From assembly GCF_013106755.1 (NCBI RefSeq), contig NZ_WHPF01000002.1:248001-312000 (forward strand): DNA of 64,000 nt, read 5' to 3'. The notes under the pieces were generated by a model that saw only the letters and a program-made list of their open reading frames with translations, did no database searches and was not told where the DNA came from. The position numbers were made by a program, and so were the translations under genes. The stretch is from Limnovirga soli. Lineage in GTDB: Bacteria > Bacteroidota > Bacteroidia > Chitinophagales > Chitinophagaceae. How positions within the stretch are numbered: position 1 is the stretch's first letter; every line of letters begins with the position of its first letter. Shown one piece after another: positions 1 to 64,000 of the stretch.

Positions 1-2069
1 ACAAATTCTTCAGGCGTTTGGGAATGGTATATGGTGCGGAAAACTCGCTTAAAGCAATGGAGGCAGACCCTGCCATACATGCTACTTTAGATGCCTATAC
101 AGCTGGAATAAATGCCTATATAAACACTTTGGATGAAAGCAGCTACCCACTGGAATATAAATTGCTTGATTATCAGCCGGAACTCTGGACAAATATGAAA
201 ACAGCTTTGTTTTTAAAATACATGTCGTTTGACCTTGCGGGTTATGAGCAGGATTTCGAGAAAACAAATGCAAAATCCATTTTTACCAAAGCACAATTTG
301 ATGCATTGTATCCTTATGGCGAGGATTCTTTGGATCCCATAATTCCCAAAGGCACTGCATTTGCACCCGCAGGCATAAATATGCAGCCTCCTGCTGCAGA
401 CAGTGCTTACCAGCAGTTTAAGCAAACAGCAGCCCCGGCAGATACAATTATAAAACCTAACCCGGAAAATGGAAGTAATAACTGGGCGGTGGCCGGTTCT
501 AAAACAAAAAGTGGCAGACCAATACTTTGTAATGATCCGCATCTTGGTTTAAACCTGCCCTCTATTTGGTATGAAATGCAAATTACCGTACCTGGCTTTA
601 GTGCTTATGGTGCTACATTCCCTGGTTCGCCAACCGTTATTATTGGATTTAATGATAACTGTGCCTGGGGTTTTACCAATGCAGGCAGAGATGTACGGGA
701 TTATTACGAAATAACCTTTAAGGATAAATCCATGAAGGAATACCTGTATAATGGCAGCTGGCAAAAAACAAGTTTCAGGGATGAAATTATAAAAGTAAAG
801 GGCGGACAAAGCGATACCGAACATATTGCCATGACTATTTGGGGCCCGGTAATGTACGATCAATATTATCCTGATAAGCTAAACAGCAAAAAGGCATATG
901 CCTGCCGCTGGAAAGCCCACGATGCCAGTAACGAATTAAAGACTTTTTATTTACTGGATCATGCTACAAATTATGATGATTATGAAGCAGCAATTGCCAC
1001 CTATCAATGCCCTGGCCAAAATATGATATTTGCTACTAAAAATGGAGATATCGCCATCAGGCAGCAAGGGCAGTTTCCTGCCAAATGGAAGGGACAGGGG
1101 GATTTTATAATGCCGGGTACTGATAGCACCTTTGCATGGAGAGGTTTTATTCCCGATAGTGCCAATATTACCATGCATAATCCTATAAGAGGTTTTGTAA
1201 GTAGTGCTAATCAAATGCCTTATGATACATCTTATCCTTATTATCTTGACAGAAATTATCCGGTGTACAGAGGGTATATTATTAACCGCCTGTTAAACGG
1301 CATGGAACAAATTTCTGCTTCGGATATGGAACATATGCAAACCAGTAATTACAATGTGTTTGCTGAAATAGCCCGGCCCATACTATTGAAAAATATGGAT
1401 ACAAGACAGTTATCAGAAAAAGAAAAAAGCTACCTAAATATCTTAGAAAACTGGAATCTTGAAAATAATCCAGGCGAAAAAGGCCCAACTATTTTCCAGG
1501 TTTGGTGGGATAGCTTAATGACTGTTACTTATAAAGATGAGTTTGACCAATCAACATTACCGCTTATTTGGCCCAGTGAAAATACTTTGGCAGATGGCAT
1601 TAATAAAGATTCGGCCTATATTTTTGCGGATAATATAAACACACCGCAAATAGAATCTGTAGCAGATGATATAAATATTTCGTTTAAAAAAGCAGTGAGC
1701 CGCTTTACAGAGTTGGAAAAGGAAAATAAGTTAGACTGGAGCACTTATAAAGGCACTATGATTCAACATTTGCTTAAAATACCTTCTTTAAGCAGGTTAA
1801 ACCTGGTTTCGGGTGGTGGAAAAAATAGTATTGATGCACTAACAAAAGACCACGGGCCCAGTTGGAGAATGGTAGTAGAGTTAACTGATAAAACCAATGC
1901 ATATGGCATATACCCCGGCGGTCAGGTAGGTAACCCGGGTAGTAAGTATTATGATAGTTTTATTAATGATTGGCTTGCAGCCAAATACTATAAATTGTTG
2001 TTTGCCACAGAAACAGAAATGCAACAGCAAATAAACAACAAAGGAAAAATGAGTTTTAATAAACTATAA
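1..2069 (+). CDS. Penicillin acylase family protein (5' end outside window)
   Basis: N-terminal nucleophile hydrolase that would cleave an amide bond in penicillin-, acyl-homoserine-lactone- or peptide-like substrates, normally in the periplasm after autocatalytic splitting into two chains. The frame is open to the left edge and codes family-like sequence before the first possible start (TTG at 18), so the signal peptide and early alpha chain are missing. The beta-chain start is visible as G-S-N-N-W (Ser codon at 474-476), the expected autocleavage and catalytic serine. The downstream NDPHLGLNLPSIWYE stretch and a Gly/Asn-rich C-terminus also fit. The substrate cannot be told from sequence. 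A small membrane protein gene follows after 10 bases. Confidence 0.88.
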   Translation, partial: KFFRRLGMVYGAENSLKAMEADPAIHATLDAYTAGINAYINTLDESSYPLEYKLLDYQPELWTNMKTALFLKYMSFDLAGYEQDFEKTNAKSIFTKAQFDALYPYGEDSLDPIIPKGTAFAPAGINMQPPAADSAYQQFKQTAAPADTIIKPNPENGSNNWAVAGSKTKSGRPILCNDPHLGLNLPSIWYEMQITVPGFSAYGATFPGSPTVIIGFNDNCAWGFTNAGRDVRDYYEITFKDKSMKEYLYNGSWQKTSFRDEIIKVKGGQSDTEHIAMTIWGPVMYDQYYPDKLNSKKAYACRWKAHDASNELKTFYLLDHATNYDDYEAAIATYQCPGQNMIFATKNGDIAIRQQGQFPAKWKGQGDFIMPGTDSTFAWRGFIPDSANITMHNPIRGFVSSANQMPYDTSYPYYLDRNYPVYRGYIINRLLNGMEQISASDMEHMQTSNYNVFAEIARPILLKNMDTRQLSEKEKSYLNILENWNLENNPGEKGPTIFQVWWDSLMTVTYKDEFDQSTLPLIWPSENTLADGINKDSAYIFADNINTPQIESVADDINISFKKAVSRFTELEKENKLDWSTYKGTMIQHLLKIPSLSRLNLVSGGGKNSIDALTKDHGPSWRMVVELTDKTNAYGIYPGGQVGNPGSKYYDSFINDWLAAKYYKLLFATETEMQQQINNKGKMSFNKL

Positions 2070-2079
2070 AAATATTATC

Positions 2080-2418
2080 ATGAAACTGTTTGTATCTATA
2101 TTACTTACTGCATTGTTAGGCTATGCAATAGTTCTTTTTTTACCTTGGTGGACATTTGTTTTCACCTCCTGTACAGTAGCAATTATAATTCCACAAAAAT
2201 CTATCAAATCATTTGCAACAGGCTTTGCGGGTGTTTTTTTATTGTGGGCAATACAGGCCTATATTTTGGATATAAATAACGATCACATACTTTCACAGAA
2301 AGTAGCTGCCATTTTTCAGTTAGGCAATTCGTCTGTTTTACTGATATTTATCAGTGCTTTTATAGGTGGTTTAATTTCTGCATTTGCAGCATTAACAGGC
2401 AGCTTTGCCCGTAAATAA
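2080..2418 (+). CDS. Small integral membrane protein, unknown function
   Basis: 112 residues with about four hydrophobic segments (residues 3-20, 25-40, 46-65 and 85-108), so almost entirely embedded in the inner membrane. No recognised domain or catalytic motif. It begins 10 bases after the penicillin acylase gene and ends in a hairpin terminator, so the two are probably co-transcribed. It could be a small accessory or unrelated membrane protein; I cannot assign a role. Confidence 0.7.
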   Translation: MKLFVSILLTALLGYAIVLFLPWWTFVFTSCTVAIIIPQKSIKSFATGFAGVFLLWAIQAYILDINNDHILSQKVAAIFQLGNSSVLLIFISAFIGGLISAFAALTGSFARK

Positions 2419-2443
2419 AAAAAGCACGAAATGTGCTTTTTTT
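2417..2443 (+). terminator. Rho-independent terminator after the penicillin acylase pair
   Basis: Short GCAC/GTGC stem extended by A-run and T-run pairing, loop GAAAT, followed by seven T. It lies right after the stop codon. It may also serve the convergent gene ending at 2468, since the A-run reads as T on the other strand. Confidence 0.7.
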
Positions 2444-2467
2444 ATTAATGCTATGTTTCACAAAAAA

Positions 2468-2998
2468 TTATTTGTTAATGTAGGTTGGTGCTGTTTTTTC
2501 TATTACATCGGGTATAAAAAATACTTTGTTTCCATTTACCATTACAGGCCCGTTTGCCCTTTCATGCAGTATATTACTTAAACGAGATAGGTATTTATAT
2601 ACCAGTTTATCTTTTATTTTCTTTAAAAAATAACCTTCTTCAATTTTATTACTCCAAATAATATAGGTTAACCCTTTCAAAATGGTTTCAATACCAATTT
2701 GATTGATCCATTTATCAGCCGATTCAAATTCCCTTGATTCATTTTGTATAATACTATAATCAGTATCAGCAAAATCGTTCTGACAAAATATCTCTATAAA
2801 CAATTCAATGGATAGAATTAACTTAATATCATGACTTTTTCGGGCTCTGCTTGAGTCGAAATGGCGGGCATCATATAGAAAAATATCTTTGAAATCAGCT
2901 AGTTTTTTAAGATATCTTATTTCACTTTCACTAAATTCTCTTGTCATAGACCAGATTATAATTGAAGATAACATTATGCTTATTTGTGTAGCTACCAT
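2468..2998 (-). CDS. Hypothetical protein
   Basis: 176 residues, largely helical and charged (for example EIRYLKKLADFKD and WINQIGIETILKGL), with no family I recognise. The first 17 residues are hydrophobic and could be a membrane anchor. Alternatively the true start is the internal Met at residue 18 (MTREFSESE), which would give a soluble protein of about 159 residues. It is convergent with the membrane protein gene and stands alone between two plus-strand units. Codon use looks ordinary, which supports it being real. Confidence 0.55.
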   Translation of the reverse strand: MVATQISIMLSSIIIWSMTREFSESEIRYLKKLADFKDIFLYDARHFDSSRARKSHDIKLILSIELFIEIFCQNDFADTDYSIIQNESREFESADKWINQIGIETILKGLTYIIWSNKIEEGYFLKKIKDKLVYKYLSRLSNILHERANGPVMVNGNKVFFIPDVIEKTAPTYINK

Positions 2999-3163
2999 TA
3001 GATAAGTTTTATATTCATTTTAATTGAGGTATTAAAACGGGATTAAAACATAATGTATTTTTACACAGATTTTGCCCGATATATAACCGGGTCCATTTAA
3101 AACTTTGGAACATTTATATTTAGCACGTTGCTATTCCAATAAATGTCTGTAAATCAAAAAAAT

Positions 3164-4219
3164 ATGGCATTATTACACAACCGTGTTTCTAATGAGGAAT
3201 TAAAACAACGCCTCATGGAGGAAACTATCCATCGTATTACCATCAGCTTTTACAGCTATTTCGAGATTGTTAACCCCAAAGAATTTAGAGATTATTTGTA
3301 TAAACACCTGCAGCTATTACAGGTATTCGGAAGAATATATGTAGCAAATGAGGGTATCAACTCACAAATTAGTGTGCCTGAAAACAACTTTGAGGCATTT
3401 AAAGTTTTCCTTTATTCCATTGAACCATTAAATGGACTTAGATTAAATATTGCAGTAGATGATGATGGAAAATCATTCTGGGTATTAAAAGTTAAAGTAC
3501 GCGAAAAAATTGTGGCGGATGGTATTGATGATCCCTTATTTAATATGCACCAAAAAGGTAAATATGTTGATGCTGAAAGCATGAATACCTTACTGGAAGA
3601 CCCTTCGACCATTGTGGTTGATATGCGCAATCATTACGAGTATGAAGTAGGCCATTTTGTAAAAGCATTGGAAGTACCCTCTGATACTTTTAGAGACCAG
3701 CTACCCATGGCGGTGGATATGCTGCAAGGCAATGAAGATAAAAACATTATAATGTACTGCACAGGTGGCATTAGATGCGAAAAAGCCAGCGCCTACATGT
3801 TGCACAAAGGTTTTAAAAATGTTTTTCATCTGGAAGGCGGTATTATAAACTACGCTAAGCAAATAAAAGATAAAGCACTTGATAGTAAATTTCTGGGCAA
3901 AAACTTTGTATTTGATAACAGACTTGGAGAACGTATTACACAGGATGTAATTGCGCATTGCCATCAATGCGGCAAACCTTGCGATACCCATACCAATTGC
4001 GCCAATAATGGCTGCCATTTGTTATTTATTCAATGCGCCGATTGTGCTGCAACTTATCAGGGTTGCTGCAGTGCAGCCTGTAAGGAAACAATTGATATGC
4101 CGGTTGAAAGACAAAAAGAAATTCGTAAAGGGATTAACCACGGTCAAAATATTTTTAATAAAAGTAAAGTAAGGCTTAGACCAAAACTGAGTGAAATACA
4201 AAAAGAAAAAGGGAATTGA
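3164..4219 (+). CDS. trhO: tRNA uridine(34) hydroxylase TrhO (rhodanese domain, formerly YceA/UPF0176)
   Basis: TrhO uses oxygen to convert U34 of certain tRNAs to 5-hydroxyuridine, the first step to cmo5U/mo5U-type wobble modifications. Seen here: an N-terminal acylphosphatase-like region ([29 protein letters not shown]), a central rhodanese domain with active-site loop [11 protein letters not shown] (Cys codon at 3758-3760), and a C-terminal Cys-rich region ([20 protein letters not shown]) typical of the family. The frame is open from ATG 3143. I prefer ATG 3164 because [10 protein letters not shown] lines up with the usual family start. The stop codon sits inside a terminator stem. Confidence 0.93.
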
Positions 4220-4237
4220 TCAGCAATTCCCTTTTTT
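4211..4237 (+). terminator. Rho-independent terminator overlapping the trhO stop
   Basis: Eight-base stem GGGAATTG / CAATTCCC with loop ATCAG and a following T6 run. The trhO stop codon TGA overlaps the end of the left stem arm and the first loop base, so terminator and coding end are fused. Confidence 0.85.
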
Positions 4238-4250
4238 AATAATGTATCTA

Positions 4251-4456
4251 TTTTTTAGCCAGGCAAGATATTATCTATTTGGCTTTACTTGCGTCGCACT
4301 CTTGTACTGAAGCAAATTATGCAGCAAATTAGTGTGTATACAACAGGTTCTTTTTGCTGACTATAGTTCCGAACCCTACAGTGAGGTATTTGTGTGACAA
4401 AGCAGCAAATACACGACAAGCGGCGATGCCACATGCAACACAGCCGGCACCATAAT
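4251..4456. repeat. Two-armed dispersed element E4 (type 1 arm plus type 3 arm)
   Basis: The left half has a T-run with GCCAGGCA (4251-4263) and a perfect type 1 core CTTGCGTCGCACTCTTGTAC at 4288-4307. The right half, in the opposite orientation, is a type 3 arm at about 4366-4432. It contains GTATTTG and its inverted partner CAAATAC, and ends in GCCGGC near 4443-4449. The element fills the gap between convergent trhO and the rhodanese gene, ending 6 bases from the latter's stop. Confidence 0.8.
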
Positions 4457-4462
4457 TAGCAA

Positions 4463-4771
4463 TTATTTGCCAAATTTATCCTGCCAGTTTAGCATGCCAC
4501 CTACCAGATTTATAGTATTGGTAAAACCAACCTGTTCAAGAAATAAAGCAGCCATACCACTTCTGTTACCACTGCGGCAATACACAATCAATTTCTCGTT
4601 TTTAAGGTCTTCAATATCGTCTAATTGCATTGTTTGAATAGCACCTAGAGGAATATGAATTCCGCCAATATTAAACTCTGCCCTTTCATGATTTTCACGC
4701 ACATCAAGCAGGTTAATTTTTTCTCCGCTATCAAGTCTTTGCTTTAATTGTTCTGCAGTTATAGTTTGCAT
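4463..4771 (-). CDS. Single-domain rhodanese-like protein
   Basis: 102 residues forming one rhodanese fold, a carrier of sulfane sulfur on a cysteine. The active-site loop YCRSGNRS places the persulfide Cys at residue 65, and LLDVRENHERAEFNIGGIHIPLG is the typical N-terminal signature. No signal peptide, so cytoplasmic. It is the third gene after ddl and the PASTA protein on the minus strand, 24 bases after the PASTA stop, and is probably co-transcribed. Substrate and partner cannot be inferred. Confidence 0.85.
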   Translation of the reverse strand: MQTITAEQLKQRLDSGEKINLLDVRENHERAEFNIGGIHIPLGAIQTMQLDDIEDLKNEKLIVYCRSGNRSGMAALFLEQVGFTNTINLVGGMLNWQDKFGK

Positions 4772-4795
4772 AATCTATTGTTGAAATGTAAAATA

Positions 4796-5614
4796 CTAAG
4801 GATTAATAGAATCTTTAGTGGGTGGTTTATTGCTTATCCAAACATCAATAATATCACCTGGTCTTATTCTATTTATTGACGGGCCTGCCGAGTCACCAAT
4901 ATTAATCAAATCGGCAAAAGGGCTTGGCTTTTGATGTACAATATATGCAGCGGCGGTATCAGAAATAGGTTCAATAGTAATTAAGGCACCCATTTCCAAA
5001 TTGTTATTGTTTAAAAAATTACGTGCCTCTTCTACGGTCATACCAGTTAAATCCGGCACATCCATTTCTTCAGCGCCAAGGCCATTACCTATAACCAGAT
5101 CAATAAGACTGCCCATATTTATTTTAGTGCCGGGTGCAATACTTTTACCACCAACCATCTGGTCTTTTACCGCATTTCGGGCAATATCTGGCACATAGGT
5201 TAAACGCCCCATTTTAAGTCCCAGACTTTGCAAGTATAATTCAGCACTATTAACAGAAAAACCCCGCAAATCGGGCATATCAACCTGAGGCGGTACAGCC
5301 CTATTAATGGTTAAATAGATGGTTCTGCCGGCCTTTACTTCCGCATCGGCATCTGGTGATTGGCGTAATACCTGCAATGCTTTTGCCGTATCGGCATAAA
5401 TGGAATCCTGTATACCGGTTTCCAGGCCTGCAGCTTCCAGGGTTTTTACGGCTTCATCATAACTCATTCCCACTATATAAGGCACTTTTTGGGTGTCACC
5501 ATGATTGGTTATAATACCCAGAAAAGCAAAAAACAGGAAAATAATCAGTAATACTGCCAGCAACATTACCAACAGGTTTACAAGAAGAGATTTACTGGTT
5601 ATAAACTTAAACAC
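4796..5614 (-). CDS. PASTA-domain membrane protein
   Basis: 272 residues: a short cytoplasmic start, one membrane segment (about residues 10-36), then three PASTA repeats (about 42-108, 112-185 and 188-262) outside the membrane. PASTA domains bind peptidoglycan fragments or muropeptides in kinases and penicillin-binding proteins. Here there is no kinase or transpeptidase domain, so it is a stand-alone sensor or anchor. It follows ddl by 78 bases on the same strand. The pairing of D-Ala-D-Ala ligase with a PASTA protein suggests a role in cell-wall metabolism. Confidence 0.85.
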   Translation of the reverse strand: MFKFITSKSLLVNLLVMLLAVLLIIFLFFAFLGIITNHGDTQKVPYIVGMSYDEAVKTLEAAGLETGIQDSIYADTAKALQVLRQSPDADAEVKAGRTIYLTINRAVPPQVDMPDLRGFSVNSAELYLQSLGLKMGRLTYVPDIARNAVKDQMVGGKSIAPGTKINMGSLIDLVIGNGLGAEEMDVPDLTGMTVEEARNFLNNNNLEMGALITIEPISDTAAAYIVHQKPSPFADLINIGDSAGPSINRIRPGDIIDVWISNKPPTKDSINP

Positions 5615-5692
5615 TGGCTAAAATTTGATGTAAGCAAAGTAAGGGTTAAGTAACAAAACCCACTAATAAATTTTAAATTCTTTTGAGGTTTA

Positions 5693-6676
5693 TTAAACAA
5701 AAGCTTCCTCGATTACAGCCGAATAAAATTGCATTAGGGTCCAGCCCATTGCCTTTACCTGCTGAGGTACAAGGCTTGCTTCACTTTGGCCGGGTACCGT
5801 ATTTATTTCCAGCATATAAGGTGCGCAAGCTGCTTCATTATAAATAAAATCTATTCTAACAATGCCTTTACAATTAAATACACTGTAAATTGTTTTGGCT
5901 GCTGTTCTTATTTTTTCCGCAATTGATTCACTAACATCGGCGGGTGTAATTTCATCACTGGCACCTTTATACTTGGCTTCAAAATCAAAGAAATCATTCT
6001 TACTTATAATTTCTGTCATAGGCAAGGTAATAATATTACCACCTGTTTTAAAAACGCCAATAGTAAGTTCTCGGCCCTCAATAAATTCTTCTACCAATAC
6101 CTGGGTATCTTCCCTAAATGCTTTTTGAATGGCCGCTTCCACATCATCGGTTGGCTTATTTACTTTAGACATGCCAATGCTGGAACCGCCATTATTGGGT
6201 TTTACAAATATGGGAAATTGTAGTGTGCTAATTATATCTGCGGCATTGGTATACCTGTCCTTAAACAATAGAACCGACTTTGCTACATGTATACCACTTA
6301 CTGCGGCTACCGCAACAGTATATCTTTTATTAAATGTAATGGCAGATGTGGCAGCGTCGCAGCTGGTATAGGGTATATTAAGCATATCAAAATAACCCTG
6401 CAGTTTACCGTCTTCTCCCGGGTTGCCATGTATACACATTAAGGCTGCATCAAAATATATTTTTTTATCGGCCTCGGTAATAGAAAAATCATTTAAATCC
6501 ACCAAAGATTCCTGTCCATTGGACTGCTTGTAAAACCAGCCATCTTTTCTAATATCTATGGTATAAACTATATATTTTTCCCTGTCAATATTATTATTCA
6601 CCGTTACAGCACTTTTATAGCTTATTTCAGCCTCGCCGCTATAACCGCCGGTAACCAGGGCAATTACTTTCTTCAT
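5693..6676 (-). CDS. ddl: D-alanine--D-alanine ligase
   Basis: ATP-grasp enzyme that joins two D-alanines for the peptidoglycan stem peptide, in the cytoplasm. Family signatures are present in order: HGNPGEDG (residues 83-90; HGxxGEDG), SAITFNKR after the central loop, the ATP-binding VLVEEFIEGRELTIGVF region, and the C-terminal LEINTVPGQSEASLVPQQ metal and substrate site. At 327 residues it is of normal length. It is the first gene of the minus-strand ddl-PASTA-rhodanese operon. Confidence 0.95.
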   Translation of the reverse strand: MKKVIALVTGGYSGEAEISYKSAVTVNNNIDREKYIVYTIDIRKDGWFYKQSNGQESLVDLNDFSITEADKKIYFDAALMCIHGNPGEDGKLQGYFDMLNIPYTSCDAATSAITFNKRYTVAVAAVSGIHVAKSVLLFKDRYTNAADIISTLQFPIFVKPNNGGSSIGMSKVNKPTDDVEAAIQKAFREDTQVLVEEFIEGRELTIGVFKTGGNIITLPMTEIISKNDFFDFEAKYKGASDEITPADVSESIAEKIRTAAKTIYSVFNCKGIVRIDFIYNEAACAPYMLEINTVPGQSEASLVPQQVKAMGWTLMQFYSAVIEEAFV

Positions 6677-6700
6677 GTGTTTGCAGAATATTTTATAGTG

Positions 6701-6711
6701 GCAAAGAAATA
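6701..6711 (-). promoter_or_regulatory. Candidate Bacteroidota -7 element upstream of ddl
   Basis: On the minus strand it reads TATTTCTTTGC, about 25 bases upstream of the ddl ATG. The same word lies about 24 bases before the GH13 gene and TATTTTCTTTGC about 9 bases before kdtA. It resembles the TANNTTTG -7 element of this phylum with two extra bases. A TTG lies some 17 bases upstream. No transcript evidence. Confidence 0.35.
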
Positions 6712-6769
6712 AAAATAATCAACAGTAAAACAGGTTTGCAAAAAGTTCTATGGTAAATATTTCAAAATA

Positions 6770-6825
6770 TTATTGGCCGGGCAACTGATGCAGCATTCAG
6801 CTTTTCTTGCGTCGCACTCTTGTAC
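6770..6825 (+). repeat. Single repeat arm, type 1
   Basis: Perfect 20-base core at 6806-6825, preceded by outer box TTGGCCGGGCA at 6772-6782. No partner arm within the gap. It lies between the ferredoxin terminator and the ddl promoter. Confidence 0.8.
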
Positions 6826-6854
6826 GCATTAACAACCTGCGGCTAAGGAATTAC

Positions 6855-6892
6855 AAAAAAAGAAGAGGTGAAGGAAATTAGCCTTCACCTCT
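6855..6892 (-). terminator. Rho-independent terminator of the ferredoxin gene
   Basis: Perfect 11-base stem AGAGGTGAAGG / CCTTCACCTCT with a 7-base loop. Read on the minus strand it is followed by a run of T. It lies about 107 bases beyond the ferredoxin stop and ends that transcript before ddl. Confidence 0.85.
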
Positions 6893-6998
6893 TGTTGCGG
6901 AACATATCACCCGCCATTTAAAGCTACCTTTTGGGTAACTGGTATTACTTATTAAAGGTAATGCAACATTGCATACCATACAAGAAAAAAATAAAAAA

Positions 6999-7346
6999 TT
7001 AAATGTGCAATTTTTCTTTCTTTCCCATTAGTTGTTCAACTGTTTCTGTATACATTTCATCTGGTACGCAGCAGTCTACAGGGCAAACAGCAGCACATTG
7101 AGGTTCTTCATGAAAACCCTGACATTCCGTGCATTTGTTGGGGGTAATATAATAAGTATCTACACTAATTGGTTCAAACCGCTCATCGGTACTAACAACT
7201 GAACCGTCTAACAATGTAAAAGAGCCTTTTACGGTAGTGCCATCTGAGATTGCCCACTCAACACCACCTTCATAAATTGCATTGTTTGGACACTCGGGCT
7301 CACAGGCGCCGCAGTTGATGCATTCTTCTGTTATTTTAATAGCCAT
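6999..7346 (-). CDS. 4Fe-4S dicluster ferredoxin (YfhL-like)
   Basis: 115-residue electron carrier with two 4Fe-4S binding sites. The first is C9-x2-C12-x2-C15-x3-C19. The second is in [21 protein letters not shown], with the longer spacing typical of YfhL-type ferredoxins. A roughly 25-residue insertion between the motifs ([20 protein letters not shown] region) makes it longer than E. coli YfhL. It is divergent from a LuxC-type acyl-CoA reductase with 82 bases between starts. This pairing suggests a shared regulatory region and possibly a functional link. Confidence 0.9.
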
Positions 7347-7428
7347 AGTAACATAATTTTGTTGGTTCGAAGTTGCTTAACTTCAACTTTATTGCCAAAA
7401 ATACTTTGTAGTTTTTTAAAAAAAATTT

Positions 7429-8436
7429 ATGGATTTACAGGAACGTATCAATTTAATGGTTCATTTAGGTGAATATCTGCAATCTGACGATGACATATTA
7501 AAAGAAATAAAATGCAAAGCCGAAATTCAAAATGCCTGGTTTACACAGGAATTCATCCAAATGGCCATTACAAACATTGCCAATGAATTTTTAAACAGGT
7601 CTAAACTCGAAGCCTGGGCAGCTAATTACCCCTCCCTGGCAAAAATGGCTGATAGTAAAACTGTAGGGATTGTAATGGCAGGAAATATACCCCTGGTTGG
7701 TTTTCATGATATGCTTTGTGTATTTGTATCCGGGCATCAGGCGGTAATTAAAACATCTACAAAAGACGAAGTGCTGATAAAACACCTCGTTCAAAAAATG
7801 TATGAATGGAATATTACTGTTCAAAACCAGATTTCTTTTGCCGATAATTTAAAGGGCTGTGATGCTTATATTGCCACAGGAAGCAATAATTCGGGCAGGT
7901 ATTTTGAATATTATTTTGGGAAATACCCGCATATTATTCGCCGTAACAGAACTTCGATTGCCATTTTAACAGGTGAAGAAACGGCAGAACAACTTGACCT
8001 ATTGGCCAATGATATTCAATTTTATTTTGGACTTGGGTGCAGAAATGTAACCAAAATACTCGTGCCCGTTGGTTACGATTTTAAGCCCTTGTTAGCGGCC
8101 TGCAGCAAATTTGGCCATTTTATGGATATGCACAAGTACAAAGACAATTTTGATTATCACCTTACTTTATTGTTGATGAATCTTAAATATTACATGAGTA
8201 ATGAAAGTCTTATTTTAACCGAGAATAAGTCTGTATTTTCTCCCGTAAGTCAGGTGCATTATGAGTTTTACACCGATATTAAGGAAATTGAACCATATTT
8301 ACCCGTGGCTAATGAAGTGCAGTGTATTGTTGGGCATGGCTATACCGATTTTGGTAAAGCGCAGATACCTTCCTTATTTGATTATGCAGATGGTATTGAT
8401 ACCATGGAATTTTTAAGTAATATTAATACACATTAA
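7429..8436 (+). CDS. Acyl-CoA reductase (LuxC family)
   Basis: 335-residue member of the LuxC/aldehyde-dehydrogenase-like superfamily, which reduces acyl-CoA or acyl-enzyme to fatty aldehyde with NADPH. Seen: GIVMAGNIPLVGFHDML near residue 80, and a conserved Cys in LGCRNVTK (Cys204), the likely acyl-accepting nucleophile. No luxAB or luxDE genes accompany it, so it is not a bioluminescence gene. It is shorter than Vibrio LuxC (about 480). The divergent ferredoxin may supply or receive electrons, but this is inference. The aldehyde's fate is unknown. Confidence 0.85.
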   Translation: MDLQERINLMVHLGEYLQSDDDILKEIKCKAEIQNAWFTQEFIQMAITNIANEFLNRSKLEAWAANYPSLAKMADSKTVGIVMAGNIPLVGFHDMLCVFVSGHQAVIKTSTKDEVLIKHLVQKMYEWNITVQNQISFADNLKGCDAYIATGSNNSGRYFEYYFGKYPHIIRRNRTSIAILTGEETAEQLDLLANDIQFYFGLGCRNVTKILVPVGYDFKPLLAACSKFGHFMDMHKYKDNFDYHLTLLLMNLKYYMSNESLILTENKSVFSPVSQVHYEFYTDIKEIEPYLPVANEVQCIVGHGYTDFGKAQIPSLFDYADGIDTMEFLSNINTH

Positions 8437-8493
8437 ATGCCTTTTTGTAAAAAGCTGTAATAGCTTTAGCTTAATTATTAACCAACCGATGAA

Positions 8494-8548
8494 AGGATTG
8501 CGACGCAAGTAAAGCTGCCTATTTTGATCTGCAGCTGGTATTATAATT
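8494..8548 (-). repeat. Degenerate single arm, type 1
   Basis: Only TGCGACGCAAG plus TAAAGC remains of the core at 8499-8514. The outer half, near GCTGGTATTATAA, is eroded. It lies between the acyl-CoA reductase and the HtrA-type protease; the rest of 8437-8719 shows no clear feature. Confidence 0.5.
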
Positions 8549-8719
8549 TTTTCCCCGGTTGGTTTTGAAATATGTAGGAAAAAATGACAGATGTACGATG
8601 GCTTTCGTCAATTTATTGTTAAAAGGAAAACATTATGAACTGACGATTAAACAGCTTTGTTTCTTTGTTGTCAGAAAGGAACACAGTTTGTGTAGATCTT
8701 TAAAAAATAAAAAACAGAT

Positions 8720-10252
8720 ATGACGATGAAACTCAAAAACATTTTATTGGTAGTTGCAATCAGCGCCTCTACAGCTTTATTAAGTGTTTGGGGTTATGGT
8801 ACATGGATGAACTCCCAGAATGCTTTATCAATGCAACAGGATGGCAAATTACCTGTTAACTATGCCGGTTTTTTTGAAAAAGGCAATAGTGCAGGTGGGC
8901 CGGTTGATTTTACCGCGGCATCTACCGCTGCAACCCCTGCTGTGGTGCATATTAAAACCCGTACCAAAGAAAAGAAGCTAAGTAACAATTTACCAAGAAA
9001 TAATAGTCCTTTTTCAGACTTATTTGGGGATGATGATCCCTTCTCTAATTTTTTTGGTGGCCCACGCAGTAATGTTATTCCGGAACAAAGAGCCAGCGGT
9101 AGCGGTGTGTTAATTAGCAACGATGGTTATATAGTAACAAATAACCACGTAGTAGAGGGTGCCGATGAAATTGCCGTAACTACTACTACCCGCAAAACAT
9201 ATAAAGGAACCGTAGTGGCTACTGATCCTAATAGTGATTTGGCTGTTATTAAAATTGAAGGCACTAATTTACCCTTTCTGGCTTATGGCAATAGCGATGA
9301 TGTGAAGCTGGGTCAATGGGTGTTAGCAGTTGGTTATCCGCTTAACCTGGATGTAACCGTTACAGCTGGTATCGTAAGCGCCAAAGCACGTTCAATTGGA
9401 ATTAATAAAGGCGACAGACCTATTGAATCTTTTATTCAAACAGATGCTGCCGTTAACCCAGGCAATAGTGGTGGTGCATTAATAAATACAAGCGGCGAGT
9501 TAATTGGTATCAATTCGGCTATCGCCTCTCCTACAGGTTCTTATGCTGGTTATTCTTATGCCATACCGGTTAATATTGTTAAAAAGATTGTTAGCGATTT
9601 AATGAAGTTTGGTACTGTACAAAGAGCTTATATCGGTATCTCTTACCCTCCAGATAATCTTCCGGAAGAAAAGAAAAAAGAACTGGGTATAAAAGATGGC
9701 GCCGGGGTATTTATAAATGGCGTTGCAGATGATGGTGCTGCTAAACAGTCTGGTATTGAAAAGGGTGATTTTATTACCAAAATAAATGGTGTGGAAGTAA
9801 ATAGCGGCCCAGAGCTACAAGAGCAGGTTGCCCGCTACAAACCAGGTGATAAAGTAACTGTAACCTATGTTCGTAATGGTAAGGAAAGCAATGTATCATT
9901 GTCTCTTAAAAACAAATCCGGCAATTACGAAGCAGTAAAACAGGAAAGTGTTTTAGATAAACTAAAAGCCGATTTAGAAACCGTAGATAAAGCTACTGCC
10001 AAGAAAAACGAAATTACCGGTGGTGTTTTGGTAAAAAGTATTGGTAAAGGTTTATTGAAAAATACAAGAATGCAGGAAGGATTTGTAATTACCAGTGTTG
10101 ATGGTCAGGAAGTAAATAACCTAGATGACCTGAAAGCTATTCTTTCCAATGCACAGGGTACAGTTAGATTAGAAGGTATCTATCCTGGATACGAAGGTAC
10201 TTATGGCTACCCGCTAAACCTTAGCGATAGCGGTGATAGTAATGATAAATAG
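8720..10252 (+). CDS. HtrA/Deg-type periplasmic serine protease
   Basis: 510-residue envelope protease and chaperone that degrades misfolded proteins. Domain order: N-terminal membrane or signal segment (residues 6-24), a Gly/Asp/Phe-rich linker, trypsin-like domain with catalytic His143 (NNHVVEGA), Asp173 (NSDLAVIK) and Ser250 (NPGNSGGALIN), then PDZ1 (about 300-385) and a second, more divergent PDZ (about 415-490). This is the DegP/DegQ layout. It stands alone, with its own strong terminator. I call the family rather than a gene name because DegP and DegQ cannot be separated here. Confidence 0.93.
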   Translation: MTMKLKNILLVVAISASTALLSVWGYGTWMNSQNALSMQQDGKLPVNYAGFFEKGNSAGGPVDFTAASTAATPAVVHIKTRTKEKKLSNNLPRNNSPFSDLFGDDDPFSNFFGGPRSNVIPEQRASGSGVLISNDGYIVTNNHVVEGADEIAVTTTTRKTYKGTVVATDPNSDLAVIKIEGTNLPFLAYGNSDDVKLGQWVLAVGYPLNLDVTVTAGIVSAKARSIGINKGDRPIESFIQTDAAVNPGNSGGALINTSGELIGINSAIASPTGSYAGYSYAIPVNIVKKIVSDLMKFGTVQRAYIGISYPPDNLPEEKKKELGIKDGAGVFINGVADDGAAKQSGIEKGDFITKINGVEVNSGPELQEQVARYKPGDKVTVTYVRNGKESNVSLSLKNKSGNYEAVKQESVLDKLKADLETVDKATAKKNEITGGVLVKSIGKGLLKNTRMQEGFVITSVDGQEVNNLDDLKAILSNAQGTVRLEGIYPGYEGTYGYPLNLSDSGDSNDK

Positions 10253-10267
10253 TTGTAAATTTTAAAG

Positions 10268-10302
10268 CAAAAAACCCGTTCAAATAGAACGGGTTTTTTA
10301 TT
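10268..10302 (+). terminator. Rho-independent terminator of the HtrA-type gene
   Basis: Stem AACCCGTTC / GAACGGGTT with a 5-base loop, flanked by A-run and T-run. It ends the protease transcript just before repeat arm 10325-10385. Confidence 0.9.
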
Positions 10303-10324
10303 ATTTAACTCCTAGAAGAATAAT

Positions 10325-10385
10325 TCTTTTTGGCCCGGCAAAGCAACAATTAGCAGCATTACTTGCGTCGCACTCTTGTACTACA
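10325..10385 (+). repeat. Single repeat arm, type 1
   Basis: Perfect core at 10362-10381, with outer box T-run plus GGCCCGGCA (10327-10340). It sits in the convergent gap between the HtrA-type protease and the GH13 gene, 29 bases from the GH13 stop. Confidence 0.8.
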
Positions 10386-10413
10386 GAATCATTTGCAGCA
10401 GTAACAAATTACA

Positions 10414-11679
10414 TTAATTAACCGTACTCAACACCAGGTACTCTGCACTTTGTAATTCAAATGCCGCTTCATTCTCCAGCACATAGTCCAAACCCGAAAA
10501 AACACTCTTATACTTTCCCTGTAAAACCCCATGCTGTACTTTCACATGCACTTTATCATTCACTGACAAATTTGCAACCACCAAAACCTTGTCATCACCG
10601 GCATGAAGTAAATAAGCCATTATATGCTGGTCTTCGCTGGTATACAAAAAATCAAAAAAAGCTTCTTTGGTATACGCAGCCGATTTTTTTCTTAACCCAA
10701 GTAATACCTGATAAAAATTGTGCAGTTCAGGTTGCTCATGCCAAATAATTTCGTCCTTATCAAAGAATTTTAACCGCCTGTTATTGGGCAATTCCTGACC
10801 GCTGTATATCAATGGTAAACCAGGCAGGGTGCAACTTAATACGGCATAGGCTTTTGCAAAACGGCCATATTTTTCATATTCGGTTCCGTTCCAGCTATTT
10901 TCATCGTGGTTGGATGTAAAATACAGCTTCTTACCTTCAAATGGATAGTGTTGGTATTTTGTAACCACATCTTTTAGCTGTTGTACTGATGCAATTTGCT
11001 TAGCCAGTTTTTCACTTAAATGCATCCATTCCCAGGCATAACTTACATCGTATACTTCATGATAGGTTTCATCCTCACATTCAGCCAGCCAAAAAAGTGG
11101 TTGTAAACTATCGCAACTATTTCTGGCGGTAATCCAAAAATCAAGGGGCACCAAATGGGCCATATCGCATCTAAAACCATCAATTTTGTATTCCCTAACC
11201 CAAAACTGCATGGCTTCAATTAAAGCCATACGCATGGCTGCATTATTATAATTAAGGTCAATTACATCTTTCCATCCATTGCGTTCGGTAAAATTACCTT
11301 CCGAATCCAGCACATAATATTCAGGGTGTTCTTTTGTCCAATGATGATCAATACCTGTATGGTTGGCTACCCAGTCAATAATCAGCTTCATGTCTAATGC
11401 ATGTGCGGCTTCTACCAATTTCCTGAAATCATCCAATGTGCCATATTCCGGGTTAATGTCTGTATAACTGCTACATGCATAATAACTACCTAAAGCACCC
11501 AGCCTGCCCTCTATACTAATGGGTGTAATTGGCATCAGCCAGATTATTTCAACACCCATATCTTTTAACCTGGGTAAATGGGTAGCAAATGCTGCAAAAG
11601 TTCCCTCACGGGTGTACTGTCGTATATTCACCTCATAAATATTTGCCTGGTGCATCCAGCTTACTTTATGAATTTGCAT
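10414..11679 (-). CDS. Alpha-amylase family glycoside hydrolase (GH13)
   Basis: 421 residues with the GH13 barrel: region I (DWVANHT, residues 102-108), region II GFRCDMAH with nucleophile Asp172, region III LAEC with acid/base Glu200, region IV SNHDEN with Asp259, then a short C-terminal beta domain. No signal peptide, so cytoplasmic. It would act on alpha-glucans or maltooligosaccharides, or on trehalose/sucrose-type substrates. It is divergent from an APC permease with 52 bases between starts. Exact specificity is not visible. Confidence 0.9.
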   Translation of the reverse strand: MQIHKVSWMHQANIYEVNIRQYTREGTFAAFATHLPRLKDMGVEIIWLMPITPISIEGRLGALGSYYACSSYTDINPEYGTLDDFRKLVEAAHALDMKLIIDWVANHTGIDHHWTKEHPEYYVLDSEGNFTERNGWKDVIDLNYNNAAMRMALIEAMQFWVREYKIDGFRCDMAHLVPLDFWITARNSCDSLQPLFWLAECEDETYHEVYDVSYAWEWMHLSEKLAKQIASVQQLKDVVTKYQHYPFEGKKLYFTSNHDENSWNGTEYEKYGRFAKAYAVLSCTLPGLPLIYSGQELPNNRRLKFFDKDEIIWHEQPELHNFYQVLLGLRKKSAAYTKEAFFDFLYTSEDQHIMAYLLHAGDDKVLVVANLSVNDKVHVKVQHGVLQGKYKSVFSGLDYVLENEAAFELQSAEYLVLSTVN

Positions 11680-11702
11680 ATTATCTTCAATTTAAGATTA
11701 TA

Positions 11703-11713
11703 GCAAAGAAATA
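11703..11713 (-). promoter_or_regulatory. Candidate -7 element upstream of the GH13 gene
   Basis: On the minus strand it reads TATTTCTTTGC, 24 bases before the GH13 ATG. It is the same word found before ddl, and similar to the one before kdtA. It lies within the 52-base divergent spacer shared with the APC permease. Confidence 0.35.
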
Positions 11714-11731
11714 CTATTATTGTATTCAAGC

Positions 11732-13069
11732 ATGAGCAAAATAATATTAGATAGAAAAATAAGTTTACTACAGGCTACCGCTATAAATATGACAGATATG
11801 GTGGGCATCGGCCCCTTTATCGTATTAAGTGTAGTAGTAGAAAAAATGAATGGCCCCTGGTTTTTATATGCCTGGATAGCGGGTGCTTTTCTATCATTTA
11901 TCGATGCCATGATTTGGAGTGAACTTGGCGCCACTTTCCCGCTTGCGGGTGGCAGCTATAATTTTTTAAAAGAAGGCTTTGGCCCAAAATGGGGCAAACT
12001 AATGAGTTTTCTTTTCGTATGGCAAACCATGATACAAGCCCCACTGGTAATTGCCTCTGCTGCCATAGGTTTTGCACAATACTTTACTTATATTTTACCC
12101 CTGGATGAAATACAGCGCAAATTGGTAAGCGGCAGCGTAGTTATTTTAATTGTGCTACTACTTTACCGCAAAATTGAAACCATTGGTAAAATCAGTGTAT
12201 TTCTATGGTTAGGGGTTTTAATTACCATGGCTTGCATCATATTTGGCGGCTTTTACCACGGCCAATTTCTTGAACCTGTAAAACATATAAACGATGGATT
12301 AGAAGTCAATTCTGCTTTTGCTGCCGCACTGGGTTTTGCCAGTGTAAAAACTATGTATAGTTACCTTGGGTATTATAATGTTTGCCACCTGGGTGGCGAA
12401 ATAATTAACCCCGAAAAAAATATTCCCAAAAGCATGTTTATATCAGTGGCAGGTATTGCACTGTTATATTTATTTATGAACATCAGTGTAGCGTCTGTAT
12501 TACCCTTGGAAACCATTATAAAAAGCCCCTTTGTAGTAAGCGATTATGTGCAGGCTTTGGCCGGCCCGATAGCTGCAACTATTGTTACTGCATTGGTATT
12601 ATGGGTGGCATTTGCTTCGGTATTTTCAGCCACATTGGGGTATAGTCGTATACCTTATGCCGCTGCAAAAGATGGTGCATTTTTTAGCATTTTTGCAAAG
12701 CTGCATCCCACCAAACATTTCCCCTATATCTCTTTATTATTTTTAGGCAGTGTGGCATTTGTATTCAGCCTGCTTTTTAGAATCAGCGATGTCATCAGCG
12801 CCATTCTTGCCATGCGCATACTTATACAATTCGTTGGACAAGGCATTGGCTTATTATTACTCAGCAAACAAAAAAGGCGCAATTTCTTTAAATGGAAAAT
12901 GCCCTTATTTCCCATCCCGGTTATTGTGGCCATGGTATTATGGATTTGTATTTTCTACTCCACCACATTCGATATGATTCGCCTGGCCCTATTTATTATA
13001 AGTCTTGGTATTATTGCCTTTATGGTAAAAGCCAGGTATAATAAGGAATGGCCATTCCAACAAGTATAA
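11732..13069 (+). CDS. APC-superfamily amino acid permease
   Basis: 445 residues with about 12 membrane segments and the family's first-helix signature (INMTDMVGIGPFIVLSV). FPLAGGSYNFLKEGFGP near residue 73 is the usual amino-acid permease motif after TM2. It would import an amino acid or polyamine with protons or by exchange. I start at ATG 11732 (MSKIILDRKI); a TTG four codons earlier is less likely. It is divergent from the GH13 gene with a very short spacer. Substrate unknown. Confidence 0.87.
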   Translation: MSKIILDRKISLLQATAINMTDMVGIGPFIVLSVVVEKMNGPWFLYAWIAGAFLSFIDAMIWSELGATFPLAGGSYNFLKEGFGPKWGKLMSFLFVWQTMIQAPLVIASAAIGFAQYFTYILPLDEIQRKLVSGSVVILIVLLLYRKIETIGKISVFLWLGVLITMACIIFGGFYHGQFLEPVKHINDGLEVNSAFAAALGFASVKTMYSYLGYYNVCHLGGEIINPEKNIPKSMFISVAGIALLYLFMNISVASVLPLETIIKSPFVVSDYVQALAGPIAATIVTALVLWVAFASVFSATLGYSRIPYAAAKDGAFFSIFAKLHPTKHFPYISLLFLGSVAFVFSLLFRISDVISAILAMRILIQFVGQGIGLLLLSKQKRRNFFKWKMPLFPIPVIVAMVLWICIFYSTTFDMIRLALFIISLGIIAFMVKARYNKEWPFQQV

Positions 13070-13077
13070 GCCATTAT

Positions 13078-13137
13078 TGGTTTTGGTACCCGGCTATAGA
13101 TACTAACTGCAGCTTCTCTTGCGTCGCACTCTTGTGC
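13078..13137 (+). repeat. Single repeat arm, type 1
   Basis: Core with ending TTGTGC at 13118-13137, outer box near TTTTGGTACCCGGC (13081-13094). It starts about 9 bases after the permease stop. It is in the same orientation as the arms at 14246 and 15375 that follow the esterase and its pseudogene copy. Confidence 0.78.
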
Positions 13138-13275
13138 TATAAAGCGCTATTCAACAAAAAATGCAAATACAAACAAGCAAACCAATCTACTTTAATATTA
13201 CCCACTCTATTCCCACATAAATGCCGCTAGCTTAAAAACAACAACAGCAAAACAAAATATCCGTAACTTAATTCC

Positions 13276-14190
13276 ATGAAAAAGCGATTGCCATTAACCA
13301 GTGTATTTATCCTATGTTGTAGTTTTTTACAAATTGCACAGGCGCAAAAAAGCCCGGTACAAGGTATATTCCCTGCTAATACGGTTACCTATAGCAATAT
13401 TGCCTATGCCGGCGATACCTTGCAAAAACATTTACTGGATATTTACCTGCCTGCCAATACCACCAGCAACCTGCCACTTATTGTTTGGATACACGGCGGC
13501 GCCTGGATGATGAACGATAAATATGCCGATATGGGTTATATGACCAATACCGTTAAGGCATTTATCGACAGTGGCTATGCCCTAGCTTCCATCGATTACC
13601 GGTTTAGTACCAGTGCAGTTTTCCCCGCACAAATACAGGATTGCAACCAGGCCATTGATTATTTATACCAACATGCCGCCAACTATCATATTGATAAAAA
13701 CCGCATTGCGCTGATTGGTTTTTCCGCAGGTGGGCACCTGGCTTCGTTACTGGGTTTATCCAACAATAATGCTGTGGCCAATTTTTACGCCAACGGCAAC
13801 AAACCCAAATTTACTATAAAAGCCGTACTAGATTTTTATGGCCCCTCCCATCTGTTAATGATGGCAGCCAATGCAGATACTACTGAGGACAATATTCTTA
13901 GCCCCATAGAAATATTATTGGGCGCCTCTCCTATTAGCCGGCCTGATTTGGCACAACAAGCCAGTCCCGTAAATTATATCGATAAAAAAGATCCGCCCTT
14001 CTTTATTGTGCAGGGCGAAAAGGATTTATCCGTACCCAATACACAATCCAAATTATTAAGTGCATGGCTAGGTTTACAGGCGGTACCCAACCAATTAATA
14101 ATTGTACCCAATGCTCCGCACTATGGTACCATGTTCGATGTGCCGTCCATACGGCAACCCCTATTTGCCTTTTTGCGTCAACACCTCTAA
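13276..14190 (+). CDS. Secreted alpha/beta-hydrolase (carbohydrate/lipid esterase-like)
   Basis: 304 residues: Sec signal peptide (1-23, ending IAQAQ), then an alpha/beta-hydrolase domain. The oxyanion motif is HGGAW (73-77) and the nucleophile is Ser150 in GFSAGG. Likely Asp250 (EKDLSVPN) and His282 (APHYG) complete the triad. This is the BD-FAE/lipase-like esterase pattern; acetyl, feruloyl or small-ester substrates are possible. The last part of the gene and the following repeat arm are duplicated about 1.1 kb downstream as a pseudogene fragment. Confidence 0.88.
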   Translation: MKKRLPLTSVFILCCSFLQIAQAQKSPVQGIFPANTVTYSNIAYAGDTLQKHLLDIYLPANTTSNLPLIVWIHGGAWMMNDKYADMGYMTNTVKAFIDSGYALASIDYRFSTSAVFPAQIQDCNQAIDYLYQHAANYHIDKNRIALIGFSAGGHLASLLGLSNNNAVANFYANGNKPKFTIKAVLDFYGPSHLLMMAANADTTEDNILSPIEILLGASPISRPDLAQQASPVNYIDKKDPPFFIVQGEKDLSVPNTQSKLLSAWLGLQAVPNQLIIVPNAPHYGTMFDVPSIRQPLFAFLRQHL

Positions 14191-14555
14191 AAGCAAATAA
14201 ATAACGCATTCTTGTAGCTCAACAATAGCACAAATGGCGTAGCCACTTGTGTCGCACTCTTGTACATTGTTAATACAATGCAGCTTATACCATTGCGCAG
14301 GTCGAAGCGAATCGTTGTTTTGTCAGGCGACCAACAACGGCTTAGAAGATTTGTTTGTCTCACCAGACTGGTATCTTCAACAGATTTTTTTATTACTGCC
14401 TCATTTGGTAATTCCTTTTCTTATGTGTTTAATTTGAATAAGGCTATTGCACACGCTTCATTTCTAATGTAAGTTATTTTCAAAAAATACCCTTTGGCAC
14501 TGATATATTTCTACAATGCTTATCCGAATTTTATATGAAATAACCGCTAAAAAAA
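14191..14555. other. Intergenic region after the esterase
   Basis: It contains one type 1 arm with variant core at 14246-14265 (ACTTGTGTCGCAC). The remaining 290 bases are without a convincing gene; a 70-codon frame at 14260-14472 has no recognisable product. The first 75 bases match the sequence after the pseudogene copy at 15320-15394. Confidence 0.6.
14246..14265 (+). repeat. Single repeat arm, type 1 (inside duplicated block)
   Basis: Core CTTGTGTCGCACTCTTGTAC, one base off the type 1 consensus. It is preceded by CAACAATAGCACAAATGGC, which recurs before the arm at 15375, so this arm and its flank belong to a duplicated block. Confidence 0.8.
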
Positions 14556-15176
14556 ATGAGGACAATGCGTTTAATCATTCTATTTACACTAGCCATAAAC
14601 ATAAGCATTGGTTCCTATGCCGCAAAAGGCGAAACACATTTTGGTAAAGTAAAATCGGCGATGGGTGAATATGCAGGCGATATTGAGATAAAACTAAATG
14701 AGCCGAATAAAGACATGATCACCATTACCCTGTACGAGAAAGTAGAAAAATCGCCGGGGAAATATCAAAAAACAAGTCAGAAAATAAAGCTGAATACCAT
14801 GATCATTCATTCCATCGAGATTGACAGTGTTGTATATTTAATTAAGCAACTGCAATATGCCGATGGAAAAACCCAACCATTCTGTTGTATAAGATTATTG
14901 GAGGGCAAGCCGGAATTTGGCCTATACCAATGGGGAGCTGATATCGACCCAAAACGCCAGGTTGTGTATTTCAAAAACCTATCATCCTACACGCTCTTAT
15001 CAAGCCCTACCCTCACCCAAACAAGAACCAGCATGATGTTTTTGTTTGCCAAATGTGACATTATAAAAGCCGAGTTGAGAGATGCAAAAAATGGTTTTAT
15101 TACTAATGACATGGATGAAGCTGCCAGATCTAAAGAGATATCAAGGCTCATAGCCGCAACTGCTACCTGCCTGTAA
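14556..15176 (+). CDS. Exported protein of unknown function
   Basis: 206 residues with a clear signal peptide (MRTMRLIILFTLAINISIGSYA, cleavage near residue 22). The rest alternates beta-rich stretches (ITITLYEKVEKSPG) with a basic middle and a helical C-terminus. Three internal Cys (FCC and KCD) are conspicuous for a periplasmic protein. No family recognised. It is flanked by direct copies of the type 1 arm at 14246 and 15375. Confidence 0.6.
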   Translation: MRTMRLIILFTLAINISIGSYAAKGETHFGKVKSAMGEYAGDIEIKLNEPNKDMITITLYEKVEKSPGKYQKTSQKIKLNTMIIHSIEIDSVVYLIKQLQYADGKTQPFCCIRLLEGKPEFGLYQWGADIDPKRQVVYFKNLSSYTLLSSPTLTQTRTSMMFLFAKCDIIKAELRDAKNGFITNDMDEAARSKEISRLIAATATCL

Positions 15177-15261
15177 TAAAGGCTGCTATTTAATAAAATA
15201 TGCCTGCATTTTTATAAGTAGCCTATTCCATTCAACATCTCTCATGGAGTAATAAGCGTGG

Positions 15262-15319
15262 CCAGGGAATTCCAGCAATACGCCAACCTTTATTTCCCTT
15301 TTTGCGCCAACACCTCTAA
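15262..15319 (+). pseudogene. Pseudogene fragment: duplicated 3' end of the alpha/beta-hydrolase gene
   Basis: In frame it reads GIPAIRQPLFPFLRQHL then stop, against VPSIRQPLFAFLRQHL at the end of the intact gene (13276-14190). Similarity continues past the stop codon through CAACAATAGCACAAATGGC to the repeat arm at 15375. The copy therefore includes about 130 bases of gene end, spacer and arm. Upstream of 15262 the match fades. No start or catalytic region remains. Confidence 0.85.
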
Positions 15320-15374
15320 CCGCCAATAGATAACCCATTTTTGAAGCCCAACAATAGCACAAATGGCATCACCG

Positions 15375-15394
15375 CTTGCGTCGCACTCTTATAC
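15375..15394 (+). repeat. Single repeat arm, type 1 (second copy in duplicated block)
   Basis: Core CTTGCGTCGCACTCTTATAC, one base off consensus. It lies at the same relative position after the pseudogene end as the arm at 14246 does after the intact esterase. Followed by GTTCGGGGC, which also occurs next to the type 3 arm at 34086. Confidence 0.8.
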
Positions 15395-15589
15395 GTTCGG
15401 GGCAATGGGCATCAAACTATAATGCAGTAAATTAAGTGTATGGTTGAATTTACAATTTACCAATCACCCTATACCTGGTACTTTTTTTAGTTTATGTGGC
15501 AGGTGTTTTGCCAGGAGATACTGATTCGAGTACAGCATATAAATGCAGTATTTGCTTAAAAAAATTCAGCATGAGGATGCAATAAAAAT

Positions 15590-15623
15590 AGCCGCCATGC
15601 TGTAATTAATTGGCATGACGGCT
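15590..15623. terminator. Hairpin, possible bidirectional terminator
   Basis: Stem AGCCGCCATGC / GGCATGACGGCT with one internal mismatch and an 11-base loop. It is flanked by A-rich sequence on the left and T-rich on the right, so it could end transcripts from either side. It is 400 bases from the plus-strand gene and 190 from the carboxylesterase stop, so its role is uncertain. Confidence 0.45.
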
Positions 15624-15752
15624 TTCTTGTTTTGTATGGAAAATCTATTCGATAATAATATCACCATTTCAAAGCGGCATTCAATCTAATTGGCTGCTGG
15701 CTAAAGGCTAATAGCTAGTGACCTGCTTCTTACTGTTCATTTTGTTGTTGGC

Positions 15753-15805
15753 GTACAAGAGTGCGACGCAAGAGCAGCTGCAAATAGCATTCTCAGCCGG
15801 GTAAC
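15753..15805 (-). repeat. Single repeat arm, type 1, inverted
   Basis: Perfect core on the minus strand (15753-15772), outer box TTACCCGGCTGAG read on the minus strand ending near 15805. The outer end lies about 9 bases from the stop codon of the minus-strand carboxylesterase. Confidence 0.82.
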
Positions 15806-15813
15806 AAATGGTT

Positions 15814-17445
15814 TTATTTGTTGTTACCAAAGGCTTTGTCTAAGAAAATATAACGGGCATCATTGCCAGCTTTTTCGGCTTTGGAATTAGCACTAATTAC
15901 CATCACATCCGGATTGCTAGCTGTTTTATCTGCCGCCGGCCAATTGGCCAGGTCTTTACCATTAGGATTGCCGGTTTTAATAAAATTGGCAAAATAAGCA
16001 AACATGGTATTAGAAGCTTGATAGTCGTCTTCTGTCCAATTATAATCTTTTATCAGGTGCAAATTGCCCATGCAATATTCAATTTCTGATGCATGCGATG
16101 CGCCTACCGGCTCGGGCATTTTAAAAGTATTTGCATCTTTTTTTACGGTGCCGCCGGCAAGTCCCTGTGTAATACTATTATCCGTTAATGGTGGCCTTAT
16201 TTGAGAGAACATATACCGATATACCGGCTGATTGCTGTTTTTGCGATGCAGATCGAACCACTTCCAGGTGCTATAGGCTATAAACCTGTCGGAAGCCAAA
16301 GCTGTTGCGGATAATTCAATTTCTTTAGGAGAGCTGTGCGGATATAATTGCAGCACTTCTTCGAAGTTATTGGGATAGGCTTCCTTTACTTTTTTTACAT
16401 AATTCTCATCGGTAAAAGGGCCTTGGGTAAAGGATATTCCGGGTATTTCGGCAGAGTTCCAGCCCAATAAAAGTGGCACCATAGATTGTTCACCGGCATT
16501 AAATGTTTCAGGAACTGTTTTAGTATAAAAATAACCATCAATTACCGTAGGGAAACCAAAGCGTTTGGACGCGTCATACATTTCATAAATCTGTAGGGTG
16601 CTCATAGCCCTTAATTGTGCAATGGATGGTGCACCGGCATTTTTAGCAAAATCTGCACCTGTTTTCTCTGCTTCTGCCAGAGGTACAGGAGACAAGGTGG
16701 GATTAATGGAAGCCCCACTTTCGCCAATGGCACCGGCAAACAAACCTTTTGATAAAGGAGAAGCCATTTGCGCGGTAACAGAAATAGAGCCTGCAGATTC
16801 TCCTGCAATGGTAACTTTAGCAGGGTCGCCACCAAAAGCAGCTATATTCTTTTGTACCCATTGTAAAGCCGCATTTTGGTCAAGCAAACCATAATTTCCT
16901 GAGCCTTTATAAGATGACTCGGCGCTTAATTCAGGATGAGCAAAAAAGCCAAAAATATTGAGGCGGTAATTTACGGTAACGGCAACAATACCTTGTTTGG
17001 CCATACTGGCTCCATCATATCTTGGTTCCGAAGCATCACCAGCTACAAATCCTCCACCATAGAAATAAACCAAAACAGGCAGACCCTTGGTATCGTGTTT
17101 GGCAGGCGTCCATACATTTAGGTATAGGCAATCTTCGCTAAGTCCGTCTGACCTTGAATTCATATCACCAAATACAATACCCTGCACGGGACGTGGGCCA
17201 AACTTTTTGGTGGCCAATACACCTTTCCAGTTATCAGGGGGTTGTGGTGCTTTCCAGCGTAAATTACCAATGGGTGGTTTTGCAAAGGGAATACCAAAAT
17301 ACAGTTGCAACCCTTCTTTGGTATCGTAGTTACCTTCTATAATACCATTTTGAATTTTTGTTTGTACAGGAAAATAATAATTGGTTTGCGCAGTGGCTGT
17401 AAAAAACATAGTAGTAAGTACTAAAAATAATTTGATTTTTTTCAT
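15814..17445 (-). CDS. Type B carboxylesterase, secreted
   Basis: 543 residues with a signal peptide (1-20, TTMFFTATAQ). The type B carboxylesterase fold shows GGGF oxyanion hole (130-133), nucleophile Ser217 in GESAGS, SEDCLYLNVW (103-112), and a His in GASHASEIEY near residue 450. It would hydrolyse esters in the periplasm or outside the cell, possibly acetyl or aromatic esters on plant polysaccharides. It is divergent from the Nudix-type regulator; their shared 99-base spacer holds a perfect 31-bp palindrome, which suggests joint regulation. Confidence 0.9.
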   Translation of the reverse strand: MKKIKLFLVLTTMFFTATAQTNYYFPVQTKIQNGIIEGNYDTKEGLQLYFGIPFAKPPIGNLRWKAPQPPDNWKGVLATKKFGPRPVQGIVFGDMNSRSDGLSEDCLYLNVWTPAKHDTKGLPVLVYFYGGGFVAGDASEPRYDGASMAKQGIVAVTVNYRLNIFGFFAHPELSAESSYKGSGNYGLLDQNAALQWVQKNIAAFGGDPAKVTIAGESAGSISVTAQMASPLSKGLFAGAIGESGASINPTLSPVPLAEAEKTGADFAKNAGAPSIAQLRAMSTLQIYEMYDASKRFGFPTVIDGYFYTKTVPETFNAGEQSMVPLLLGWNSAEIPGISFTQGPFTDENYVKKVKEAYPNNFEEVLQLYPHSSPKEIELSATALASDRFIAYSTWKWFDLHRKNSNQPVYRYMFSQIRPPLTDNSITQGLAGGTVKKDANTFKMPEPVGASHASEIEYCMGNLHLIKDYNWTEDDYQASNTMFAYFANFIKTGNPNGKDLANWPAADKTASNPDVMVISANSKAEKAGNDARYIFLDKAFGNNK

Positions 17446-17460
17446 GTGGAAAGAATTGAG

Positions 17461-17491
17461 TTATTATTGTCTCATTGTGAGACAATAATAA
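17461..17491. promoter_or_regulatory. Perfect 31-bp palindrome, candidate operator of the Nudix-type regulator
   Basis: Half-site TTATTATTGTCTCA (17461-17474), spacer TTG, and its exact complement at 17478-17491. It lies 16 bases upstream of the carboxylesterase start and 54 upstream of the Nudix regulator start, in their divergent spacer. Dimeric NrtR/AraR-type regulators bind palindromes next to their own genes. The loop is short and there is no T-run beyond the repeat itself, so a terminator is unlikely. I did not find a second copy in the window. Confidence 0.7.
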
Positions 17492-17544
17492 AAAACATTT
17501 TTGATTCTAACTGATTAAATTTGAGGAACGATTAAAAAATTGGC

Positions 17545-18270
17545 ATGGCGCATAAAAAGAAGAATGAAGCAAATGATATTCAGGGCACTGGTTATTTGAG
17601 CAATATTGCCTTTGATTCTGTGGTATTTGGTTTTTCTGGTGCCAAACTAAAAATATTGTTGATGGAATACCATAATACCGGTTTTTTTGCCTTGCCCGGT
17701 GGTTTTGTAAAAAGAGAGGAAAACCTGAATGATGCAGTACGCAGGGGTTTAAAAGAAAGAACGGGGCTGGATCATATTTATTTGGAACAATGCTATGTTT
17801 TTGGCGATACTACCCGCCATAAACCTGAAATTCTTAAAACAATATTGGAAGCCAACGGACATACCGTTACCGATAGCCATTGGCTGCTTGACCGGTTTAT
17901 TTCGGTTACTTACTACGCCTTAATTAATTATGCCAATGTGGTTCCAACGCCGGATGCATTATCAGATTCCTGTACCTGGTACGACCTGGATAGTTTACCT
18001 GAACTGATATTAGACCACCACGATATTGTAAACAAAGCATTGCAAACCCTACGTGCCAATATTGACCAGAAATTGGTTGGCATGAACTTATTGCCTGCAC
18101 AGTTTACCATGCGGGAATTACAGAATGTATATGAAGCCATTCTTGGTGAACAATTAAGACGCACCAGTTTCCAAAGAAAAATTCTTGGGCTTGATTTGTT
18201 AAAACGGCACGAAAAGCACTATTCAGGCAAGGCACACAAAGCGCCTTATTTGTATAGTTTTAAGAAATAA
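17545..18270 (+). CDS. Nudix-domain transcriptional regulator (NrtR/AraR-like)
   Basis: 241 residues: an N-terminal Nudix fold (about 20-150) and a C-terminal winged helix (about 165-235, including FTMRELQNVYEAILGEQLRRTSFQRK). The Nudix box begins GGFVKREENLNDAVR but continues RGLKERTGL. Two of the conserved catalytic glutamates are replaced by G and R, so it probably senses a ligand and does not hydrolyse. Related Bacteroidota regulators (AraR) control arabinose use, and a GH43 gene lies directly beside it, convergent. The arabinose role is inference. Confidence 0.85.
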   Translation: MAHKKKNEANDIQGTGYLSNIAFDSVVFGFSGAKLKILLMEYHNTGFFALPGGFVKREENLNDAVRRGLKERTGLDHIYLEQCYVFGDTTRHKPEILKTILEANGHTVTDSHWLLDRFISVTYYALINYANVVPTPDALSDSCTWYDLDSLPELILDHHDIVNKALQTLRANIDQKLVGMNLLPAQFTMRELQNVYEAILGEQLRRTSFQRKILGLDLLKRHEKHYSGKAHKAPYLYSFKK

Positions 18271-18294
18271 ATTGCCAATAGTGCACTACCCAAC

Positions 18295-19389
18295 TTATTC
18301 TTTTTTGTAAGCATCGATGGTGATGATACTGCCATCAGGGCGGTAATTTAATTCAGTAACTTTTATATTGCGTAAATGTGTTTTACCCGATAGCTGTACA
18401 TCGTGATAAAACAGGTACCATTTATCGTTAAATTGTACAATAGATTGATGATTTGTCCAACCTTGCACCGGATTTAGCACAACACCCTGATAGGTAAAGG
18501 GCCCATAAGGACTTGTACCGGTTGCATAACAAATAAAATGTGTATCACCGGTGGAGTATGTAAAATAGTATTTGCCATTATATTTATACATCCAGGAGGC
18601 TTCAAAAAACCTCTTGTTATGGTCGCTGGCAGGAATGGGTTTTCCATCAGCACCCAGTATTACTACATTTTTTACCTCTTCGTCAAATTCAAGCATATTA
18701 TTACTTAAACGGGCCACTTTAGCGGTTAAGGCAGGTGTTTCGCCACTTGGTTCATCTTTGGCGGTAGAATCGTATTTGCCGGTTTGCCATCTTTGTAGCT
18801 GACCGCCCCAAATACCACCAAAATACATATAATATTTACCGTCATTATCTTTAAAAACGGAAGGGTCAATACTATAACTACCCTTTATAGGTAAGGGTTC
18901 TGCTTTAAAAGGCCCGGCAGGATTGGTACTTGTTGCTACGCCAATTCTAAAAATATCCGATTTGTCCTTCACCGGAAAATACAGGTAATATTTGCCATTA
19001 TTAAATGCTGCATCCGGCGCCCAAAGCTGTCTGCCGGCCCATGGAATATCTTTTATATCCAGGGCAACACCATTGTCGGTAATCTTACCATTAATACTAT
19101 TCATGGAAAGAATATGATAATCCCTCATAGCAAAATGATCGCCCTTATCATTTTCCGGAATACCTGCATCAATATCGTGAGAAGGATAAATATAAATTTT
19201 TCCATCAAACACATGGGCAGATGGATCTGCAGTATAAATGCTGCTGATTAATGGTTGAGAGATGGGTACTGGTATTTTGGGAAGTGTATCATCAATTGTT
19301 ACAGCTTTTTCGCTGCCATTATTACAAGCAGCAAATACAAGACAAAGTATAAACAGAACAAAAGATGATTTTGGCTTAAAGCAATTCAT
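18295..19389 (-). CDS. GH43 family glycoside hydrolase, lipoprotein
   Basis: 364 residues with a lipoprotein signal (FAAC, Cys22). Five-bladed propeller features: catalytic Asp55 in TADPSAHVF, Asp175 in SIDPSVF, Glu263 in FFEASW, and repeated NGKYYLYF-type blade motifs. GH43 enzymes release arabinose or xylose from arabinan, arabinoxylan or xylan. Membrane anchoring suggests action on imported or surface-bound oligosaccharides. It is convergent with the Nudix regulator (24-base gap) and stands upstream of no SusC/D genes. Specificity cannot be fixed by eye. Confidence 0.9.
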   Translation of the reverse strand: MNCFKPKSSFVLFILCLVFAACNNGSEKAVTIDDTLPKIPVPISQPLISSIYTADPSAHVFDGKIYIYPSHDIDAGIPENDKGDHFAMRDYHILSMNSINGKITDNGVALDIKDIPWAGRQLWAPDAAFNNGKYYLYFPVKDKSDIFRIGVATSTNPAGPFKAEPLPIKGSYSIDPSVFKDNDGKYYMYFGGIWGGQLQRWQTGKYDSTAKDEPSGETPALTAKVARLSNNMLEFDEEVKNVVILGADGKPIPASDHNKRFFEASWMYKYNGKYYFTYSTGDTHFICYATGTSPYGPFTYQGVVLNPVQGWTNHQSIVQFNDKWYLFYHDVQLSGKTHLRNIKVTELNYRPDGSIITIDAYKKE

Positions 19390-19479
19390 GAGAGTTGGTT
19401 TGAATAGTTTGTTTTAAAGAAATACCAATTTCAGCATATAATATCAATTCACAAAATAGAACTCCAATTTTGCTATGGA

Positions 19480-19543
19480 TTTTTTTTGGAGCCGGGCAAA
19501 GAATAGCGGTGCAGCTTTACTTGCGTCGCACACTTGTACTGCA
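19480..19543 (+). repeat. Single repeat arm, type 1
   Basis: Core variant with CACACTTGTAC at 19520-19539, followed by TGCAG. Outer box T-run plus GGAGCCGGGCA (19480-19498). It lies between two minus-strand genes (oxidoreductase and GH43). Confidence 0.8.
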
Positions 19544-19587
19544 GTAATTCCAAGCAAATGTAAACAGCCATTTTAAACCTAACTTAT

Positions 19588-20568
19588 TTATATCCCCGTA
19601 ATCCAATCCATAATTTGATTGGCCCGGGCGCCTGTGATACCAGTGCTAGGGCAGATACCTTCTCCCCGAAGTTGCTGCACAATGGTTTCTATTAAAGGTT
19701 GTTGTACGTGCTGTGGATAAGGTAGAATAAATTCTTCCGTATGGTCAGCTGTTTCTACCCTAATGGAATACTTTTCAAAAAACGAAAAGCAAATTCGTCC
19801 GTTCGACCCTATAATTACGGCTTCATCTACCCTTTGTTCCTTATTTACCGTAAAACACCAGCTGCCTGTACCCAGTATACCCGATTCAAATTCAAAACTG
19901 GCGGTTACAATATCATCCGCTTTATATAAACCTGCCTGATTGCTGCAAATACCTTTTGCCAATTTTATTGGTCCAAAAGCGTATTCCAGAAAATCAAACT
20001 GATGCGAAGCCAGATCATGAAAATGGCCTCCCCCGGATATTTCAGGGGATACCCGCCAACGGGGCATGGCATTAGGGCCTGTTTCCTCATCGTAAGGTTG
20101 CCAGTGTAATTGAATATTTATTAAGCGAACCTCTCCTATCAGTTTTGCATCAATCAATGCTTTCAGCTTCACAAAATAAGGCAGGGTTCTGCGGTAATAA
20201 GCTACAAATACTGGTACACCGGTTTCCTTACTAATTGAATTAATGGCGGCACATTCTGCTGCGGTACGTGCCATTGGCTTTTCAATATATACCGGCTTAC
20301 CGGCACGCATGGCTTTTTCGGCATAGTACAAATGCACATCTGGTGGCGTGGCTATATACACTGCATTTACCTGCGGATCGTGTATTAAATCATCCACATT
20401 GTCGTACCATTTGGGTATGCCATGGCGTTGGGCATAATCGGCTGCTTTAATGGCATTTCTACCCATTACTGCCATCAATGCAGAATGGGCCACTTTGCTA
20501 AAAGCTGGTCCGCTTTTAACCTCAGTTACATTGCCACAGCCTATCATACCCCACTGTATTTTGTTCAT
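19588..20568 (-). CDS. Gfo/Idh/MocA family oxidoreductase
   Basis: 326-residue NAD(P)-dependent sugar or inositol dehydrogenase-like protein. Rossmann start WGMIGCGNVTEVKSGPAF, the YIATPPDVHLYYAEKAMRAGKPVYIEKPMA motif with the conserved EKP lysine (residues about 94-96), and a C-terminal alpha/beta domain with GGHFHDLASHQFD. Cytoplasmic. It follows upstream of GH43 on the same strand with a repeat arm between, and may process sugars released by it. Substrate unknown. Confidence 0.9.
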   Translation of the reverse strand: MNKIQWGMIGCGNVTEVKSGPAFSKVAHSALMAVMGRNAIKAADYAQRHGIPKWYDNVDDLIHDPQVNAVYIATPPDVHLYYAEKAMRAGKPVYIEKPMARTAAECAAINSISKETGVPVFVAYYRRTLPYFVKLKALIDAKLIGEVRLINIQLHWQPYDEETGPNAMPRWRVSPEISGGGHFHDLASHQFDFLEYAFGPIKLAKGICSNQAGLYKADDIVTASFEFESGILGTGSWCFTVNKEQRVDEAVIIGSNGRICFSFFEKYSIRVETADHTEEFILPYPQHVQQPLIETIVQQLRGEGICPSTGITGARANQIMDWITGI

Positions 20569-20665
20569 ATAGCTTTATTGTTTACAAATAATAAATATAG
20601 TTTTAAAACTGTGTCAATCTATTAAATAGTTTACTCCCTTTTTTGTGTTGCATAGTGTACCTAAA

Positions 20666-20695
20666 GTACAAGTGAGTGACACAACAGACGCTGCC
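20666..20695 (-). repeat. Single repeat arm, type 4
   Basis: Core GTACAAGTGAGTGACACAAC at 20666-20685, shared exactly with 39394-39413. On the minus strand it aligns with type 1 at roughly three quarters of positions (GTTGTGTCACTCACTTGTAC). It lies in the divergent gap between the Gfo/Idh/MocA gene and the AraC regulator, one of few elements in a promoter-side gap. Confidence 0.7.
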
Positions 20696-20803
20696 AATTG
20701 ATATACTGCCGAAAAACAATGTAAATAGTAGCTTTTACAATAATGAGTTTTGTATATTTAATACAGGCTATTTATTTAGCTGTACAATTTTTTACGCTTA
20801 ACA

Positions 20804-21637
20804 ATGGTACTATCAGAATTTGCACCTTCTATTGCTTTGGCTGAATTTATTCGGGCCTATCGCATTGTGCATTTTACCTTTAACAACATTGAAATTATTC
20901 CCTACAAACCTTACCCGCCTAAGCCTGAACATTGCCTTAGCTTTTACCCAAGGGATACGGAAAGTGTGGAATATACAGGTAGCAACAAAAAGATAGCCCG
21001 TTTAAAAACAGTATTAATTGGACAGCAACATGAGGTTAGCAACCGCTACGTTGGAAAAGACTTTTTGGTATTTCAGGTGGTGTTTATGCCAGGCGCTTTA
21101 TACCGGCTTACAGGCATACCTTCTGATGAACTCACCAACAATTATATTGATGCCGAAACCATTTTTAGCAAGGATATTAAGGAAATTAATGACAAATTGA
21201 ATGATGCCCAATCGCATCAGGAAATGGTAAAGGTGGTGGAAGTATTTTTAAAAAACCTAGCTGGCAATTCCAAGAAACCACATCATCATTTGGATATTAC
21301 CAGCAATTTGATTTTACAATCAAAACAATGTGTATCCATAGACTGGCTGGCCAAAGCATCGTACCTGAGTGTTCGGCAATACGAAAGAAAGTTTATTGAG
21401 AGAATGGGCGTATCGCCAAAATATTTTAACCGCGTGGTTAGATTTGAAAACGCTTTTAGAATGAAAAACACTTTCCCTGACAGGGATTGGCTCACCATAG
21501 CTATACATTGCGGGTATCACGATTACCAGCATTTGGTAAAAGAATATAAAGAGTTTACGCTGCAAACACCCAATCAATTTCATTTGCTGGATATGGCCTC
21601 TCCTGAAAGAAATTTTGGAGAAGCAGATACTTATTAA
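20804..21637 (+). CDS. AraC family transcriptional regulator
   Basis: 277 residues. N-terminal ligand-binding-like domain (DUF6597 type: LAEFIRAYRIVHF, HCLSFYPRDTESVEY) and C-terminal double helix-turn-helix (about 180-270; IDWLAKASYLSVRQYERKF and WLTIAIHCGYHDYQHLVKEYKEF), ending TPNQFH where the family usually has TPxxYR. Target and ligand unknown. A cupin gene follows 74 bases downstream and is the nearest candidate target. Confidence 0.88.
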   Translation: MVLSEFAPSIALAEFIRAYRIVHFTFNNIEIIPYKPYPPKPEHCLSFYPRDTESVEYTGSNKKIARLKTVLIGQQHEVSNRYVGKDFLVFQVVFMPGALYRLTGIPSDELTNNYIDAETIFSKDIKEINDKLNDAQSHQEMVKVVEVFLKNLAGNSKKPHHHLDITSNLILQSKQCVSIDWLAKASYLSVRQYERKFIERMGVSPKYFNRVVRFENAFRMKNTFPDRDWLTIAIHCGYHDYQHLVKEYKEFTLQTPNQFHLLDMASPERNFGEADTY

Positions 21638-21711
21638 AATGTCGTTTTTATACCACCAACCATTCTTTACATCTCTTCAAATTTGTATGGTAAATACCAA
21701 AACAAATAATC

Positions 21712-22260
21712 ATGCAAAGAAGAAAATTTATTTTAGCAACTGCTGCCAGTTTGCCGACACTTGCTATGGCAAAGGGGAATGCCAGTGCCGAACGCCCCGC
21801 TAAAGGCTTTGTAATAAAAGCAAATGAAAGCAGGTTTGGAGAAAAAACACTGCTGGGTGGTAAAAATCCAAACGATATTAAAGTATCTTCAAAAGATACC
21901 GAGGGTGATTTAACCATTTTTGAATATACCGGTAATGAAAAGGGAGGTCCGCCACTTCATGTGCACCCAAATCAGGATGAAATATTTTTTGTAACTGCAG
22001 GTGAATTTTTATTTCAGGTGGGTGATGAACAACACAAATTAGGTGCCGGCGATACCATTTTTTTACCCAGAAAAGTACCTCATGCATTTGCACAATTAAC
22101 TGAAACGGGTAAAATGTTTTTCTTATTTCAACCATCTGGTAAAATGGAAGACTTTTTCAGGCAATTAGGTGGACTTAAACAAGCACCAACTCCCGCAGAA
22201 GGCGCCGCCATTTTTGCCCAACACGATATGCAGGTAGTAGGGCCGCCTTTACAGTTTTAA
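21712..22260 (+). CDS. Exported cupin-domain protein
   Basis: 182 residues. The N-terminus MQRRKFILATAASLPTLAMA carries an RRKFI motif and hydrophobic stretch, which fits a short Tat or Sec signal. The cupin barrel has metal motif 1 HVHPNQDEIFFVTAGEF and motif 2 FLPRKVPHAF, so a metal site with three His and one Glu is likely. Cupins of this type include quercetin-dioxygenase-like and storage-type proteins; the reaction cannot be told. It probably shares a transcript with the AraC gene. Confidence 0.82.
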   Translation: MQRRKFILATAASLPTLAMAKGNASAERPAKGFVIKANESRFGEKTLLGGKNPNDIKVSSKDTEGDLTIFEYTGNEKGGPPLHVHPNQDEIFFVTAGEFLFQVGDEQHKLGAGDTIFLPRKVPHAFAQLTETGKMFFLFQPSGKMEDFFRQLGGLKQAPTPAEGAAIFAQHDMQVVGPPLQF

Positions 22261-22437
22261 CTATAAAGAGATGGGTTTTGCTTAAATGTAGCAAATAAAG
22301 TGGTGTGCAGTTTTGGCTGCCACCATTTTTTACATCGTATTGCCTCTACTGGCAATCAGACGCTTTCCAATAATAAATGATGTGTGGTATTTGGCTTTTT
22401 GCCAATACAACCTATATTTATTGGAAGATGTGTATCT

Positions 22438-23964
22438 ATGAAAAAAAAGACATTTATTTTACTGGGTTTTATACTTGCCAAGTTTATACTTCAGTACAAT
22501 TTAATTAGTCCGGCTTATGATTTGCAACGCGATGAATTTCTGCAACTTGATCAGGGTAAACACCTGGCCTGGGGATATATTTCTGTTCCGCCAGTAACTT
22601 CATGGATATCGTACATTATTCAGTTATTGGGTAAAGGCGTTTTTTGGGTTAAATTTTTTCCTGCCTTATTTGGGGCTTTAACCATGCTATTGGTTTGGAA
22701 GATTATTGATTTACTAAAGGGTAATTTATTTGCGTTAACACTGGGTTTATTGGCGGTATTATTATCGGTTATGTTGCGGATTAACATATTATATCAACCC
22801 AACTCGCTGGATATTTTCTTTTGGACTTTTTTATACTATACCCTTATACAGTATATACATACCAATAATACCAATTGGTTTTTCGGGGCTGCATTGGCCA
22901 TTGGTTTTGGTATTTTAAGCAAATACAATATTGTTTTTCTCATCCTGGGTTTATTGCCGGCCTTATTACTAACACCGCATAGAAATATATTGTGGCAAAA
23001 GAAATTCTTTATAAGTCTGGCTATAGCCTTTTTTATTGTACTGCCCAATATTATCTGGCAGTTTCAAAATGATTTTCCTACTATTTCGCAGTTGAAGGAA
23101 CTGGAACGCACCCAATTGGTAAATGTGAACACCTCAGCATTTTTAAAAGACCAGTTTATTTATTTTTTAGTGGCCATGCCATTTATCTTATGTGGATTCA
23201 TGGCATTTTTTGTTTATGAACCATTTAAAAAATACCGGGTTATTTTCTGGAGCTATTTATTTACCATTTTACTTTTTATTTTTTTCCATGCTAAAAGTTA
23301 TTATGCTGCAGGTTTATACCCGGTGCTAATTGCTTTTGGCACCGTGTATACCTCACATTTACTAACTAATGGATGGAAAAGAATATTACAGCCATTTGCC
23401 TTTATTTGGATATTGTGTTTAGGCACATTCTTCATCTCGGTTGCTTTTCCCTATAAAAGTCCACAGGAAATTGAGCAAAACAGTCAGCGGTACAAGGATT
23501 TTGGCCTATTACGCTGGGAGGATGGGAAAGACCATAATTTACCCCAGGATTTTGCAGATATGATTGGCTGGAGTGAATTGGCAAAAAAAGTAGATAGTGT
23601 TTATACAAACATACCCAACAAAGCCAACACATTGGTTTTATGCGATAATTATGGGCAGGCTGGTGCCATTAATTATTATTCCACCTTTAAAAACATCAAT
23701 GCAGTTTCTTTAAATGCCGATTATATAAACTGGATACCACTTGATAAACCCATTATAAACGTAATTCTAATTCAGAATGCCGATGACGATGACCCCGAAA
23801 GAAAACAGGAAATTCCCTTGTTTACCAGGGTTTCGCTGGTAGGCGAAAACACCAATCCCTATTCAAGGGAAATAGGTACAAAAATTTACCTGTTGGCGGG
23901 TGCCAAAACCAATATAAACGCCATTTTATTACAGGAAATAAACAAATACAAAGCCGGGTATTAG
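22438..23964 (+). CDS. Glycosyltransferase family 39-type membrane protein
   Basis: 508 residues with about 10-12 membrane segments and the GT39/ArnT/PMT signature DLQRDEFLQLDQGKHLAWGY near the N-terminus (acidic residues in the first periplasmic loop), which is the catalytic region of polyprenyl-phosphate sugar transferases. A soluble periplasmic C-terminus follows (about 350-508). I start at ATG 22438 (MKKKTFILLG); the frame is open 18 codons further. The acceptor could be a lipid or protein and is unknown. The 177 bases before it show no clear feature. Confidence 0.82.
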   Translation: MKKKTFILLGFILAKFILQYNLISPAYDLQRDEFLQLDQGKHLAWGYISVPPVTSWISYIIQLLGKGVFWVKFFPALFGALTMLLVWKIIDLLKGNLFALTLGLLAVLLSVMLRINILYQPNSLDIFFWTFLYYTLIQYIHTNNTNWFFGAALAIGFGILSKYNIVFLILGLLPALLLTPHRNILWQKKFFISLAIAFFIVLPNIIWQFQNDFPTISQLKELERTQLVNVNTSAFLKDQFIYFLVAMPFILCGFMAFFVYEPFKKYRVIFWSYLFTILLFIFFHAKSYYAAGLYPVLIAFGTVYTSHLLTNGWKRILQPFAFIWILCLGTFFISVAFPYKSPQEIEQNSQRYKDFGLLRWEDGKDHNLPQDFADMIGWSELAKKVDSVYTNIPNKANTLVLCDNYGQAGAINYYSTFKNINAVSLNADYINWIPLDKPIINVILIQNADDDDPERKQEIPLFTRVSLVGENTNPYSREIGTKIYLLAGAKTNINAILLQEINKYKAGY

Positions 23965-23973
23965 GCAATGGTA

Positions 23974-24153
23974 TTTATTGGCCCGGCGATACAACCTACT
24001 TCGGCTTTACTTGCGTCGCACACTTGTACCTGGGGAATTTTGGGCAACTTTTTAATACAATAAAACTGGCTGTTTACAGCTGCCATAATAACCAAACGCA
24101 CAAGAGTGCGACGCAAGTGAAGCTTAATGCATGTTTTATTGTTGGGCTCAAAA
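23974..24153. repeat. Two-armed dispersed element E24 (type 1 arms, inverted)
   Basis: Left arm core at 24010-24029 (CACACTTGTAC variant), outer box TTATTGGCCCGGCG. Right arm core at 24098-24117 on the opposite strand, outer box TTGGGCTCAAAA. The core arms can pair to a stem with a 68-base interior. It begins 10 bases after the GT39-type gene stop. The rest of 23965-24275 is AT-rich leader of the DUF58 gene. Confidence 0.85.
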
Positions 24154-24275
24154 TGCTTCTCAACCACTTTTACTATGAAGGTTTGTGAAAAATGTATTTG
24201 CCTGTTTTGCAAAAACAAATTAATCTTACAGTAGAAAATACAATTCTTGTTTATCAGCAATAAAACAACACGGTA

Positions 24276-25622
24276 TTGAAAGCATTTTACAATAAATATA
24301 TCGGCAGCCTATATGCAACACAATATTTTTATGCATTGCTAATTGGCTGTATTATGCTTTTTGTATTTAGGTTCTTTTTGCCTGTTTTGGGTAATATACC
24401 CTACTTTATTTCCAGTGCAGCGCTGCTTTTTTTGGTGTACGAATACCTGTTGTTGTACAGCACCTCCAACGGCATTTTTGCGGTAAGGTCTATGGCCGAA
24501 CGTTTAAGCAATGGTGATGATAATACCATTAGAATTGACCTGGAAAATAATTATCCCTTTACCGTTAAGCTGCAGGTAATTGATGAAATTCCACATCAGT
24601 TTCAAAAAAGAGATATTTTATTTGCCTTATCGATGGAAAAAAATGCAAATACCATTTTGCGCTACCAGTTAAGGCCTGTAAAAAGGGGTTTGTACGAATT
24701 TGGGGTAATAAATATTTATGTTAATACCACAAATGGCATTTTTAGCAGAAGATATATTATGGGCAATCCAAAAAATGTTCCGGTATACCCTTCGTATCTG
24801 CAAATGCGCAAATACCAGTTAATGGCCATGAGTAACCGCCTTAGCGAAGTGGGCGTTAAAAAAGTAAGGCGTATTGGCCAAAGTATGGAATTTGAACAAA
24901 TAAAAGAATATGTAGCAGGCGATGATTACCGTACCATTAACTGGAAAGCCACAGCACGTAAAGGCCAGTTAATGATAAACAATTATGCTGATGAAAAAAG
25001 TCAGCAATTATATTGTGTAATTGATAAAGGCCGTGTAATGAAAATGCCTTTTGAAGGACTGAGTTTGCTGGATTATGCCATTAACACCTCGTTGGTATTA
25101 AGCAATGTGGCACTGGGTAAACAGGATAAAGCCGGACTAATTACTTTTGCTGAAACAATCAGTTCCTTTTTACCAGCTGAGAAAAAGGCATCGCAAATGC
25201 AATATATACTGGATACCTTATACAACCAGAAAACCCGGTATTTGGAAAGCGATTATGAAAGGTTGTATATTCATTTACGCCGTAAAATAACACAGCGCAG
25301 TTTGGTATTGCTATTTACCAATTTTGAATCGCTAACAGGCATGCGCAGACAATTACCTTATCTAAAGAAAATTGCCGAAAACCATTTATTAATTACTGTA
25401 TTTTTTGAGAATACAGAGTTGGTAAAATTTATAGCTAAAGAAAGTAATAATCTGGAGGAAGTATATACCAAAACCGTAGCCGAAAATTTTGCTTTTGAAA
25501 AAAGGCAAATTGTAAAAGAACTAAACCAAAGTGGTATTTTAACCATTTTAACTGCCCCGCAGCAATTAACCGTAAATGCCCTTAATAAATACCTGGAAAT
25601 AAAGGCCCGGCAAATTCTATAA
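24276..25622 (+). CDS. DUF58 domain protein
   Basis: 448 residues. Two membrane segments at the N-terminus (about 17-36 and 40-58), then a beta-rich region, then the DUF58 signature (EFEQIKEYVAGDDYRTINWKATARKGQLMINNYADEKSQQ) and a vWA-like C-terminal domain. Usually encoded beside a MoxR ATPase, but none is seen here. The only plausible start is TTG 24276 (MKAFYNKYIGSLYATQYFYA): the next in-frame ATG would remove the first membrane segment. Role unknown, probably envelope-related. Confidence 0.82.
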   Translation: MKAFYNKYIGSLYATQYFYALLIGCIMLFVFRFFLPVLGNIPYFISSAALLFLVYEYLLLYSTSNGIFAVRSMAERLSNGDDNTIRIDLENNYPFTVKLQVIDEIPHQFQKRDILFALSMEKNANTILRYQLRPVKRGLYEFGVINIYVNTTNGIFSRRYIMGNPKNVPVYPSYLQMRKYQLMAMSNRLSEVGVKKVRRIGQSMEFEQIKEYVAGDDYRTINWKATARKGQLMINNYADEKSQQLYCVIDKGRVMKMPFEGLSLLDYAINTSLVLSNVALGKQDKAGLITFAETISSFLPAEKKASQMQYILDTLYNQKTRYLESDYERLYIHLRRKITQRSLVLLFTNFESLTGMRRQLPYLKKIAENHLLITVFFENTELVKFIAKESNNLEEVYTKTVAENFAFEKRQIVKELNQSGILTILTAPQQLTVNALNKYLEIKARQIL

Positions 25623-25835
25623 TACCTGTTTTACCAGCAATTTGTTACAAAAACATACAAGTACTGAATCATAAGCGTACAAGCTTATTTAGCTGAAACA
25701 TATACCCTATAAGGCTTTTATAACGCTATCATTTTTTAAAACCTGTTATCTGCATCTCCTTACCGCTCATCAGCCATTGTAATTTCATTAACCAAATTGC
25801 CACTGAAATTTGCATTATGAAAGTAAACAACAACA

Positions 25836-26270
25836 ATGAAAAAGTATATAACAGGTTGTATAATTGCACTCATAGTAGTGTTAATATATAATCCTATAAA
25901 AGCAACCATCAGCAACAACCAAACAGAAAATCAAAGCATTTCGTTTCAGGTATATAAGGGCAGCGATTATACAGCCGCCGCATATAATACGGCATCAGCA
26001 AAAATCAATATTCTGGTGGAAAAAGTAACTGGCAGTAAACGTACTTCAGTTTGGCAGCAAACCATCGATGCAAGGGCGCTTAATCAATATCCGGATGTGC
26101 AAAATGCATTGTCTAAAACCATTACGGTAAATGGCATCAGCAATAGCAAAGAGCACCTCGAAGTTACCTATACGCTTATTTACAACGCACAGGGAACCGA
26201 GTTGCAAATGCAAAACGGCACTGTATTAAGTAAAACGGCCAATAATAATAAAATAATGATCAGCATTTAA
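25836..26270 (+). CDS. Small exported protein, paralogue of 58303-58743
   Basis: 144 residues: an N-terminal signal or anchor (residues 4-22), then a beta-rich domain with YTAAAYNTASAKINILVEKV and LEVTYTLIYNAQGTELQMQNG. It matches the protein at 58303 over its whole length (SAxxxATxNxxVxKVxG, WxxTxDxxxLxxYP, TYxxxYxxxGxxLQxxNG). Family unknown to me. Both paralogues stand alone, each with a hairpin terminator and a repeat element nearby. Confidence 0.65.
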   Translation: MKKYITGCIIALIVVLIYNPIKATISNNQTENQSISFQVYKGSDYTAAAYNTASAKINILVEKVTGSKRTSVWQQTIDARALNQYPDVQNALSKTITVNGISNSKEHLEVTYTLIYNAQGTELQMQNGTVLSKTANNNKIMISI

Positions 26271-26307
26271 TATCGATACTCCATATATATCTAACCAAAA
26301 AACACCA

Positions 26308-26330
26308 AAGGAAGTTTAGCTTCCTTTTTT
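26308..26330 (+). terminator. Rho-independent terminator of the small exported protein gene
   Basis: Stem AAGGAAG / CTTCCTT with loop TTTAG and T-run, 38 bases after the stop codon. Confidence 0.78.
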
Positions 26331-26356
26331 CATGTACCTAACAGCAGTTAAAATTC

Positions 26357-26388
26357 CGGCTTTACTTGCGTCGCACTCTTGTGCTGCA
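26357..26388 (+). repeat. Single repeat arm, type 1, truncated outer part
   Basis: Core with TTGTGC ending at 26365-26384, followed by TGCAG. Preceded by CCGGCTTTA; the usual 25-base spacer and outer box are absent, as if deleted. It sits between the exported-protein terminator and kdtA. Confidence 0.75.
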
Positions 26389-26437
26389 GAATTTATAGCT
26401 ACTACTACTAATACATAACAGTTGGTTAGCCATAAAG

Positions 26438-26449
26438 TATTTTCTTTGC
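26438..26449 (+). promoter_or_regulatory. Candidate -7 element upstream of kdtA
   Basis: TATTTTCTTTGC, 8-9 bases before the preferred ATG at 26458. It resembles the words before ddl and GH13. A TTG lies 16-18 bases upstream (26422). If used, the mRNA leader would be very short. Confidence 0.35.
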
Positions 26450-26457
26450 ATTTAAGT

Positions 26458-27717
26458 ATGGGTAAATTTTTCTACATATTGTTTATCAGGTTATATCCTG
26501 TTGCTGCACAACTGGCTGCATTATTTAATAAAAAAGCTGCGCTTTGGGTAAAGGGCCGTAAAAACATTTTTAACCATATTGCTGCTACCCTAAAAGGCAA
26601 TAATAAGCCCACCATTTGGGTACACTGCGCCTCCTTAGGCGAATTTGAACAAGGCCGTCCGGTTATTGAAGCAATTAAACAACAATACCCTGCCTATACA
26701 ATTGTGCTTACCTTTTTTTCTCCTTCGGGCTACGAGGCGGAAAAAAATTATCATCAGGCCGATTATATTTTTTATTTACCAATTGATAGCAAAGCAAATG
26801 CTAAAAGATTTTTAGATCTGGTAAAACCATCGCTGGTAATATTTATTAAATATGAGTTTTGGTTTTATTATTTACAAGCAGTAAAACAAAGAAATACACC
26901 GCTTTTGCTGGTATCAGGCATATTCAGATCATCACAACCCTTTTTTAAATCATATGGTGCTTTTCACAGGCAAATGCTTGGCTTTTTTACCCATTTGTTT
27001 GTACAGCATTCCAGTTCCGTGCAACTATTAAATACCATCGGAATTAATAATCAGGTAAGTGTTGCCGGTGATACCCGTTTCGACAGGGTATTAAGTATTG
27101 CCCAACATTATTTTCAATTTCCCATCATAGATGAATTTTGTAAAAATAAAACTGTAATTGTGGCTGGTAGTACCTGGCTGGAGGATGAAGAGGAACTTTG
27201 TCATTATGCCAATGCCCATCAGGATTACCGTTTTATAATTGCCCCGCATAATATAGAATCCATACGGTTAAAGGAATGTACAGCACTTTTCAAAAATGCT
27301 GTACTTTATTCAGCAATAGTAAAATCCGATGCAATACCCAATAATATCAATACCATTATAATTGACAATATAGGCATGTTAAAAATGCTTTATTCAACAG
27401 CAACGCTTTGTTATATAGGTGGTGGTTTTGGCGGCGATGGTGTGCATAATGTATTGGAAGCCGCCGTTTATTATAAACCAGTGATTTTTGGGCCTGTATA
27501 TGATAAGTTTATAGAAGCCCGTGCCTTAATTGAAAAAGGCGGCGCTTTCACCGTAATAGATGCAATTGAACTGGAACAAACCTTTAATGAATTATTACAA
27601 GATAAAAATGCTTATACCGCGGCAGCCAATAGCGCAGGTAATTTTGTAAAAGAACAGGCGGGCGCCACCAACAGGGTAATACAATTTATTCAGGAAAAAC
27701 GCCTTCTCACCAACTGA
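26458..27717 (+). CDS. kdtA: 3-deoxy-D-manno-octulosonic acid (Kdo) transferase
   Basis: Inner-membrane-associated GT-B enzyme (also called WaaA) that adds Kdo from CMP-Kdo to lipid A. 419 residues from ATG 26458 (MGKFFYILFIRLYPVAAQLA); the frame continues 12 codons upstream. Signatures: N-terminal membrane segment, WVHCASLGEFEQGRP with catalytic Glu62, FIKYEFWFYYL, and YIGGGFGGDGVHNVLEAAVYYKPVIFGP in the CMP-Kdo domain. Its 3' end overlaps the convergent gene by 28 bases. Confidence 0.93.
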   Translation: MGKFFYILFIRLYPVAAQLAALFNKKAALWVKGRKNIFNHIAATLKGNNKPTIWVHCASLGEFEQGRPVIEAIKQQYPAYTIVLTFFSPSGYEAEKNYHQADYIFYLPIDSKANAKRFLDLVKPSLVIFIKYEFWFYYLQAVKQRNTPLLLVSGIFRSSQPFFKSYGAFHRQMLGFFTHLFVQHSSSVQLLNTIGINNQVSVAGDTRFDRVLSIAQHYFQFPIIDEFCKNKTVIVAGSTWLEDEEELCHYANAHQDYRFIIAPHNIESIRLKECTALFKNAVLYSAIVKSDAIPNNINTIIIDNIGMLKMLYSTATLCYIGGGFGGDGVHNVLEAAVYYKPVIFGPVYDKFIEARALIEKGGAFTVIDAIELEQTFNELLQDKNAYTAAANSAGNFVKEQAGATNRVIQFIQEKRLLTN

Positions 27718-28460
27718 TCAAATACCTTAACCGCTTCACTGGTTTCTGGCCAACCCAGTTTTACTTTTAATTCGCGCTGTATCCAATATTCTGCTTCGGG
27801 CAAAATACTAAAGGCATTAATGGTTTTCAGGCTGCGTTCATACATATCTTCATCGCCTCTAAACAAATCATTAATAAATAAAAAGCGGTCATTTATACCA
27901 ATGGCTTTTCTTAAATCTCTTATGGGGGTTTCTTTTAATTTATTGCCCAGCTCATTGGCTTCGGTTTTTAGCTTATCATTCAGCATTTCTTCTTTGTAGG
28001 AAGTTGAAATAACATCATTCAATTCAAAAATCTCTTTCTGCTGGTAGGCAAATGTGGGTAATTCGTTTAACAAAGGCTGTTGTGCTGCCATAGTTGGGTT
28101 AGCAGGTGGCATATAAGGTGCAAAAACCGGGTTTTGTAGTGTAACCGGTATTTCTTTTTGTATTTCAGGTGTCGGTGTTAAGGGTGCAACAGGCATAATA
28201 TCTTTAACTGGCGGGTTAGCCGGGGCGGCAATTACTGGCTCGGTTAAATGCAACCTGTTATATTCCGGCATAATCACTGCCACATTTTTTCCAGCAAACA
28301 AAGCTTGTTTTTGTAATAACTGTAACTCTTCCAGCAGCATTTCTGCAGTAATTCTTAAGGTAGCAGCATCCGCATTATCCTTGTATTGTTCCTGTAAACG
28401 TTCTATTAAAACTCCTGCTTTTTCCATTGTAGTTGATACATTTGGTTGTAAAGGCATCAT
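27690..28460 (-). CDS. Conserved hypothetical protein with helical N-terminus and Pro-rich middle
   Basis: 256 residues in three parts. First, a coiled-coil-like helical start (12-70: [32 protein letters not shown], split here only by description). Second, a proline/alanine-rich linker (about 80-145). Third, a conserved C-terminal helical domain (about 175-256; [23 protein letters not shown]). Met12 may be the true start. No catalytic motif. It is divergent from thymidine kinase with 81 bases between starts and overlaps kdtA by 28 bases at its end. Function unknown. Confidence 0.72.
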
Positions 28461-28541
28461 AAAAGTTATCCACTAAAATCATTTTGTGGTTACAATATAA
28501 AAATACAAGCTTTTATTTTACATGTACTTAAGTTTTACACA

Positions 28542-29111
28542 ATGTTTATAGAACCCAGCATTACAGGCGAAAGAAGAGGATGGATAGAAGTGGTTTGCGG
28601 CTCCATGTTTAGCGGTAAAACCGAGGAACTGATCCGCCGTTTAAAACGGGCAAAAATTGCTAACCTTAAAGTAGAAATTTTTAAACCTGCCATAGATATC
28701 AGGTACAATGAAACTCAAGTGGTAAGTCACGATGCCAATGCCATTCAGTCTACCCCCATCGATAATTCCCAAACCATTCTTTTGATGGCCACCGGTGTAG
28801 ATGTGGTTGGTATTGACGAAGCCCAGTTTTTTGATGCAGAAATTATGCATGTGTGCGAAACCCTTGCCGCTCGTGGCACAAGGGTTATTGTTGCCGGACT
28901 GGATATGGATTATCTGGGCAAACCCTTTGGCCCTATGCCACAGTTATTGGCCATTGCAGATTATATCACCAAGTTGCACGCCATTTGTGTAAAATGTGGC
29001 AATATCGCCAGTATTTCTTACCGTAAAACCGCTCAGGCAGGTCAGGTGTTATTGGGCGAAAAAGATACCTATGAACCTCGTTGCCGTAAATGTTATAACG
29101 AGAAAGAATAA
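28542..29111 (+). CDS. tdk: Thymidine kinase (type II)
   Basis: 189-residue salvage enzyme that phosphorylates thymidine with ATP. P-loop GSMFSGKT (20-27), DEAQFF Walker B-like motif, lasso-domain zinc cysteines in CVKCG and CRKC, and [23 protein letters not shown], all in family order. Normal length for the tetrameric bacterial type. Its stop is followed within 5 bases by element E29. Confidence 0.95.
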
Positions 29112-29115
29112 ATAC

Positions 29116-29337
29116 ATTTTTTGGTAGCCAGCTACAGATAAATAATGAAACTTTACTTGCCACGCTCGGTTCAGGGTTCTGGCTTTGTGGCAGCTAATAC
29201 AATACTTCAGAGTTAATTTAAACTCAGCTATTTGCCTATCTAATTATTATACCAATCATCTGCCGCCAATTGTTCCCGGCGTACAAGAGTGCGACGCAAG
29301 AAAAGCCAAATGCCTATGTAAAAGCCTGGCTCAAAAC
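29116..29337. repeat. Two-armed dispersed element E29 (type 2 arm plus type 1 arm)
   Basis: Left: T-run plus GGTAGCCAGC, then type 2 arm at 29156-29193 (CTTGCCACGCTCGGTTC ... GTGGCAGC). Right: perfect type 1 core at 29281-29300 in the opposite orientation, outer box CCTGGCTCAAAAC. It fills the whole gap between convergent tdk (ends 29111) and the VOC gene (ends 29348). Confidence 0.85.
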
Positions 29338-29347
29338 AAACAACATA

Positions 29348-29737
29348 TTATTCGGTAATTTCTATAAGATTTTGTTCAGGATCGGCTATCACAGATTCGT
29401 AATAGCCATCTCCGATGGTTCTTGGCTCGCCAATAATAATTACCCCATCGCTACGCAATTGCGCCGTTAAAGCATCTACCTTTTCTTTTGAACCCACAGA
29501 AATAGCTATATGAATAATGCACCTGTAGGGCATTAATGGATTGTTTACGTTATTAGCCACACCGGGCATTTGCATTAATTCTAATCTGGCGCCTTGCTGA
29601 AACTGCAAAAAATAAGAAGTGAATTGCTTATTTGGATTAAAGTATTTTGTACTGGCAATTGCATTAAAATAAGTGCAATAGAAATCTTTCATCAGCTCCA
29701 GATTATTGCACCAAATGGCTATATGTTCTATATGCAT
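29348..29737 (-). CDS. VOC (glyoxalase/bleomycin-resistance-like) family protein
   Basis: 129 residues with the paired beta-alpha-beta-beta-beta modules of the VOC superfamily: MHIEHIAIWCNNLELMKDFYCTYF at the N-terminus, and a second module beginning IHIAISVGSKEKVDALTAQL. It ends in QNLIEITE, the usual metal-ligand Glu position. Likely a metal-binding lyase or dioxygenase-type protein; substrate unknown. It is separated by 2 bases from the upstream membrane protein gene, so co-transcribed. Confidence 0.85.
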   Translation of the reverse strand: MHIEHIAIWCNNLELMKDFYCTYFNAIASTKYFNPNKQFTSYFLQFQQGARLELMQMPGVANNVNNPLMPYRCIIHIAISVGSKEKVDALTAQLRSDGVIIIGEPRTIGDGYYESVIADPEQNLIEITE

Positions 29738-29739
29738 AT

Positions 29740-30144
29740 TTATAGTAAAAAGTAAAGAATAGCTGTAGCTAAAATTAGCTCAATTATCCAGATACGATTT
29801 ACTTTTTTGCCTTTAAAATAATTCCATATGGCAAAATCGAACAAAACCACATAAATAAGGGTAAGCATTAATGCACCAAAACCCCACCATTCAGAATGAA
29901 AAGGTGTTTTACCCAACACCAATAAAAAAGGGTAAACAAGTATCAATAATCCTGTAAGAAGCAGGAATGGTGAAATCCGCTTTGCCAAATTTGCAGAATA
30001 GCCTGGATTGCGGGTTGCTGCAGTTTTTTGATTTGGAATATATATATTGGCTACCCTGGTTTTTGTGCCATGCAATTTTTCAAAAATACGGTCTCTCTGT
30101 TGTTCTGTGAAAGACTTTGAAAATGGTGAATGCATCAGTATCAT
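29740..30144 (-). CDS. Small membrane protein, unknown function
   Basis: 134 residues: a basic cytoplasmic N-terminus (about 1-55, SFTEQQRDRIFEKLHGTKTRVANIYIPNQ), then three membrane segments (about 58-76, 86-107 and 117-134). No recognised domain. It ends 2 bases before the VOC gene start and likely shares its transcript. Confidence 0.65.
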   Translation of the reverse strand: MILMHSPFSKSFTEQQRDRIFEKLHGTKTRVANIYIPNQKTAATRNPGYSANLAKRISPFLLLTGLLILVYPFLLVLGKTPFHSEWWGFGALMLTLIYVVLFDFAIWNYFKGKKVNRIWIIELILATAILYFLL

Positions 30145-30377
30145 AATATTTTATTTTAAGTTATTGTAATCTACTTAGTAGTATAAACTGTAGATGCAAA
30201 ACGTAATCGGCGGTTTAAAATAAATAAGGGCTTTAGGAAATCATTTGCATTTACTGGTTTCCTTTTAATTTATTAATAACGCCTATTTAGGTCAGGTTTA
30301 TGCTTAAAGTATTGATAATGAAATGTGAAAAATAATTTTATGGTGCAAAAAAATAAGTGTTACTTTAACAATAAACG

Positions 30378-31916
30378 ATGCATAAACCAATTAACATGAA
30401 ACACTTAGTTCTATCGCTGTTGTTATTAATTTTCTGTAATAACTTTTTACTGTCTCAAAACCTTACTGCCCGCATAAAAGTGGACATTGAAAGAAAAATT
30501 GGAGGAATTGACGAGAATTTATACGGCAATTTTACCGAGCATTTGGGTCGTTGTATATATGGCGGTCTGTACGAACCCGGCTCAGCGAAAGCCGATAACC
30601 AGGGTTTTAGAACAGATGTGCTAAATGCTACCAAAGAAATGGGTGTTAGTCTGGTACGTTGGCCCGGTGGCAATTTTGCATCAGGATACCATTGGATGGA
30701 TGGCATTGGTAATAAGGCAAATCGGCCAAAAAGAAAAGACCTTGCATGGGGCGATACCGAAAGCAATCAGGTGGGTACAGATGAATTTTTAGCCTGGAGT
30801 AAGGCGGCTAAAGTTGCCCCTTATATATGTGTAAACCTGGGTACCGGCAGCTTAGACGAAGCAAGAAACTGGGTGGAATATTGTAATGCCCCCACTGGTT
30901 TATATTATTCTGATTTAAGGGCAGCCAACGGTCATCCTGAACCATATAATGTACAATACTGGGGTCTTGGAAATGAGATTGACGGGCCCTGGCAAATGGG
31001 GCATAAAAATGCAGAAGATTACAGCAAATTTGCCCTTGAAGCAGCCAAACTAATGAAATGGAGTGATGATAAAATAAAACTTATCGCTTCGGGGTCAAGC
31101 AATTATGGTAGCGGTTGGACAGACTGGAACCGTACCGTATTAAATTCACTTGGCGGTTATGTTGATTATATTTCGCTGCATAATTATGTGGGCAATCATG
31201 ATAAAGACCATTATAAATTTATGGCATCAACCATTTTTGCCGAAAATGTAATTAAAATCACAGAAGGACTTATAAAGGAAGCTACGCTTAAGAATAAAAT
31301 TGATCATCCTATTTATATAGCATTTGATGAGTATAATGTTTGGTACCGTGCCTGGAATGAGCAAAAGCTGGAAGAACATTATAATATGCAGGATGCATTG
31401 GTAATTGCCAGTTATTTAAACTGCTTTATACGCAATGCGCAAATTGTAAAAATGGCCAATCTGGCCCAGTTGGTAAATGTTATTGCACCAATGATGGTTA
31501 CACATGATACGCTTTGGTACCAGACAACCTTTTATCCGCTACAATTGTTTGCAGAAAATTGCAAGGGTAATTCCATTGCCTCTTTTGTAGAATGTGCCAG
31601 CTATAAAAACAATGATAAAGATGTGCCATATTTGGATGTTTCTACAGTTTATAATGATACCACCAAAGAATTGATGATTAATGTGGTTAACCGCCATTTG
31701 GATAAAGGAATTACTACCAGTATCACTAACCAGTTTGGCAATTTGTCAAATAAAGCAATGGTGTACGAAATTAATTCTCCTGATATAATGGACGAGAATA
31801 CGGTTAGCGAACAAAAAGTAAAAACAAAAGAAAAATCAATTAACGTTTCAGGTAATAGTTTGCAATATACATTTCCTGCACACTCGTTTACCATGATTAA
31901 AATAAAAATGAATTAG
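30378..31916 (+). CDS. Alpha-L-arabinofuranosidase (GH51), secreted
   Basis: 512 residues with a Sec signal (about 7-27, ending LLSQ), so periplasmic or exported. The GH51 barrel shows acid/base Glu200 in WGLGNEIDGPW and nucleophile Glu318 in AFDEYNVWYR. GIDENLYGNFTEHLGRCIYGGLYEPGS is the N-terminal signature, and a beta-sandwich follows. It removes alpha-L-arabinofuranose from arabinan or arabinoxylan. Met7 (30396) is an alternative start. It is followed in the same direction by a GH127 gene, giving two complementary arabinose-releasing enzymes. Confidence 0.93.
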   Translation: MHKPINMKHLVLSLLLLIFCNNFLLSQNLTARIKVDIERKIGGIDENLYGNFTEHLGRCIYGGLYEPGSAKADNQGFRTDVLNATKEMGVSLVRWPGGNFASGYHWMDGIGNKANRPKRKDLAWGDTESNQVGTDEFLAWSKAAKVAPYICVNLGTGSLDEARNWVEYCNAPTGLYYSDLRAANGHPEPYNVQYWGLGNEIDGPWQMGHKNAEDYSKFALEAAKLMKWSDDKIKLIASGSSNYGSGWTDWNRTVLNSLGGYVDYISLHNYVGNHDKDHYKFMASTIFAENVIKITEGLIKEATLKNKIDHPIYIAFDEYNVWYRAWNEQKLEEHYNMQDALVIASYLNCFIRNAQIVKMANLAQLVNVIAPMMVTHDTLWYQTTFYPLQLFAENCKGNSIASFVECASYKNNDKDVPYLDVSTVYNDTTKELMINVVNRHLDKGITTSITNQFGNLSNKAMVYEINSPDIMDENTVSEQKVKTKEKSINVSGNSLQYTFPAHSFTMIKIKMN

Positions 31917-31940
31917 GTTTTGCTGCTTTAACATTCAGCC

Positions 31941-31998
31941 GCACAAGAGTGCGACGCAACGGCTGCCTCATATTGGTGATACAGTCTGGCTAACAATT
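31941..31998 (-). repeat. Single repeat arm, type 1, inverted
   Basis: Core GCACAAGAGTGCGACGCAAC (31941-31960), two bases off consensus, with GTCTGGCTAACAA as outer box near 31982-31995. It lies between the GH51 and GH127 genes, 25 bases after the GH51 stop. Confidence 0.75.
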
Positions 31999-32025
31999 TT
32001 ATTTCGCTATTATATTATGTAAACC

Positions 32026-33999
32026 ATGCAATATTTAAAACCAGCCATTTTTACTTTTATAGTGTTAAGCTATAGTGCTGTAATTCAGGCCCAATCGTTG
32101 TTCCCGCAAATAACAGCTGTACCGTTTTCTGGGGTAACTATTACAGATGCATTCTGGAAACCGCGTATTGAAAAAGTGGCCTTGGTTACTATTACTGTTT
32201 GTGTAGATCAAACAGAAGTTAAAACACCCAGGCTGCGCAACTTTGAAAAAGTGGCCCGCAAAAAAGGGGAACAACATGAAGGTATTTTCTTTGATGATTC
32301 TGATGTATTTAAAGCATTGGAAGCTATTGCCTACTCATTAACCAATCACCCGGACGCTTCGCTTGAAAAAAGAGCAGATGAATGGATTGACAAAATTGCA
32401 GCAGCGCAATTACCCGATGGTTATTTAAATACCTATTATACGCTTACAGATCTTAATCTGCGTTGGACAGATATGAGCATGCATGAGGATTATAATGGCG
32501 GTCATTTAATTGAAGCTGCTGTGGCATATTATCAATCTACCGGTAAAAGAAAATTGCTGGATGTGGCCATACGATTTGCCAATTATTTCGACAGTGTTTT
32601 TGGCCCAAATAAACGCCATTGGGTTACGGGGCATGAAGAACTGGAGCTGGCCTTGGTAAAATTGTATCATGTAACCAATGATGTAAAATACCTGCAGCTA
32701 AGCCATTGGCTACTGGAAGAACGTGGCCATGGCTATGCCAAAGGATATACCTGGACAGACTGGAAAGACACTGCCTATGCACAGGATAAGACAACGGTAA
32801 AAGACACCCGGGAAATTACAGGCCATGCGGTTAGGGCCATGTACCTGTACACCGGCGTTGCCGATGTGGCAAGTGCTACCAACGATACAGCTTACATGAC
32901 AGCCATGAAAAGTGTTTGGGAAGATGTGGTATACCGCAACATGTACATTACAGGCGGTATTGGCAGTAGTGGCAGCAATGAAGGCTTTTCAGTAGATTAT
33001 GACCTGCCCAACGATCATGCCTATTGCGAAACATGTGCATCAGTAGGAATGGTTTTCTGGAACCAGCGCATGAACCTGTTAACCGGAGATGGCAAATATA
33101 TTGATGTGCTGGAACGTAGCCTTTATAATGGTGCCCTAGATGGCCTTTCACTTAGCGGCGATCATTTTTTCTATGGCAATACATTGGCATCCACCGGTAA
33201 TAACGAAAGGCGTGAATGGTTTGGTACTGCCTGTTGCCCTTCTAATATTGCACGGCTAATTGCTTCGTTGGGTAATTATATTTATACCAGCTCTGCCAAT
33301 ACAATTTGGGTAAACCTATATGTAGGTAGCAAAACAAATGTGGCTGTTAACAATACCAATATCGCTATTGAACAACAAACTAATTATCCATGGGATGGCG
33401 ATATTAGCTTACTTATTAATCCAGATAAAAAAACAACATGTGCACTTATGTTGCGCATACCAGGTTGGGCGCAAAACCAACCTGTACCTGGCAGTACCTA
33501 TCAATATCTTACCAATGGCAATACCAATTTTACCATCACCGTAAATAATGTGCCGGCTAGCTATACCCTGCAAAATGGGTATGCTGTTATTAACCGTGAG
33601 TGGAAAAAAGGTGATGTTGTTCAACTGCATTTACCAATGGAAGTAAAACGCATCATTGCCATTAACGATGTAAAAGACGACCGTAATCGTACAGCCCTGG
33701 AACGCGGCCCATTGGTATATTGTATAGAACATGCAGATAATGGAGGCAAAGCAATGAACCTTATTTTACCAGATGAGGCAGTGCTTACCAGCAGTTACAA
33801 TTCGGCTTTATTAAACGGTGTTGTAACCATACAAACTACCGCCACCATTTTACTACCCACTGCCAACGGTGATGGAATTGAATCCATAAAAAAAACAATT
33901 ACCGCCATCCCCTATTATGCCTGGGCCAATCGGGGCAAAGGGCAAATGCAGGTATGGTTACCACGCAAAGCCACTTATGTTACGGTAGAAACAAAATAA
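32026..33999 (+). CDS. Beta-L-arabinofuranosidase (GH127), secreted
   Basis: 657 residues with a signal peptide (1-23, ending IQAQ). GH127 enzymes cleave beta-L-arabinofuranosides using a zinc-bound cysteine nucleophile. The expected zinc ligands are present: Glu335 and Cys337 in CETCASVG, and Cys403-Cys404 in ACCPSN, matching the E-x-C and C-C pattern of the family, with one of the paired Cys as nucleophile. The helical barrel (to about 420) is followed by beta-sandwich domains. With GH51 upstream it suggests use of arabinose-decorated plant glycans or glycoproteins. Confidence 0.92.
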   Translation: MQYLKPAIFTFIVLSYSAVIQAQSLFPQITAVPFSGVTITDAFWKPRIEKVALVTITVCVDQTEVKTPRLRNFEKVARKKGEQHEGIFFDDSDVFKALEAIAYSLTNHPDASLEKRADEWIDKIAAAQLPDGYLNTYYTLTDLNLRWTDMSMHEDYNGGHLIEAAVAYYQSTGKRKLLDVAIRFANYFDSVFGPNKRHWVTGHEELELALVKLYHVTNDVKYLQLSHWLLEERGHGYAKGYTWTDWKDTAYAQDKTTVKDTREITGHAVRAMYLYTGVADVASATNDTAYMTAMKSVWEDVVYRNMYITGGIGSSGSNEGFSVDYDLPNDHAYCETCASVGMVFWNQRMNLLTGDGKYIDVLERSLYNGALDGLSLSGDHFFYGNTLASTGNNERREWFGTACCPSNIARLIASLGNYIYTSSANTIWVNLYVGSKTNVAVNNTNIAIEQQTNYPWDGDISLLINPDKKTTCALMLRIPGWAQNQPVPGSTYQYLTNGNTNFTITVNNVPASYTLQNGYAVINREWKKGDVVQLHLPMEVKRIIAINDVKDDRNRTALERGPLVYCIEHADNGGKAMNLILPDEAVLTSSYNSALLNGVVTIQTTATILLPTANGDGIESIKKTITAIPYYAWANRGKGQMQVWLPRKATYVTVETK

Positions 34000-34002
34000 G
34001 TT

Positions 34003-34096
34003 ATTTGTAGGCCGTCAATAGGTTTTCATGGCATCGCTGCTTTTTTTGTATTTGCTGATTTGCTATACAAATACCTCACTTGTGCGTTCGGGGCTA
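34003..34096 (+). repeat. Single repeat arm, type 3
   Basis: It begins 4 bases after the GH127 stop with GTAGGCCGTCA, then GGCATCGCTGC and GTATTTG ... CAAATAC (an internal hairpin). It ends in CTCACTTGTGCGTTC at 34077-34091. It matches the minus strand of the type 3 arms at 4366-4432 and 58924-58983. Confidence 0.78.
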
Positions 34097-34258
34097 TAAA
34101 TTGCAGATCAAAATTATTTAAGTACTCTAAACAGGTACCAAAAACCTGTACCCAAAAAAATTCCAGTGATTATAATGCGTTAAGCATTACAGCATATAAA
34201 AATTGCTTATTTTACCAGCTAAAGCATTGTATTAGTTTATCATTTAAAAATTATTTTG

Positions 34259-35527
34259 ATGGCAGCTCATTTTTCAAAATCGAGAAGATCATTTTTAAAA
34301 AATTCATTAGGTACCGTTGCTGCATTTACCATTGTGCCCAGGCATGTATTGGGCAGGGGTTTTATTGCACCCAGCGATCAGTTAACCAAAGCTGTTATTG
34401 GTGTGGGTGGTATGGGCCGTAATCATTTTGATTATGCGGGTACCCGTGTGGTGGCAATTTGCGATGTGGATACCAACCACCTAAAAGAAGCAGCTGCCAT
34501 GCTGAATAACGATGTAAAATTATTTACCGATCATCGCGAATTAATTGCCCTGCCCGAGGTAGACATTGTACATATTGCCACCCCACCCCACTGGCATGGT
34601 ATAATTGCTGCCGATGCAGCCCGTGCAGGTAAAGATATTTGGTGCGAAAAACCAATGACCCGCACGATTGGCGAAGGCAAACGTTTAATGGAAGTAGTAC
34701 AGCAGCACCAACGCATATTCAGATTAAATACCTGGTTTAGATTTAATGATGAATTCTATGGTATGAAAACAACTGTAGCACCTATCAAAAAACTGGTACA
34801 AACTGGTATGTTGGGCTGGCCTTTAAAAGTTACCGTTAATAAAGCCACCGGCTTTGATTGGAAATTCTACTGGATTGGCAAAACCAATCTGGAAACATTA
34901 CCAGTTCCGGCAGAATTGGATTATGACCGCTGGCTGGGCCCTGCTCCTTTTAAACCATATAATCCACATAGGGTACATCAAACTTTTAGGGGTTATTGGG
35001 ATTATGATGGCGGAGGACTTGGCGATATGGGCCAACACTATATAGACCCTATACAATATATTTTGGGCAAGGATAATGAAAGTCCTATTTCGGTTGAAAT
35101 TGATGCACCTGTGCAGGATAAAGATGCAGTAAGCACTTTTAACCGTATTGAATATACATATGCTGATGGATGTAAAATAATTTTAGATGGCGAAAACAAA
35201 GATGTGAATGCAGCTTATATTGAAGGCCCTAATGGTAAATTATATCCAGAATTTAAATCTGATATTCCCGATCTGGAAAAGAAACTGGCCAGTTTCCCTG
35301 ATTCTGAACCACAGGTAACTGATTTTGTTGAAGCGGTTAAACAACGTAAAAAATTTGCGCTAAATGAAGAGAATGGATACCGAAGCTGCACTATTGTTAA
35401 TATGGGTAAAATTGCCTGGCAACTAAACCGGTCATTAAAATTTGACCCAAAAACACAATTATTTGTTGATGATGCCGAAGCCAATAGCTATATTAACCAA
35501 CCTATGCGCGGTGACTGGAAAATATAG
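34259..35527 (+). CDS. Gfo/Idh/MocA oxidoreductase with Tat signal
   Basis: 422 residues. The N-terminus SRRSFLKNSLGTVAAF is a strong twin-arginine signal, so the folded, cofactor-loaded enzyme is exported. Rossmann domain AVIGVGGMGRNHFDYAG, then HIATPPHWHGIIAADAARAGKDIWCEKPM with the EKP motif, and GGGLGDMGQHYIDPIQ in the second domain. I use ATG 34259; a TTG directly before it is less likely. Probably acts on a periplasmic sugar or glycoside. It follows GH127 on the same strand, after a type 3 arm, with a terminator behind. Confidence 0.9.
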   Translation: MAAHFSKSRRSFLKNSLGTVAAFTIVPRHVLGRGFIAPSDQLTKAVIGVGGMGRNHFDYAGTRVVAICDVDTNHLKEAAAMLNNDVKLFTDHRELIALPEVDIVHIATPPHWHGIIAADAARAGKDIWCEKPMTRTIGEGKRLMEVVQQHQRIFRLNTWFRFNDEFYGMKTTVAPIKKLVQTGMLGWPLKVTVNKATGFDWKFYWIGKTNLETLPVPAELDYDRWLGPAPFKPYNPHRVHQTFRGYWDYDGGGLGDMGQHYIDPIQYILGKDNESPISVEIDAPVQDKDAVSTFNRIEYTYADGCKIILDGENKDVNAAYIEGPNGKLYPEFKSDIPDLEKKLASFPDSEPQVTDFVEAVKQRKKFALNEENGYRSCTIVNMGKIAWQLNRSLKFDPKTQLFVDDAEANSYINQPMRGDWKI

Positions 35528-35569
35528 CTAATTAACAGCCCCTTTTTAATAGTTAGAAACTTAATTAAA

Positions 35570-35612
35570 ATGCAGGTTTTACATGTAAGCAATGTAAGCC
35601 TGCATTTTTTTT
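35570..35612 (+). terminator. Rho-independent terminator after the Gfo/Idh/MocA gene
   Basis: TGCAGG ... CCTGCA stem extended inward by TTTACAT / ATGTAA pairing with a short loop and followed by eight T, 43 bases after the stop. Confidence 0.85.
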
Positions 35613-35698
35613 ATGCTAATTTTAAAATACGGTTACATCATGGGCTGTTATGAGGTGCGATGGTAAATTCCTGAGCCGAACAAAGATGGGATTTAGAC

Positions 35699-35905
35699 TT
35701 TTTTTAGCCAGTCATTTATTCAGGAATAAGCTTTTCTTGCGTCGCACTCTTGTGCTGCAGCATATATGGCATCAAAAAAAACAAACTAAAAGAAATTAAT
35801 TTCAAAAGCCAATATCCTATAGTTGTGATTTGCTGATATTTAATCCAACAGTACAAGAGTGCGACGCAAGTAATGTTGCTTTATGTTATACTGTCTGGTA
35901 CATAA
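35699..35905. repeat. Two-armed dispersed element E35 (type 1 arms, inverted)
   Basis: Left: T-run plus TAGCCAGTCA, core with TTGTGC at 35736-35755 then TGCAG. Right: perfect core at 35851-35870 in the opposite orientation, outer part CTGTCTGGTACATAAAC. Interior of 95 bases is not shared with other elements. It stands between two plus-strand genes. Confidence 0.85.
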
Positions 35906-36000
35906 ACTATTTGTCCAAACAGGAATTATAGTTTTTAATAAACAATTACATCAAAAATTGGTTATAAAACTTGAATTTTGCAAAAATTAAAACCAACATT

Positions 36001-36471
36001 ATGACAATTGAAAAAGGACAAATAGCACCGGATTTTACGCTACACAATGAAGAGAGAAAAGAGATTACACTTTCTGCACAAAAAGGAAGCAATGTTTTAT
36101 TATTATTTTTCCCTCAGGCGTTTACAGGTGTGTGTACTAAAGAGCTGTGCAATGTAAGAGATAATATTGTTGCTTTTAACAGCGCCAATGCAAAAGTGTA
36201 TGGTATTTCGGTTGACTCGCCTTTTACCTTGGCCAAGTTTAAAGAAGAGCAACACCTGAATTTTGATTTATTAAGCGATTTTAACAAAGAAGTGTCTACC
36301 GCCTATGGTAGCATTTATGAAAGTTTTATTGGATGGATGAAAGGTGTATCTAAACGGTCAGCATTTGTTATTGATAAAGAAGGAGTTGTGCAATATGCCG
36401 AGGTATTGGAGAATGCCGGCGAAGTGCCCAATTTTGATGCTATTAACGCAACTTTAGCCAATTTGGTATAA
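36001..36471 (+). CDS. Peroxiredoxin (AhpE/Bcp-like)
   Basis: 156-residue thiol peroxidase that reduces hydrogen peroxide or organic peroxides. Start at ATG 36001 (MTIEKGQIAPDFTL); the frame is open ten codons upstream from a TTG. Peroxidatic site FTGVCTKELC with Cys45, and a second Cys50 five residues later, the position used as resolving Cys in Bcp-type enzymes. YGISVDSPFTLAKFKEE is typical. Cytoplasmic; no partner reductase gene nearby. Confidence 0.92.
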   Translation: MTIEKGQIAPDFTLHNEERKEITLSAQKGSNVLLLFFPQAFTGVCTKELCNVRDNIVAFNSANAKVYGISVDSPFTLAKFKEEQHLNFDLLSDFNKEVSTAYGSIYESFIGWMKGVSKRSAFVIDKEGVVQYAEVLENAGEVPNFDAINATLANLV

Positions 36472-36544
36472 TAATAATTTGTTTTTTATAAAATTGATTT
36501 TGGTAATATGAGGAAGGCATTCTAATTTTACACAACGTACGCAG

Positions 36545-36910
36545 ATGAATAAAATTGTACAAATATCATTTTTAAGAAAAACCCTCTTCGCCTTATTACT
36601 GGTGATGAGTACTTCTTTGATATTTGCTGCTTACCATCCTTCTCCATTTGATTATCAGGTTAAAATTGTAAAATGCTATCCTAACCCTGCAGTATCGGTA
36701 ATAAATTTCGAATTTTCTGCTGAGGTGGATAAATCAAATACTTTACAGATTTATAGCTTTACCGGTAAAAAAGTTTCTGAATTACCATTAGCCACCAGTA
36801 AAATTACCATTACACTAGGCAATGAATTTTACAGGGGCATCTATATCTTTCAATTAAGAGATAAGAATGGTAAAATTTTAGAAACAGGTAAGTTTCAGGT
36901 AATTAAATAA
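36545..36910 (+). CDS. Signal peptide plus stand-alone T9SS C-terminal sorting domain
   Basis: 121 residues: a signal segment (about 10-29) followed only by a T9SS type A sorting domain. Its parts are KCYPNPAVSVINFEF, LQIYSFTGKKVSEL, and a C-terminal GIYIFQLRDKNGKILETGKFQVIK. Normally this domain is the tail of a large cargo protein; here there is no cargo domain. It could be a true small protein, a decayed remnant of a larger cargo gene, or a spare cassette. The following hairpin terminator argues for an expressed unit. Confidence 0.82.
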   Translation: MNKIVQISFLRKTLFALLLVMSTSLIFAAYHPSPFDYQVKIVKCYPNPAVSVINFEFSAEVDKSNTLQIYSFTGKKVSELPLATSKITITLGNEFYRGIYIFQLRDKNGKILETGKFQVIK

Positions 36911-37218
36911 GTAATTATTTATCAATTTATAAAAAAGAGCTACCATTTTGGTAGCTTTTTTTATACCCCTAACGTAAGGGCATTTTACCAGGTTTCCAAA
37001 AACTACTATTCCCAAAGTTGTAAATGGGGTGAAACTGGCATTACTAAGTGATTGATTATTAAGTAATTGGTTATTTTAAATTTGCTCCTTTTGCCGGAAC
37101 GCCCAATCCATTAAAGAAAAATTTAAAAAAACTTAAAAAAAAGTTAAGCAAGAATAATTACAATTTCGAAGTGCGCTTTACTTTTATGTTTTCCAATACC
37201 TACAAAAAACTAAAAAAG
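36911..37218. other. Intergenic region between the T9SS-domain and LruC genes
   Basis: After the terminator at 36931-36963 the sequence is AT-rich with no supported feature. The reading frame of the next gene is open from GTG 37171, but the coding start is probably 37219. Confidence 0.6.
36931..36963 (+). terminator. Rho-independent terminator of the T9SS-domain gene
   Basis: Stem AGCTACC / GGTAGCT with loop ATTTT and T-run, flanked by an A-run, 21 bases after the stop. Confidence 0.85.
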
Positions 37219-39294
37219 ATGAAAATCCTTATCCCTTCAGTAGTAGCATGTGCTTTTATGTTGTTAAGCATATCCTGCTCAAAAACGAAAGATGTAACAG
37301 TGGATCCTCCACCCCCTAGCCCAACCGACAGTACTATTGCTCCAAACAACTTTACGTTTGCAACTTCTAAAACGGTAAATATTGATGTTAGACTGTTGAC
37401 GAATGATGACAAGCCAATACCTGGTGTTCTTGTTAATGTTTATGGCACAGATACTGCTTCCAAGGATGGACCAGTATTTACAGCAGTTAGCGATATAAAT
37501 GGTTATATAAGAGGCTCAGTAGATTTACCCGCCTATATGGATACATTTTATGTAGACCCCTCTTATATTGGTTTAATAAGTTATGCTAAAGCATATGTTA
37601 CCGGCCAGAATTTAACTTGTACAATTGGTGGCAGTTCTGGCTTCAGTGGTAATATTTTAAAAGCTAATAAAGCTGACGAAAGTGATTATCACCATAGCAA
37701 TACTTTTTTTCCGGTATTTACAGGGCCTAATTTTACCCAAAGTATTAGTTATTCTTATCTTGGAGGATATGACAATAGTGGAAGGCCAAACAATTTAGTT
37801 ACACCTTCAGATGTTGTATCAGCACAATTACTAAGTTTTCTAAATGCATCTTTGCCTGAACAAAGACCAGTTCCAACTTATCACCCCGATTATCTTACCG
37901 GCAGTGCGGAAACCAATTTGAATATCACTGCATTGTCTGATGTTTGGATCACATTTGTATCAGAAGGTGCAGGATATCAAAATTCCTTAGGGTTTTATAC
38001 TTACCCAACCAACACACCTCCTGCATCAGTAAATGATATTGGTGAAGTTAAAATTGCTATTCCTAATGCTTCATTAAGCGGGTCTGGTGGAAACATGAGA
38101 TCTGGTGATAAAATTTTATTAGGCCGAATTCCAGCAGGTACTTCTATTGGCTTTGTAATTTTTCAAAATGCCTGGAACGGAGGTACAAGATTGGTAAACA
38201 CAAGTGCCACAAAGTTTTTTGCTGATGACAATCTCAATGCGAATGAAGACGCCAATCATAAAAGACATACCGTTCTTCTTTATGATGATATTAACGAATT
38301 ATTTGTGATTGGATTTGAAGATTTAACCAGAAGCACTGGTGGTTCTGATGATGATTTTAATGACCTATTGTTTTATGCCACTTCTAACCCAGTTGAAGCT
38401 ATTTCAAGGGAAAATGTTAATCCAGTTGATCAGCCTGTTGATACAGATAATGATGGTGTAAATGACACATACGACAAATTCCCAACTGATCCAGAAAGAG
38501 CATACATACAATATTATCCTTCTGAAAGCAACTGGGGTACTTTAAATTTTGAAGATTTATGGCCATCTGTTGGTGATTATGATTTGAATGATTTAGTACT
38601 GGGTTATAGATACAAATACATTAATAATGGTCTAAATAAAACTGTTGAAATGTATGGTGAATATGCAGTAAGAGCTGTTGGCGCCAGTTTCCAAAATGGT
38701 TTTGGTGTGCAGCTGCCAATTTTACCATCTAAAATCTCATCAATTACCGGACAAAAAACCAATGGTAATATGATAACAAAAAGTTCAAATGGTACTGAGG
38801 CAGGACAAACATATGCTGTATTTATTCCATTTGATAATACAAAAGCTATCTTCCCTGATGCAGGTATAATTAATACTTATGCAGGTGCCGCAAAAAGATA
38901 TGGCGATACAACAAGGGTATTCATAAGATTTACTACACCGTTAACAGCTGCAGAATTAGGCTCAGCACCTTATAATCCATTCTTGATTGCAGATCAAAAA
39001 AGAGGTTATGAAGTGCATTTACCTGGACAAAAACCTACCAGTTTGGCAAATACACAGCTGTTCAAAACAGGACAGGATAAAACCAATCCAAATGCCAATG
39101 TGTATTACTTAAGTACCAAAAACTGGCCTTATGCCATGAGTTATGCAGAAACATTTAATTACCCAATTGAATCTAAGGGAATTGACAAAGCGTACAGCAA
39201 ATTCCTTGATTGGGCAAGATCTGGTGGTGTTTCTTTTCCTGATTGGTACACAGATAAATCCGGTTACAGAGAATCAGCATTTATTTATCATTAA
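37219..39294 (+). CDS. LruC domain-containing lipoprotein
   Basis: About 691 residues from ATG 37219 (MKILIPSVVACAF); upstream in-frame starts at 37186 and 37171 would only lengthen a basic leader. The lipobox LSISC anchors it to a membrane, probably exposed on the surface. An early region has a carboxypeptidase-regulatory-like fold (VLVNVYGTDTASKDG). A DUF4114-like part includes EDLTRSTGGSDDDFNDLLFY. A calcium-type DTDNDGVNDTYDKFPTD repeat leads into the LruC domain (DLWPSVGDYDLNDLVLGYRY). Role unknown; such proteins are leucine-rich-repeat-associated or surface components in Bacteroidota. Confidence 0.87.
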   Translation: MKILIPSVVACAFMLLSISCSKTKDVTVDPPPPSPTDSTIAPNNFTFATSKTVNIDVRLLTNDDKPIPGVLVNVYGTDTASKDGPVFTAVSDINGYIRGSVDLPAYMDTFYVDPSYIGLISYAKAYVTGQNLTCTIGGSSGFSGNILKANKADESDYHHSNTFFPVFTGPNFTQSISYSYLGGYDNSGRPNNLVTPSDVVSAQLLSFLNASLPEQRPVPTYHPDYLTGSAETNLNITALSDVWITFVSEGAGYQNSLGFYTYPTNTPPASVNDIGEVKIAIPNASLSGSGGNMRSGDKILLGRIPAGTSIGFVIFQNAWNGGTRLVNTSATKFFADDNLNANEDANHKRHTVLLYDDINELFVIGFEDLTRSTGGSDDDFNDLLFYATSNPVEAISRENVNPVDQPVDTDNDGVNDTYDKFPTDPERAYIQYYPSESNWGTLNFEDLWPSVGDYDLNDLVLGYRYKYINNGLNKTVEMYGEYAVRAVGASFQNGFGVQLPILPSKISSITGQKTNGNMITKSSNGTEAGQTYAVFIPFDNTKAIFPDAGIINTYAGAAKRYGDTTRVFIRFTTPLTAAELGSAPYNPFLIADQKRGYEVHLPGQKPTSLANTQLFKTGQDKTNPNANVYYLSTKNWPYAMSYAETFNYPIESKGIDKAYSKFLDWARSGGVSFPDWYTDKSGYRESAFIYH

Positions 39295-39319
39295 TACATA
39301 AAATACAATAGCGTTTATT

Positions 39320-39356
39320 TAAAAAGGCCTGCTAAAGATTGCGGGCCTTTTTTCTA
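39320..39356 (+). terminator. Rho-independent terminator of the LruC gene
   Basis: Stem AAAGGCCTGC / GCGGGCCTTT (one G-T pair) with an 8-base loop and T-run, 26 bases after the stop. Confidence 0.85.
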
Positions 39357-39393
39357 TTTAAGCATATTATATTTTGCTGCCATGATGGCTAAA

Positions 39394-39425
39394 GTACAAG
39401 TGAGTGACACAACGAAGATGCCATA
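39394..39425 (-). repeat. Single repeat arm, type 4
   Basis: GTACAAGTGAGTGACACAAC at 39394-39413, identical to 20666-20685, followed by GAAGATGCC (TGCC also follows the other copy). It lies in the convergent gap between the LruC and GMC genes. Confidence 0.72.
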
Positions 39426-39448
39426 ATAAGAATAGCTGGTTACATCAT

Positions 39449-41050
39449 TTAATAATTTGTTTGCTTAATCATATCTGCTGCTTTTTCCGCAATCATAATT
39501 ACTGCTGCATTGGTATTACCCGAAACAATGGTGGGCATTATGGATGCATCCACCACCCTTAGGCCTTTAATCCCGTTAACTTGTAACTGATGATTTACAA
39601 CAGCATTTTCATCAATACCCATTTTGCAGGTACCTACAGGATGATATAGTGTTTCTGCACTTTTTAAGATATGCTGCTTTAAGGCATCATCGGTAAATTC
39701 TCTGGTGGGAAAATACAAACCTCCTTCCCTGCAATCAGCCAAAGCCGGTGCTTCCAGAATATCCATGGCTTTTTTTAGGGCAGTCAATAATATTTCCAAA
39801 TCATTAGAGGCCGACAAAAACCTGGGCTGGATAATGGGCGCTTCCGTTGGATTGTTGCTTTTTATAGTAATATATCCTTGGCTTTGTGGCCTTAATAAAA
39901 TACACATAATACTAAAGCCATCTGATTTGGGGAAAGTAGCCAAATCATACATATCAGTTGAATAATCGTTCCCAATATGTAAGGGCAAAAAATGAAATTG
40001 AATGTCTGGTCGGGTGAGTGAATTATTACTAGCCACAAATGCATTCGCTTCCAAAGGACTATTGCATAAAGGGCCCTTTTTAAATAACATATATTGCACT
40101 AATGCCTTCGCCATATTTAGTGGCTTTAACACACTGTTCCCTGTTGGTTTTGAGGAAAGACAACTTACGCCGCACCATAAATGATCCTGCAAATTTTTAC
40201 CTACTCCGGGTAAATGAATTTCAGTTTTAATACCTGCAGCTGATAACTCATTTTCGTCACCAATACCCGATAACAATAATAATTGTGGTGATTGTATGGC
40301 ACCGGCTGACAACAGCACTTCCTTTTTACAGGGTAAAATTTCTACAGATTTGCCTGAAATTATTTCCACACCAGTGGCCTTTCCATTTTCAATAACAATA
40401 CGTTTAACCGTGGTATTGGTTAATATTTTTAAGTTTGGTCTTGACAAAACTGGTTTTAAAAATGCAGCTGCAGTACTATGCCGTTTGTTATTTTTAATGG
40501 TAAACTGCAGCATTGAGGCGCCAAACTGTTCAGCGCCATTATAATCATCATTTCGAACAATGCCGTTTTGGGTACAGGCTTCTATAAAATATTCTCCAAT
40601 GCCCGATGGCACCTGTGCATGAGTAACATTCAAAGGGCCATTGGTGCCATGATATTTTCCTAAAAACTGTTCATTATGCTCGCTTTTAATAAAATAAGGC
40701 AACACATCCTCATAGCCCCAACCCGGGTTACCCAATGCTAACCATTCATTAAAATCTTCCTTATTACCCCTAACATATGCCATGGCATTTGTTGCACTGC
40801 TGCCACCAAGTGTTTTACCACGCGGTATATAAATTTTTCTATTATTTACGTGCTCCTGAGGTTGGGTATAAAAGCCCCAGTCCACACTTGAATGATTAAG
40901 TTTTGAATAGGCGCCGGGAATCTGTATTTCTAGTTTTTTATCAGGCGCACCTGCTTCAATTAATAAAACCTGAACAGTACTTTCTTCAGATAATCTGTTG
41001 GCAAGCACACAACCTGCAGAACCCGCACCAACAATTATATAATCAAACAT
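39449..41050 (-). CDS. GMC family FAD-dependent oxidoreductase (choline dehydrogenase-like)
   Basis: 533 residues. ADP-binding start [20 protein letters not shown] with FAD glycines, GMC signature 1 [18 protein letters not shown], signature 2 [15 protein letters not shown], and the C-terminal active-site His region [10 protein letters not shown] plus [15 protein letters not shown]. Oxidises an alcohol (choline, sugar or aliphatic) with FAD. No signal peptide. No betaine aldehyde dehydrogenase beside it, so choline specificity is not supported. It follows a Gfo/Idh/MocA gene on the same strand. Confidence 0.92.
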
Positions 41051-41090
41051 CTAAGTATAATTTTTATGTTACAAGCAATTTTACTTAATT

Positions 41091-41140
41091 GAGGCTTTAC
41101 TTGCCACGCTCGGTTCAAAGTTCCACTTTCATGGCATCAG
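41091..41140 (+). repeat. Single repeat arm, type 2
   Basis: GGCTTTACTTGCCACGCTCG ... CATGGCA (41093-41136), with TGCCA/TGGCA ends that can pair. No outer box. It occupies about half of the 99-base gap between two minus-strand genes. Confidence 0.78.
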
Positions 41141-41149
41141 AAAACAATC

Positions 41150-42148
41150 CTAAATTTTGTCCGCGTCATAAACTATTCCGGCCTTAGCCCTTATTGCATC
41201 CAGGGTTTCAATTAATAACATGGTATCTGCAAAGCCCATAATGGGGCTTTCGGTTAAGCCTTTACGCAGGCAATCGCCAACATGTCTTGCTTCATACTGG
41301 TAGCCAAAGCCAGCCTCCTTTTCAATAGGAATTAGTTCGCGCCCCTCTGTATTATTACTGTAATATTCAAAATTATTACCGGGGGCATAAAACCTGTTGG
41401 AAAGGTGAATGCGGCCTTCTGTACCATTTATATCCGCCTCAGTAGAAAGGTTAGAAGAAAAACTGGAAAACAGTTGTGCAATAGCGCCATTATTATACCG
41501 GAAGGTTACGGCACATTGCTCATCAACACCGGTGTAAGCAGGTGTCATCACAGCATCAATCATATCGGGTTTGCCTAATACGCTTAATGCGAAAAAAACA
41601 TTATAAATACCAATATCCATCATGGTGCCGCCGGCAAGGGAAGGTTCAAAAATTCTGGGGGCATAAGGTGGTACCGGTTTAAAACCAAAATTTATAAGCA
41701 CACTCATTATTTTACCCAGCCGGCCTTGCTGTAAATACTGCTGTAACATTTGATAATGTGGTAAAAATTTAGACCATAATGCCTCCATTAAAAACACATT
41801 TTGCTGTTGAGCAAGTGCAATCATTTGTGCAGATTGGCGGGCATTTATGGCAAAAGGCTTTTCGCACAAAACTGCTTTTCGATGTTGCAGGCAAAGCATG
41901 GTATTTTCAAAGTGCAGGTTATGCGGGGTGGCAATATAAATTACATCTACTTCATTATCGGTAGCCAAAGCTTCGTAAGTGGTATGAATGTTTTTTACCG
42001 AAAAATCTGCTGCAAAAGCCTGTCCGTTCTCAGGGTTACGTGATGCTATTGACACCAATTGTGCATCATTTACCAATTGCAGATCTGATGCAAATTTCCG
42101 GGCAATTTTGCCACAACCCAATATTCCCCAACGTATTACCTGTGCCAT
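41150..42148 (-). CDS. Gfo/Idh/MocA family oxidoreductase
   Basis: 332 residues. RWGILGCGKIARKFASDL Rossmann motif, YIATPHNLHFENTMLCLQHRKAVLCEKPFA with EKP, and GGTMMDIGIYNVFFALSVLG in the second domain. This resembles the dihydrodiol dehydrogenase/xylose dehydrogenase branch. Cytoplasmic and NAD(P)-dependent. Third member of the family in the window, next to the GMC enzyme; together they may oxidise sugars or polyols. Confidence 0.9.
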   Translation of the reverse strand: MAQVIRWGILGCGKIARKFASDLQLVNDAQLVSIASRNPENGQAFAADFSVKNIHTTYEALATDNEVDVIYIATPHNLHFENTMLCLQHRKAVLCEKPFAINARQSAQMIALAQQQNVFLMEALWSKFLPHYQMLQQYLQQGRLGKIMSVLINFGFKPVPPYAPRIFEPSLAGGTMMDIGIYNVFFALSVLGKPDMIDAVMTPAYTGVDEQCAVTFRYNNGAIAQLFSSFSSNLSTEADINGTEGRIHLSNRFYAPGNNFEYYSNNTEGRELIPIEKEAGFGYQYEARHVGDCLRKGLTESPIMGFADTMLLIETLDAIRAKAGIVYDADKI

Positions 42149-42298
42149 ATTTTTTGCAACAAGATAAAGAAAAATGCAGCATAAAAGTGATTCACCATTT
42201 AATCTATTGCCAATAACAAGGAGGCAGATTACGGTATTCGTAACCCCTTTATTTTAAAAAACTATATTTTTGTGGGGCAAAGTTGTAATGCTATTGGT

Positions 42299-42415
42299 AT
42301 GAATGATAAGGTAAAAGCTTTTTTAAAGCGTTTTGGTATTATTGGGTTCCTTTTCTTTTTAATTAAGGGACTGATATGGCTTGCTCTTTTACTGGGAGTG
42401 AGTAGTCTTTTCTAG
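42299..42415 (+). CDS. 38-residue membrane protein
   Basis: Short frame from ATG to TAG coding MNDKVKAFLKRFGIIGFLFF and onward to GLIWLALLLGVSSLF. It has a basic N-terminus (K4, K6, K10, R11) and one hydrophobic segment of about 24 residues, the profile of a small single-pass inner-membrane protein. It begins 150 bases from the divergent oxidoreductase start and is followed by a repeat arm. No known family assigned; the amphipathic-basic start and good codon use make it more credible than a random frame. Confidence 0.55.
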   Translation: MNDKVKAFLKRFGIIGFLFFLIKGLIWLALLLGVSSLF

Positions 42416-42494
42416 GATATACATTCGTAAATTGTTTCTATTTTCAATGCTTATTTATTGCTTCCTGTTTATTAATGCTGCTATACTTGTTGTA

Positions 42495-42552
42495 GTACAA
42501 GTGTGCGACGCAAGTAAAGCCAAATACCTGCAATTAGTTGGGCCAATAAAAA
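42495..42552 (-). repeat. Single repeat arm, type 1, inverted
   Basis: Core GTACAAGTGTGCGACGCAAG (42495-42514), then TAAAGCC and outer box TTGGGCCAATAAAA. The outer end directly abuts the stop of the minus-strand winged-helix gene at 42553. Confidence 0.82.
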
Positions 42553-42846
42553 TCAGGGCTGTTTTATTTGAAGATACTCCTGCAATACTTTTACATAAGC
42601 TTCAAATGCATTAACACCTTCGGGGGTAATTTTACAGGTGGTATTTGGATAATTATCTCTGAAAACTTTGGTAACTTCTATATAACCGGCTTCTTTTAAT
42701 TTTTGCACCTGAACACTTAAATTACCCGCAGTGGCATTGGTTTTTTCTTTTATAAAAATAAAATCAGCCTCCTTTACACTGATAAGAAGGCTCATTACTG
42801 CCAGGCGCAGTTGTGAATGTAATATGGGATCTAATTCTTTAAACAT
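42553..42846 (-). CDS. Winged-helix transcriptional regulator (HTH_34/ArsR-like)
   Basis: 97 residues forming one winged helix: LHSQLRLAVMSLLISVKEADFIFIKEKTNATAGNLSVQVQKLKEAGYIEVTKVF, with the wing at RDNYPNTTCKITPEG and a C-terminal dimer helix. It matches the small DNA-binding proteins that accompany membrane-protein genes. Its start overlaps the upstream membrane protein gene by 8 bases, so it is translationally coupled to it. It likely represses its own operon. Confidence 0.85.
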   Translation of the reverse strand: MFKELDPILHSQLRLAVMSLLISVKEADFIFIKEKTNATAGNLSVQVQKLKEAGYIEVTKVFRDNYPNTTCKITPEGVNAFEAYVKVLQEYLQIKQP

Positions 42847-43522
42847 TGCCTGATCTGGATTTTCTATAGCGCTTTTGCAAAATTAAACCCGGGATTAACC
42901 AGCAACTTATTGCTGCAATGGACGATAATAACATATCGAACATGCCCGAAGTAAAACAGGAAACAACAAAACAGATATAACAAATGATGCCACCAATAAT
43001 CATTGGCTTAAACTTTCGTATAAGTCCGGTAATCATAGTTGGCATGGCATACACCATTAAAAACAAGGATGAAATACTTGGTATAAATGGTGTGATAGGT
43101 GTTATTTCGCCGGTAATTGTATTTTTTTGCATTAAGGCTATATGCTGATCGGCCAATAAATCTGCGGCAGTGGTTGAAGCTATATTTTGATAAAACGTAA
43201 GACAGAACATGGTTACAGCGAAAATGATCCATACGGTATTTACAGCATTATCATCTCTAAGTTTTGCCTTACGGGCCCTGGATTCTTTAATAGAAATCCA
43301 AACCTGAGGCACTATAGCAAAAAGGGTAAGCATCCAAATATCTATATCAATATCCCATTTAAAATATAAACGCAAAAAAGTAAACAAACTACAAAAACCA
43401 ACCACGGCACCCCATAATAATGCGCCTACGCCGGTTTCATAATAATCGCTTTTAACCTTCTGCATCATTTCTGCAATTATGCGCAGGCTTTCCTGTTCTG
43501 TTAAAGATTTTTGTTCGGGCAT
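42839..43522 (-). CDS. Membrane protein, paralogue of 43530-44111
   Basis: 227 residues with about five to six membrane segments. It shares the same layout as its neighbour: an acidic N-terminal helix (TEQESLRIIAEMMQKVKSDYY), ALLWG at the first membrane segment, SIKE..ARKAKLR between segments, IRKFKPMIIGG, and a C-terminal PGLILQKRYRK. Family not recognised. It is 7 bases after the neighbour and overlaps the regulator by 8. Confidence 0.75.
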   Translation of the reverse strand: MPEQKSLTEQESLRIIAEMMQKVKSDYYETGVGALLWGAVVGFCSLFTFLRLYFKWDIDIDIWMLTLFAIVPQVWISIKESRARKAKLRDDNAVNTVWIIFAVTMFCLTFYQNIASTTAADLLADQHIALMQKNTITGEITPITPFIPSISSLFLMVYAMPTMITGLIRKFKPMIIGGIICYICFVVSCFTSGMFDMLLSSIAAISCWLIPGLILQKRYRKSRSGNV

Positions 43523-43529
43523 AGAGCAA

Positions 43530-44111
43530 TTATTTGCGATATTGTTTACGTAATAAATGGCCTGGAATAATATAACTTACCAATATAGCCAATGCCAGCA
43601 TTAATATTTGTGTATCAAAATTAAAATAAGGCGTAGCAATAGCTATAGGAAAAGTAAGCATACCACCAATAATTAGTGGTTTAAACTTGATTAAAGAGCC
43701 AGAAACATAAGTACCTACCCCATATAATATAATGTAAAAAGGATAGCAATACTGCCATCCTAGTTTTGAAAAAATAAAACCCAATGCAAAAAAAGAAAGT
43801 CCTAAAGCCGTCCATAAATACATATGTGCTGCACCTATAAAGGTTTTTACCCTTTCATTTTTTTTCTCTTTAATGCTAAGTATTAATTGAATGGCAAGTG
43901 CAACAAATGTTATAAACCAGGCATAATAATGTTGCGGATAATTGATTATTACTTTTAAAAAATATTGCAACATGCAACCAATCATTACCGCCCAACCCCA
44001 TAAAAGGAAATACTGGCTTTTGTCACTCATTGAATGCCTGGTAGATTCAATCATGGATTGAATGAGCGCTAAACTTTCTTGTGGAGAAAGTGTTTTTTCT
44101 TTATTAGGCAT
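43530..44111 (-). CDS. Membrane protein, paralogue of 42839-43522
   Basis: 193 residues with about six membrane segments and the same landmarks as the next gene: LSPQESLALIQSMIESTRHS, YFLLWGWAVMIG, LSIKEKKNERVK, LIKFKPLIIGG, PGHLLRKQYRK. The two arose by tandem duplication. First gene of a three-gene unit with the winged-helix regulator. The function is unknown; sensor or transporter roles are both possible. Confidence 0.75.
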   Translation of the reverse strand: MPNKEKTLSPQESLALIQSMIESTRHSMSDKSQYFLLWGWAVMIGCMLQYFLKVIINYPQHYYAWFITFVALAIQLILSIKEKKNERVKTFIGAAHMYLWTALGLSFFALGFIFSKLGWQYCYPFYIILYGVGTYVSGSLIKFKPLIIGGMLTFPIAIATPYFNFDTQILMLALAILVSYIIPGHLLRKQYRK

Positions 44112-44139
44112 GTGTAATTTTATAAAAAATGATTATTAA

Positions 44140-44187
44140 CCCAATTACAAAATATAAGGCAACTTAACTTGCGTCGCACTCTTGTAC
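44140..44187 (+). repeat. Single repeat arm, type 1
   Basis: Perfect core at 44168-44187 with AAGGCAACTTA before it; outer box poorly kept. It lies in a 125-base gap between two minus-strand genes. Confidence 0.75.
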
Positions 44188-44236
44188 AGCATAACCATAT
44201 GCCGCAAAAAGCATACAGAAAAATAAAAATTAGTCT

Positions 44237-44899
44237 CTATCCCGCTAGTTTTTTAGGCACATATTTACGCACAAACTTTGTAATTAAAATACTGCCAATT
44301 AAGGTGGGTAGTAGCCATAAAATCCATTGCATATCAATTTGCACATTTACCACCAGAAATGCGGTGTAAGAAGCTATCATCGCCCCCATCATTCTGGTAA
44401 TATGGTTATATAACCACACTTGTTTTACCCTACTTTTACCAGATAGCAGTTGATAATCTTTCCAAACAAAACTTAAGCATATTAAGCCAAACACACCAGG
44501 TACAATATTAAATGTATTGCCTGTAATAATACCTGTCGCTGCTAAATATATAAGAAACAAGGCAAAGCCAAGTCCGAAAATGAATAGCAGGTAATCTATT
44601 GGCGTAAAAACCTTTTCAGCATTTTTATTCTTATTTACAGCAATAATGCGCCAGGCGGTTGTAACCATATAAAAGGTAAAGCCACCAACTGCAAACAGGA
44701 AAATATTATTATGATCAGGTAAATTACTAATGATTAAAGCAGATACAGCAGCTGCCAACATACCTGTAGTAAACAACCTGCCGGCAAGAATATGTATTTT
44801 TTTGCCTTTTACTACTGCAGCTGCAATAGTTCCGGCAATTAGCCCAAGCGTTCCACCGGCTATATGTATAATGATAAGTATATTAAACAACTGCTGCAT
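44237..44899 (-). CDS. DUF2306-like membrane protein
   Basis: 220 residues with about seven membrane segments. HIAGGTLGLIAGTIAAAVVKGKKIHILAGRLFTTGM near the N-terminus carries the conserved His residues and glycines of the DUF2306-type family, and HITRMMGAMIASYTAFLV repeats the His theme. Family role is unknown. It starts 29 bases after the TPR-like gene's stop and is probably co-transcribed with it. Confidence 0.65.
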   Translation of the reverse strand: MQQLFNILIIIHIAGGTLGLIAGTIAAAVVKGKKIHILAGRLFTTGMLAAAVSALIISNLPDHNNIFLFAVGGFTFYMVTTAWRIIAVNKNKNAEKVFTPIDYLLFIFGLGFALFLIYLAATGIITGNTFNIVPGVFGLICLSFVWKDYQLLSGKSRVKQVWLYNHITRMMGAMIASYTAFLVVNVQIDMQWILWLLPTLIGSILITKFVRKYVPKKLAG

Positions 44900-44928
44900 G
44901 CTTATTATTTGTTTGGTTTGTTTTTATA

Positions 44929-45555
44929 TTAATTACACTGTGCCAACATATCTTCCGCTTGTTTTTGACCCCAGCTTGGGTATAATGGTTTTACTTGTGC
45001 AGCTTTAAATAATTCCACCGCTTTGGCAAATAGTGGTTTGGCCTTTTCTTTACCACCACCAAATTGTTCAGGAGTATTAAAAACGCTCATGCCTTGTAGG
45101 TAATATAATCTTGGGTTGGTGGGATCAAGCTTTATACCTTTTTCAAGGGCTGCACCTGCTTCCATACCATATGTTTGCCAGCGGCTTTGCGGGTCTACCA
45201 TCATTTGTTGGGTGGCAGCCATATTGCGTAATGTGCTTATTTCGCTGTTGGGTTCAATTGCTTCTGCTTTATCGCATAATTCTTTTACTTTATCGCCATT
45301 TGCATCCTTATCTATAGATTGATCCATCCATCCAAGATTGGTTAATGCAAGCCCGGCATAATAATAGGGCAACCATTGTGTTTTTTCTGCTTCGCCTATT
45401 CTTTCAAAAGCTGCAGATACGGCTTTTAGTTCGGCAGTAGTTTTGGCTGCGCCTAATTGGGTTAATGTTTTTTCCATGGCACCTGCAAACTTGTCGCTTT
45501 GTGCTTGTACAGCGATGGTACAAAAAATGGCTGCGGATAGTAGTAACTTTTTCAT
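44929..45555 (-). CDS. Exported TPR-like protein
   Basis: 208 residues from the ATG at 45555 (MKKLLLSAAIFCTIAVQAQ signal peptide); the frame continues upstream without a better start. The rest is helical with tetratricopeptide-like pairs (LPYYYAGLALTNLGWMDQSI, PRLYYLQGMSVFNTPEQFGG). Periplasmic, probably a protein-binding scaffold. It lies between a TonB receptor and a DUF2306-like gene on the same strand. Confidence 0.78.
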   Translation of the reverse strand: MKKLLLSAAIFCTIAVQAQSDKFAGAMEKTLTQLGAAKTTAELKAVSAAFERIGEAEKTQWLPYYYAGLALTNLGWMDQSIDKDANGDKVKELCDKAEAIEPNSEISTLRNMAATQQMMVDPQSRWQTYGMEAGAALEKGIKLDPTNPRLYYLQGMSVFNTPEQFGGGKEKAKPLFAKAVELFKAAQVKPLYPSWGQKQAEDMLAQCN

Positions 45556-45617
45556 TGTTATTTTTTGTTTTATGGTTTGTTTTAAATTTTTACATTTTTG
45601 TTGCCTTATTTGTTGCC

Positions 45618-45670
45618 GTACAAGTGCGCGACGCAAGTAAAGCCAGATTACTGTTTACTGCTGGGCCAAT
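45618..45670 (-). repeat. Single repeat arm, type 1, inverted
   Basis: Core GTACAAGTGCGCGACGCAAG (45618-45637), TAAAGCC and outer box CTGGGCCAATA. The outer end nearly touches the TonB receptor stop at 45672. Confidence 0.82.
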
Positions 45671-45671
45671 A

Positions 45672-47918
45672 CTATAAATTATTATTAATAGCATCCTGCG
45701 TTCTGTCAACACCCCAGCTAAGAAATACACCTATAAAATAAAACCTCTTGGCCGGTGGTGTTACCGCTTCTTTTATTAACCCGTTATAAGAATAATTATA
45801 CCCATACACCTGGTTGCTGCCCAATACATTGGTAACACTGGCCACCAGTACCCAAAATGTTTTGGCATTGGTTTTACCTATACTGGGCACATAGTTCATA
45901 CTAAAGCCCAGGTTATGATAATCTTTGGTTTGGCCTTTATCTGCAACGGTATATTTACCGCTGTTGTTATTGTATTGAAAGTTATAGTATGGCCTTCCTG
46001 TGGCGTAGTTATAGGTTAAATTAAACCCGGTTTTGATGTCCACAAAAAATCGTTTCATTACAAATGATGCTGTGTGTTTGGCTGCAAAATTGGGCGTTAA
46101 CTCATTAGGAAAATTGAGATAATCTCTTTTGGTATCGAGGTAGGAATAACTAATCCAGTAATCAAAGTTTTTGATACTCTTTTTATCTCTCCAAAACAGC
46201 TCAATACCCTTTGCATAACCAAAACCATTGTTGTTATAATTAAACAAGCCATTATTAATAGGTATGGATTTTACCAAATCATTGTACTCTTTATAAAATG
46301 CTTCTATTCTAAAAATTCTATCCGTTACAGTTCTTTGGTAGTTTACTATATAATGAGTGGCTTTTGTATAACCCAGATTGGTGGTAAAAAACAGTTGCGT
46401 ATTCTCGGGCTTTTGGTAAAATTCACCGTAAGCGGCTGAAACCTGTGCCCCTTTACCAACTTTATAAGCCAGGGATAAACGAGGTGCCAGATTTAATTTA
46501 TTAATAATAGAGGAATGTTCGAAACGGCCACCAACTTTAGCTGCAAGTGCATTGGTGATGAATATATCTGTTTCGGCAAATACTGCCTGATAATTATCTT
46601 TTAACTGAATGGGTGTACCGCTATTATAGGTACTGGTATTTACGGCATACCAGTATTCACTACCAAAACGTACAGTGGAGATTCCAAATAATTTTTTCTC
46701 AAAAACAGCCCTGATTTGCGATAAATCCTGTCGACTGCCTAAGGTAAAGTTTTTTGTATTGTAGGGATAATCTGCTATAAACTGTTGCACATTATCTGCG
46801 TTTTGTAATTGCTGACTAATATCATCCTTATTAGTGCTATAACTTAAGCCCAGGTTCATTTTCCAGCCTTTGCCCAGGTTTTCTCTCCAGCTTAAATTAT
46901 TGTACCAGTTAAGGTTGTGTAATGCAAAAGCATCTTTAAGAGAAAGACTATCAATATCAGGTCTTCTTAAACCCAGATCGCTGTAAGTAAATGTGGTATA
47001 ATATTTTATAATACCACCACCCTTTGTTTTAAAACGCAGATTTGCATCGGCATTATGAAACACAGGAATTTTAAAATAATCCGGTCTTTGCTTAACAATA
47101 TTAAAATAGGTTGACAGGTTTACATATGTATAATTAAACCCGAAAGAAGACTTTTTATCTTTTGCCAGTTCCTGAAATCCAGCACCCAATATAATAGGTG
47201 AAATAGATGCGTTAACGGCAGTTTTCTCAGGTAAATCAATAGACTCTAATATTAAGGCAGAAGACAAAGCCTGCCCATATAAAGCAGAATAGCCACCTGT
47301 ACTAAAAACAGTACCCTTAAATAAAAGCGGAGAAAAGCGGCCACGGGAGGCAATATCTGGTGTACTGCTAAAAAAGGCATTATTTACCAAAGTGCCATCA
47401 ATAAACTGTTTGGTTTCGTAACCGGCACCACCACGTACAAAAAGACCTTCCTGCTCTCCTATTTGTTGGGCACCGGGCAGGGTTTTAACTGCCGATGTGA
47501 TATCCGCATTGGCACCGCCAACCGTTAACACATCCATAGAACTTAGTACAGTGGCTGCTCTTTTATTATCTCCGGCGGCAAAAGCTCCAGCCATTACTGT
47601 TACGGCTTTTAGTTCATCTAACTGTTCTTTTAATTCAGCTTCAATAACAATGGGTAACTTATCCAACACAATTGTTTTCTCAAATCCTTTATACCCCACA
47701 TTGGTAATTGTAAGCAAAAAAGATCCCTTTTCTGTGGTAACAAAAGAAAAATTGCCCAATGAATCTGCAATAGCGCCATCATAAGAATCCTTTAAACTAA
47801 TGGCCGCACCAATCAAGGGTCTGCCCCTGCCATCTTTTACTTTACCCGAAATGGTAACCTGGGCAAAAGAACTAATGGTGAAGAAAAATAGGGTAAAAAA
47901 TATAGCGAACTGATTCAT
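45672..47918 (-). CDS. TonB-dependent outer-membrane receptor with N-terminal carboxypeptidase-regulatory domain
   Basis: 748 residues from the ATG at 47918 (MNQFAIFFTLFFFTISSFAQ signal). Domains: CarboxypepD_reg-like (about 21-105, VTISGKVKDGRGRPLIGAAISLKD), plug (about 115-225, ADITSAVKTLPGAQQIGEQEGLFVRGG), and a 22-strand barrel to the C-terminus. It takes up a large or chelated substrate across the outer membrane using TonB. No SusD partner gene is adjacent, so a glycan role is not supported; siderophore, vitamin or peptide transport is possible. Confidence 0.9.
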   Translation of the reverse strand: MNQFAIFFTLFFFTISSFAQVTISGKVKDGRGRPLIGAAISLKDSYDGAIADSLGNFSFVTTEKGSFLLTITNVGYKGFEKTIVLDKLPIVIEAELKEQLDELKAVTVMAGAFAAGDNKRAATVLSSMDVLTVGGANADITSAVKTLPGAQQIGEQEGLFVRGGAGYETKQFIDGTLVNNAFFSSTPDIASRGRFSPLLFKGTVFSTGGYSALYGQALSSALILESIDLPEKTAVNASISPIILGAGFQELAKDKKSSFGFNYTYVNLSTYFNIVKQRPDYFKIPVFHNADANLRFKTKGGGIIKYYTTFTYSDLGLRRPDIDSLSLKDAFALHNLNWYNNLSWRENLGKGWKMNLGLSYSTNKDDISQQLQNADNVQQFIADYPYNTKNFTLGSRQDLSQIRAVFEKKLFGISTVRFGSEYWYAVNTSTYNSGTPIQLKDNYQAVFAETDIFITNALAAKVGGRFEHSSIINKLNLAPRLSLAYKVGKGAQVSAAYGEFYQKPENTQLFFTTNLGYTKATHYIVNYQRTVTDRIFRIEAFYKEYNDLVKSIPINNGLFNYNNNGFGYAKGIELFWRDKKSIKNFDYWISYSYLDTKRDYLNFPNELTPNFAAKHTASFVMKRFFVDIKTGFNLTYNYATGRPYYNFQYNNNSGKYTVADKGQTKDYHNLGFSMNYVPSIGKTNAKTFWVLVASVTNVLGSNQVYGYNYSYNGLIKEAVTPPAKRFYFIGVFLSWGVDRTQDAINNNL

Positions 47919-48439
47919 TGTTATAATTTGATAGATCAAAAATAAAGTAGTTTATAATATAAACCAAATTATTTATCAAACAAAATATAGAGTTTTTTTG
48001 TGGGTCGGCTTATGATACAAACTGCATCTTCTCTTGCCACGCTCGGTTCATCGTTCCTCTTTCATGGCAACAAAAGAAACTATCAAAGAAAATTTACTTA
48101 AAACAAAAGATGAAAGATCCTAGATATACAATTTATACATGACAACAAAATCTATAATAATACTACAAGACTAGTAAAATAAAATCGCCAACTTGCTGAA
48201 GTAATTTGAATAAAACTTAAAAAAAGATGCTAAATATTACAACAGTTAAGATTAAATTGTAGTAATTTTAAAAAGCAGGTTAGCTTAAACAAAGCAAGCT
48301 GTATCAAATTAAAAATCAATATTCCGTAACCCAAAAACAAACCAATATTCTTCATGACAACTTACCTGAAAAGCTAATTACTTTTTTTCAGTTTCATTAA
48401 TAATCATCGTATCCTAATCATAAAACTAAATTCACCATT
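47919..48439. other. 521-base divergent region before the polysaccharide trio
   Basis: It contains a type 2 arm at 47993-48071 (core 48033-48069, T-run plus GGGTCGGC as outer box). The remaining roughly 370 bases before the nitroreductase-like gene are very AT-rich, with no supported frame; this is the likely promoter and leader of the trio. Confidence 0.65.
47993..48071 (+). repeat. Single repeat arm, type 2, with outer box
   Basis: T-run and GTGGGTCGGC, then a 20-base spacer, then CTCTTGCCACGCTCGGTTC ... CTTTCATGGCA. Only the arm in E29 and this one keep both the type 2 core and a clear outer box. Confidence 0.78.
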
Positions 48440-49492
48440 ATGTCATTATATGATATAAAAATATACGTACAGAACAATATTCTGTTACCTATAGTAAGAA
48501 AACACCGCAAACTCGCCGACCTCTATTACTTTCTTTTCTCCAGTGATTTCTCAAGAGAGCACCAAAAAGTATTAAACGGCAAATACATGCATTTGCAGGC
48601 CATTAAGGAAGGAGCACCTAATGCTTTTAATTTACGCAGACAGGTACACCGTTTGGAAAAAGGCCTTATTATGAAAAACAGAAGGGATGTATTTGCCCTT
48701 GACTATATTCTAAGCGTAGCTACAACCTACAAAGTCCTATCCGGTGAAAAAGGAACAAATAAAGATGTAGATGATGGACTTTTAAGCTGGGCAGCCAATG
48801 TGCTACAAAAATATTTTAGCGTGGTAAAAGAAGTACCAGTCGTAAAACAGGCTAAAGAAGTTTTCCAATCAACCCAACACCAGATAAAGTTTGAAGCATC
48901 TCCGGTAAATTTTGTTCCTTATAAACGCTCAGCGGCTGTAAAAAGCAATATTACCTATGATGATTTTATGCAACTGGCTATTCAAAGACGTTCGGTAAGA
49001 TGGTATCAGGATAAAGCCGTACCAAAAGAACTTATTGAAAAAGCTTGTGCCATTGCCACCCTTTCTCCCAGTGCCTGTAACAGACAACCATTTGAATTCA
49101 GAATATTTGATCAGGAAGACTTAAAGAATAAAGTAGGTGCCATACCCATGGGCATCAGGGCTAATTATAAAAACATTCCGGTATTTGCTGTTGTAGTAGG
49201 TCGTTTAAGTGCTTATTTAAGCGAAAGAGACCGCCATGTAATTTATATTGATGGTGGCCTGGCTTCTATGAGTTTAATGTTTGCATTGGAAACATTAGGA
49301 CTTAGCTCTGTGCCAATCAACTGGCCTGATATTGAATTTATAGAACAACAAATGGAAAAAATTATTCCATTATCAGAAGATGAAAGACCAATGATGTTAA
49401 TAGGTATAGGCTATGCTGATCCAGATGGAGGTATCCCCTATTCACAGAAAAAAACACCAGACCAATTACTCATCTTCAACTCCGGAAATTGA
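48440..49492 (+). CDS. Nitroreductase-like protein of a surface-polysaccharide cluster
   Basis: 350 residues. The C-terminal part (about 175-345) is a nitroreductase/FMN-binding fold: RRSVRWYQDKAVPKELIEKACAIATLSPSACNRQPFEFRIF and GLASMSLMFALETLGLSSVPIN. The N-terminal about 170 residues (YDIKIYVQNNILLPIVRKHRKLADLYYF, NLRRQVHRLEKGLIMKNRRDVF) are extra to normal nitroreductases. Such proteins occur with flippase and pyruvyl transferase genes, and its stop overlaps the flippase start, so a role in glycan tailoring is likely but not proven. Confidence 0.83.
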   Translation: MSLYDIKIYVQNNILLPIVRKHRKLADLYYFLFSSDFSREHQKVLNGKYMHLQAIKEGAPNAFNLRRQVHRLEKGLIMKNRRDVFALDYILSVATTYKVLSGEKGTNKDVDDGLLSWAANVLQKYFSVVKEVPVVKQAKEVFQSTQHQIKFEASPVNFVPYKRSAAVKSNITYDDFMQLAIQRRSVRWYQDKAVPKELIEKACAIATLSPSACNRQPFEFRIFDQEDLKNKVGAIPMGIRANYKNIPVFAVVVGRLSAYLSERDRHVIYIDGGLASMSLMFALETLGLSSVPINWPDIEFIEQQMEKIIPLSEDERPMMLIGIGYADPDGGIPYSQKKTPDQLLIFNSGN

Positions 49493-51009
49493 TACAGTCA
49501 CCCACTATATCAGTAATTCACGATAAATGGTTTAACCGCAATCATGGTGAAACTGATTTACGCAAAAAATCCATATCCGGCGGTATCAACACTGTTGGTG
49601 CACAGATAGTTTCTTTTGTATTAAACATCGGCTCTACCGTACTATTGGCAAGGTTGTTATTACCAGAAGATTATGGTATAGTAGCCATGGTAACTTCATT
49701 CACCGGCTTTGTACTTATTTTTAAGGATCTTGGTCTGGCCCAAGCCATAATACAAAAGGAACATATTAATCAGAAAGAAGTAAGTATGGTATTCTGGTTA
49801 AATTTTTCCATTAGCATTGTATTGGGTTTAATTGTATTAGGGCTTGGTCCTTTGCTTGTTTCTTTTTACAAAGAACCCAGGCTTTTATCTATCACATTTG
49901 TTTATGCGGCTATAGCATTGTTTGGTGGCGCTTCTACACAACACTCTGCCCTGTTAAACCGCCAAATGAAGTTTAAAGAACTGGCAACCATTACAGTTAT
50001 TGCATCATTCATTAGCATAGTAATGGGCTTGTTGCTGGCATATTTAAACTTTGGTTATTGGGCAATAGTTTCCATAAACCTTATCAGTGCTTTTGTTCAG
50101 GCAATTTTATTATGGGTTTATTGCGACTGGAGGCCCAGTTTTATTAAGATGGATAAAGGCATAAAAGAATATGTAAATTTTGGTGCAGGTGTTACGGGCT
50201 TTAATATGATGAATTATTTTTCCAGGAACCTGGATAATATCCTTATTGGTAAATATATTGGCGCTCAGGCCCTGGGCTTGTACAACAAGGCATACCAGTT
50301 ACTGATGTTACCTATAAGCCAGCTAAGAGATCCTTTAAATGCAGTAGGTACACCTGCAATGAGTTCGCTGTTTAATCAGCCTGAAAAATATAGAAAATAT
50401 TACCGCGAATATTTATTCCTCTTGTCCTTTTTCTCTTTGCCGGTAGTAGTATTTCTTTTTGTATGCTCACAACCAATTATTCTGGTATTACTTGGCCCTA
50501 ACTGGACAAGCGCCTCTTCCATATTTCAATTACTGGCTATTACAGCGCTTATTCAGCCTATTGCCAGTACAAGGGGTATGATATTAATCTCTTCAGGCCA
50601 GTCCAAAAGGTATTTTATGTGGGGACTTTGGAATACAGTGAGCACAGTAATTGCATTCTTTGTTGGTGTTCAATGGGGTATTTCTGGTATAGCCATCGCT
50701 TATGCAATATCCAATTATTCCATACTGGTTCCATCCTTATTCTATTGCTTTAAAAATACACCCATACAGGTTAGCGATTTCTTTACTACCTCTGTGCCTT
50801 CCTTTTCTTTTGCAGTAGTAGGTGGTGTGGCAGCCTATTTTTCATCTGTGTATTTGAAAGATTATAACCCATTAATACAAATTATTATTCCGTTCTTCCT
50901 ATTTGCAGTTTTATATCTTGCAGGCTGGATGCTTTTTCCTTCTACAAGAAAACAATTGAAAAGTGTGGTAGACCTTGCCAAAACAATACTTAATAAAAAG
51001 AAAAAATAG
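49489..51009 (+). CDS. Lipopolysaccharide/oligosaccharide flippase (Wzx/MVF-type)
   Basis: 506 residues with about 12-14 membrane segments and the polysaccharide-exporter pattern: SGGINTVGAQIVSFVLNIGSTVLLARLLLPEDYGIVAMV, GLAQAIIQKEHINQKEVSMVFWLN, and ISGIAIAYAISNYSILVPSLFY. It would flip lipid-linked oligosaccharide repeat units across the inner membrane. The only plausible start is TTG 49489, which overlaps the TGA of the preceding gene (TTGA), giving translational coupling. No polymerase (Wzy) or glycosyltransferase gene is beside it. Confidence 0.87.
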   Translation: MIQSPTISVIHDKWFNRNHGETDLRKKSISGGINTVGAQIVSFVLNIGSTVLLARLLLPEDYGIVAMVTSFTGFVLIFKDLGLAQAIIQKEHINQKEVSMVFWLNFSISIVLGLIVLGLGPLLVSFYKEPRLLSITFVYAAIALFGGASTQHSALLNRQMKFKELATITVIASFISIVMGLLLAYLNFGYWAIVSINLISAFVQAILLWVYCDWRPSFIKMDKGIKEYVNFGAGVTGFNMMNYFSRNLDNILIGKYIGAQALGLYNKAYQLLMLPISQLRDPLNAVGTPAMSSLFNQPEKYRKYYREYLFLLSFFSLPVVVFLFVCSQPIILVLLGPNWTSASSIFQLLAITALIQPIASTRGMILISSGQSKRYFMWGLWNTVSTVIAFFVGVQWGISGIAIAYAISNYSILVPSLFYCFKNTPIQVSDFFTTSVPSFSFAVVGGVAAYFSSVYLKDYNPLIQIIIPFFLFAVLYLAGWMLFPSTRKQLKSVVDLAKTILNKKKK

Positions 51010-51052
51010 TTAAACCAATTCACCTCTATCCTAACAACACAATTTACACGTC

Positions 51053-52288
51053 ATGCAACAATCATCTTATTTACTCGTAGGTGGCAACTTCATCAACAAA
51101 GGCGCTGAAGCAATGCTAAAAACTGTAAGGTTTAAAATTCTGGAAAGGCATCCTAACGCCCAGGTATATTGTATTTGTCATCCTGAAGAAAGAGAAATTG
51201 CTACACGTCAGGGCTTTATTCCCATTACCGACACAACACCACCTACAGTTAAAAAGGTAAAAAATCTGGCTGATAAAGTGATCAATAAACTTAAAACAAC
51301 TTTAGGTGGGGCATCCAAACCATATGCCGACTATAGCCCCATGGGCGATATTGAAAAAATTCAAAATCTGGTAGCAGCTGTTGACGTAAGCGGATTTGCG
51401 TATGGCGACAAGCGTGGCTATATACAGCCATTGGAAACTATTAAGATTATTCATTTCTGTAAAAAGAATAATGCCAAATATATATTTATGCCTCAGGCAT
51501 GGGGCGATTTTAAAGAACCAAAAGTGGCAGCCAATTGCAGAAGCATGATTAAAAGTGCTGATGCCTATTTTACACGAGATGATGTTTCCCGCAAATTTGT
51601 TGCTAACCTTTTACAACAAAAACTAGAAGATATTCCATTAGCCTGCGACATAGCTTTCCACTTCCCTATTCCAGCAATAAGTGGTAAAGAAATTCTGGCC
51701 CGCAATGGCATTCAGCTTAATCCTGACAGGCTAACCGTTAGCATCTCCCCTAACATGCGTATTTACGAACGTATGAAAGGCACAGGTGCCAATAACGAAT
51801 ATGTGCAGGCATTTTGCACCATCATAAAAGAATTGGGTAAACGATTTGAAATTTTGCTGGTACCCAACGAAATAAGACCTGGTGGCGGAGATAATAAAGA
51901 CGATCAGTTTTTAAGTAAAACCATCTATCAGGCAGTAGAAGATAAAACCAATTGTCATTTCTTTGAGGGTTATTATTCTGCAGAAGAAATTAAAGCCATT
52001 ATTAAAGAAACCGATTTGCTTATTGCCTCCCGTTTTCATAGCCTGGTGTTTGCTCTAAGTCTTGGCATTCCATGTATGGCTATAAGTTGGTCGCACAAAT
52101 ACAGGGAATTGTTTAAACTATTTAACCTGCAGGACTTTGTGTTGGAGGATAAAGGCTCTAATACCGATAGTATTTTGCAAACTTTTGAAAAGCTGTATGA
52201 ACAAAGAGAAAGTATTGCCGCTAATATTAGTGAAACATTGCCCAAACTAAAAGAGTCTAATAAGCACGTTTTTAATTTGCTTGACTAA
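51053..52288 (+). CDS. Polysaccharide pyruvyl transferase family protein
   Basis: 411 residues in the WcaK/CsaB family. N-terminal LLVGGNFINKGAEAMLKTVRFKI, middle FMPQAWGDFKEP, and C-terminal ASRFHSLVFALSLGIPCMAISWSHKYRELF with the family's R-x-H motif. It would put pyruvate ketals on a surface glycan. It is the third gene of the trio, 43 bases after the flippase, with a terminator behind. The trio looks like a small tailoring and export unit. Confidence 0.88.
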   Translation: MQQSSYLLVGGNFINKGAEAMLKTVRFKILERHPNAQVYCICHPEEREIATRQGFIPITDTTPPTVKKVKNLADKVINKLKTTLGGASKPYADYSPMGDIEKIQNLVAAVDVSGFAYGDKRGYIQPLETIKIIHFCKKNNAKYIFMPQAWGDFKEPKVAANCRSMIKSADAYFTRDDVSRKFVANLLQQKLEDIPLACDIAFHFPIPAISGKEILARNGIQLNPDRLTVSISPNMRIYERMKGTGANNEYVQAFCTIIKELGKRFEILLVPNEIRPGGGDNKDDQFLSKTIYQAVEDKTNCHFFEGYYSAEEIKAIIKETDLLIASRFHSLVFALSLGIPCMAISWSHKYRELFKLFNLQDFVLEDKGSNTDSILQTFEKLYEQRESIAANISETLPKLKESNKHVFNLLD

Positions 52289-52310
52289 ATATAATTGTAT
52301 TCATGTTTAA

Positions 52311-52346
52311 GAAGGATTTCACCTCAAGGTCGAAATCCTTTTTTTA
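52311..52346 (+). terminator. Rho-independent terminator of the polysaccharide trio
   Basis: Stem AAGGATTTC / GAAATCCTT with an 11-base loop and T7, 23 bases after the stop. Confidence 0.87.
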
Positions 52347-52374
52347 TGTATCACCCGTAAAAATGTACAACCAA

Positions 52375-52590
52375 TATTTATTATACCGGCACCATAACAA
52401 GCATTAAGCTTTACTTGCCATAGTTTACCCCGATTATTTCGGGGCTCGGTTCTGGGTTTCTCATATATAGCATCATGCAATTTGCTATACTTATTTTATG
52501 GTTTACAAGTATTGCTGCCATTAATTGTTGCAGTACAAGTGTGCGACGCAAGAATGCCTCATAGATAATCTTTAGTTGGGCTCAAAAAAA
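52375..52590. repeat. Two-armed dispersed element E52 (type 2 arm with inserted hairpin plus type 1 arm)
   Basis: Left arm: CTTGCCA at 52413-52419, then an insert with CCCCGA / TCGGGG hairpin (52428-52444), then CTCGGTTC and a diverged remainder. Right arm: core GTACAAGTGTGCGACGCAAG at 52533-52552 and outer box TTGGGCTCAAAA, ending 3 bases from the stop of the convergent HEAT-like gene. Confidence 0.82.
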
Positions 52591-52593
52591 CAT

Positions 52594-53118
52594 TTAAACT
52601 TTAGGCAATTGCTTTAATATTTTTTTACCACGGCTTCTAAAGGCAGGTGTTTCATTTTCAAAACGTTCTTCAATTATCAGCCTTAGTTCACGGCTAATTT
52701 CCGGGTAAAATTTTGTAAGGTTGTACAGGTTGGTTAAGGCAAATGCTTTAATGGCAGCGGGTGTATCGTGAGCTTCTACCAACGCAAAACAGGCATTCAT
52801 TAAATCGCCATGCAGGTTTTCAGGTATGTTCATATCTTCCAGCACACGCACACTATTTCTTATTACAGCCGCATGCACCTGACTATTGGTAAGTTGTGCA
52901 ACCAATTGTGGCAGGTAAGGTTCTATCATTAAAGAATTGCGCTTGGCAGCCCAGCAAACAGCCCATGCAGCCCGTTGAGATAAGCGATAATTATTGGCCA
53001 GAAAGCATTGCATTAGCTGTTTAAAATTTGCTTTGCTGGTACAGGCATATTCTGCAACCAATATGGCTTTGGCACGACTCTGCGTTTTATCCTCCAGTAA
53101 AGCATGTTTAATATTCAT
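52594..53118 (-). CDS. HEAT-repeat-like protein, unknown function
   Basis: 174 residues, almost all helical pairs of HEAT type (WAVCWAAKRNSLMIEPYLPQLVAQL, VHAAVIRNSVRVLEDMNIPENLHGDLMNACFALV, IKAFALTNLYNLTKFYPEISRELRLIIEERF). A protein-binding scaffold in the cytoplasm; partner unknown. It follows the DUF952 gene on the same strand with a 21-base gap and is probably co-transcribed. Confidence 0.75.
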   Translation of the reverse strand: MNIKHALLEDKTQSRAKAILVAEYACTSKANFKQLMQCFLANNYRLSQRAAWAVCWAAKRNSLMIEPYLPQLVAQLTNSQVHAAVIRNSVRVLEDMNIPENLHGDLMNACFALVEAHDTPAAIKAFALTNLYNLTKFYPEISRELRLIIEERFENETPAFRSRGKKILKQLPKV

Positions 53119-53139
53119 ATGCCTGTTTTAAAAGAGATG

Positions 53140-53445
53140 CTATATTTCTGCAATAGCCAACACAGATTCTATATTAATGGCCCCATAAATATGCGGAAAG
53201 GTTTCGTTTAAAGATGAAGAAAACTCGTATTGTATGGGTGCAAGAATTTTATCGGCGTCAATAGATAAGGCCAGCAATTGCTTTTTACCGTTAAAATAAC
53301 GTACCAACACACCTGGCACTTGCTCTTGTGTACAGCAATGTATAAATCCTTCCTTATCAAGTGATGCCGCTTTGTAAATGCCATCGGCTAATGCAATAGT
53401 CCATTCCTCTTTGGTAGTAATGTGGTAGATGATGTTTTTAGGCAT
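53140..53445 (-). CDS. DUF952 family protein
   Basis: 101 residues matching the compact DUF952 fold: IYHITTKEEWTIALADGIYKAASLDKEGFIHCCTQEQVPGVLVRYF, and HIYGAINIESVLAI at the end. The family resembles RNA 2'-phosphotransferase/ADP-ribosyl-type folds; its biochemical role is not established. It lies between a GNAT acetyltransferase and the HEAT-like gene, all on the minus strand. Confidence 0.85.
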   Translation of the reverse strand: MPKNIIYHITTKEEWTIALADGIYKAASLDKEGFIHCCTQEQVPGVLVRYFNGKKQLLALSIDADKILAPIQYEFSSSLNETFPHIYGAINIESVLAIAEI

Positions 53446-53545
53446 AGAACAAATTGAATGATGTTAAATATTTACCCATTGCAAAATACATAAATGAAGC
53501 AATAGCCATTCAAATTTTTATATCCAGGTTAAATTCAATTGCTAA

Positions 53546-54085
53546 TCATAAAGTCAAATACATGTCAATATTTTCTTTATCATCGTACCAAAAATTTGCC
53601 ACAGGTATAAAATGATGCTTTTTATAAAAATGCACCGCCCTGCTATTGGTAGCCTGCACCCCACCCCATAAAATCATGTACTTTTTACCTTCTTTTGATA
53701 CAAAGTTTTTAATAAAATTAAACATAGTTGTACCAAGACCTGCATTTTGCCAGACATCTGCTACGGATGGCGCATAAGTGCATGCTAGAGCCTCGTCCAG
53801 ATAAATACCATTAGCAACATACCGCATACGCTCACCTTCCTGCATACCTTGTTTAATAAGCATATAAGCCACAATATTTTGTTCATTGTCCAGCGCTATA
53901 AACCTGAGTATATCATTAGATAGGCTTGAGCAAATAGTATCAATCGTTATTTTATCAAATGCATGTGGGCCAAAGCGGGATTTACTTTCGGCGGACAGAT
54001 GTGTAAGGTAACTGTATAAGGCTGCGGCATCATCTTTTTCCAAAAGCCTTATTACTACACTTGTATTGTTGTTTGTATCATTCAT
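53546..54085 (-). CDS. GNAT family acetyltransferase
   Basis: 179 residues with the GNAT fold: VVIRLLEKDDAAALYSYLTHLSAESKSRFGPHAF, an acetyl-CoA binding stretch around DVWQNAGLGTTMFNFIKNFV (QxxGxG/A-type), and NSRAVHFYKKHHFIPV. Transfers an acetyl group to an amine; substrate unknown. A cytoplasmic protein, upstream of DUF952 with a 100-base gap. Confidence 0.87.
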   Translation of the reverse strand: MNDTNNNTSVVIRLLEKDDAAALYSYLTHLSAESKSRFGPHAFDKITIDTICSSLSNDILRFIALDNEQNIVAYMLIKQGMQEGERMRYVANGIYLDEALACTYAPSVADVWQNAGLGTTMFNFIKNFVSKEGKKYMILWGGVQATNSRAVHFYKKHHFIPVANFWYDDKENIDMYLTL

Positions 54086-54235
54086 ATAGCAGGAGGTATA
54101 AATGTTGAGGTATAAATATAAATTACCTGGCCAATAAATTAAAAATACTAGTAAGGTTGATAAACTTAATCACTTTAACCATGATAATTTTTGTAAGGCT
54201 TTGATTGGTTGTGCGTATTGGATATAAAAATAAAA

Positions 54236-54679
54236 ATGAAAAAATTTTACTTACTGCTATTCGCCTTTATTATAACCAACAATTGTTTGCTGGCTCAAAA
54301 ATCTGCCATTTTTACCCCTAACGGCATTGCTATAGGTGGATATGATGTGGTTGCTTTTTTTACCGATAGCAAACCGGTACCTGGAGTTGATACACTTGCC
54401 TATAACTGGAACAATGCCATCTGGCATTTTAGTACCAGGGAGCATTTAAATGCTTTTAAAACTAATCCGGATAAGTATGCACCCCAGTATGGCGGTTATT
54501 GCGCTTATGGCACAGCAGAAGGTCACAAAGCACCTACCCAGGTAAACACATGGACTATTGTAAATGGTAAATTGTATTTTAATTACAACAAAGACGTACA
54601 AAAATCATGGATGCCAAATAAAGAAAAATTGATTGAAAAAGCAGATGCCAACTGGATTTTGATAAAAGACAAGGAGTAA
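54236..54679 (+). CDS. Exported YHS-domain protein
   Basis: 147 residues from ATG 54236 (MKKFYLLLFAFIITNNCLLAQ signal peptide); a longer frame begins at 54209. The YHS domain follows: GGYDVVAFFTDSKPVPG, WHFSTREHLNAFKTNPDKYAPQYGGYCAYGTAEGHKAP. YHS proteins bind metal ions; this arrangement is a frequent small periplasmic protein with unknown task. It stands alone, before element E54. Confidence 0.85.
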   Translation: MKKFYLLLFAFIITNNCLLAQKSAIFTPNGIAIGGYDVVAFFTDSKPVPGVDTLAYNWNNAIWHFSTREHLNAFKTNPDKYAPQYGGYCAYGTAEGHKAPTQVNTWTIVNGKLYFNYNKDVQKSWMPNKEKLIEKADANWILIKDKE

Positions 54680-55035
54680 ATGGCGTAAAACAAGAGCTCC
54701 AGGCAATGTGAGGTATAGCATAAGTATTAGCTTCAAGACCAAACTTATATTTTTTATTAGCCCGGCATATAAGCCTACACCAGGCTTTACTTGCGTCGCA
54801 CACTTGTACAGTTGGATTACTATTGAGCTTTTACCAAATTAACCCGGTAAGCGTACAACCAAAATTTAAATTTGGCAAACTTGTTATGGTATTTTAAGCT
54901 GCATAAAGTGATGGTGTACAAGGGTGCGACGCAAGAATATCACATTAAAATTCAAAAGATCGGCTCAAAAGAATAAGCATAAACTTTAGTGCTAAAAAAA
55001 GCTTACCTAAGTAAGCCTTTGAAAAATGCATGCTT
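54680..55035. other. Convergent spacer with element E54
   Basis: Apart from E54 (54750-54970), only about 70 bases after the YHS gene and 65 before the oxidoreductase stop remain, with no clear terminator on the YHS side. Confidence 0.65.
54750..54970. repeat. Two-armed dispersed element E54 (type 1 arms, inverted)
   Basis: Left: T-run plus TTAGCCCGGCA, CACACTTGTAC-type core at 54790-54809. Right: core GTACAAGGGTGCGACGCAAG at 54916-54935, outer box TCGGCTCAAAAG. The best-preserved complete element, 221 bases, in the convergent gap between the YHS and YdiJ-like genes. Confidence 0.87.
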
Positions 55036-57960
55036 TTATTTTATTAACGCGTCGTATAAAATTTCTACAGGATGCAATGCCTTACGGCCCGTACCATCTT
55101 TTACCTGATGACGGCAACTGGTGCCGGGTGCTGCAATAATAGTATCTGCTTCCTGTTTACGAACAGTGGGGAATAAAACCAGTTCTCCTATTTTCATGGA
55201 TAAATCGTAGTGCTCTTTTTCAAAACCAAATGAGCCCGCCATTCCACAACAACCTGAAGGAATAGTTTCCACTGTATAGTACTCAGGCAGTGAAAGTATA
55301 GCTACCGAAGGCGCAACAGAGGATAAAGATTTTTGCTGACAATGACCGTGTAACTGTATCAGCTTTTTCTCCTTGGTAAATCTGCTTTTATCAATATGCC
55401 CATTGGCTATTTCTGCAGCTATAAATTCATCAATTAAAAAAACATGTTTACTCATTTCACGGGCAGCCAGCAAATTTTCATCACTGGCAAGATCTATATA
55501 TTCATCCCTGAAACTAAGTATTGCAGATGGTTCAATACCAATTAATGGTGTTTCGGCAGAAATTAATTCACTTAATAATTCAATATTTTTATTAATAATT
55601 TTTTGCGCATCTCTAATCAAACCTTTTGACAACCAGGTTCTTCCACTTTCCAGATGTTTGGGTATAACTACTTCGTAACCCAGGTTTTCCAGCAAACTAA
55701 TTGCTTTTATACCAATGGCTGTATCGTTGTAATTGGTAAACTCATCGCAAAATAAATAGAGTTTTTTACCGGTATTTATTTTAGCCGGAAAATGATTTTT
55801 ATACCAGCTTCTTAATGTAGTTGTATATAATGAAGGCATAGAACGTGCTACAGCGAAACCAGATAAGCGTTTTATCAAGCTACCGGTAAACTTATTTTTT
55901 ACTGCAAAATTGTATAAACCGGGTACAAGACTACCCAATTTGGCCGATGCACTAAAATTGGCAATTAACCTTGACCGGAATGGTACGCCATTGGCATCAT
56001 AGTAATGTTGCATAAATTCAGCTTTTAATTTGGCAACATCTACGTTGGACGGACATTCTGATTTACACCCCTTACAACTAAGGCACAAGTCCATCACTTC
56101 ATAAATTTCTTTATGGTCAAAACGGTTAAGCTTGTCAGAATGCGTTAAAAACTCACGCAAAATATTGGCCCTGGCACGGGTAGTGTCTTTCTCATTACGC
56201 GTAGCCATGAATGAAGGACACATGGTGCCGCCAGACAAAGCCGTTTTGCGGCAATCACCAGAGCCATTACATTGCTCTGCATGTTGCAGCACGTCCTGAT
56301 TATTAAACCTGAATATACTTTTAAAAGCCGGTGTTTGCTGACCAGGTGTATAACGCAACATGGTATTCATGGGCGGCGTATCTACAATCTTATTGGGATT
56401 AAAAATATGCCCGGGATCCCAGGTTTGTTTTATTTCCTTGAGCAGCTGGTAATTCTTTTTACCTACCATTTGTTCAATAAACTCGCCACGTAAACGACCA
56501 TCGCCATGTTCGCCACTTAAAGAGCCATTGTATTTTTTTACCAGTGTGGCTATTTCTTCTGCAATGGTTCTAAACAGGCGGTTACCTTCCTCGGTTTTTA
56601 AATTAATAATGGGCCGTAAATGCAATTCCCCAGAACCGGCATGCGCATAATGTACTGAATACAGGTTATGCTTTTTCAAAATCTCATTAAAGTCGCGGAT
56701 ATAAGCAGGCAGGTCATGCACATCTACAGCAGTATCTTCAATTACCGGTACGGCTTTTTCATCACCCGGCAAATTACTAAGCAGGCCAAGACCTGCTTTC
56801 CTTAATGTCCATATTTTTTTGGTATCAGCTCCAAAAAGCAAAGGAAAATGGTATCCCAGTCCTGCATTGCGCATAGCTGTTTCTACCTGATGGGCTATTA
56901 TTTCAATTTCAGCCCTGGTATCCCTGCAAAATTCAATTACCAGGATAGCTCCGGGATCGCCTTGTACAAAAAAACGATTTTTTACCTGTTCCTTATTTTC
57001 TTTGGTACATTCCAAAATATAGTGGTCAATCAATTCACTGGCGCTGGGTTTAAACTCCATAGCAATCAAGTTAGCCCTTAGCGATTCATCAATGCTATTA
57101 AAATGCACACACAACAACCCGGTTTCTTTTGGGGGCAATGGGTTAATGTGCAGTTTTATTTCTGTTATAAATGCCAGCGTACCTTCTGATCCGGCAATTA
57201 ATTTGCAAAAGTTAAAATCTTCCTCGCCGGCCGTAAATGGGGCTGATTCAAGTAATACATCAACCGCATAACCGGTATTTCGGCGCTCAACAGATTTTTT
57301 GGGGAACTGACTTCTAATCTCCGTTTGATTTTCATAATTACCCAATAACCTGCGGGTATTACGATAAATATGTGCTTCCAGGGTATCACCTTCACATTTG
57401 GCATGAAATTCATCCAAACTTAGCGACTTAAATACGGCATCGCTGCCATCACTTAATATAGCTGTTACTTCCAGCAGGTGTTCCCTGGTACTTCTATACA
57501 CAACCGAATTGGAGCCACAGGAATTATTGCCCACCATGCCGCCAATCATGGCGCGGTTGGCTGTGGAAGTTTCAGGGCCAAATAAAAAACCATATGGTTT
57601 TAAAAACATATTCAGTTCATCTCTAATTACACCAGGTTGTACACGCACCCAATGCTCTTCGGCATTAATTTCTAAAATTTGGGTAAAATGTTTAGATACA
57701 TCTACAATAATACCGTTACCCACCACCTGACCGGCTAAAGATGTACCAGCAGTTCGTGGAATAATAGATGTATGTGCTGTTTTTGCAAAAGCAATTAAAG
57801 TTTTTAGGTCTTGTATGGTTTTGGGTATGGCTACTGCCAAAGGCATTTCCCGGTAAGCCGAAGCATCAGTGGCGTATAGTGTGCGCATGGTAGTATCAAA
57901 AAACAAATCTCCGTTCAGTTTGCTTTTAAGTTGCTGTAGCTGTTCCGTCATTCCTGCCAT
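55036..57960 (-). CDS. FAD-linked oxidase and Fe-S fusion (YdiJ-like D-2-hydroxyacid dehydrogenase)
   Basis: About 974 residues from the ATG at 57960 (MAGMTEQLQQL); a longer frame exists to 58014. Domains in order: FAD-binding PCMH (about 30-260, IIPRTAGTSLAGQVVGNGIIVD), FAD oxidase C-terminal (to about 525, HYAHAGSGELHLRPI), 4Fe-4S region (CLSCKGCKSECPSNVD) and a CCG-type C-terminal part (HGHCQQ, PSGCCGMAGSFGFE). Such fusions oxidise D-lactate or D-2-hydroxyglutarate and pass electrons to the respiratory chain; which one is not decided here. Confidence 0.88.
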   Translation of the reverse strand: MAGMTEQLQQLKSKLNGDLFFDTTMRTLYATDASAYREMPLAVAIPKTIQDLKTLIAFAKTAHTSIIPRTAGTSLAGQVVGNGIIVDVSKHFTQILEINAEEHWVRVQPGVIRDELNMFLKPYGFLFGPETSTANRAMIGGMVGNNSCGSNSVVYRSTREHLLEVTAILSDGSDAVFKSLSLDEFHAKCEGDTLEAHIYRNTRRLLGNYENQTEIRSQFPKKSVERRNTGYAVDVLLESAPFTAGEEDFNFCKLIAGSEGTLAFITEIKLHINPLPPKETGLLCVHFNSIDESLRANLIAMEFKPSASELIDHYILECTKENKEQVKNRFFVQGDPGAILVIEFCRDTRAEIEIIAHQVETAMRNAGLGYHFPLLFGADTKKIWTLRKAGLGLLSNLPGDEKAVPVIEDTAVDVHDLPAYIRDFNEILKKHNLYSVHYAHAGSGELHLRPIINLKTEEGNRLFRTIAEEIATLVKKYNGSLSGEHGDGRLRGEFIEQMVGKKNYQLLKEIKQTWDPGHIFNPNKIVDTPPMNTMLRYTPGQQTPAFKSIFRFNNQDVLQHAEQCNGSGDCRKTALSGGTMCPSFMATRNEKDTTRARANILREFLTHSDKLNRFDHKEIYEVMDLCLSCKGCKSECPSNVDVAKLKAEFMQHYYDANGVPFRSRLIANFSASAKLGSLVPGLYNFAVKNKFTGSLIKRLSGFAVARSMPSLYTTTLRSWYKNHFPAKINTGKKLYLFCDEFTNYNDTAIGIKAISLLENLGYEVVIPKHLESGRTWLSKGLIRDAQKIINKNIELLSELISAETPLIGIEPSAILSFRDEYIDLASDENLLAAREMSKHVFLIDEFIAAEIANGHIDKSRFTKEKKLIQLHGHCQQKSLSSVAPSVAILSLPEYYTVETIPSGCCGMAGSFGFEKEHYDLSMKIGELVLFPTVRKQEADTIIAAPGTSCRHQVKDGTGRKALHPVEILYDALIK

Positions 57961-58302
57961 GATAAATCTTTTAATGCGGCGCAAAAATAACCTCTTTTGG
58001 TGGTGCGTGTACAAATGAACAGATATGAGGATAAAAATTTACTTTTTCCCTTATGAGGAGGGTAAAACCATTATGTTATCAGCTATAAAATACAAATGAG
58101 GCTTTACTTGCCACGCTCGGTTCGGGGTTCCTCTTCCATGGCAGCTATGTAATACAAACGCCGATTAGCCTATTTTTTTATAATTCTCCACTCATCCCTA
58201 TCTAATTACCGTTTATAATTTCATATGATACTATGCATTACAAAGTACCTACTTTTGACATGTAATAATTAACATAAAGTACTAAAAATAAAGGGAGGCG
58301 TT
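57961..58302. other. Divergent region between the YdiJ-like and small exported protein genes
   Basis: It contains a type 2 arm at 58098-58148. The rest is AT-rich and presumably holds both promoters; no frame is supported. Confidence 0.6.
58098..58148 (+). repeat. Single repeat arm, type 2
   Basis: GAGGCTTTACTTGCCACGCT ... CTTCCATGGCAGC with pairing ends; no outer box. One of few elements in a divergent, promoter-bearing gap. Confidence 0.78.
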
Positions 58303-58743
58303 ATGAAAAAGCCAATTATAAGCACTATTCTAGTTTTAATAATGACAGTTGTAGTGTATCACGACCAAATTTGGGATTACGTAAAACCCAATAAAATGAT
58401 GAATAAAGAAATTAGTTTATCAATAGCACCTGAGAATAACTACACTTCAGCCGCTTATGCCGATGCTAAAGCAACTGTAAATGTGGTGGTTACCAAAGTA
58501 AGAGGCGACAAAAAAACTATAGTATGGAACAAAACTTTTGATACCATAGAATTACAAAACTATCCCCGTTTAAATGCAGCATTTAACGAAAAAGTTAAAA
58601 TACCCGGGGTAATAGACAATAAAGAAAAGCTGATTGTTACCTATATTGTAACCTACGACAACAAGGGTAGTGTGCTACAGTTAACCAATGGAGAAGCCGT
58701 TTCAACAGGTGTTTCTACAGAAAAAATGATGATTGGGATTTAA
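58303..58743 (+). CDS. Small exported protein, paralogue of 25836-26270
   Basis: 146 residues with an N-terminal membrane or signal segment (4-21) and a beta-rich domain: YTSAAYADAKATVNVVVTKVRGDKK, IVWNKTF, LIVTYIVTYDNKGSVLQLTNGEAVSTG. Clear full-length relative of the protein 32 kb upstream. A stand-alone gene followed by a hairpin terminator. No recognised family or motif. Confidence 0.65.
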   Translation: MKKPIISTILVLIMTVVVYHDQIWDYVKPNKMMNKEISLSIAPENNYTSAAYADAKATVNVVVTKVRGDKKTIVWNKTFDTIELQNYPRLNAAFNEKVKIPGVIDNKEKLIVTYIVTYDNKGSVLQLTNGEAVSTGVSTEKMMIGI

Positions 58744-58792
58744 GATATGGCCGGTTAGTTTTTTAAATTTCTAAATCGGACCTACTTAAAGT

Positions 58793-58827
58793 AGCTTCAT
58801 ATTCAATGTAATATGGAGCTTTTTTTA
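58793..58827 (+). terminator. Rho-independent terminator of the small exported protein gene
   Basis: Stem AGCTTCATATT / AATATGGAGCT (one G-T pair) with a 6-base loop and T7, 49 bases after the stop. Confidence 0.8.
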
Positions 58828-58923
58828 TTTTTTTAATGAATCATTTGATTGTGATATTGCCCTATGGATGATTATGCTCATCATTTAGCCCAATTTTATA
58901 AGTGAATTGTTGCAATGAAAACA

Positions 58924-59008
58924 GAACGCACAAGTGAGGTATTTGAGTGGCGAAGCAGCAAATACAAAACAAGGAGCGATGACCAAAGATTTGCAGCCGG
59001 CTTAATAA
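58924..59008 (-). repeat. Single repeat arm, type 3, inverted
   Basis: GAACGCACAAGTGAGG, then GTATTTG and CAAATAC flanking GAAGCAG, then GGAGCGATGACC and outer box GCAGCCGGCTTAATAAAT. Matches 4366-4449 and the minus strand of 34003-34091. Confidence 0.78.
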
Positions 59009-59068
59009 ATAAACCCTTAAAACCTTTTGAACCTTGAAATTGAATGCTGATACTTTTAATGTTTCTAT

Positions 59069-59076
59069 TAGTTTTG
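59069..59076 (+). promoter_or_regulatory. Candidate -7 element upstream of the ABC-F gene
   Basis: TAGTTTTG fits the Bacteroidota TANNTTTG -7 consensus exactly and lies 20 bases before the ATG at 59097. A matching TTG at the usual distance upstream is not clear. Confidence 0.4.
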
Positions 59077-59096
59077 CGCAGCAATAAAATAAAAAG

Positions 59097-61067
59097 ATGT
59101 TAATAGGACTAAATAATGTAACGTTTGAATTTGGGGCAAGGGTAATTATAGAAAATGCTACCTGGCATATTTTACCTGGCGACAGGGTAGGTTTAATAGG
59201 TTATAATGGAACTGGAAAATCAACCATTTTAAAATTATTGGTGGGCGAATACCAGCCCTCTGCAGGTACCGTTGATAAAAGCAGGGAAACCACCATTGGC
59301 TATTTGCATCAGGATTTGTTGAGTTTTGATACCAACGATTCTATATTGGAAGTAGCCATGGGTGCTTTTGAACAGGTAAAACAATTGGAAAAAGAAATTG
59401 AGGAACTGGGTAAGCAAATGGAGCACCCCAGTTTTACCGGTGAAGGAGAAGAAGAAGCCTTATTGCACGCCTATAGCGATAAGTTACACGAACTGGAAGT
59501 ATTGGGTGGATATAATATTCACCATAAAACCGAGGAAGTATTACAGGGCCTTGGCTTTTTAAATGCTGATCTTACCAGACCTTATAAAGAATTTAGTGGT
59601 GGATGGCGTATGCGTGTATTGCTGGCCAAAATGATATTGCAGCAACCAGATGTTTTATTATTGGATGAACCTACGAATCACCTGGATCTTCCGTCTATTG
59701 AATGGCTGGAGAAATATTTATTGCATTACAAGGGTAGCGTAGTGATTGTGAGCCATGATAAATATTTCTTAAACCGGATGGTAAATAAAATAGTGGAAGT
59801 GTACCAACAGGAGCTCCACATTTACAGTGGAAACTATGATTATTACGCCACAGAAAAAGAGTTGCGGGTTGAAATGCAGCAAAGGGCATTTGAAAACCAG
59901 CAGGATTATATAAGACAGCAGGAGCGTTTTATAGAACGCTTTAAAGCCAAAGCAAGTAAAGCGGCAGCCGCCCAAAGCGCCATGAAAAGGCTGGATAAGA
60001 TCGACCGAATTGAACAGGTAGAAATAGAGCGTCCCAACCTGCGTATTAGTTTTAAGGTAGATAAACAACCCGGAAAAATTATTGCCACCATTAAAGATGC
60101 TACCAAGAAATTTGGCAGCAATACCATTTTGGAAAATGCAGAGGCAGAGATAAACCGTGGTGATAAAATTGCCCTGATTGGTGCTAACGGTAAAGGGAAG
60201 TCTACGCTGCTTAGAATGATTGTTGGTAGCGAACCATTTGAAGGTGAAAGAATTTGGGGGCATAATGTGGATGAAAGCTTTTATGCCCAGCACCAGTTAG
60301 AAGCCCTGAATATAAACAATACTATTTTGGATGAAATGAAAGAATGCGGCAGTGGCAAAACCGAAATGGAGTTGCGTTCTTTAATGGGTTGTTTTTTGTT
60401 CTCGGGTGATGATGTTGATAAGAAAATACGCATATTAAGTGGGGGTGAAAAAGCAAGGGTGGCCCTGGCAAAAGTAATTACCGGTAAAGGCAATTTTTTA
60501 ATGCTGGATGAACCTACCAATCACCTGGATATGCATAGTGTTGAGCTTTTGGCAGAGGCTTTGAATAAATATGAAGGCACTTCCGTATTAGTAAGCCACG
60601 ACCGCTTTTTTATCTCCAAAACGGCAAATACCATTTGGGAAATTGTTGACCATGAAATTAAAGTGTTTAAGGGCGGCTACGAAGAATGGGTAGAATGGAA
60701 AGAACGCAGGGAAAAAGAAGAAAAAGCACAAGCCAGTCAACAGGCAAAAGAAGAGAAAGAAAAAGAAAAACCTGTAGCAGTTGTTAAACCTCAACAGCAG
60801 GTTACCAATGCCACCAGAGAACAAAAAAAGGAATTGGAAAAACTGCAAAGACAGTTTAGTAAACTGGAAGAACAGATAGAGCAACAAAACAAAACCAAAA
60901 GCAGTATAGAAGCAGAATTGGCTAACCCGGCCAACTATGCCGACCGTAATAAATTTGCGCAAATTGAAGCTGATCATAAAGCCATCAAACAAAAGATAGA
61001 TCAGGCTAACAATCAATACGAAGCTTTATTTGAGCAAATAATGACTTTGGAAAAGCAAATAGGATAA
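59097..61067 (+). CDS. ABC-F family ATPase (Uup/EttA-type)
   Basis: 656 residues, two ABC domains without membrane segments. Domain 1: Walker A GYNGTGKS (35-42), signature FSGGW, Walker B LLLDEPTNHLD. Linker and arm region (about 230-325) with charged helices. Domain 2: Walker A GANGKGKS, signature LSGGEKARVALAK, and FLMLDEPTNHLD. A C-terminal coiled coil (about 570-656, KELEKLQRQFSKLEEQIEQQ) of Uup type. ABC-F proteins act on ribosomes or, for Uup, also on DNA transactions. The ATG at 59097 is preferred. The BON-domain gene follows 24 bases later. Confidence 0.92.
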   Translation: MLIGLNNVTFEFGARVIIENATWHILPGDRVGLIGYNGTGKSTILKLLVGEYQPSAGTVDKSRETTIGYLHQDLLSFDTNDSILEVAMGAFEQVKQLEKEIEELGKQMEHPSFTGEGEEEALLHAYSDKLHELEVLGGYNIHHKTEEVLQGLGFLNADLTRPYKEFSGGWRMRVLLAKMILQQPDVLLLDEPTNHLDLPSIEWLEKYLLHYKGSVVIVSHDKYFLNRMVNKIVEVYQQELHIYSGNYDYYATEKELRVEMQQRAFENQQDYIRQQERFIERFKAKASKAAAAQSAMKRLDKIDRIEQVEIERPNLRISFKVDKQPGKIIATIKDATKKFGSNTILENAEAEINRGDKIALIGANGKGKSTLLRMIVGSEPFEGERIWGHNVDESFYAQHQLEALNINNTILDEMKECGSGKTEMELRSLMGCFLFSGDDVDKKIRILSGGEKARVALAKVITGKGNFLMLDEPTNHLDMHSVELLAEALNKYEGTSVLVSHDRFFISKTANTIWEIVDHEIKVFKGGYEEWVEWKERREKEEKAQASQQAKEEKEKEKPVAVVKPQQQVTNATREQKKELEKLQRQFSKLEEQIEQQNKTKSSIEAELANPANYADRNKFAQIEADHKAIKQKIDQANNQYEALFEQIMTLEKQIG

Positions 61068-61091
61068 CCATTATTATTGAAATATTGTACA

Positions 61092-61607
61092 ATGAAAGCA
61101 TTACGATTATTAAGCTCCTATTTAGTAATTAGTTGTATGTTCATTTCATGTGGCATAAGCGATAGCACCATACAACAAAGTGTAAATGCTGCCATACAAT
61201 CCAATCAATCATTGGCAGATATTAGCGCTTCAGTAAATGACGGAAGCGTTTTACTAAAAGGTAACTATGCAGATGAAACTGCCAGACTGGATGGCAATAA
61301 TATTATTGCTGGCATTGAAGGGGTAAAAGCAGTAATTGATAGCGCAACCATAACCGTTATACCAATTGCCCCGTCAACTGCCGCATTAACTGACAGTACC
61401 CTCCAAATAGCGGTTGACAGTGTGTTGAAACGATTTAAAGGGGTTCATGCCACTGTTAAAAACGGCAATATCACACTTACAGGTACCATTATTCAGCCTC
61501 AGTTAAAATGGCTGATATCTGGTTTAAACAGGTTGCACCCGGCCAATATAATTAACAGCCTAAATTATACTACCGGTGCAGCAATTGTTCGCAAAAGAGG
61601 TAAATAA
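61092..61607 (+). CDS. BON-domain lipoprotein
   Basis: 171 residues from ATG 61092 (MKALRLLSSYLVISCMFISC); lipobox FISC. Two BON-like repeats: about 25-90 (IQQSVNAAIQSNQSLADISASVNDGSVLLKGNYAD) and about 105-170 (LQIAVDSVLKRFKGVHATVKNGNITLTGTI). BON domains bind phospholipid or other envelope surfaces. Envelope maintenance is likely. Its stop abuts the convergent gene's stop at 61608 with no base between. Confidence 0.83.
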   Translation: MKALRLLSSYLVISCMFISCGISDSTIQQSVNAAIQSNQSLADISASVNDGSVLLKGNYADETARLDGNNIIAGIEGVKAVIDSATITVIPIAPSTAALTDSTLQIAVDSVLKRFKGVHATVKNGNITLTGTIIQPQLKWLISGLNRLHPANIINSLNYTTGAAIVRKRGK

Positions 61608-62147
61608 TTATTTAGCTGGCAGGTAATAATCAGGGATGCGCAAATCTGGTTTTTCCACGTCCCAAATAATAGAACTCACTTTCCATCCCGCAGGTGTTTT
61701 TATTAATTGAAAGCTGTTTACACCTCTTTCGCTGGCAGAGTCTTTGGTATTTATATAGGTAATATATGTACTAATACGATGGGCAATATTGCCAAAACGC
61801 TCCGTTTTACCATATAGCTCTTCCTCGTAAAATAAGTGTATTTGGCTGCTCTTCACAAAGCCCTCGTAAAAATCAATAAAATCATCAATACCAGTTGTTT
61901 GCATGGTATCACTTCTAAAATTTATTAAAGTAGCCTGAGGTATAAACCTTGCAGCAATAGATGGTTTTGAAGGTACCGAATCATGCTCAAACGAAATGGC
62001 TCTGTAGGCATCTTTTACAGCTTCGGCTATCGCACTGTCTTCAGGTACAATATAAGTATTAGTATCTACCACTTTTACTTCGTTAGTAGTAGTATTACAG
62101 GCAAATAAGAAAATTAAAATAAAGCAAAGCGCAGTTATTGTTTTCAT
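61608..62147 (-). CDS. Lipoprotein with NTF2/SnoaL-like fold
   Basis: 179 residues with a lipoprotein signal (LIFLFAC, Cys17). The C-terminal about 120 residues fit an NTF2-like cone fold: FIPQATLINFRSDTMQTTGIDDFIDFYEGFVKS, AHRISTYITYI, and GVNSFQLIKTPAGWKVSSIIWD. Ligand or enzyme function unknown. It shares no spacer with the BON gene and precedes the metalloprotease on the same strand. Confidence 0.75.
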   Translation of the reverse strand: MKTITALCFILIFLFACNTTTNEVKVVDTNTYIVPEDSAIAEAVKDAYRAISFEHDSVPSKPSIAARFIPQATLINFRSDTMQTTGIDDFIDFYEGFVKSSQIHLFYEEELYGKTERFGNIAHRISTYITYINTKDSASERGVNSFQLIKTPAGWKVSSIIWDVEKPDLRIPDYYLPAK

Positions 62148-62256
62148 AAATACTTTTTTTTGAAAATAGCTTTTTTAGGGCAAATAGCGGCTTAAAATCA
62201 GCAATATCAATAACAAATTATATATACCATGTTTTGTTATCAACTAATTACAAAAA

Positions 62257-62307
62257 GCAGCTTTACTTGCCACGCTCGGTTCAAGGTTCCTCTTTCATGG
62301 CAGCAGA
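62257..62307 (+). repeat. Single repeat arm, type 2
   Basis: CAGCTTTACTTGCCACGCTC ... CTTTCATGGCAGCAG (core 62266-62304) between two minus-strand genes, 14 bases from the metalloprotease stop. No outer box. Confidence 0.78.
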
Positions 62308-62320
62308 ATAAATGCAATGC

Positions 62321-64000
62321 TTAATAATCACCATCAAAACAACCAATTGGCGAACCCGGAGGTGGGGCTTCATGCGTCGTTGGTTTGGCATCTTCTGGTG
62401 CTTTAATTCTTTCCATGGTTAATTGCAAGTATCCTTTATATACCACATCTGTATTTGTTTTTAGCTGGGCTTTTGCATATTCATTGATATTTTCAATAGC
62501 AAATTGCATAGCTGCCTTTGTAGCAAATGAAGCATCATTATTAATACTGGTAGCCAATAAATAGGTAAGTAAGATTTGCTCATTTTGCTTTTGTATCATT
62601 CCTGCCATTCCCTTTAACCTTGGGGCCTTCCAGGTTTTGGCAATTAAGGTTTTTATCATTTCATCAGCGCCCAAACCGGATCCCGTTTCTTTTTGCTGCA
62701 CCATTCTGTTTAACCGACTGGTATTAAATAAAAAAGATAAGGGTAAATCCGCCGCTGTTTCAGCAGCTGCCAGAGGGTCAAATGCCAGACCGGTCCTGCG
62801 GTTAAACAGCTCACGGGTATAATCATAACCTGCAGGCCTTGGTGGAATTAATTTGGTAACCGACTCAGGTATTGATAAAAATGCTGGATCAATACATTCA
62901 ATAATAGCATTAAGTGCCTGTTGCTGTTGCTCTTTGGTCACTGTTTTAGTCACCATTTGTCCATCACCCTTAATCGCATAAGTATAATACATTCCGCCAA
63001 CCACCTTGGTAGCCGCTTCAACCTGGTAGCGATGCATTAAATACACTGGCACCAGCACATCTTCCAGCATAGCAAGGGGAGTGCCTTTTTGGATATTATT
63101 TAATCCAAAATTATTCATGGCAACTGCTCTTATTTTCATTACATCCTTTAAGCCGGTAACCGGGTCTGTGCCATTATCCCATAAATGTGCATTCGGGTGT
63201 AACCCGCCTGCATCCCGTGCATCACGATCAGAAATAAAACTAAGTCCGCTATTGGCAGCATCCACCAATATCTTATTTAATGCAGTGGCCTCATCCGTAC
63301 CGGCAACAAATTCAGCATAGCCGTACCGAATACTCACCTTATCCCACGCTCCTATTTTGTTATCATATGCATCTGCCAAGGTAATCTTATTATCTCCTGT
63401 CAATTTCACCATGGGGTGGGGATAATCCATCACACTGGCCATGCCTTCGGCACTGGCAATATAGTTATGCATTAGCCCTAAAGTATGCCCCACTTCATGT
63501 GCAGCCAATTGTTTTAAACGGGCTAAGGCCATTTGAAGCATAGCATCATCTTTTGGTAAACTATCAGTATCAAATGGCGCCAGTAAACCCTGAGCAATTA
63601 AATAATCCTGTCTAACCCTTAATGATCCCAGGGATACATTGCCTTTAATAATCTCCCCAGTTCTTGGATCAACCACTGCATCTCCAAACGACCAACCACG
63701 CGTGGAGCGGTGCACCCAATTAATCATATTATACCTTAAATCCATTGGGTCGGCACTATCAGGCAATATTTTTACCTGAAAAGCATTGATAAACCCAGCC
63801 GCTTCAAAAGCCTGATTCCACCAACTGGCGCCTTCCATTAATGCGCTGCGGATAGGTTCCGGTGTACCATTATCCAAATAATAAACAATGGGTTTAATGG
63901 CTTCACTTCTTGCCGCCAGCGGATCTTTTTTCTGTAGCCGGTGACGAATAATAAAATTCTTTTGAATAGGTGATGCTACCGGTGTACTATAGTCAAAATA
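62321..64000 (-). CDS. Zinc-dependent metalloprotease (DUF5117-type), N-terminus outside window
   Basis: The frame is open to the right edge and codes family-like sequence (QKKDPLAARSEAIKPIVYYL) beyond the first ATG-like start, so 41 or more further codons precede 63877. The visible part carries the gluzincin/metzincin motif HEVGHTLGLMHN with three zinc-ligand His, FGDAVVDPRTGEIIKGN, and SVMDYPHPMV as a possible Met-turn. The C-terminal helical region is of the DUF5117/DUF4953 family. Secreted or periplasmic in relatives, but the signal is not visible. Substrate unknown. Confidence 0.87.
   Translation of the reverse strand, partial: YFDYSTPVASPIQKNFIIRHRLQKKDPLAARSEAIKPIVYYLDNGTPEPIRSALMEGASWWNQAFEAAGFINAFQVKILPDSADPMDLRYNMINWVHRSTRGWSFGDAVVDPRTGEIIKGNVSLGSLRVRQDYLIAQGLLAPFDTDSLPKDDAMLQMALARLKQLAAHEVGHTLGLMHNYIASAEGMASVMDYPHPMVKLTGDNKITLADAYDNKIGAWDKVSIRYGYAEFVAGTDEATALNKILVDAANSGLSFISDRDARDAGGLHPNAHLWDNGTDPVTGLKDVMKIRAVAMNNFGLNNIQKGTPLAMLEDVLVPVYLMHRYQVEAATKVVGGMYYTYAIKGDGQMVTKTVTKEQQQQALNAIIECIDPAFLSIPESVTKLIPPRPAGYDYTRELFNRRTGLAFDPLAAAETAADLPLSFLFNTSRLNRMVQQKETGSGLGADEMIKTLIAKTWKAPRLKGMAGMIQKQNEQILLTYLLATSINNDASFATKAAMQFAIENINEYAKAQLKTNTDVVYKGYLQLTMERIKAPEDAKPTTHEAPPPGSPIGCFDGDY

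Follow-up and report, generated by a model that had tools for sequence, protein, structure and literature searches.

A Perfect Palindrome Beside an NrtR/AraR-Like Regulator of Limnovirga soli: A Probable Operator Conserved With a Divergent Carboxylesterase Gene

Introduction

A perfect palindrome separates two divergent genes of Limnovirga soli, one coding for a carboxylesterase and the other for a regulator of the NrtR/AraR type, and the question raised by this locus is which protein recognizes it, and in response to which signal. The window analysed here is a stretch of 64,000 nucleotides (contig NZ_WHPF01000002.1, positions 248,001 to 312,000), and all coordinates refer to it. A preliminary description of the locus had proposed that the palindrome is a target of the adjacent regulator, and that the carboxylesterase belongs to a regulon connecting ester removal with arabinose-glycan breakdown. 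In our reading, the palindrome very probably serves the adjacent NrtR/AraR-like regulator as its operator. The fuller proposal, in which this regulator represses the esterase gene and is released by a small ligand, is given a probability of about 0.87. The features on which the argument depends are the following:

15814..17445, minus strand: carboxylesterase P0002, proposed repressed target (PF00135, E 8.7e-108)
17461..17491, no strand: 31-bp perfect palindrome, proposed operator (inverted-repeat search and matrix score)
17467..17485, no strand: conserved 19-bp core TTGTCTCA-TTG-TGAGACAA (22 of 24 orthologous loci; once in the own genome)
17483..17490, minus strand: TATTATTG, inside the palindrome and one mismatch from TAnnTTTG, candidate -7 box of the esterase gene
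17516..17523, plus strand: TAAATTTG, fitting TAnnTTTG, candidate promoter of the regulator gene
17545..18270, plus strand: NrtR/AraR-like regulator P0001 (PF21906, E 1.7e-18; PF19368, E 7.4e-6; BtAraR, 5bs6, E 4.4e-32)

The Palindrome in the Intergenic Spacer

The two divergent open reading frames leave a spacer of 99 bp (17446-17544), in which TTATTATTGTCTCA-TTG-TGAGACAATAATAA forms a perfect inverted repeat with arms of 14 bases and a spacer of 3 bases, just as the preliminary description had stated. Among perfect repeats with 14-base arms and spacers of up to 6 bases, the window holds just one more (at 2414, spacer of 5), and arms of 14 were not found in any of 10 mononucleotide shuffles of the window. 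This second repeat (2414-2446) has a T-rich end and is located at the end of the frame 2080-2418, facing the end of 2468-2998; it is probably a terminator. When scored with a matrix built without the window site, the palindrome reaches 39.0, against 5.3 for the runner-up in the window and a maximum of 15.4 over 20 shuffles.

The exact core TTGTCTCANNNTGAGACAA occurs a single time in the 5.48-Mb genome. The genome scan suggested in the preliminary description used a mistyped pattern with a 1-base spacer, which gives no match at up to two mismatches; with NNN as the spacer, the exact core was found once. Allowing up to three mismatches, the core pattern with the NNN spacer was found in 13 places of the own genome versus 16 for the reversed control, and therefore there is no excess of weak sites in this genome. 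Only the window site and a site before the paralogue L018 stand out among these places.

The Regulator and the Conservation of Its Probable Site

P0001 carries PF00293 (residues 25-154) and PF21906 (NrtR_WHD, residues 179-239), both above the cut-off, so that the winged helix is C-terminal to the Nudix-like domain. Its Nudix catalytic box is impaired (RGLKERTGL versus the signature REUXEEXGU, with two glutamates gone). By this architecture and the impaired box, the protein is assigned to the NrtR family, and its sequence and operator mark it as a putative new subfamily of this known family. No earlier description of the subfamily or of its operator was found in the literature searched, where matches to the half-site letters were covered in part. 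The own genome contains six regulators of the NrtR/AraR-like family, four of which (L014-L017) carry Asp at the position of BtAraR residue 178.

For comparison, 24 loci were fetched by the regulator protein alone and the window was added, giving 25 neighbourhoods and proteins. The loci presumably span Chitinophagaceae, Cytophagales, Flavobacteriaceae, and other groups. In 20 of the 24, the motif TTGTCTCA...ACAA is found 64-171 bp upstream of the regulator match, and in L038 and L039 the site is present with one or two changes in TTGTCTCA, which brings the total to 22 of 24. In this respect the site behaves as the operator near the regulator's own gene that the preliminary description had anticipated. 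The consensus of these 22 sites and the window site is TTATTGTCTCA-WTT-TGNNACAATAATA, in which the TTGTCTCA half, on the side of the esterase, hardly varies, whereas two bases are free in the other half. The exceptions are two Dyadobacter loci (L040 and L041, 50-53% identity), where the site, some 1.8 kb distant from the regulator, precedes a SusC/SusD pair; nothing in these two stretches exceeds a matrix score of 14.

The esterase is conserved as well. P0002 has a signal-peptide-like N-terminus (judged by eye) and a GESAG motif at residue 215. Carboxylesterases of one BLAST cluster are present in 22 of the 25 neighbourhoods, that is, 21 of the 24 fetched (absent from L033, L040, and L041), and relatives of P0002 with 62-77% identity in 17 of the 24. 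In the 17 fetched loci with a divergent esterase, the distance between the core and the esterase ATG is 2-23 bp (21 bp in the window), with start codons set by a simple open reading frame rule. The divergent neighbour is not the esterase in seven loci (L031, L032, L033, L035, L037, L040, and L041): the esterase gene of L032, L035, and L037 is codirectional with the regulator gene and downstream of it, in L031 the two are separated by a sulfatase, and in L033 a GH2 gene is opposite the regulator with no cluster esterase in view. The inclusion of the carboxylesterase in the regulon, as claimed before, thus finds support in its presence in 21 of 24 loci, mostly divergent and with the core just before its start codon. 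As judged from these comparisons, regulator, site, and esterase are conserved together, and the site covaries with the recognition helix.

In two flavobacterial loci (L042:6001-6693 and L043:6001-6693), the regulator copies are interrupted by in-frame stops, but the operator is still present, as is the divergent esterase frame; another regulator copy is found elsewhere in both genomes (L079 and L198).

This conservation also bears on two other explanations of the palindrome. It might act as an RNA hairpin, in the form of a terminator or a leader structure, and not as a protein site; the 14-bp perfect stem in the window would suit such a role, and in two other genomes the same core is found just past the ends of open reading frames. 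The spacer is divergent, however, no terminator-like site was found in 17300-17700, and among 19 distinct sites none of the 11 pairs has changed on both sides, while pairing is lost in 8 of the 19 at columns 8-18 and in 13 at columns 9-17. Because compensatory change is absent, the hairpin is rejected, and we consider it hardly credible. The palindrome could also belong to another, unlinked regulator and be located here by coincidence. A second factor acting at the same promoter region would be compatible with the sequence alone, but the loci were picked by the regulator alone and the site appears in 22 of 24; moreover, base -5 of the site varies in step with the recognition helix encoded next to it. 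Such a coincidence is as improbable as the hairpin, and binding by the adjacent regulator is the reading followed below.

The Recognition Helix and Base -5 of the Probable Operator

In extracts of the study of BtAraR, the L-arabinose-responsive NrtR-family repressor of Bacteroides, contacts are made by Lys179 to G(-7) and, in one monomer, by Asp178 to the cytosine of the -5 pair (Table 2, PMC4666351). The half-site is G(-7)T(-6)G(-5)T(-4) (PMC4666351), the register having been worked out in the present analysis, and in this register the window operator reads GTCT. The recognition helix of P0001 is L204-R205-R206-T207-S208-F209, where Arg205 aligns to Asp178, and Arg206, Thr207, and Ser208 align to Lys179, Arg180, and Asn181. 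The second-best palindrome of the genome, TTGTATCA-AAA-TGATACAA, lies about 105 bp upstream of the paralogue L018, which has Val at position 178. From the alignments, base -5 appears to follow the residue at position 178: G with Asp, C with Arg, and A with Val or Gln.

Symmetric GTxT...AxAC sites upstream were collected from a first sample of 108 regulators, which combined 45 genomes of the own family (36 with a hit) and the orthologues. Asp-class sites had G in seven cases, A in one, and T in one; Arg-class sites had C in four (one duplicate dropped); and Val, Gln, and Asn were associated with A once each. Without L014, the origin of the idea, G was found in six of eight symmetric Asp sites, the rule having been written down beforehand. 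For most Asp-class regulators of this family sample, an upstream GTxT...AxAC site was not found. The second sample comprised 70 genomes of the class, with 27 having a hit and 41 new loci, and the prediction was recorded first; 12 of 13 distinct symmetric Asp-class sites had G, and one had T. No Arg-class member with a site was found in this class sample, and the support for C with Arg therefore comes from the query's relatives and from loci that had been located through the site.

In a permutation test, 25 of 27 listed cases match the residue/base rule (p ~1e-5); the list was typed by hand from both samples and includes the examples that formed the rule, and Asn = A entered the rule only after the first sample. 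Omitted from it were the duplicates L164 (contig shared with L022), L279, and L283; the second G site of L257; the T site of L257 at -4, which is contrary to the rule; L267, whose helix is unaligned; and the asymmetric sites L121, L140, and L028 of the first sample and L246 and L265 of the second. L250 and L249 share one genus and are non-independent. Other residues give mixed patterns: the Glu regulator L198 has T in one half-site and A in the other and falls outside the rule, the His members (L026, L028, L038, and L039) combine a C in the left half with either A or C in the right, and the Leu members (L040 and L041) show A and C mixed. Across the family as a whole, upstream regions show just a mild enrichment of a loose operator pattern, with 21 sites against a shuffle mean of 10.6 (maximum 17) and reversed controls of 11 and 13.

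The Arabinose Question

It is very unlikely that the palindrome is an AraR operator that responds to arabinose and connects the esterase with the breakdown of arabinose glycans, as the preliminary description had suggested. BtAraR is the closest solved relative of the regulator (E 4.4e-32), P0001 keeps the equivalents of its Arg86 and His131, and a GH43 gene is next door. This GH43 neighbour (18295-19389, convergent) is nevertheless a singleton among the 25 neighbourhoods, and the position of BtAraR Arg34 is occupied by Tyr in 23 of the 25 aligned proteins (Tyr42 in P0001) and by His in the other two. Arg34 is required for the arabinose response of BtAraR, and the R34N mutant was still on DNA with 0.5 mM arabinose, according to extracts of the same study (PMC4666351).

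The own arabinose operon codes for an FGGY kinase, a class II aldolase, GH127, AraA, and a symporter, with two alpha-L-arabinofuranosidase genes opposite. No exact TTGTCTCA was found in the 18 kb around it, and the core is absent from the rest of the genome, so that the expectation of sites before arabinose genes was not borne out. Instead, the operon carries GTGTTATTTTGACAC, of the GTGT, Asp-class type, 10 bp upstream of its first gene (the kinase). This site is no proof of another regulator, as the GTGTTANNNNTACAC pattern with one mismatch gives 62 and 60 matches genome-wide versus 64 and 45 for the controls; it could be a chance match, though its position favours a real site. Altogether, P0001 lacks several AraR-subfamily traits (Arg34, the AraR DNA-contact residues, and an operator before arabinose genes), and the proposed link to arabinose-glycan breakdown is unsupported in view of the replaced Arg34, the arabinose operon devoid of TTGTCTCA, and the unconserved GH43 gene. 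In our reading, the ligand of P0001 is not arabinose.

Other Members of the Putative Regulon

Scanning 24 of the 25 genomes (without that of L021) for TTGTCTCANNNTGNNACAA with up to one mismatch gave 102 strand matches versus 27 for the reversed control, each palindrome counting twice. Fifty-four stretches around places other than the self sites were scored with the matrix of 23 self sites at a threshold of 14, and 20 of them hold a site above it; the other 34 contain nothing above 14, and some of the places are intragenic (L075, L086, and L087). According to BLAST against cluster members, with Pfam on examples, the sites above 14 face family regulators in seven cases (L076, L198, L191, L192, L195, L079, and L085), carboxylesterases in six (L074, L076, L078, L198, L182, and L179; L076 and L198 face a regulator too), GH78 rhamnosidases in four (L081, L082, L083, and L088), BD-FAE esterases in two (L080, followed by a GH78-domain protein, and L194), and single other genes in L077, L084, and L089. 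The sets L081-L083, L191/L192/L195, and L080/L194 come from related Runella genomes and are non-independent. Because GH78 genes are among these site-bearing targets, a rhamnose-related signal is at most a guess for the inducer.

In the own genome, none of the 13 pattern places is near any of seven GH78 hits; as the weak places are at control level, the regulon therefore looks local in this genome. The BD-FAE esterase gene at 13276-14190 (56% identity to the site-bearing Runella genes) was considered as a target and rejected, since the window scan found no site there (best other score 5.3). At the scale of the phylum, the exact core was found in 3 of 395 genomes, and inspection by eye of 1-1.5 kb flanks in the two others (G180 and G216; L044-L046 covered, L047 left out) found no regulator. 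In L044, L045, and L046, the exact cores are located just past the ends of open reading frames (twice, 21 bp apart, in one genome), and that of L046 also lies about 100 bp before the next gene.

Two paralogous loci of the own genome are also worth describing. In L092 (contig C34), the Asp-class paralogue L016 is beside a GH3 gene, a carboxylesterase relative, and a TIM-barrel relative, a gene set that resembles the one around relatives of the window regulator, without its operator. In L090 (contig C15), L018 and its TTGTATCA palindrome are among GH2, GH95, and a relative of PF00756-type esterases; this locus is perhaps a sister regulon.

Promoters and Proposed Mechanism

The -7 box of Bacteroidota promoters has the consensus TAnnTTTG. 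An exact match is found within 75 bp on the regulator side of 8 of the 23 sites, against 1.6 expected by shuffles, and TATTATTG is at the same place in 19 of the 23. On the esterase strand, TATTATTG is overlapped by the core, which on the regulator strand precedes TAAATTTG by 30 bp; such a layout is compatible with a repressor. Matches to sigma70-type promoters (4 versus 2.0 in shuffles) were set aside.

By analogy with BtAraR, we infer a dimer, repression, and release by ligand. The ligand-free dimer would sit on the palindrome with one winged helix per half-site, and its binding to the core would shut off the esterase gene, because the core, 21 bp before the start codon, overlaps the likely esterase promoter. 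Binding would probably tune the regulator too, since the core is just upstream of its own candidate -7 box. A small molecule would then enter the degenerate Nudix pocket and free the DNA, as L-arabinose does with BtAraR; this molecule is likely to be a sugar, or a compound resembling one, that arises from the ester or glycoside in whose degradation the esterase takes part. A broader model, to which we give somewhat less than even odds, is that the NrtR-like sugar regulators of Bacteroidota fall into operator classes set by a single residue, number 178 at the beginning of the recognition helix, the Arg class being a dedicated esterase-and-rhamnosidase repressor that would sense a non-arabinose sugar or an ester-cleavage product, perhaps a rhamnose derivative.

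These proposals are of biological significance in several respects. An uncharacterised regulator subfamily would gain a defined operator and a conserved target, and a one-residue rule would make the operators of many NrtR-type sugar regulators predictable and testable in the laboratory. The arabinose case illustrates that a guess from the gene neighbourhood is testable from sequence. Finally, the inducer of the regulator would point to the natural substrate of the carboxylesterase.

Comparison With Known Systems

The best counterpart of this system is BtAraR (BT0354), which shares with P0001 the Nudix-like and winged-helix architecture, the impaired Nudix box, and the equivalents of Arg86 and His131, and whose half-site register G(-7)T(-6)x(-5)T(-4) is also that of the window site. 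On the other hand, Arg34 is replaced by Tyr42 and the three-residue stretch that follows it is absent from P0001. The recognition helix is LRRTSF instead of MDKRNF, and therefore P0001 has no counterpart of the intercalating Arg180 of BtAraR; the DNA contacts Lys179, Arg180, Asn181, and Lys184 correspond to Arg206, Thr207, Ser208, and Arg211. Operator and target differ as well, with GTCT...AGAC and a carboxylesterase here versus GTGT...ACAC and araMPRDAB for BtAraR. Another example is the ADP-ribose-responsive NrtR of Shewanella oneidensis (3gz5/3gz6), which has the same architecture and is farther from P0001 (E 2.3e-15), with a different recognition helix; no NAD-metabolism family was found among the eight window proteins scanned. 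Finally, BtXylR (BT0791) is described in extracts of PMC3878776 as a predicted xylose regulator of the NrtR family in Bacteroides, and it is comparable to P0001 by family and predicted sugar role alone, and not by sequence or motif.
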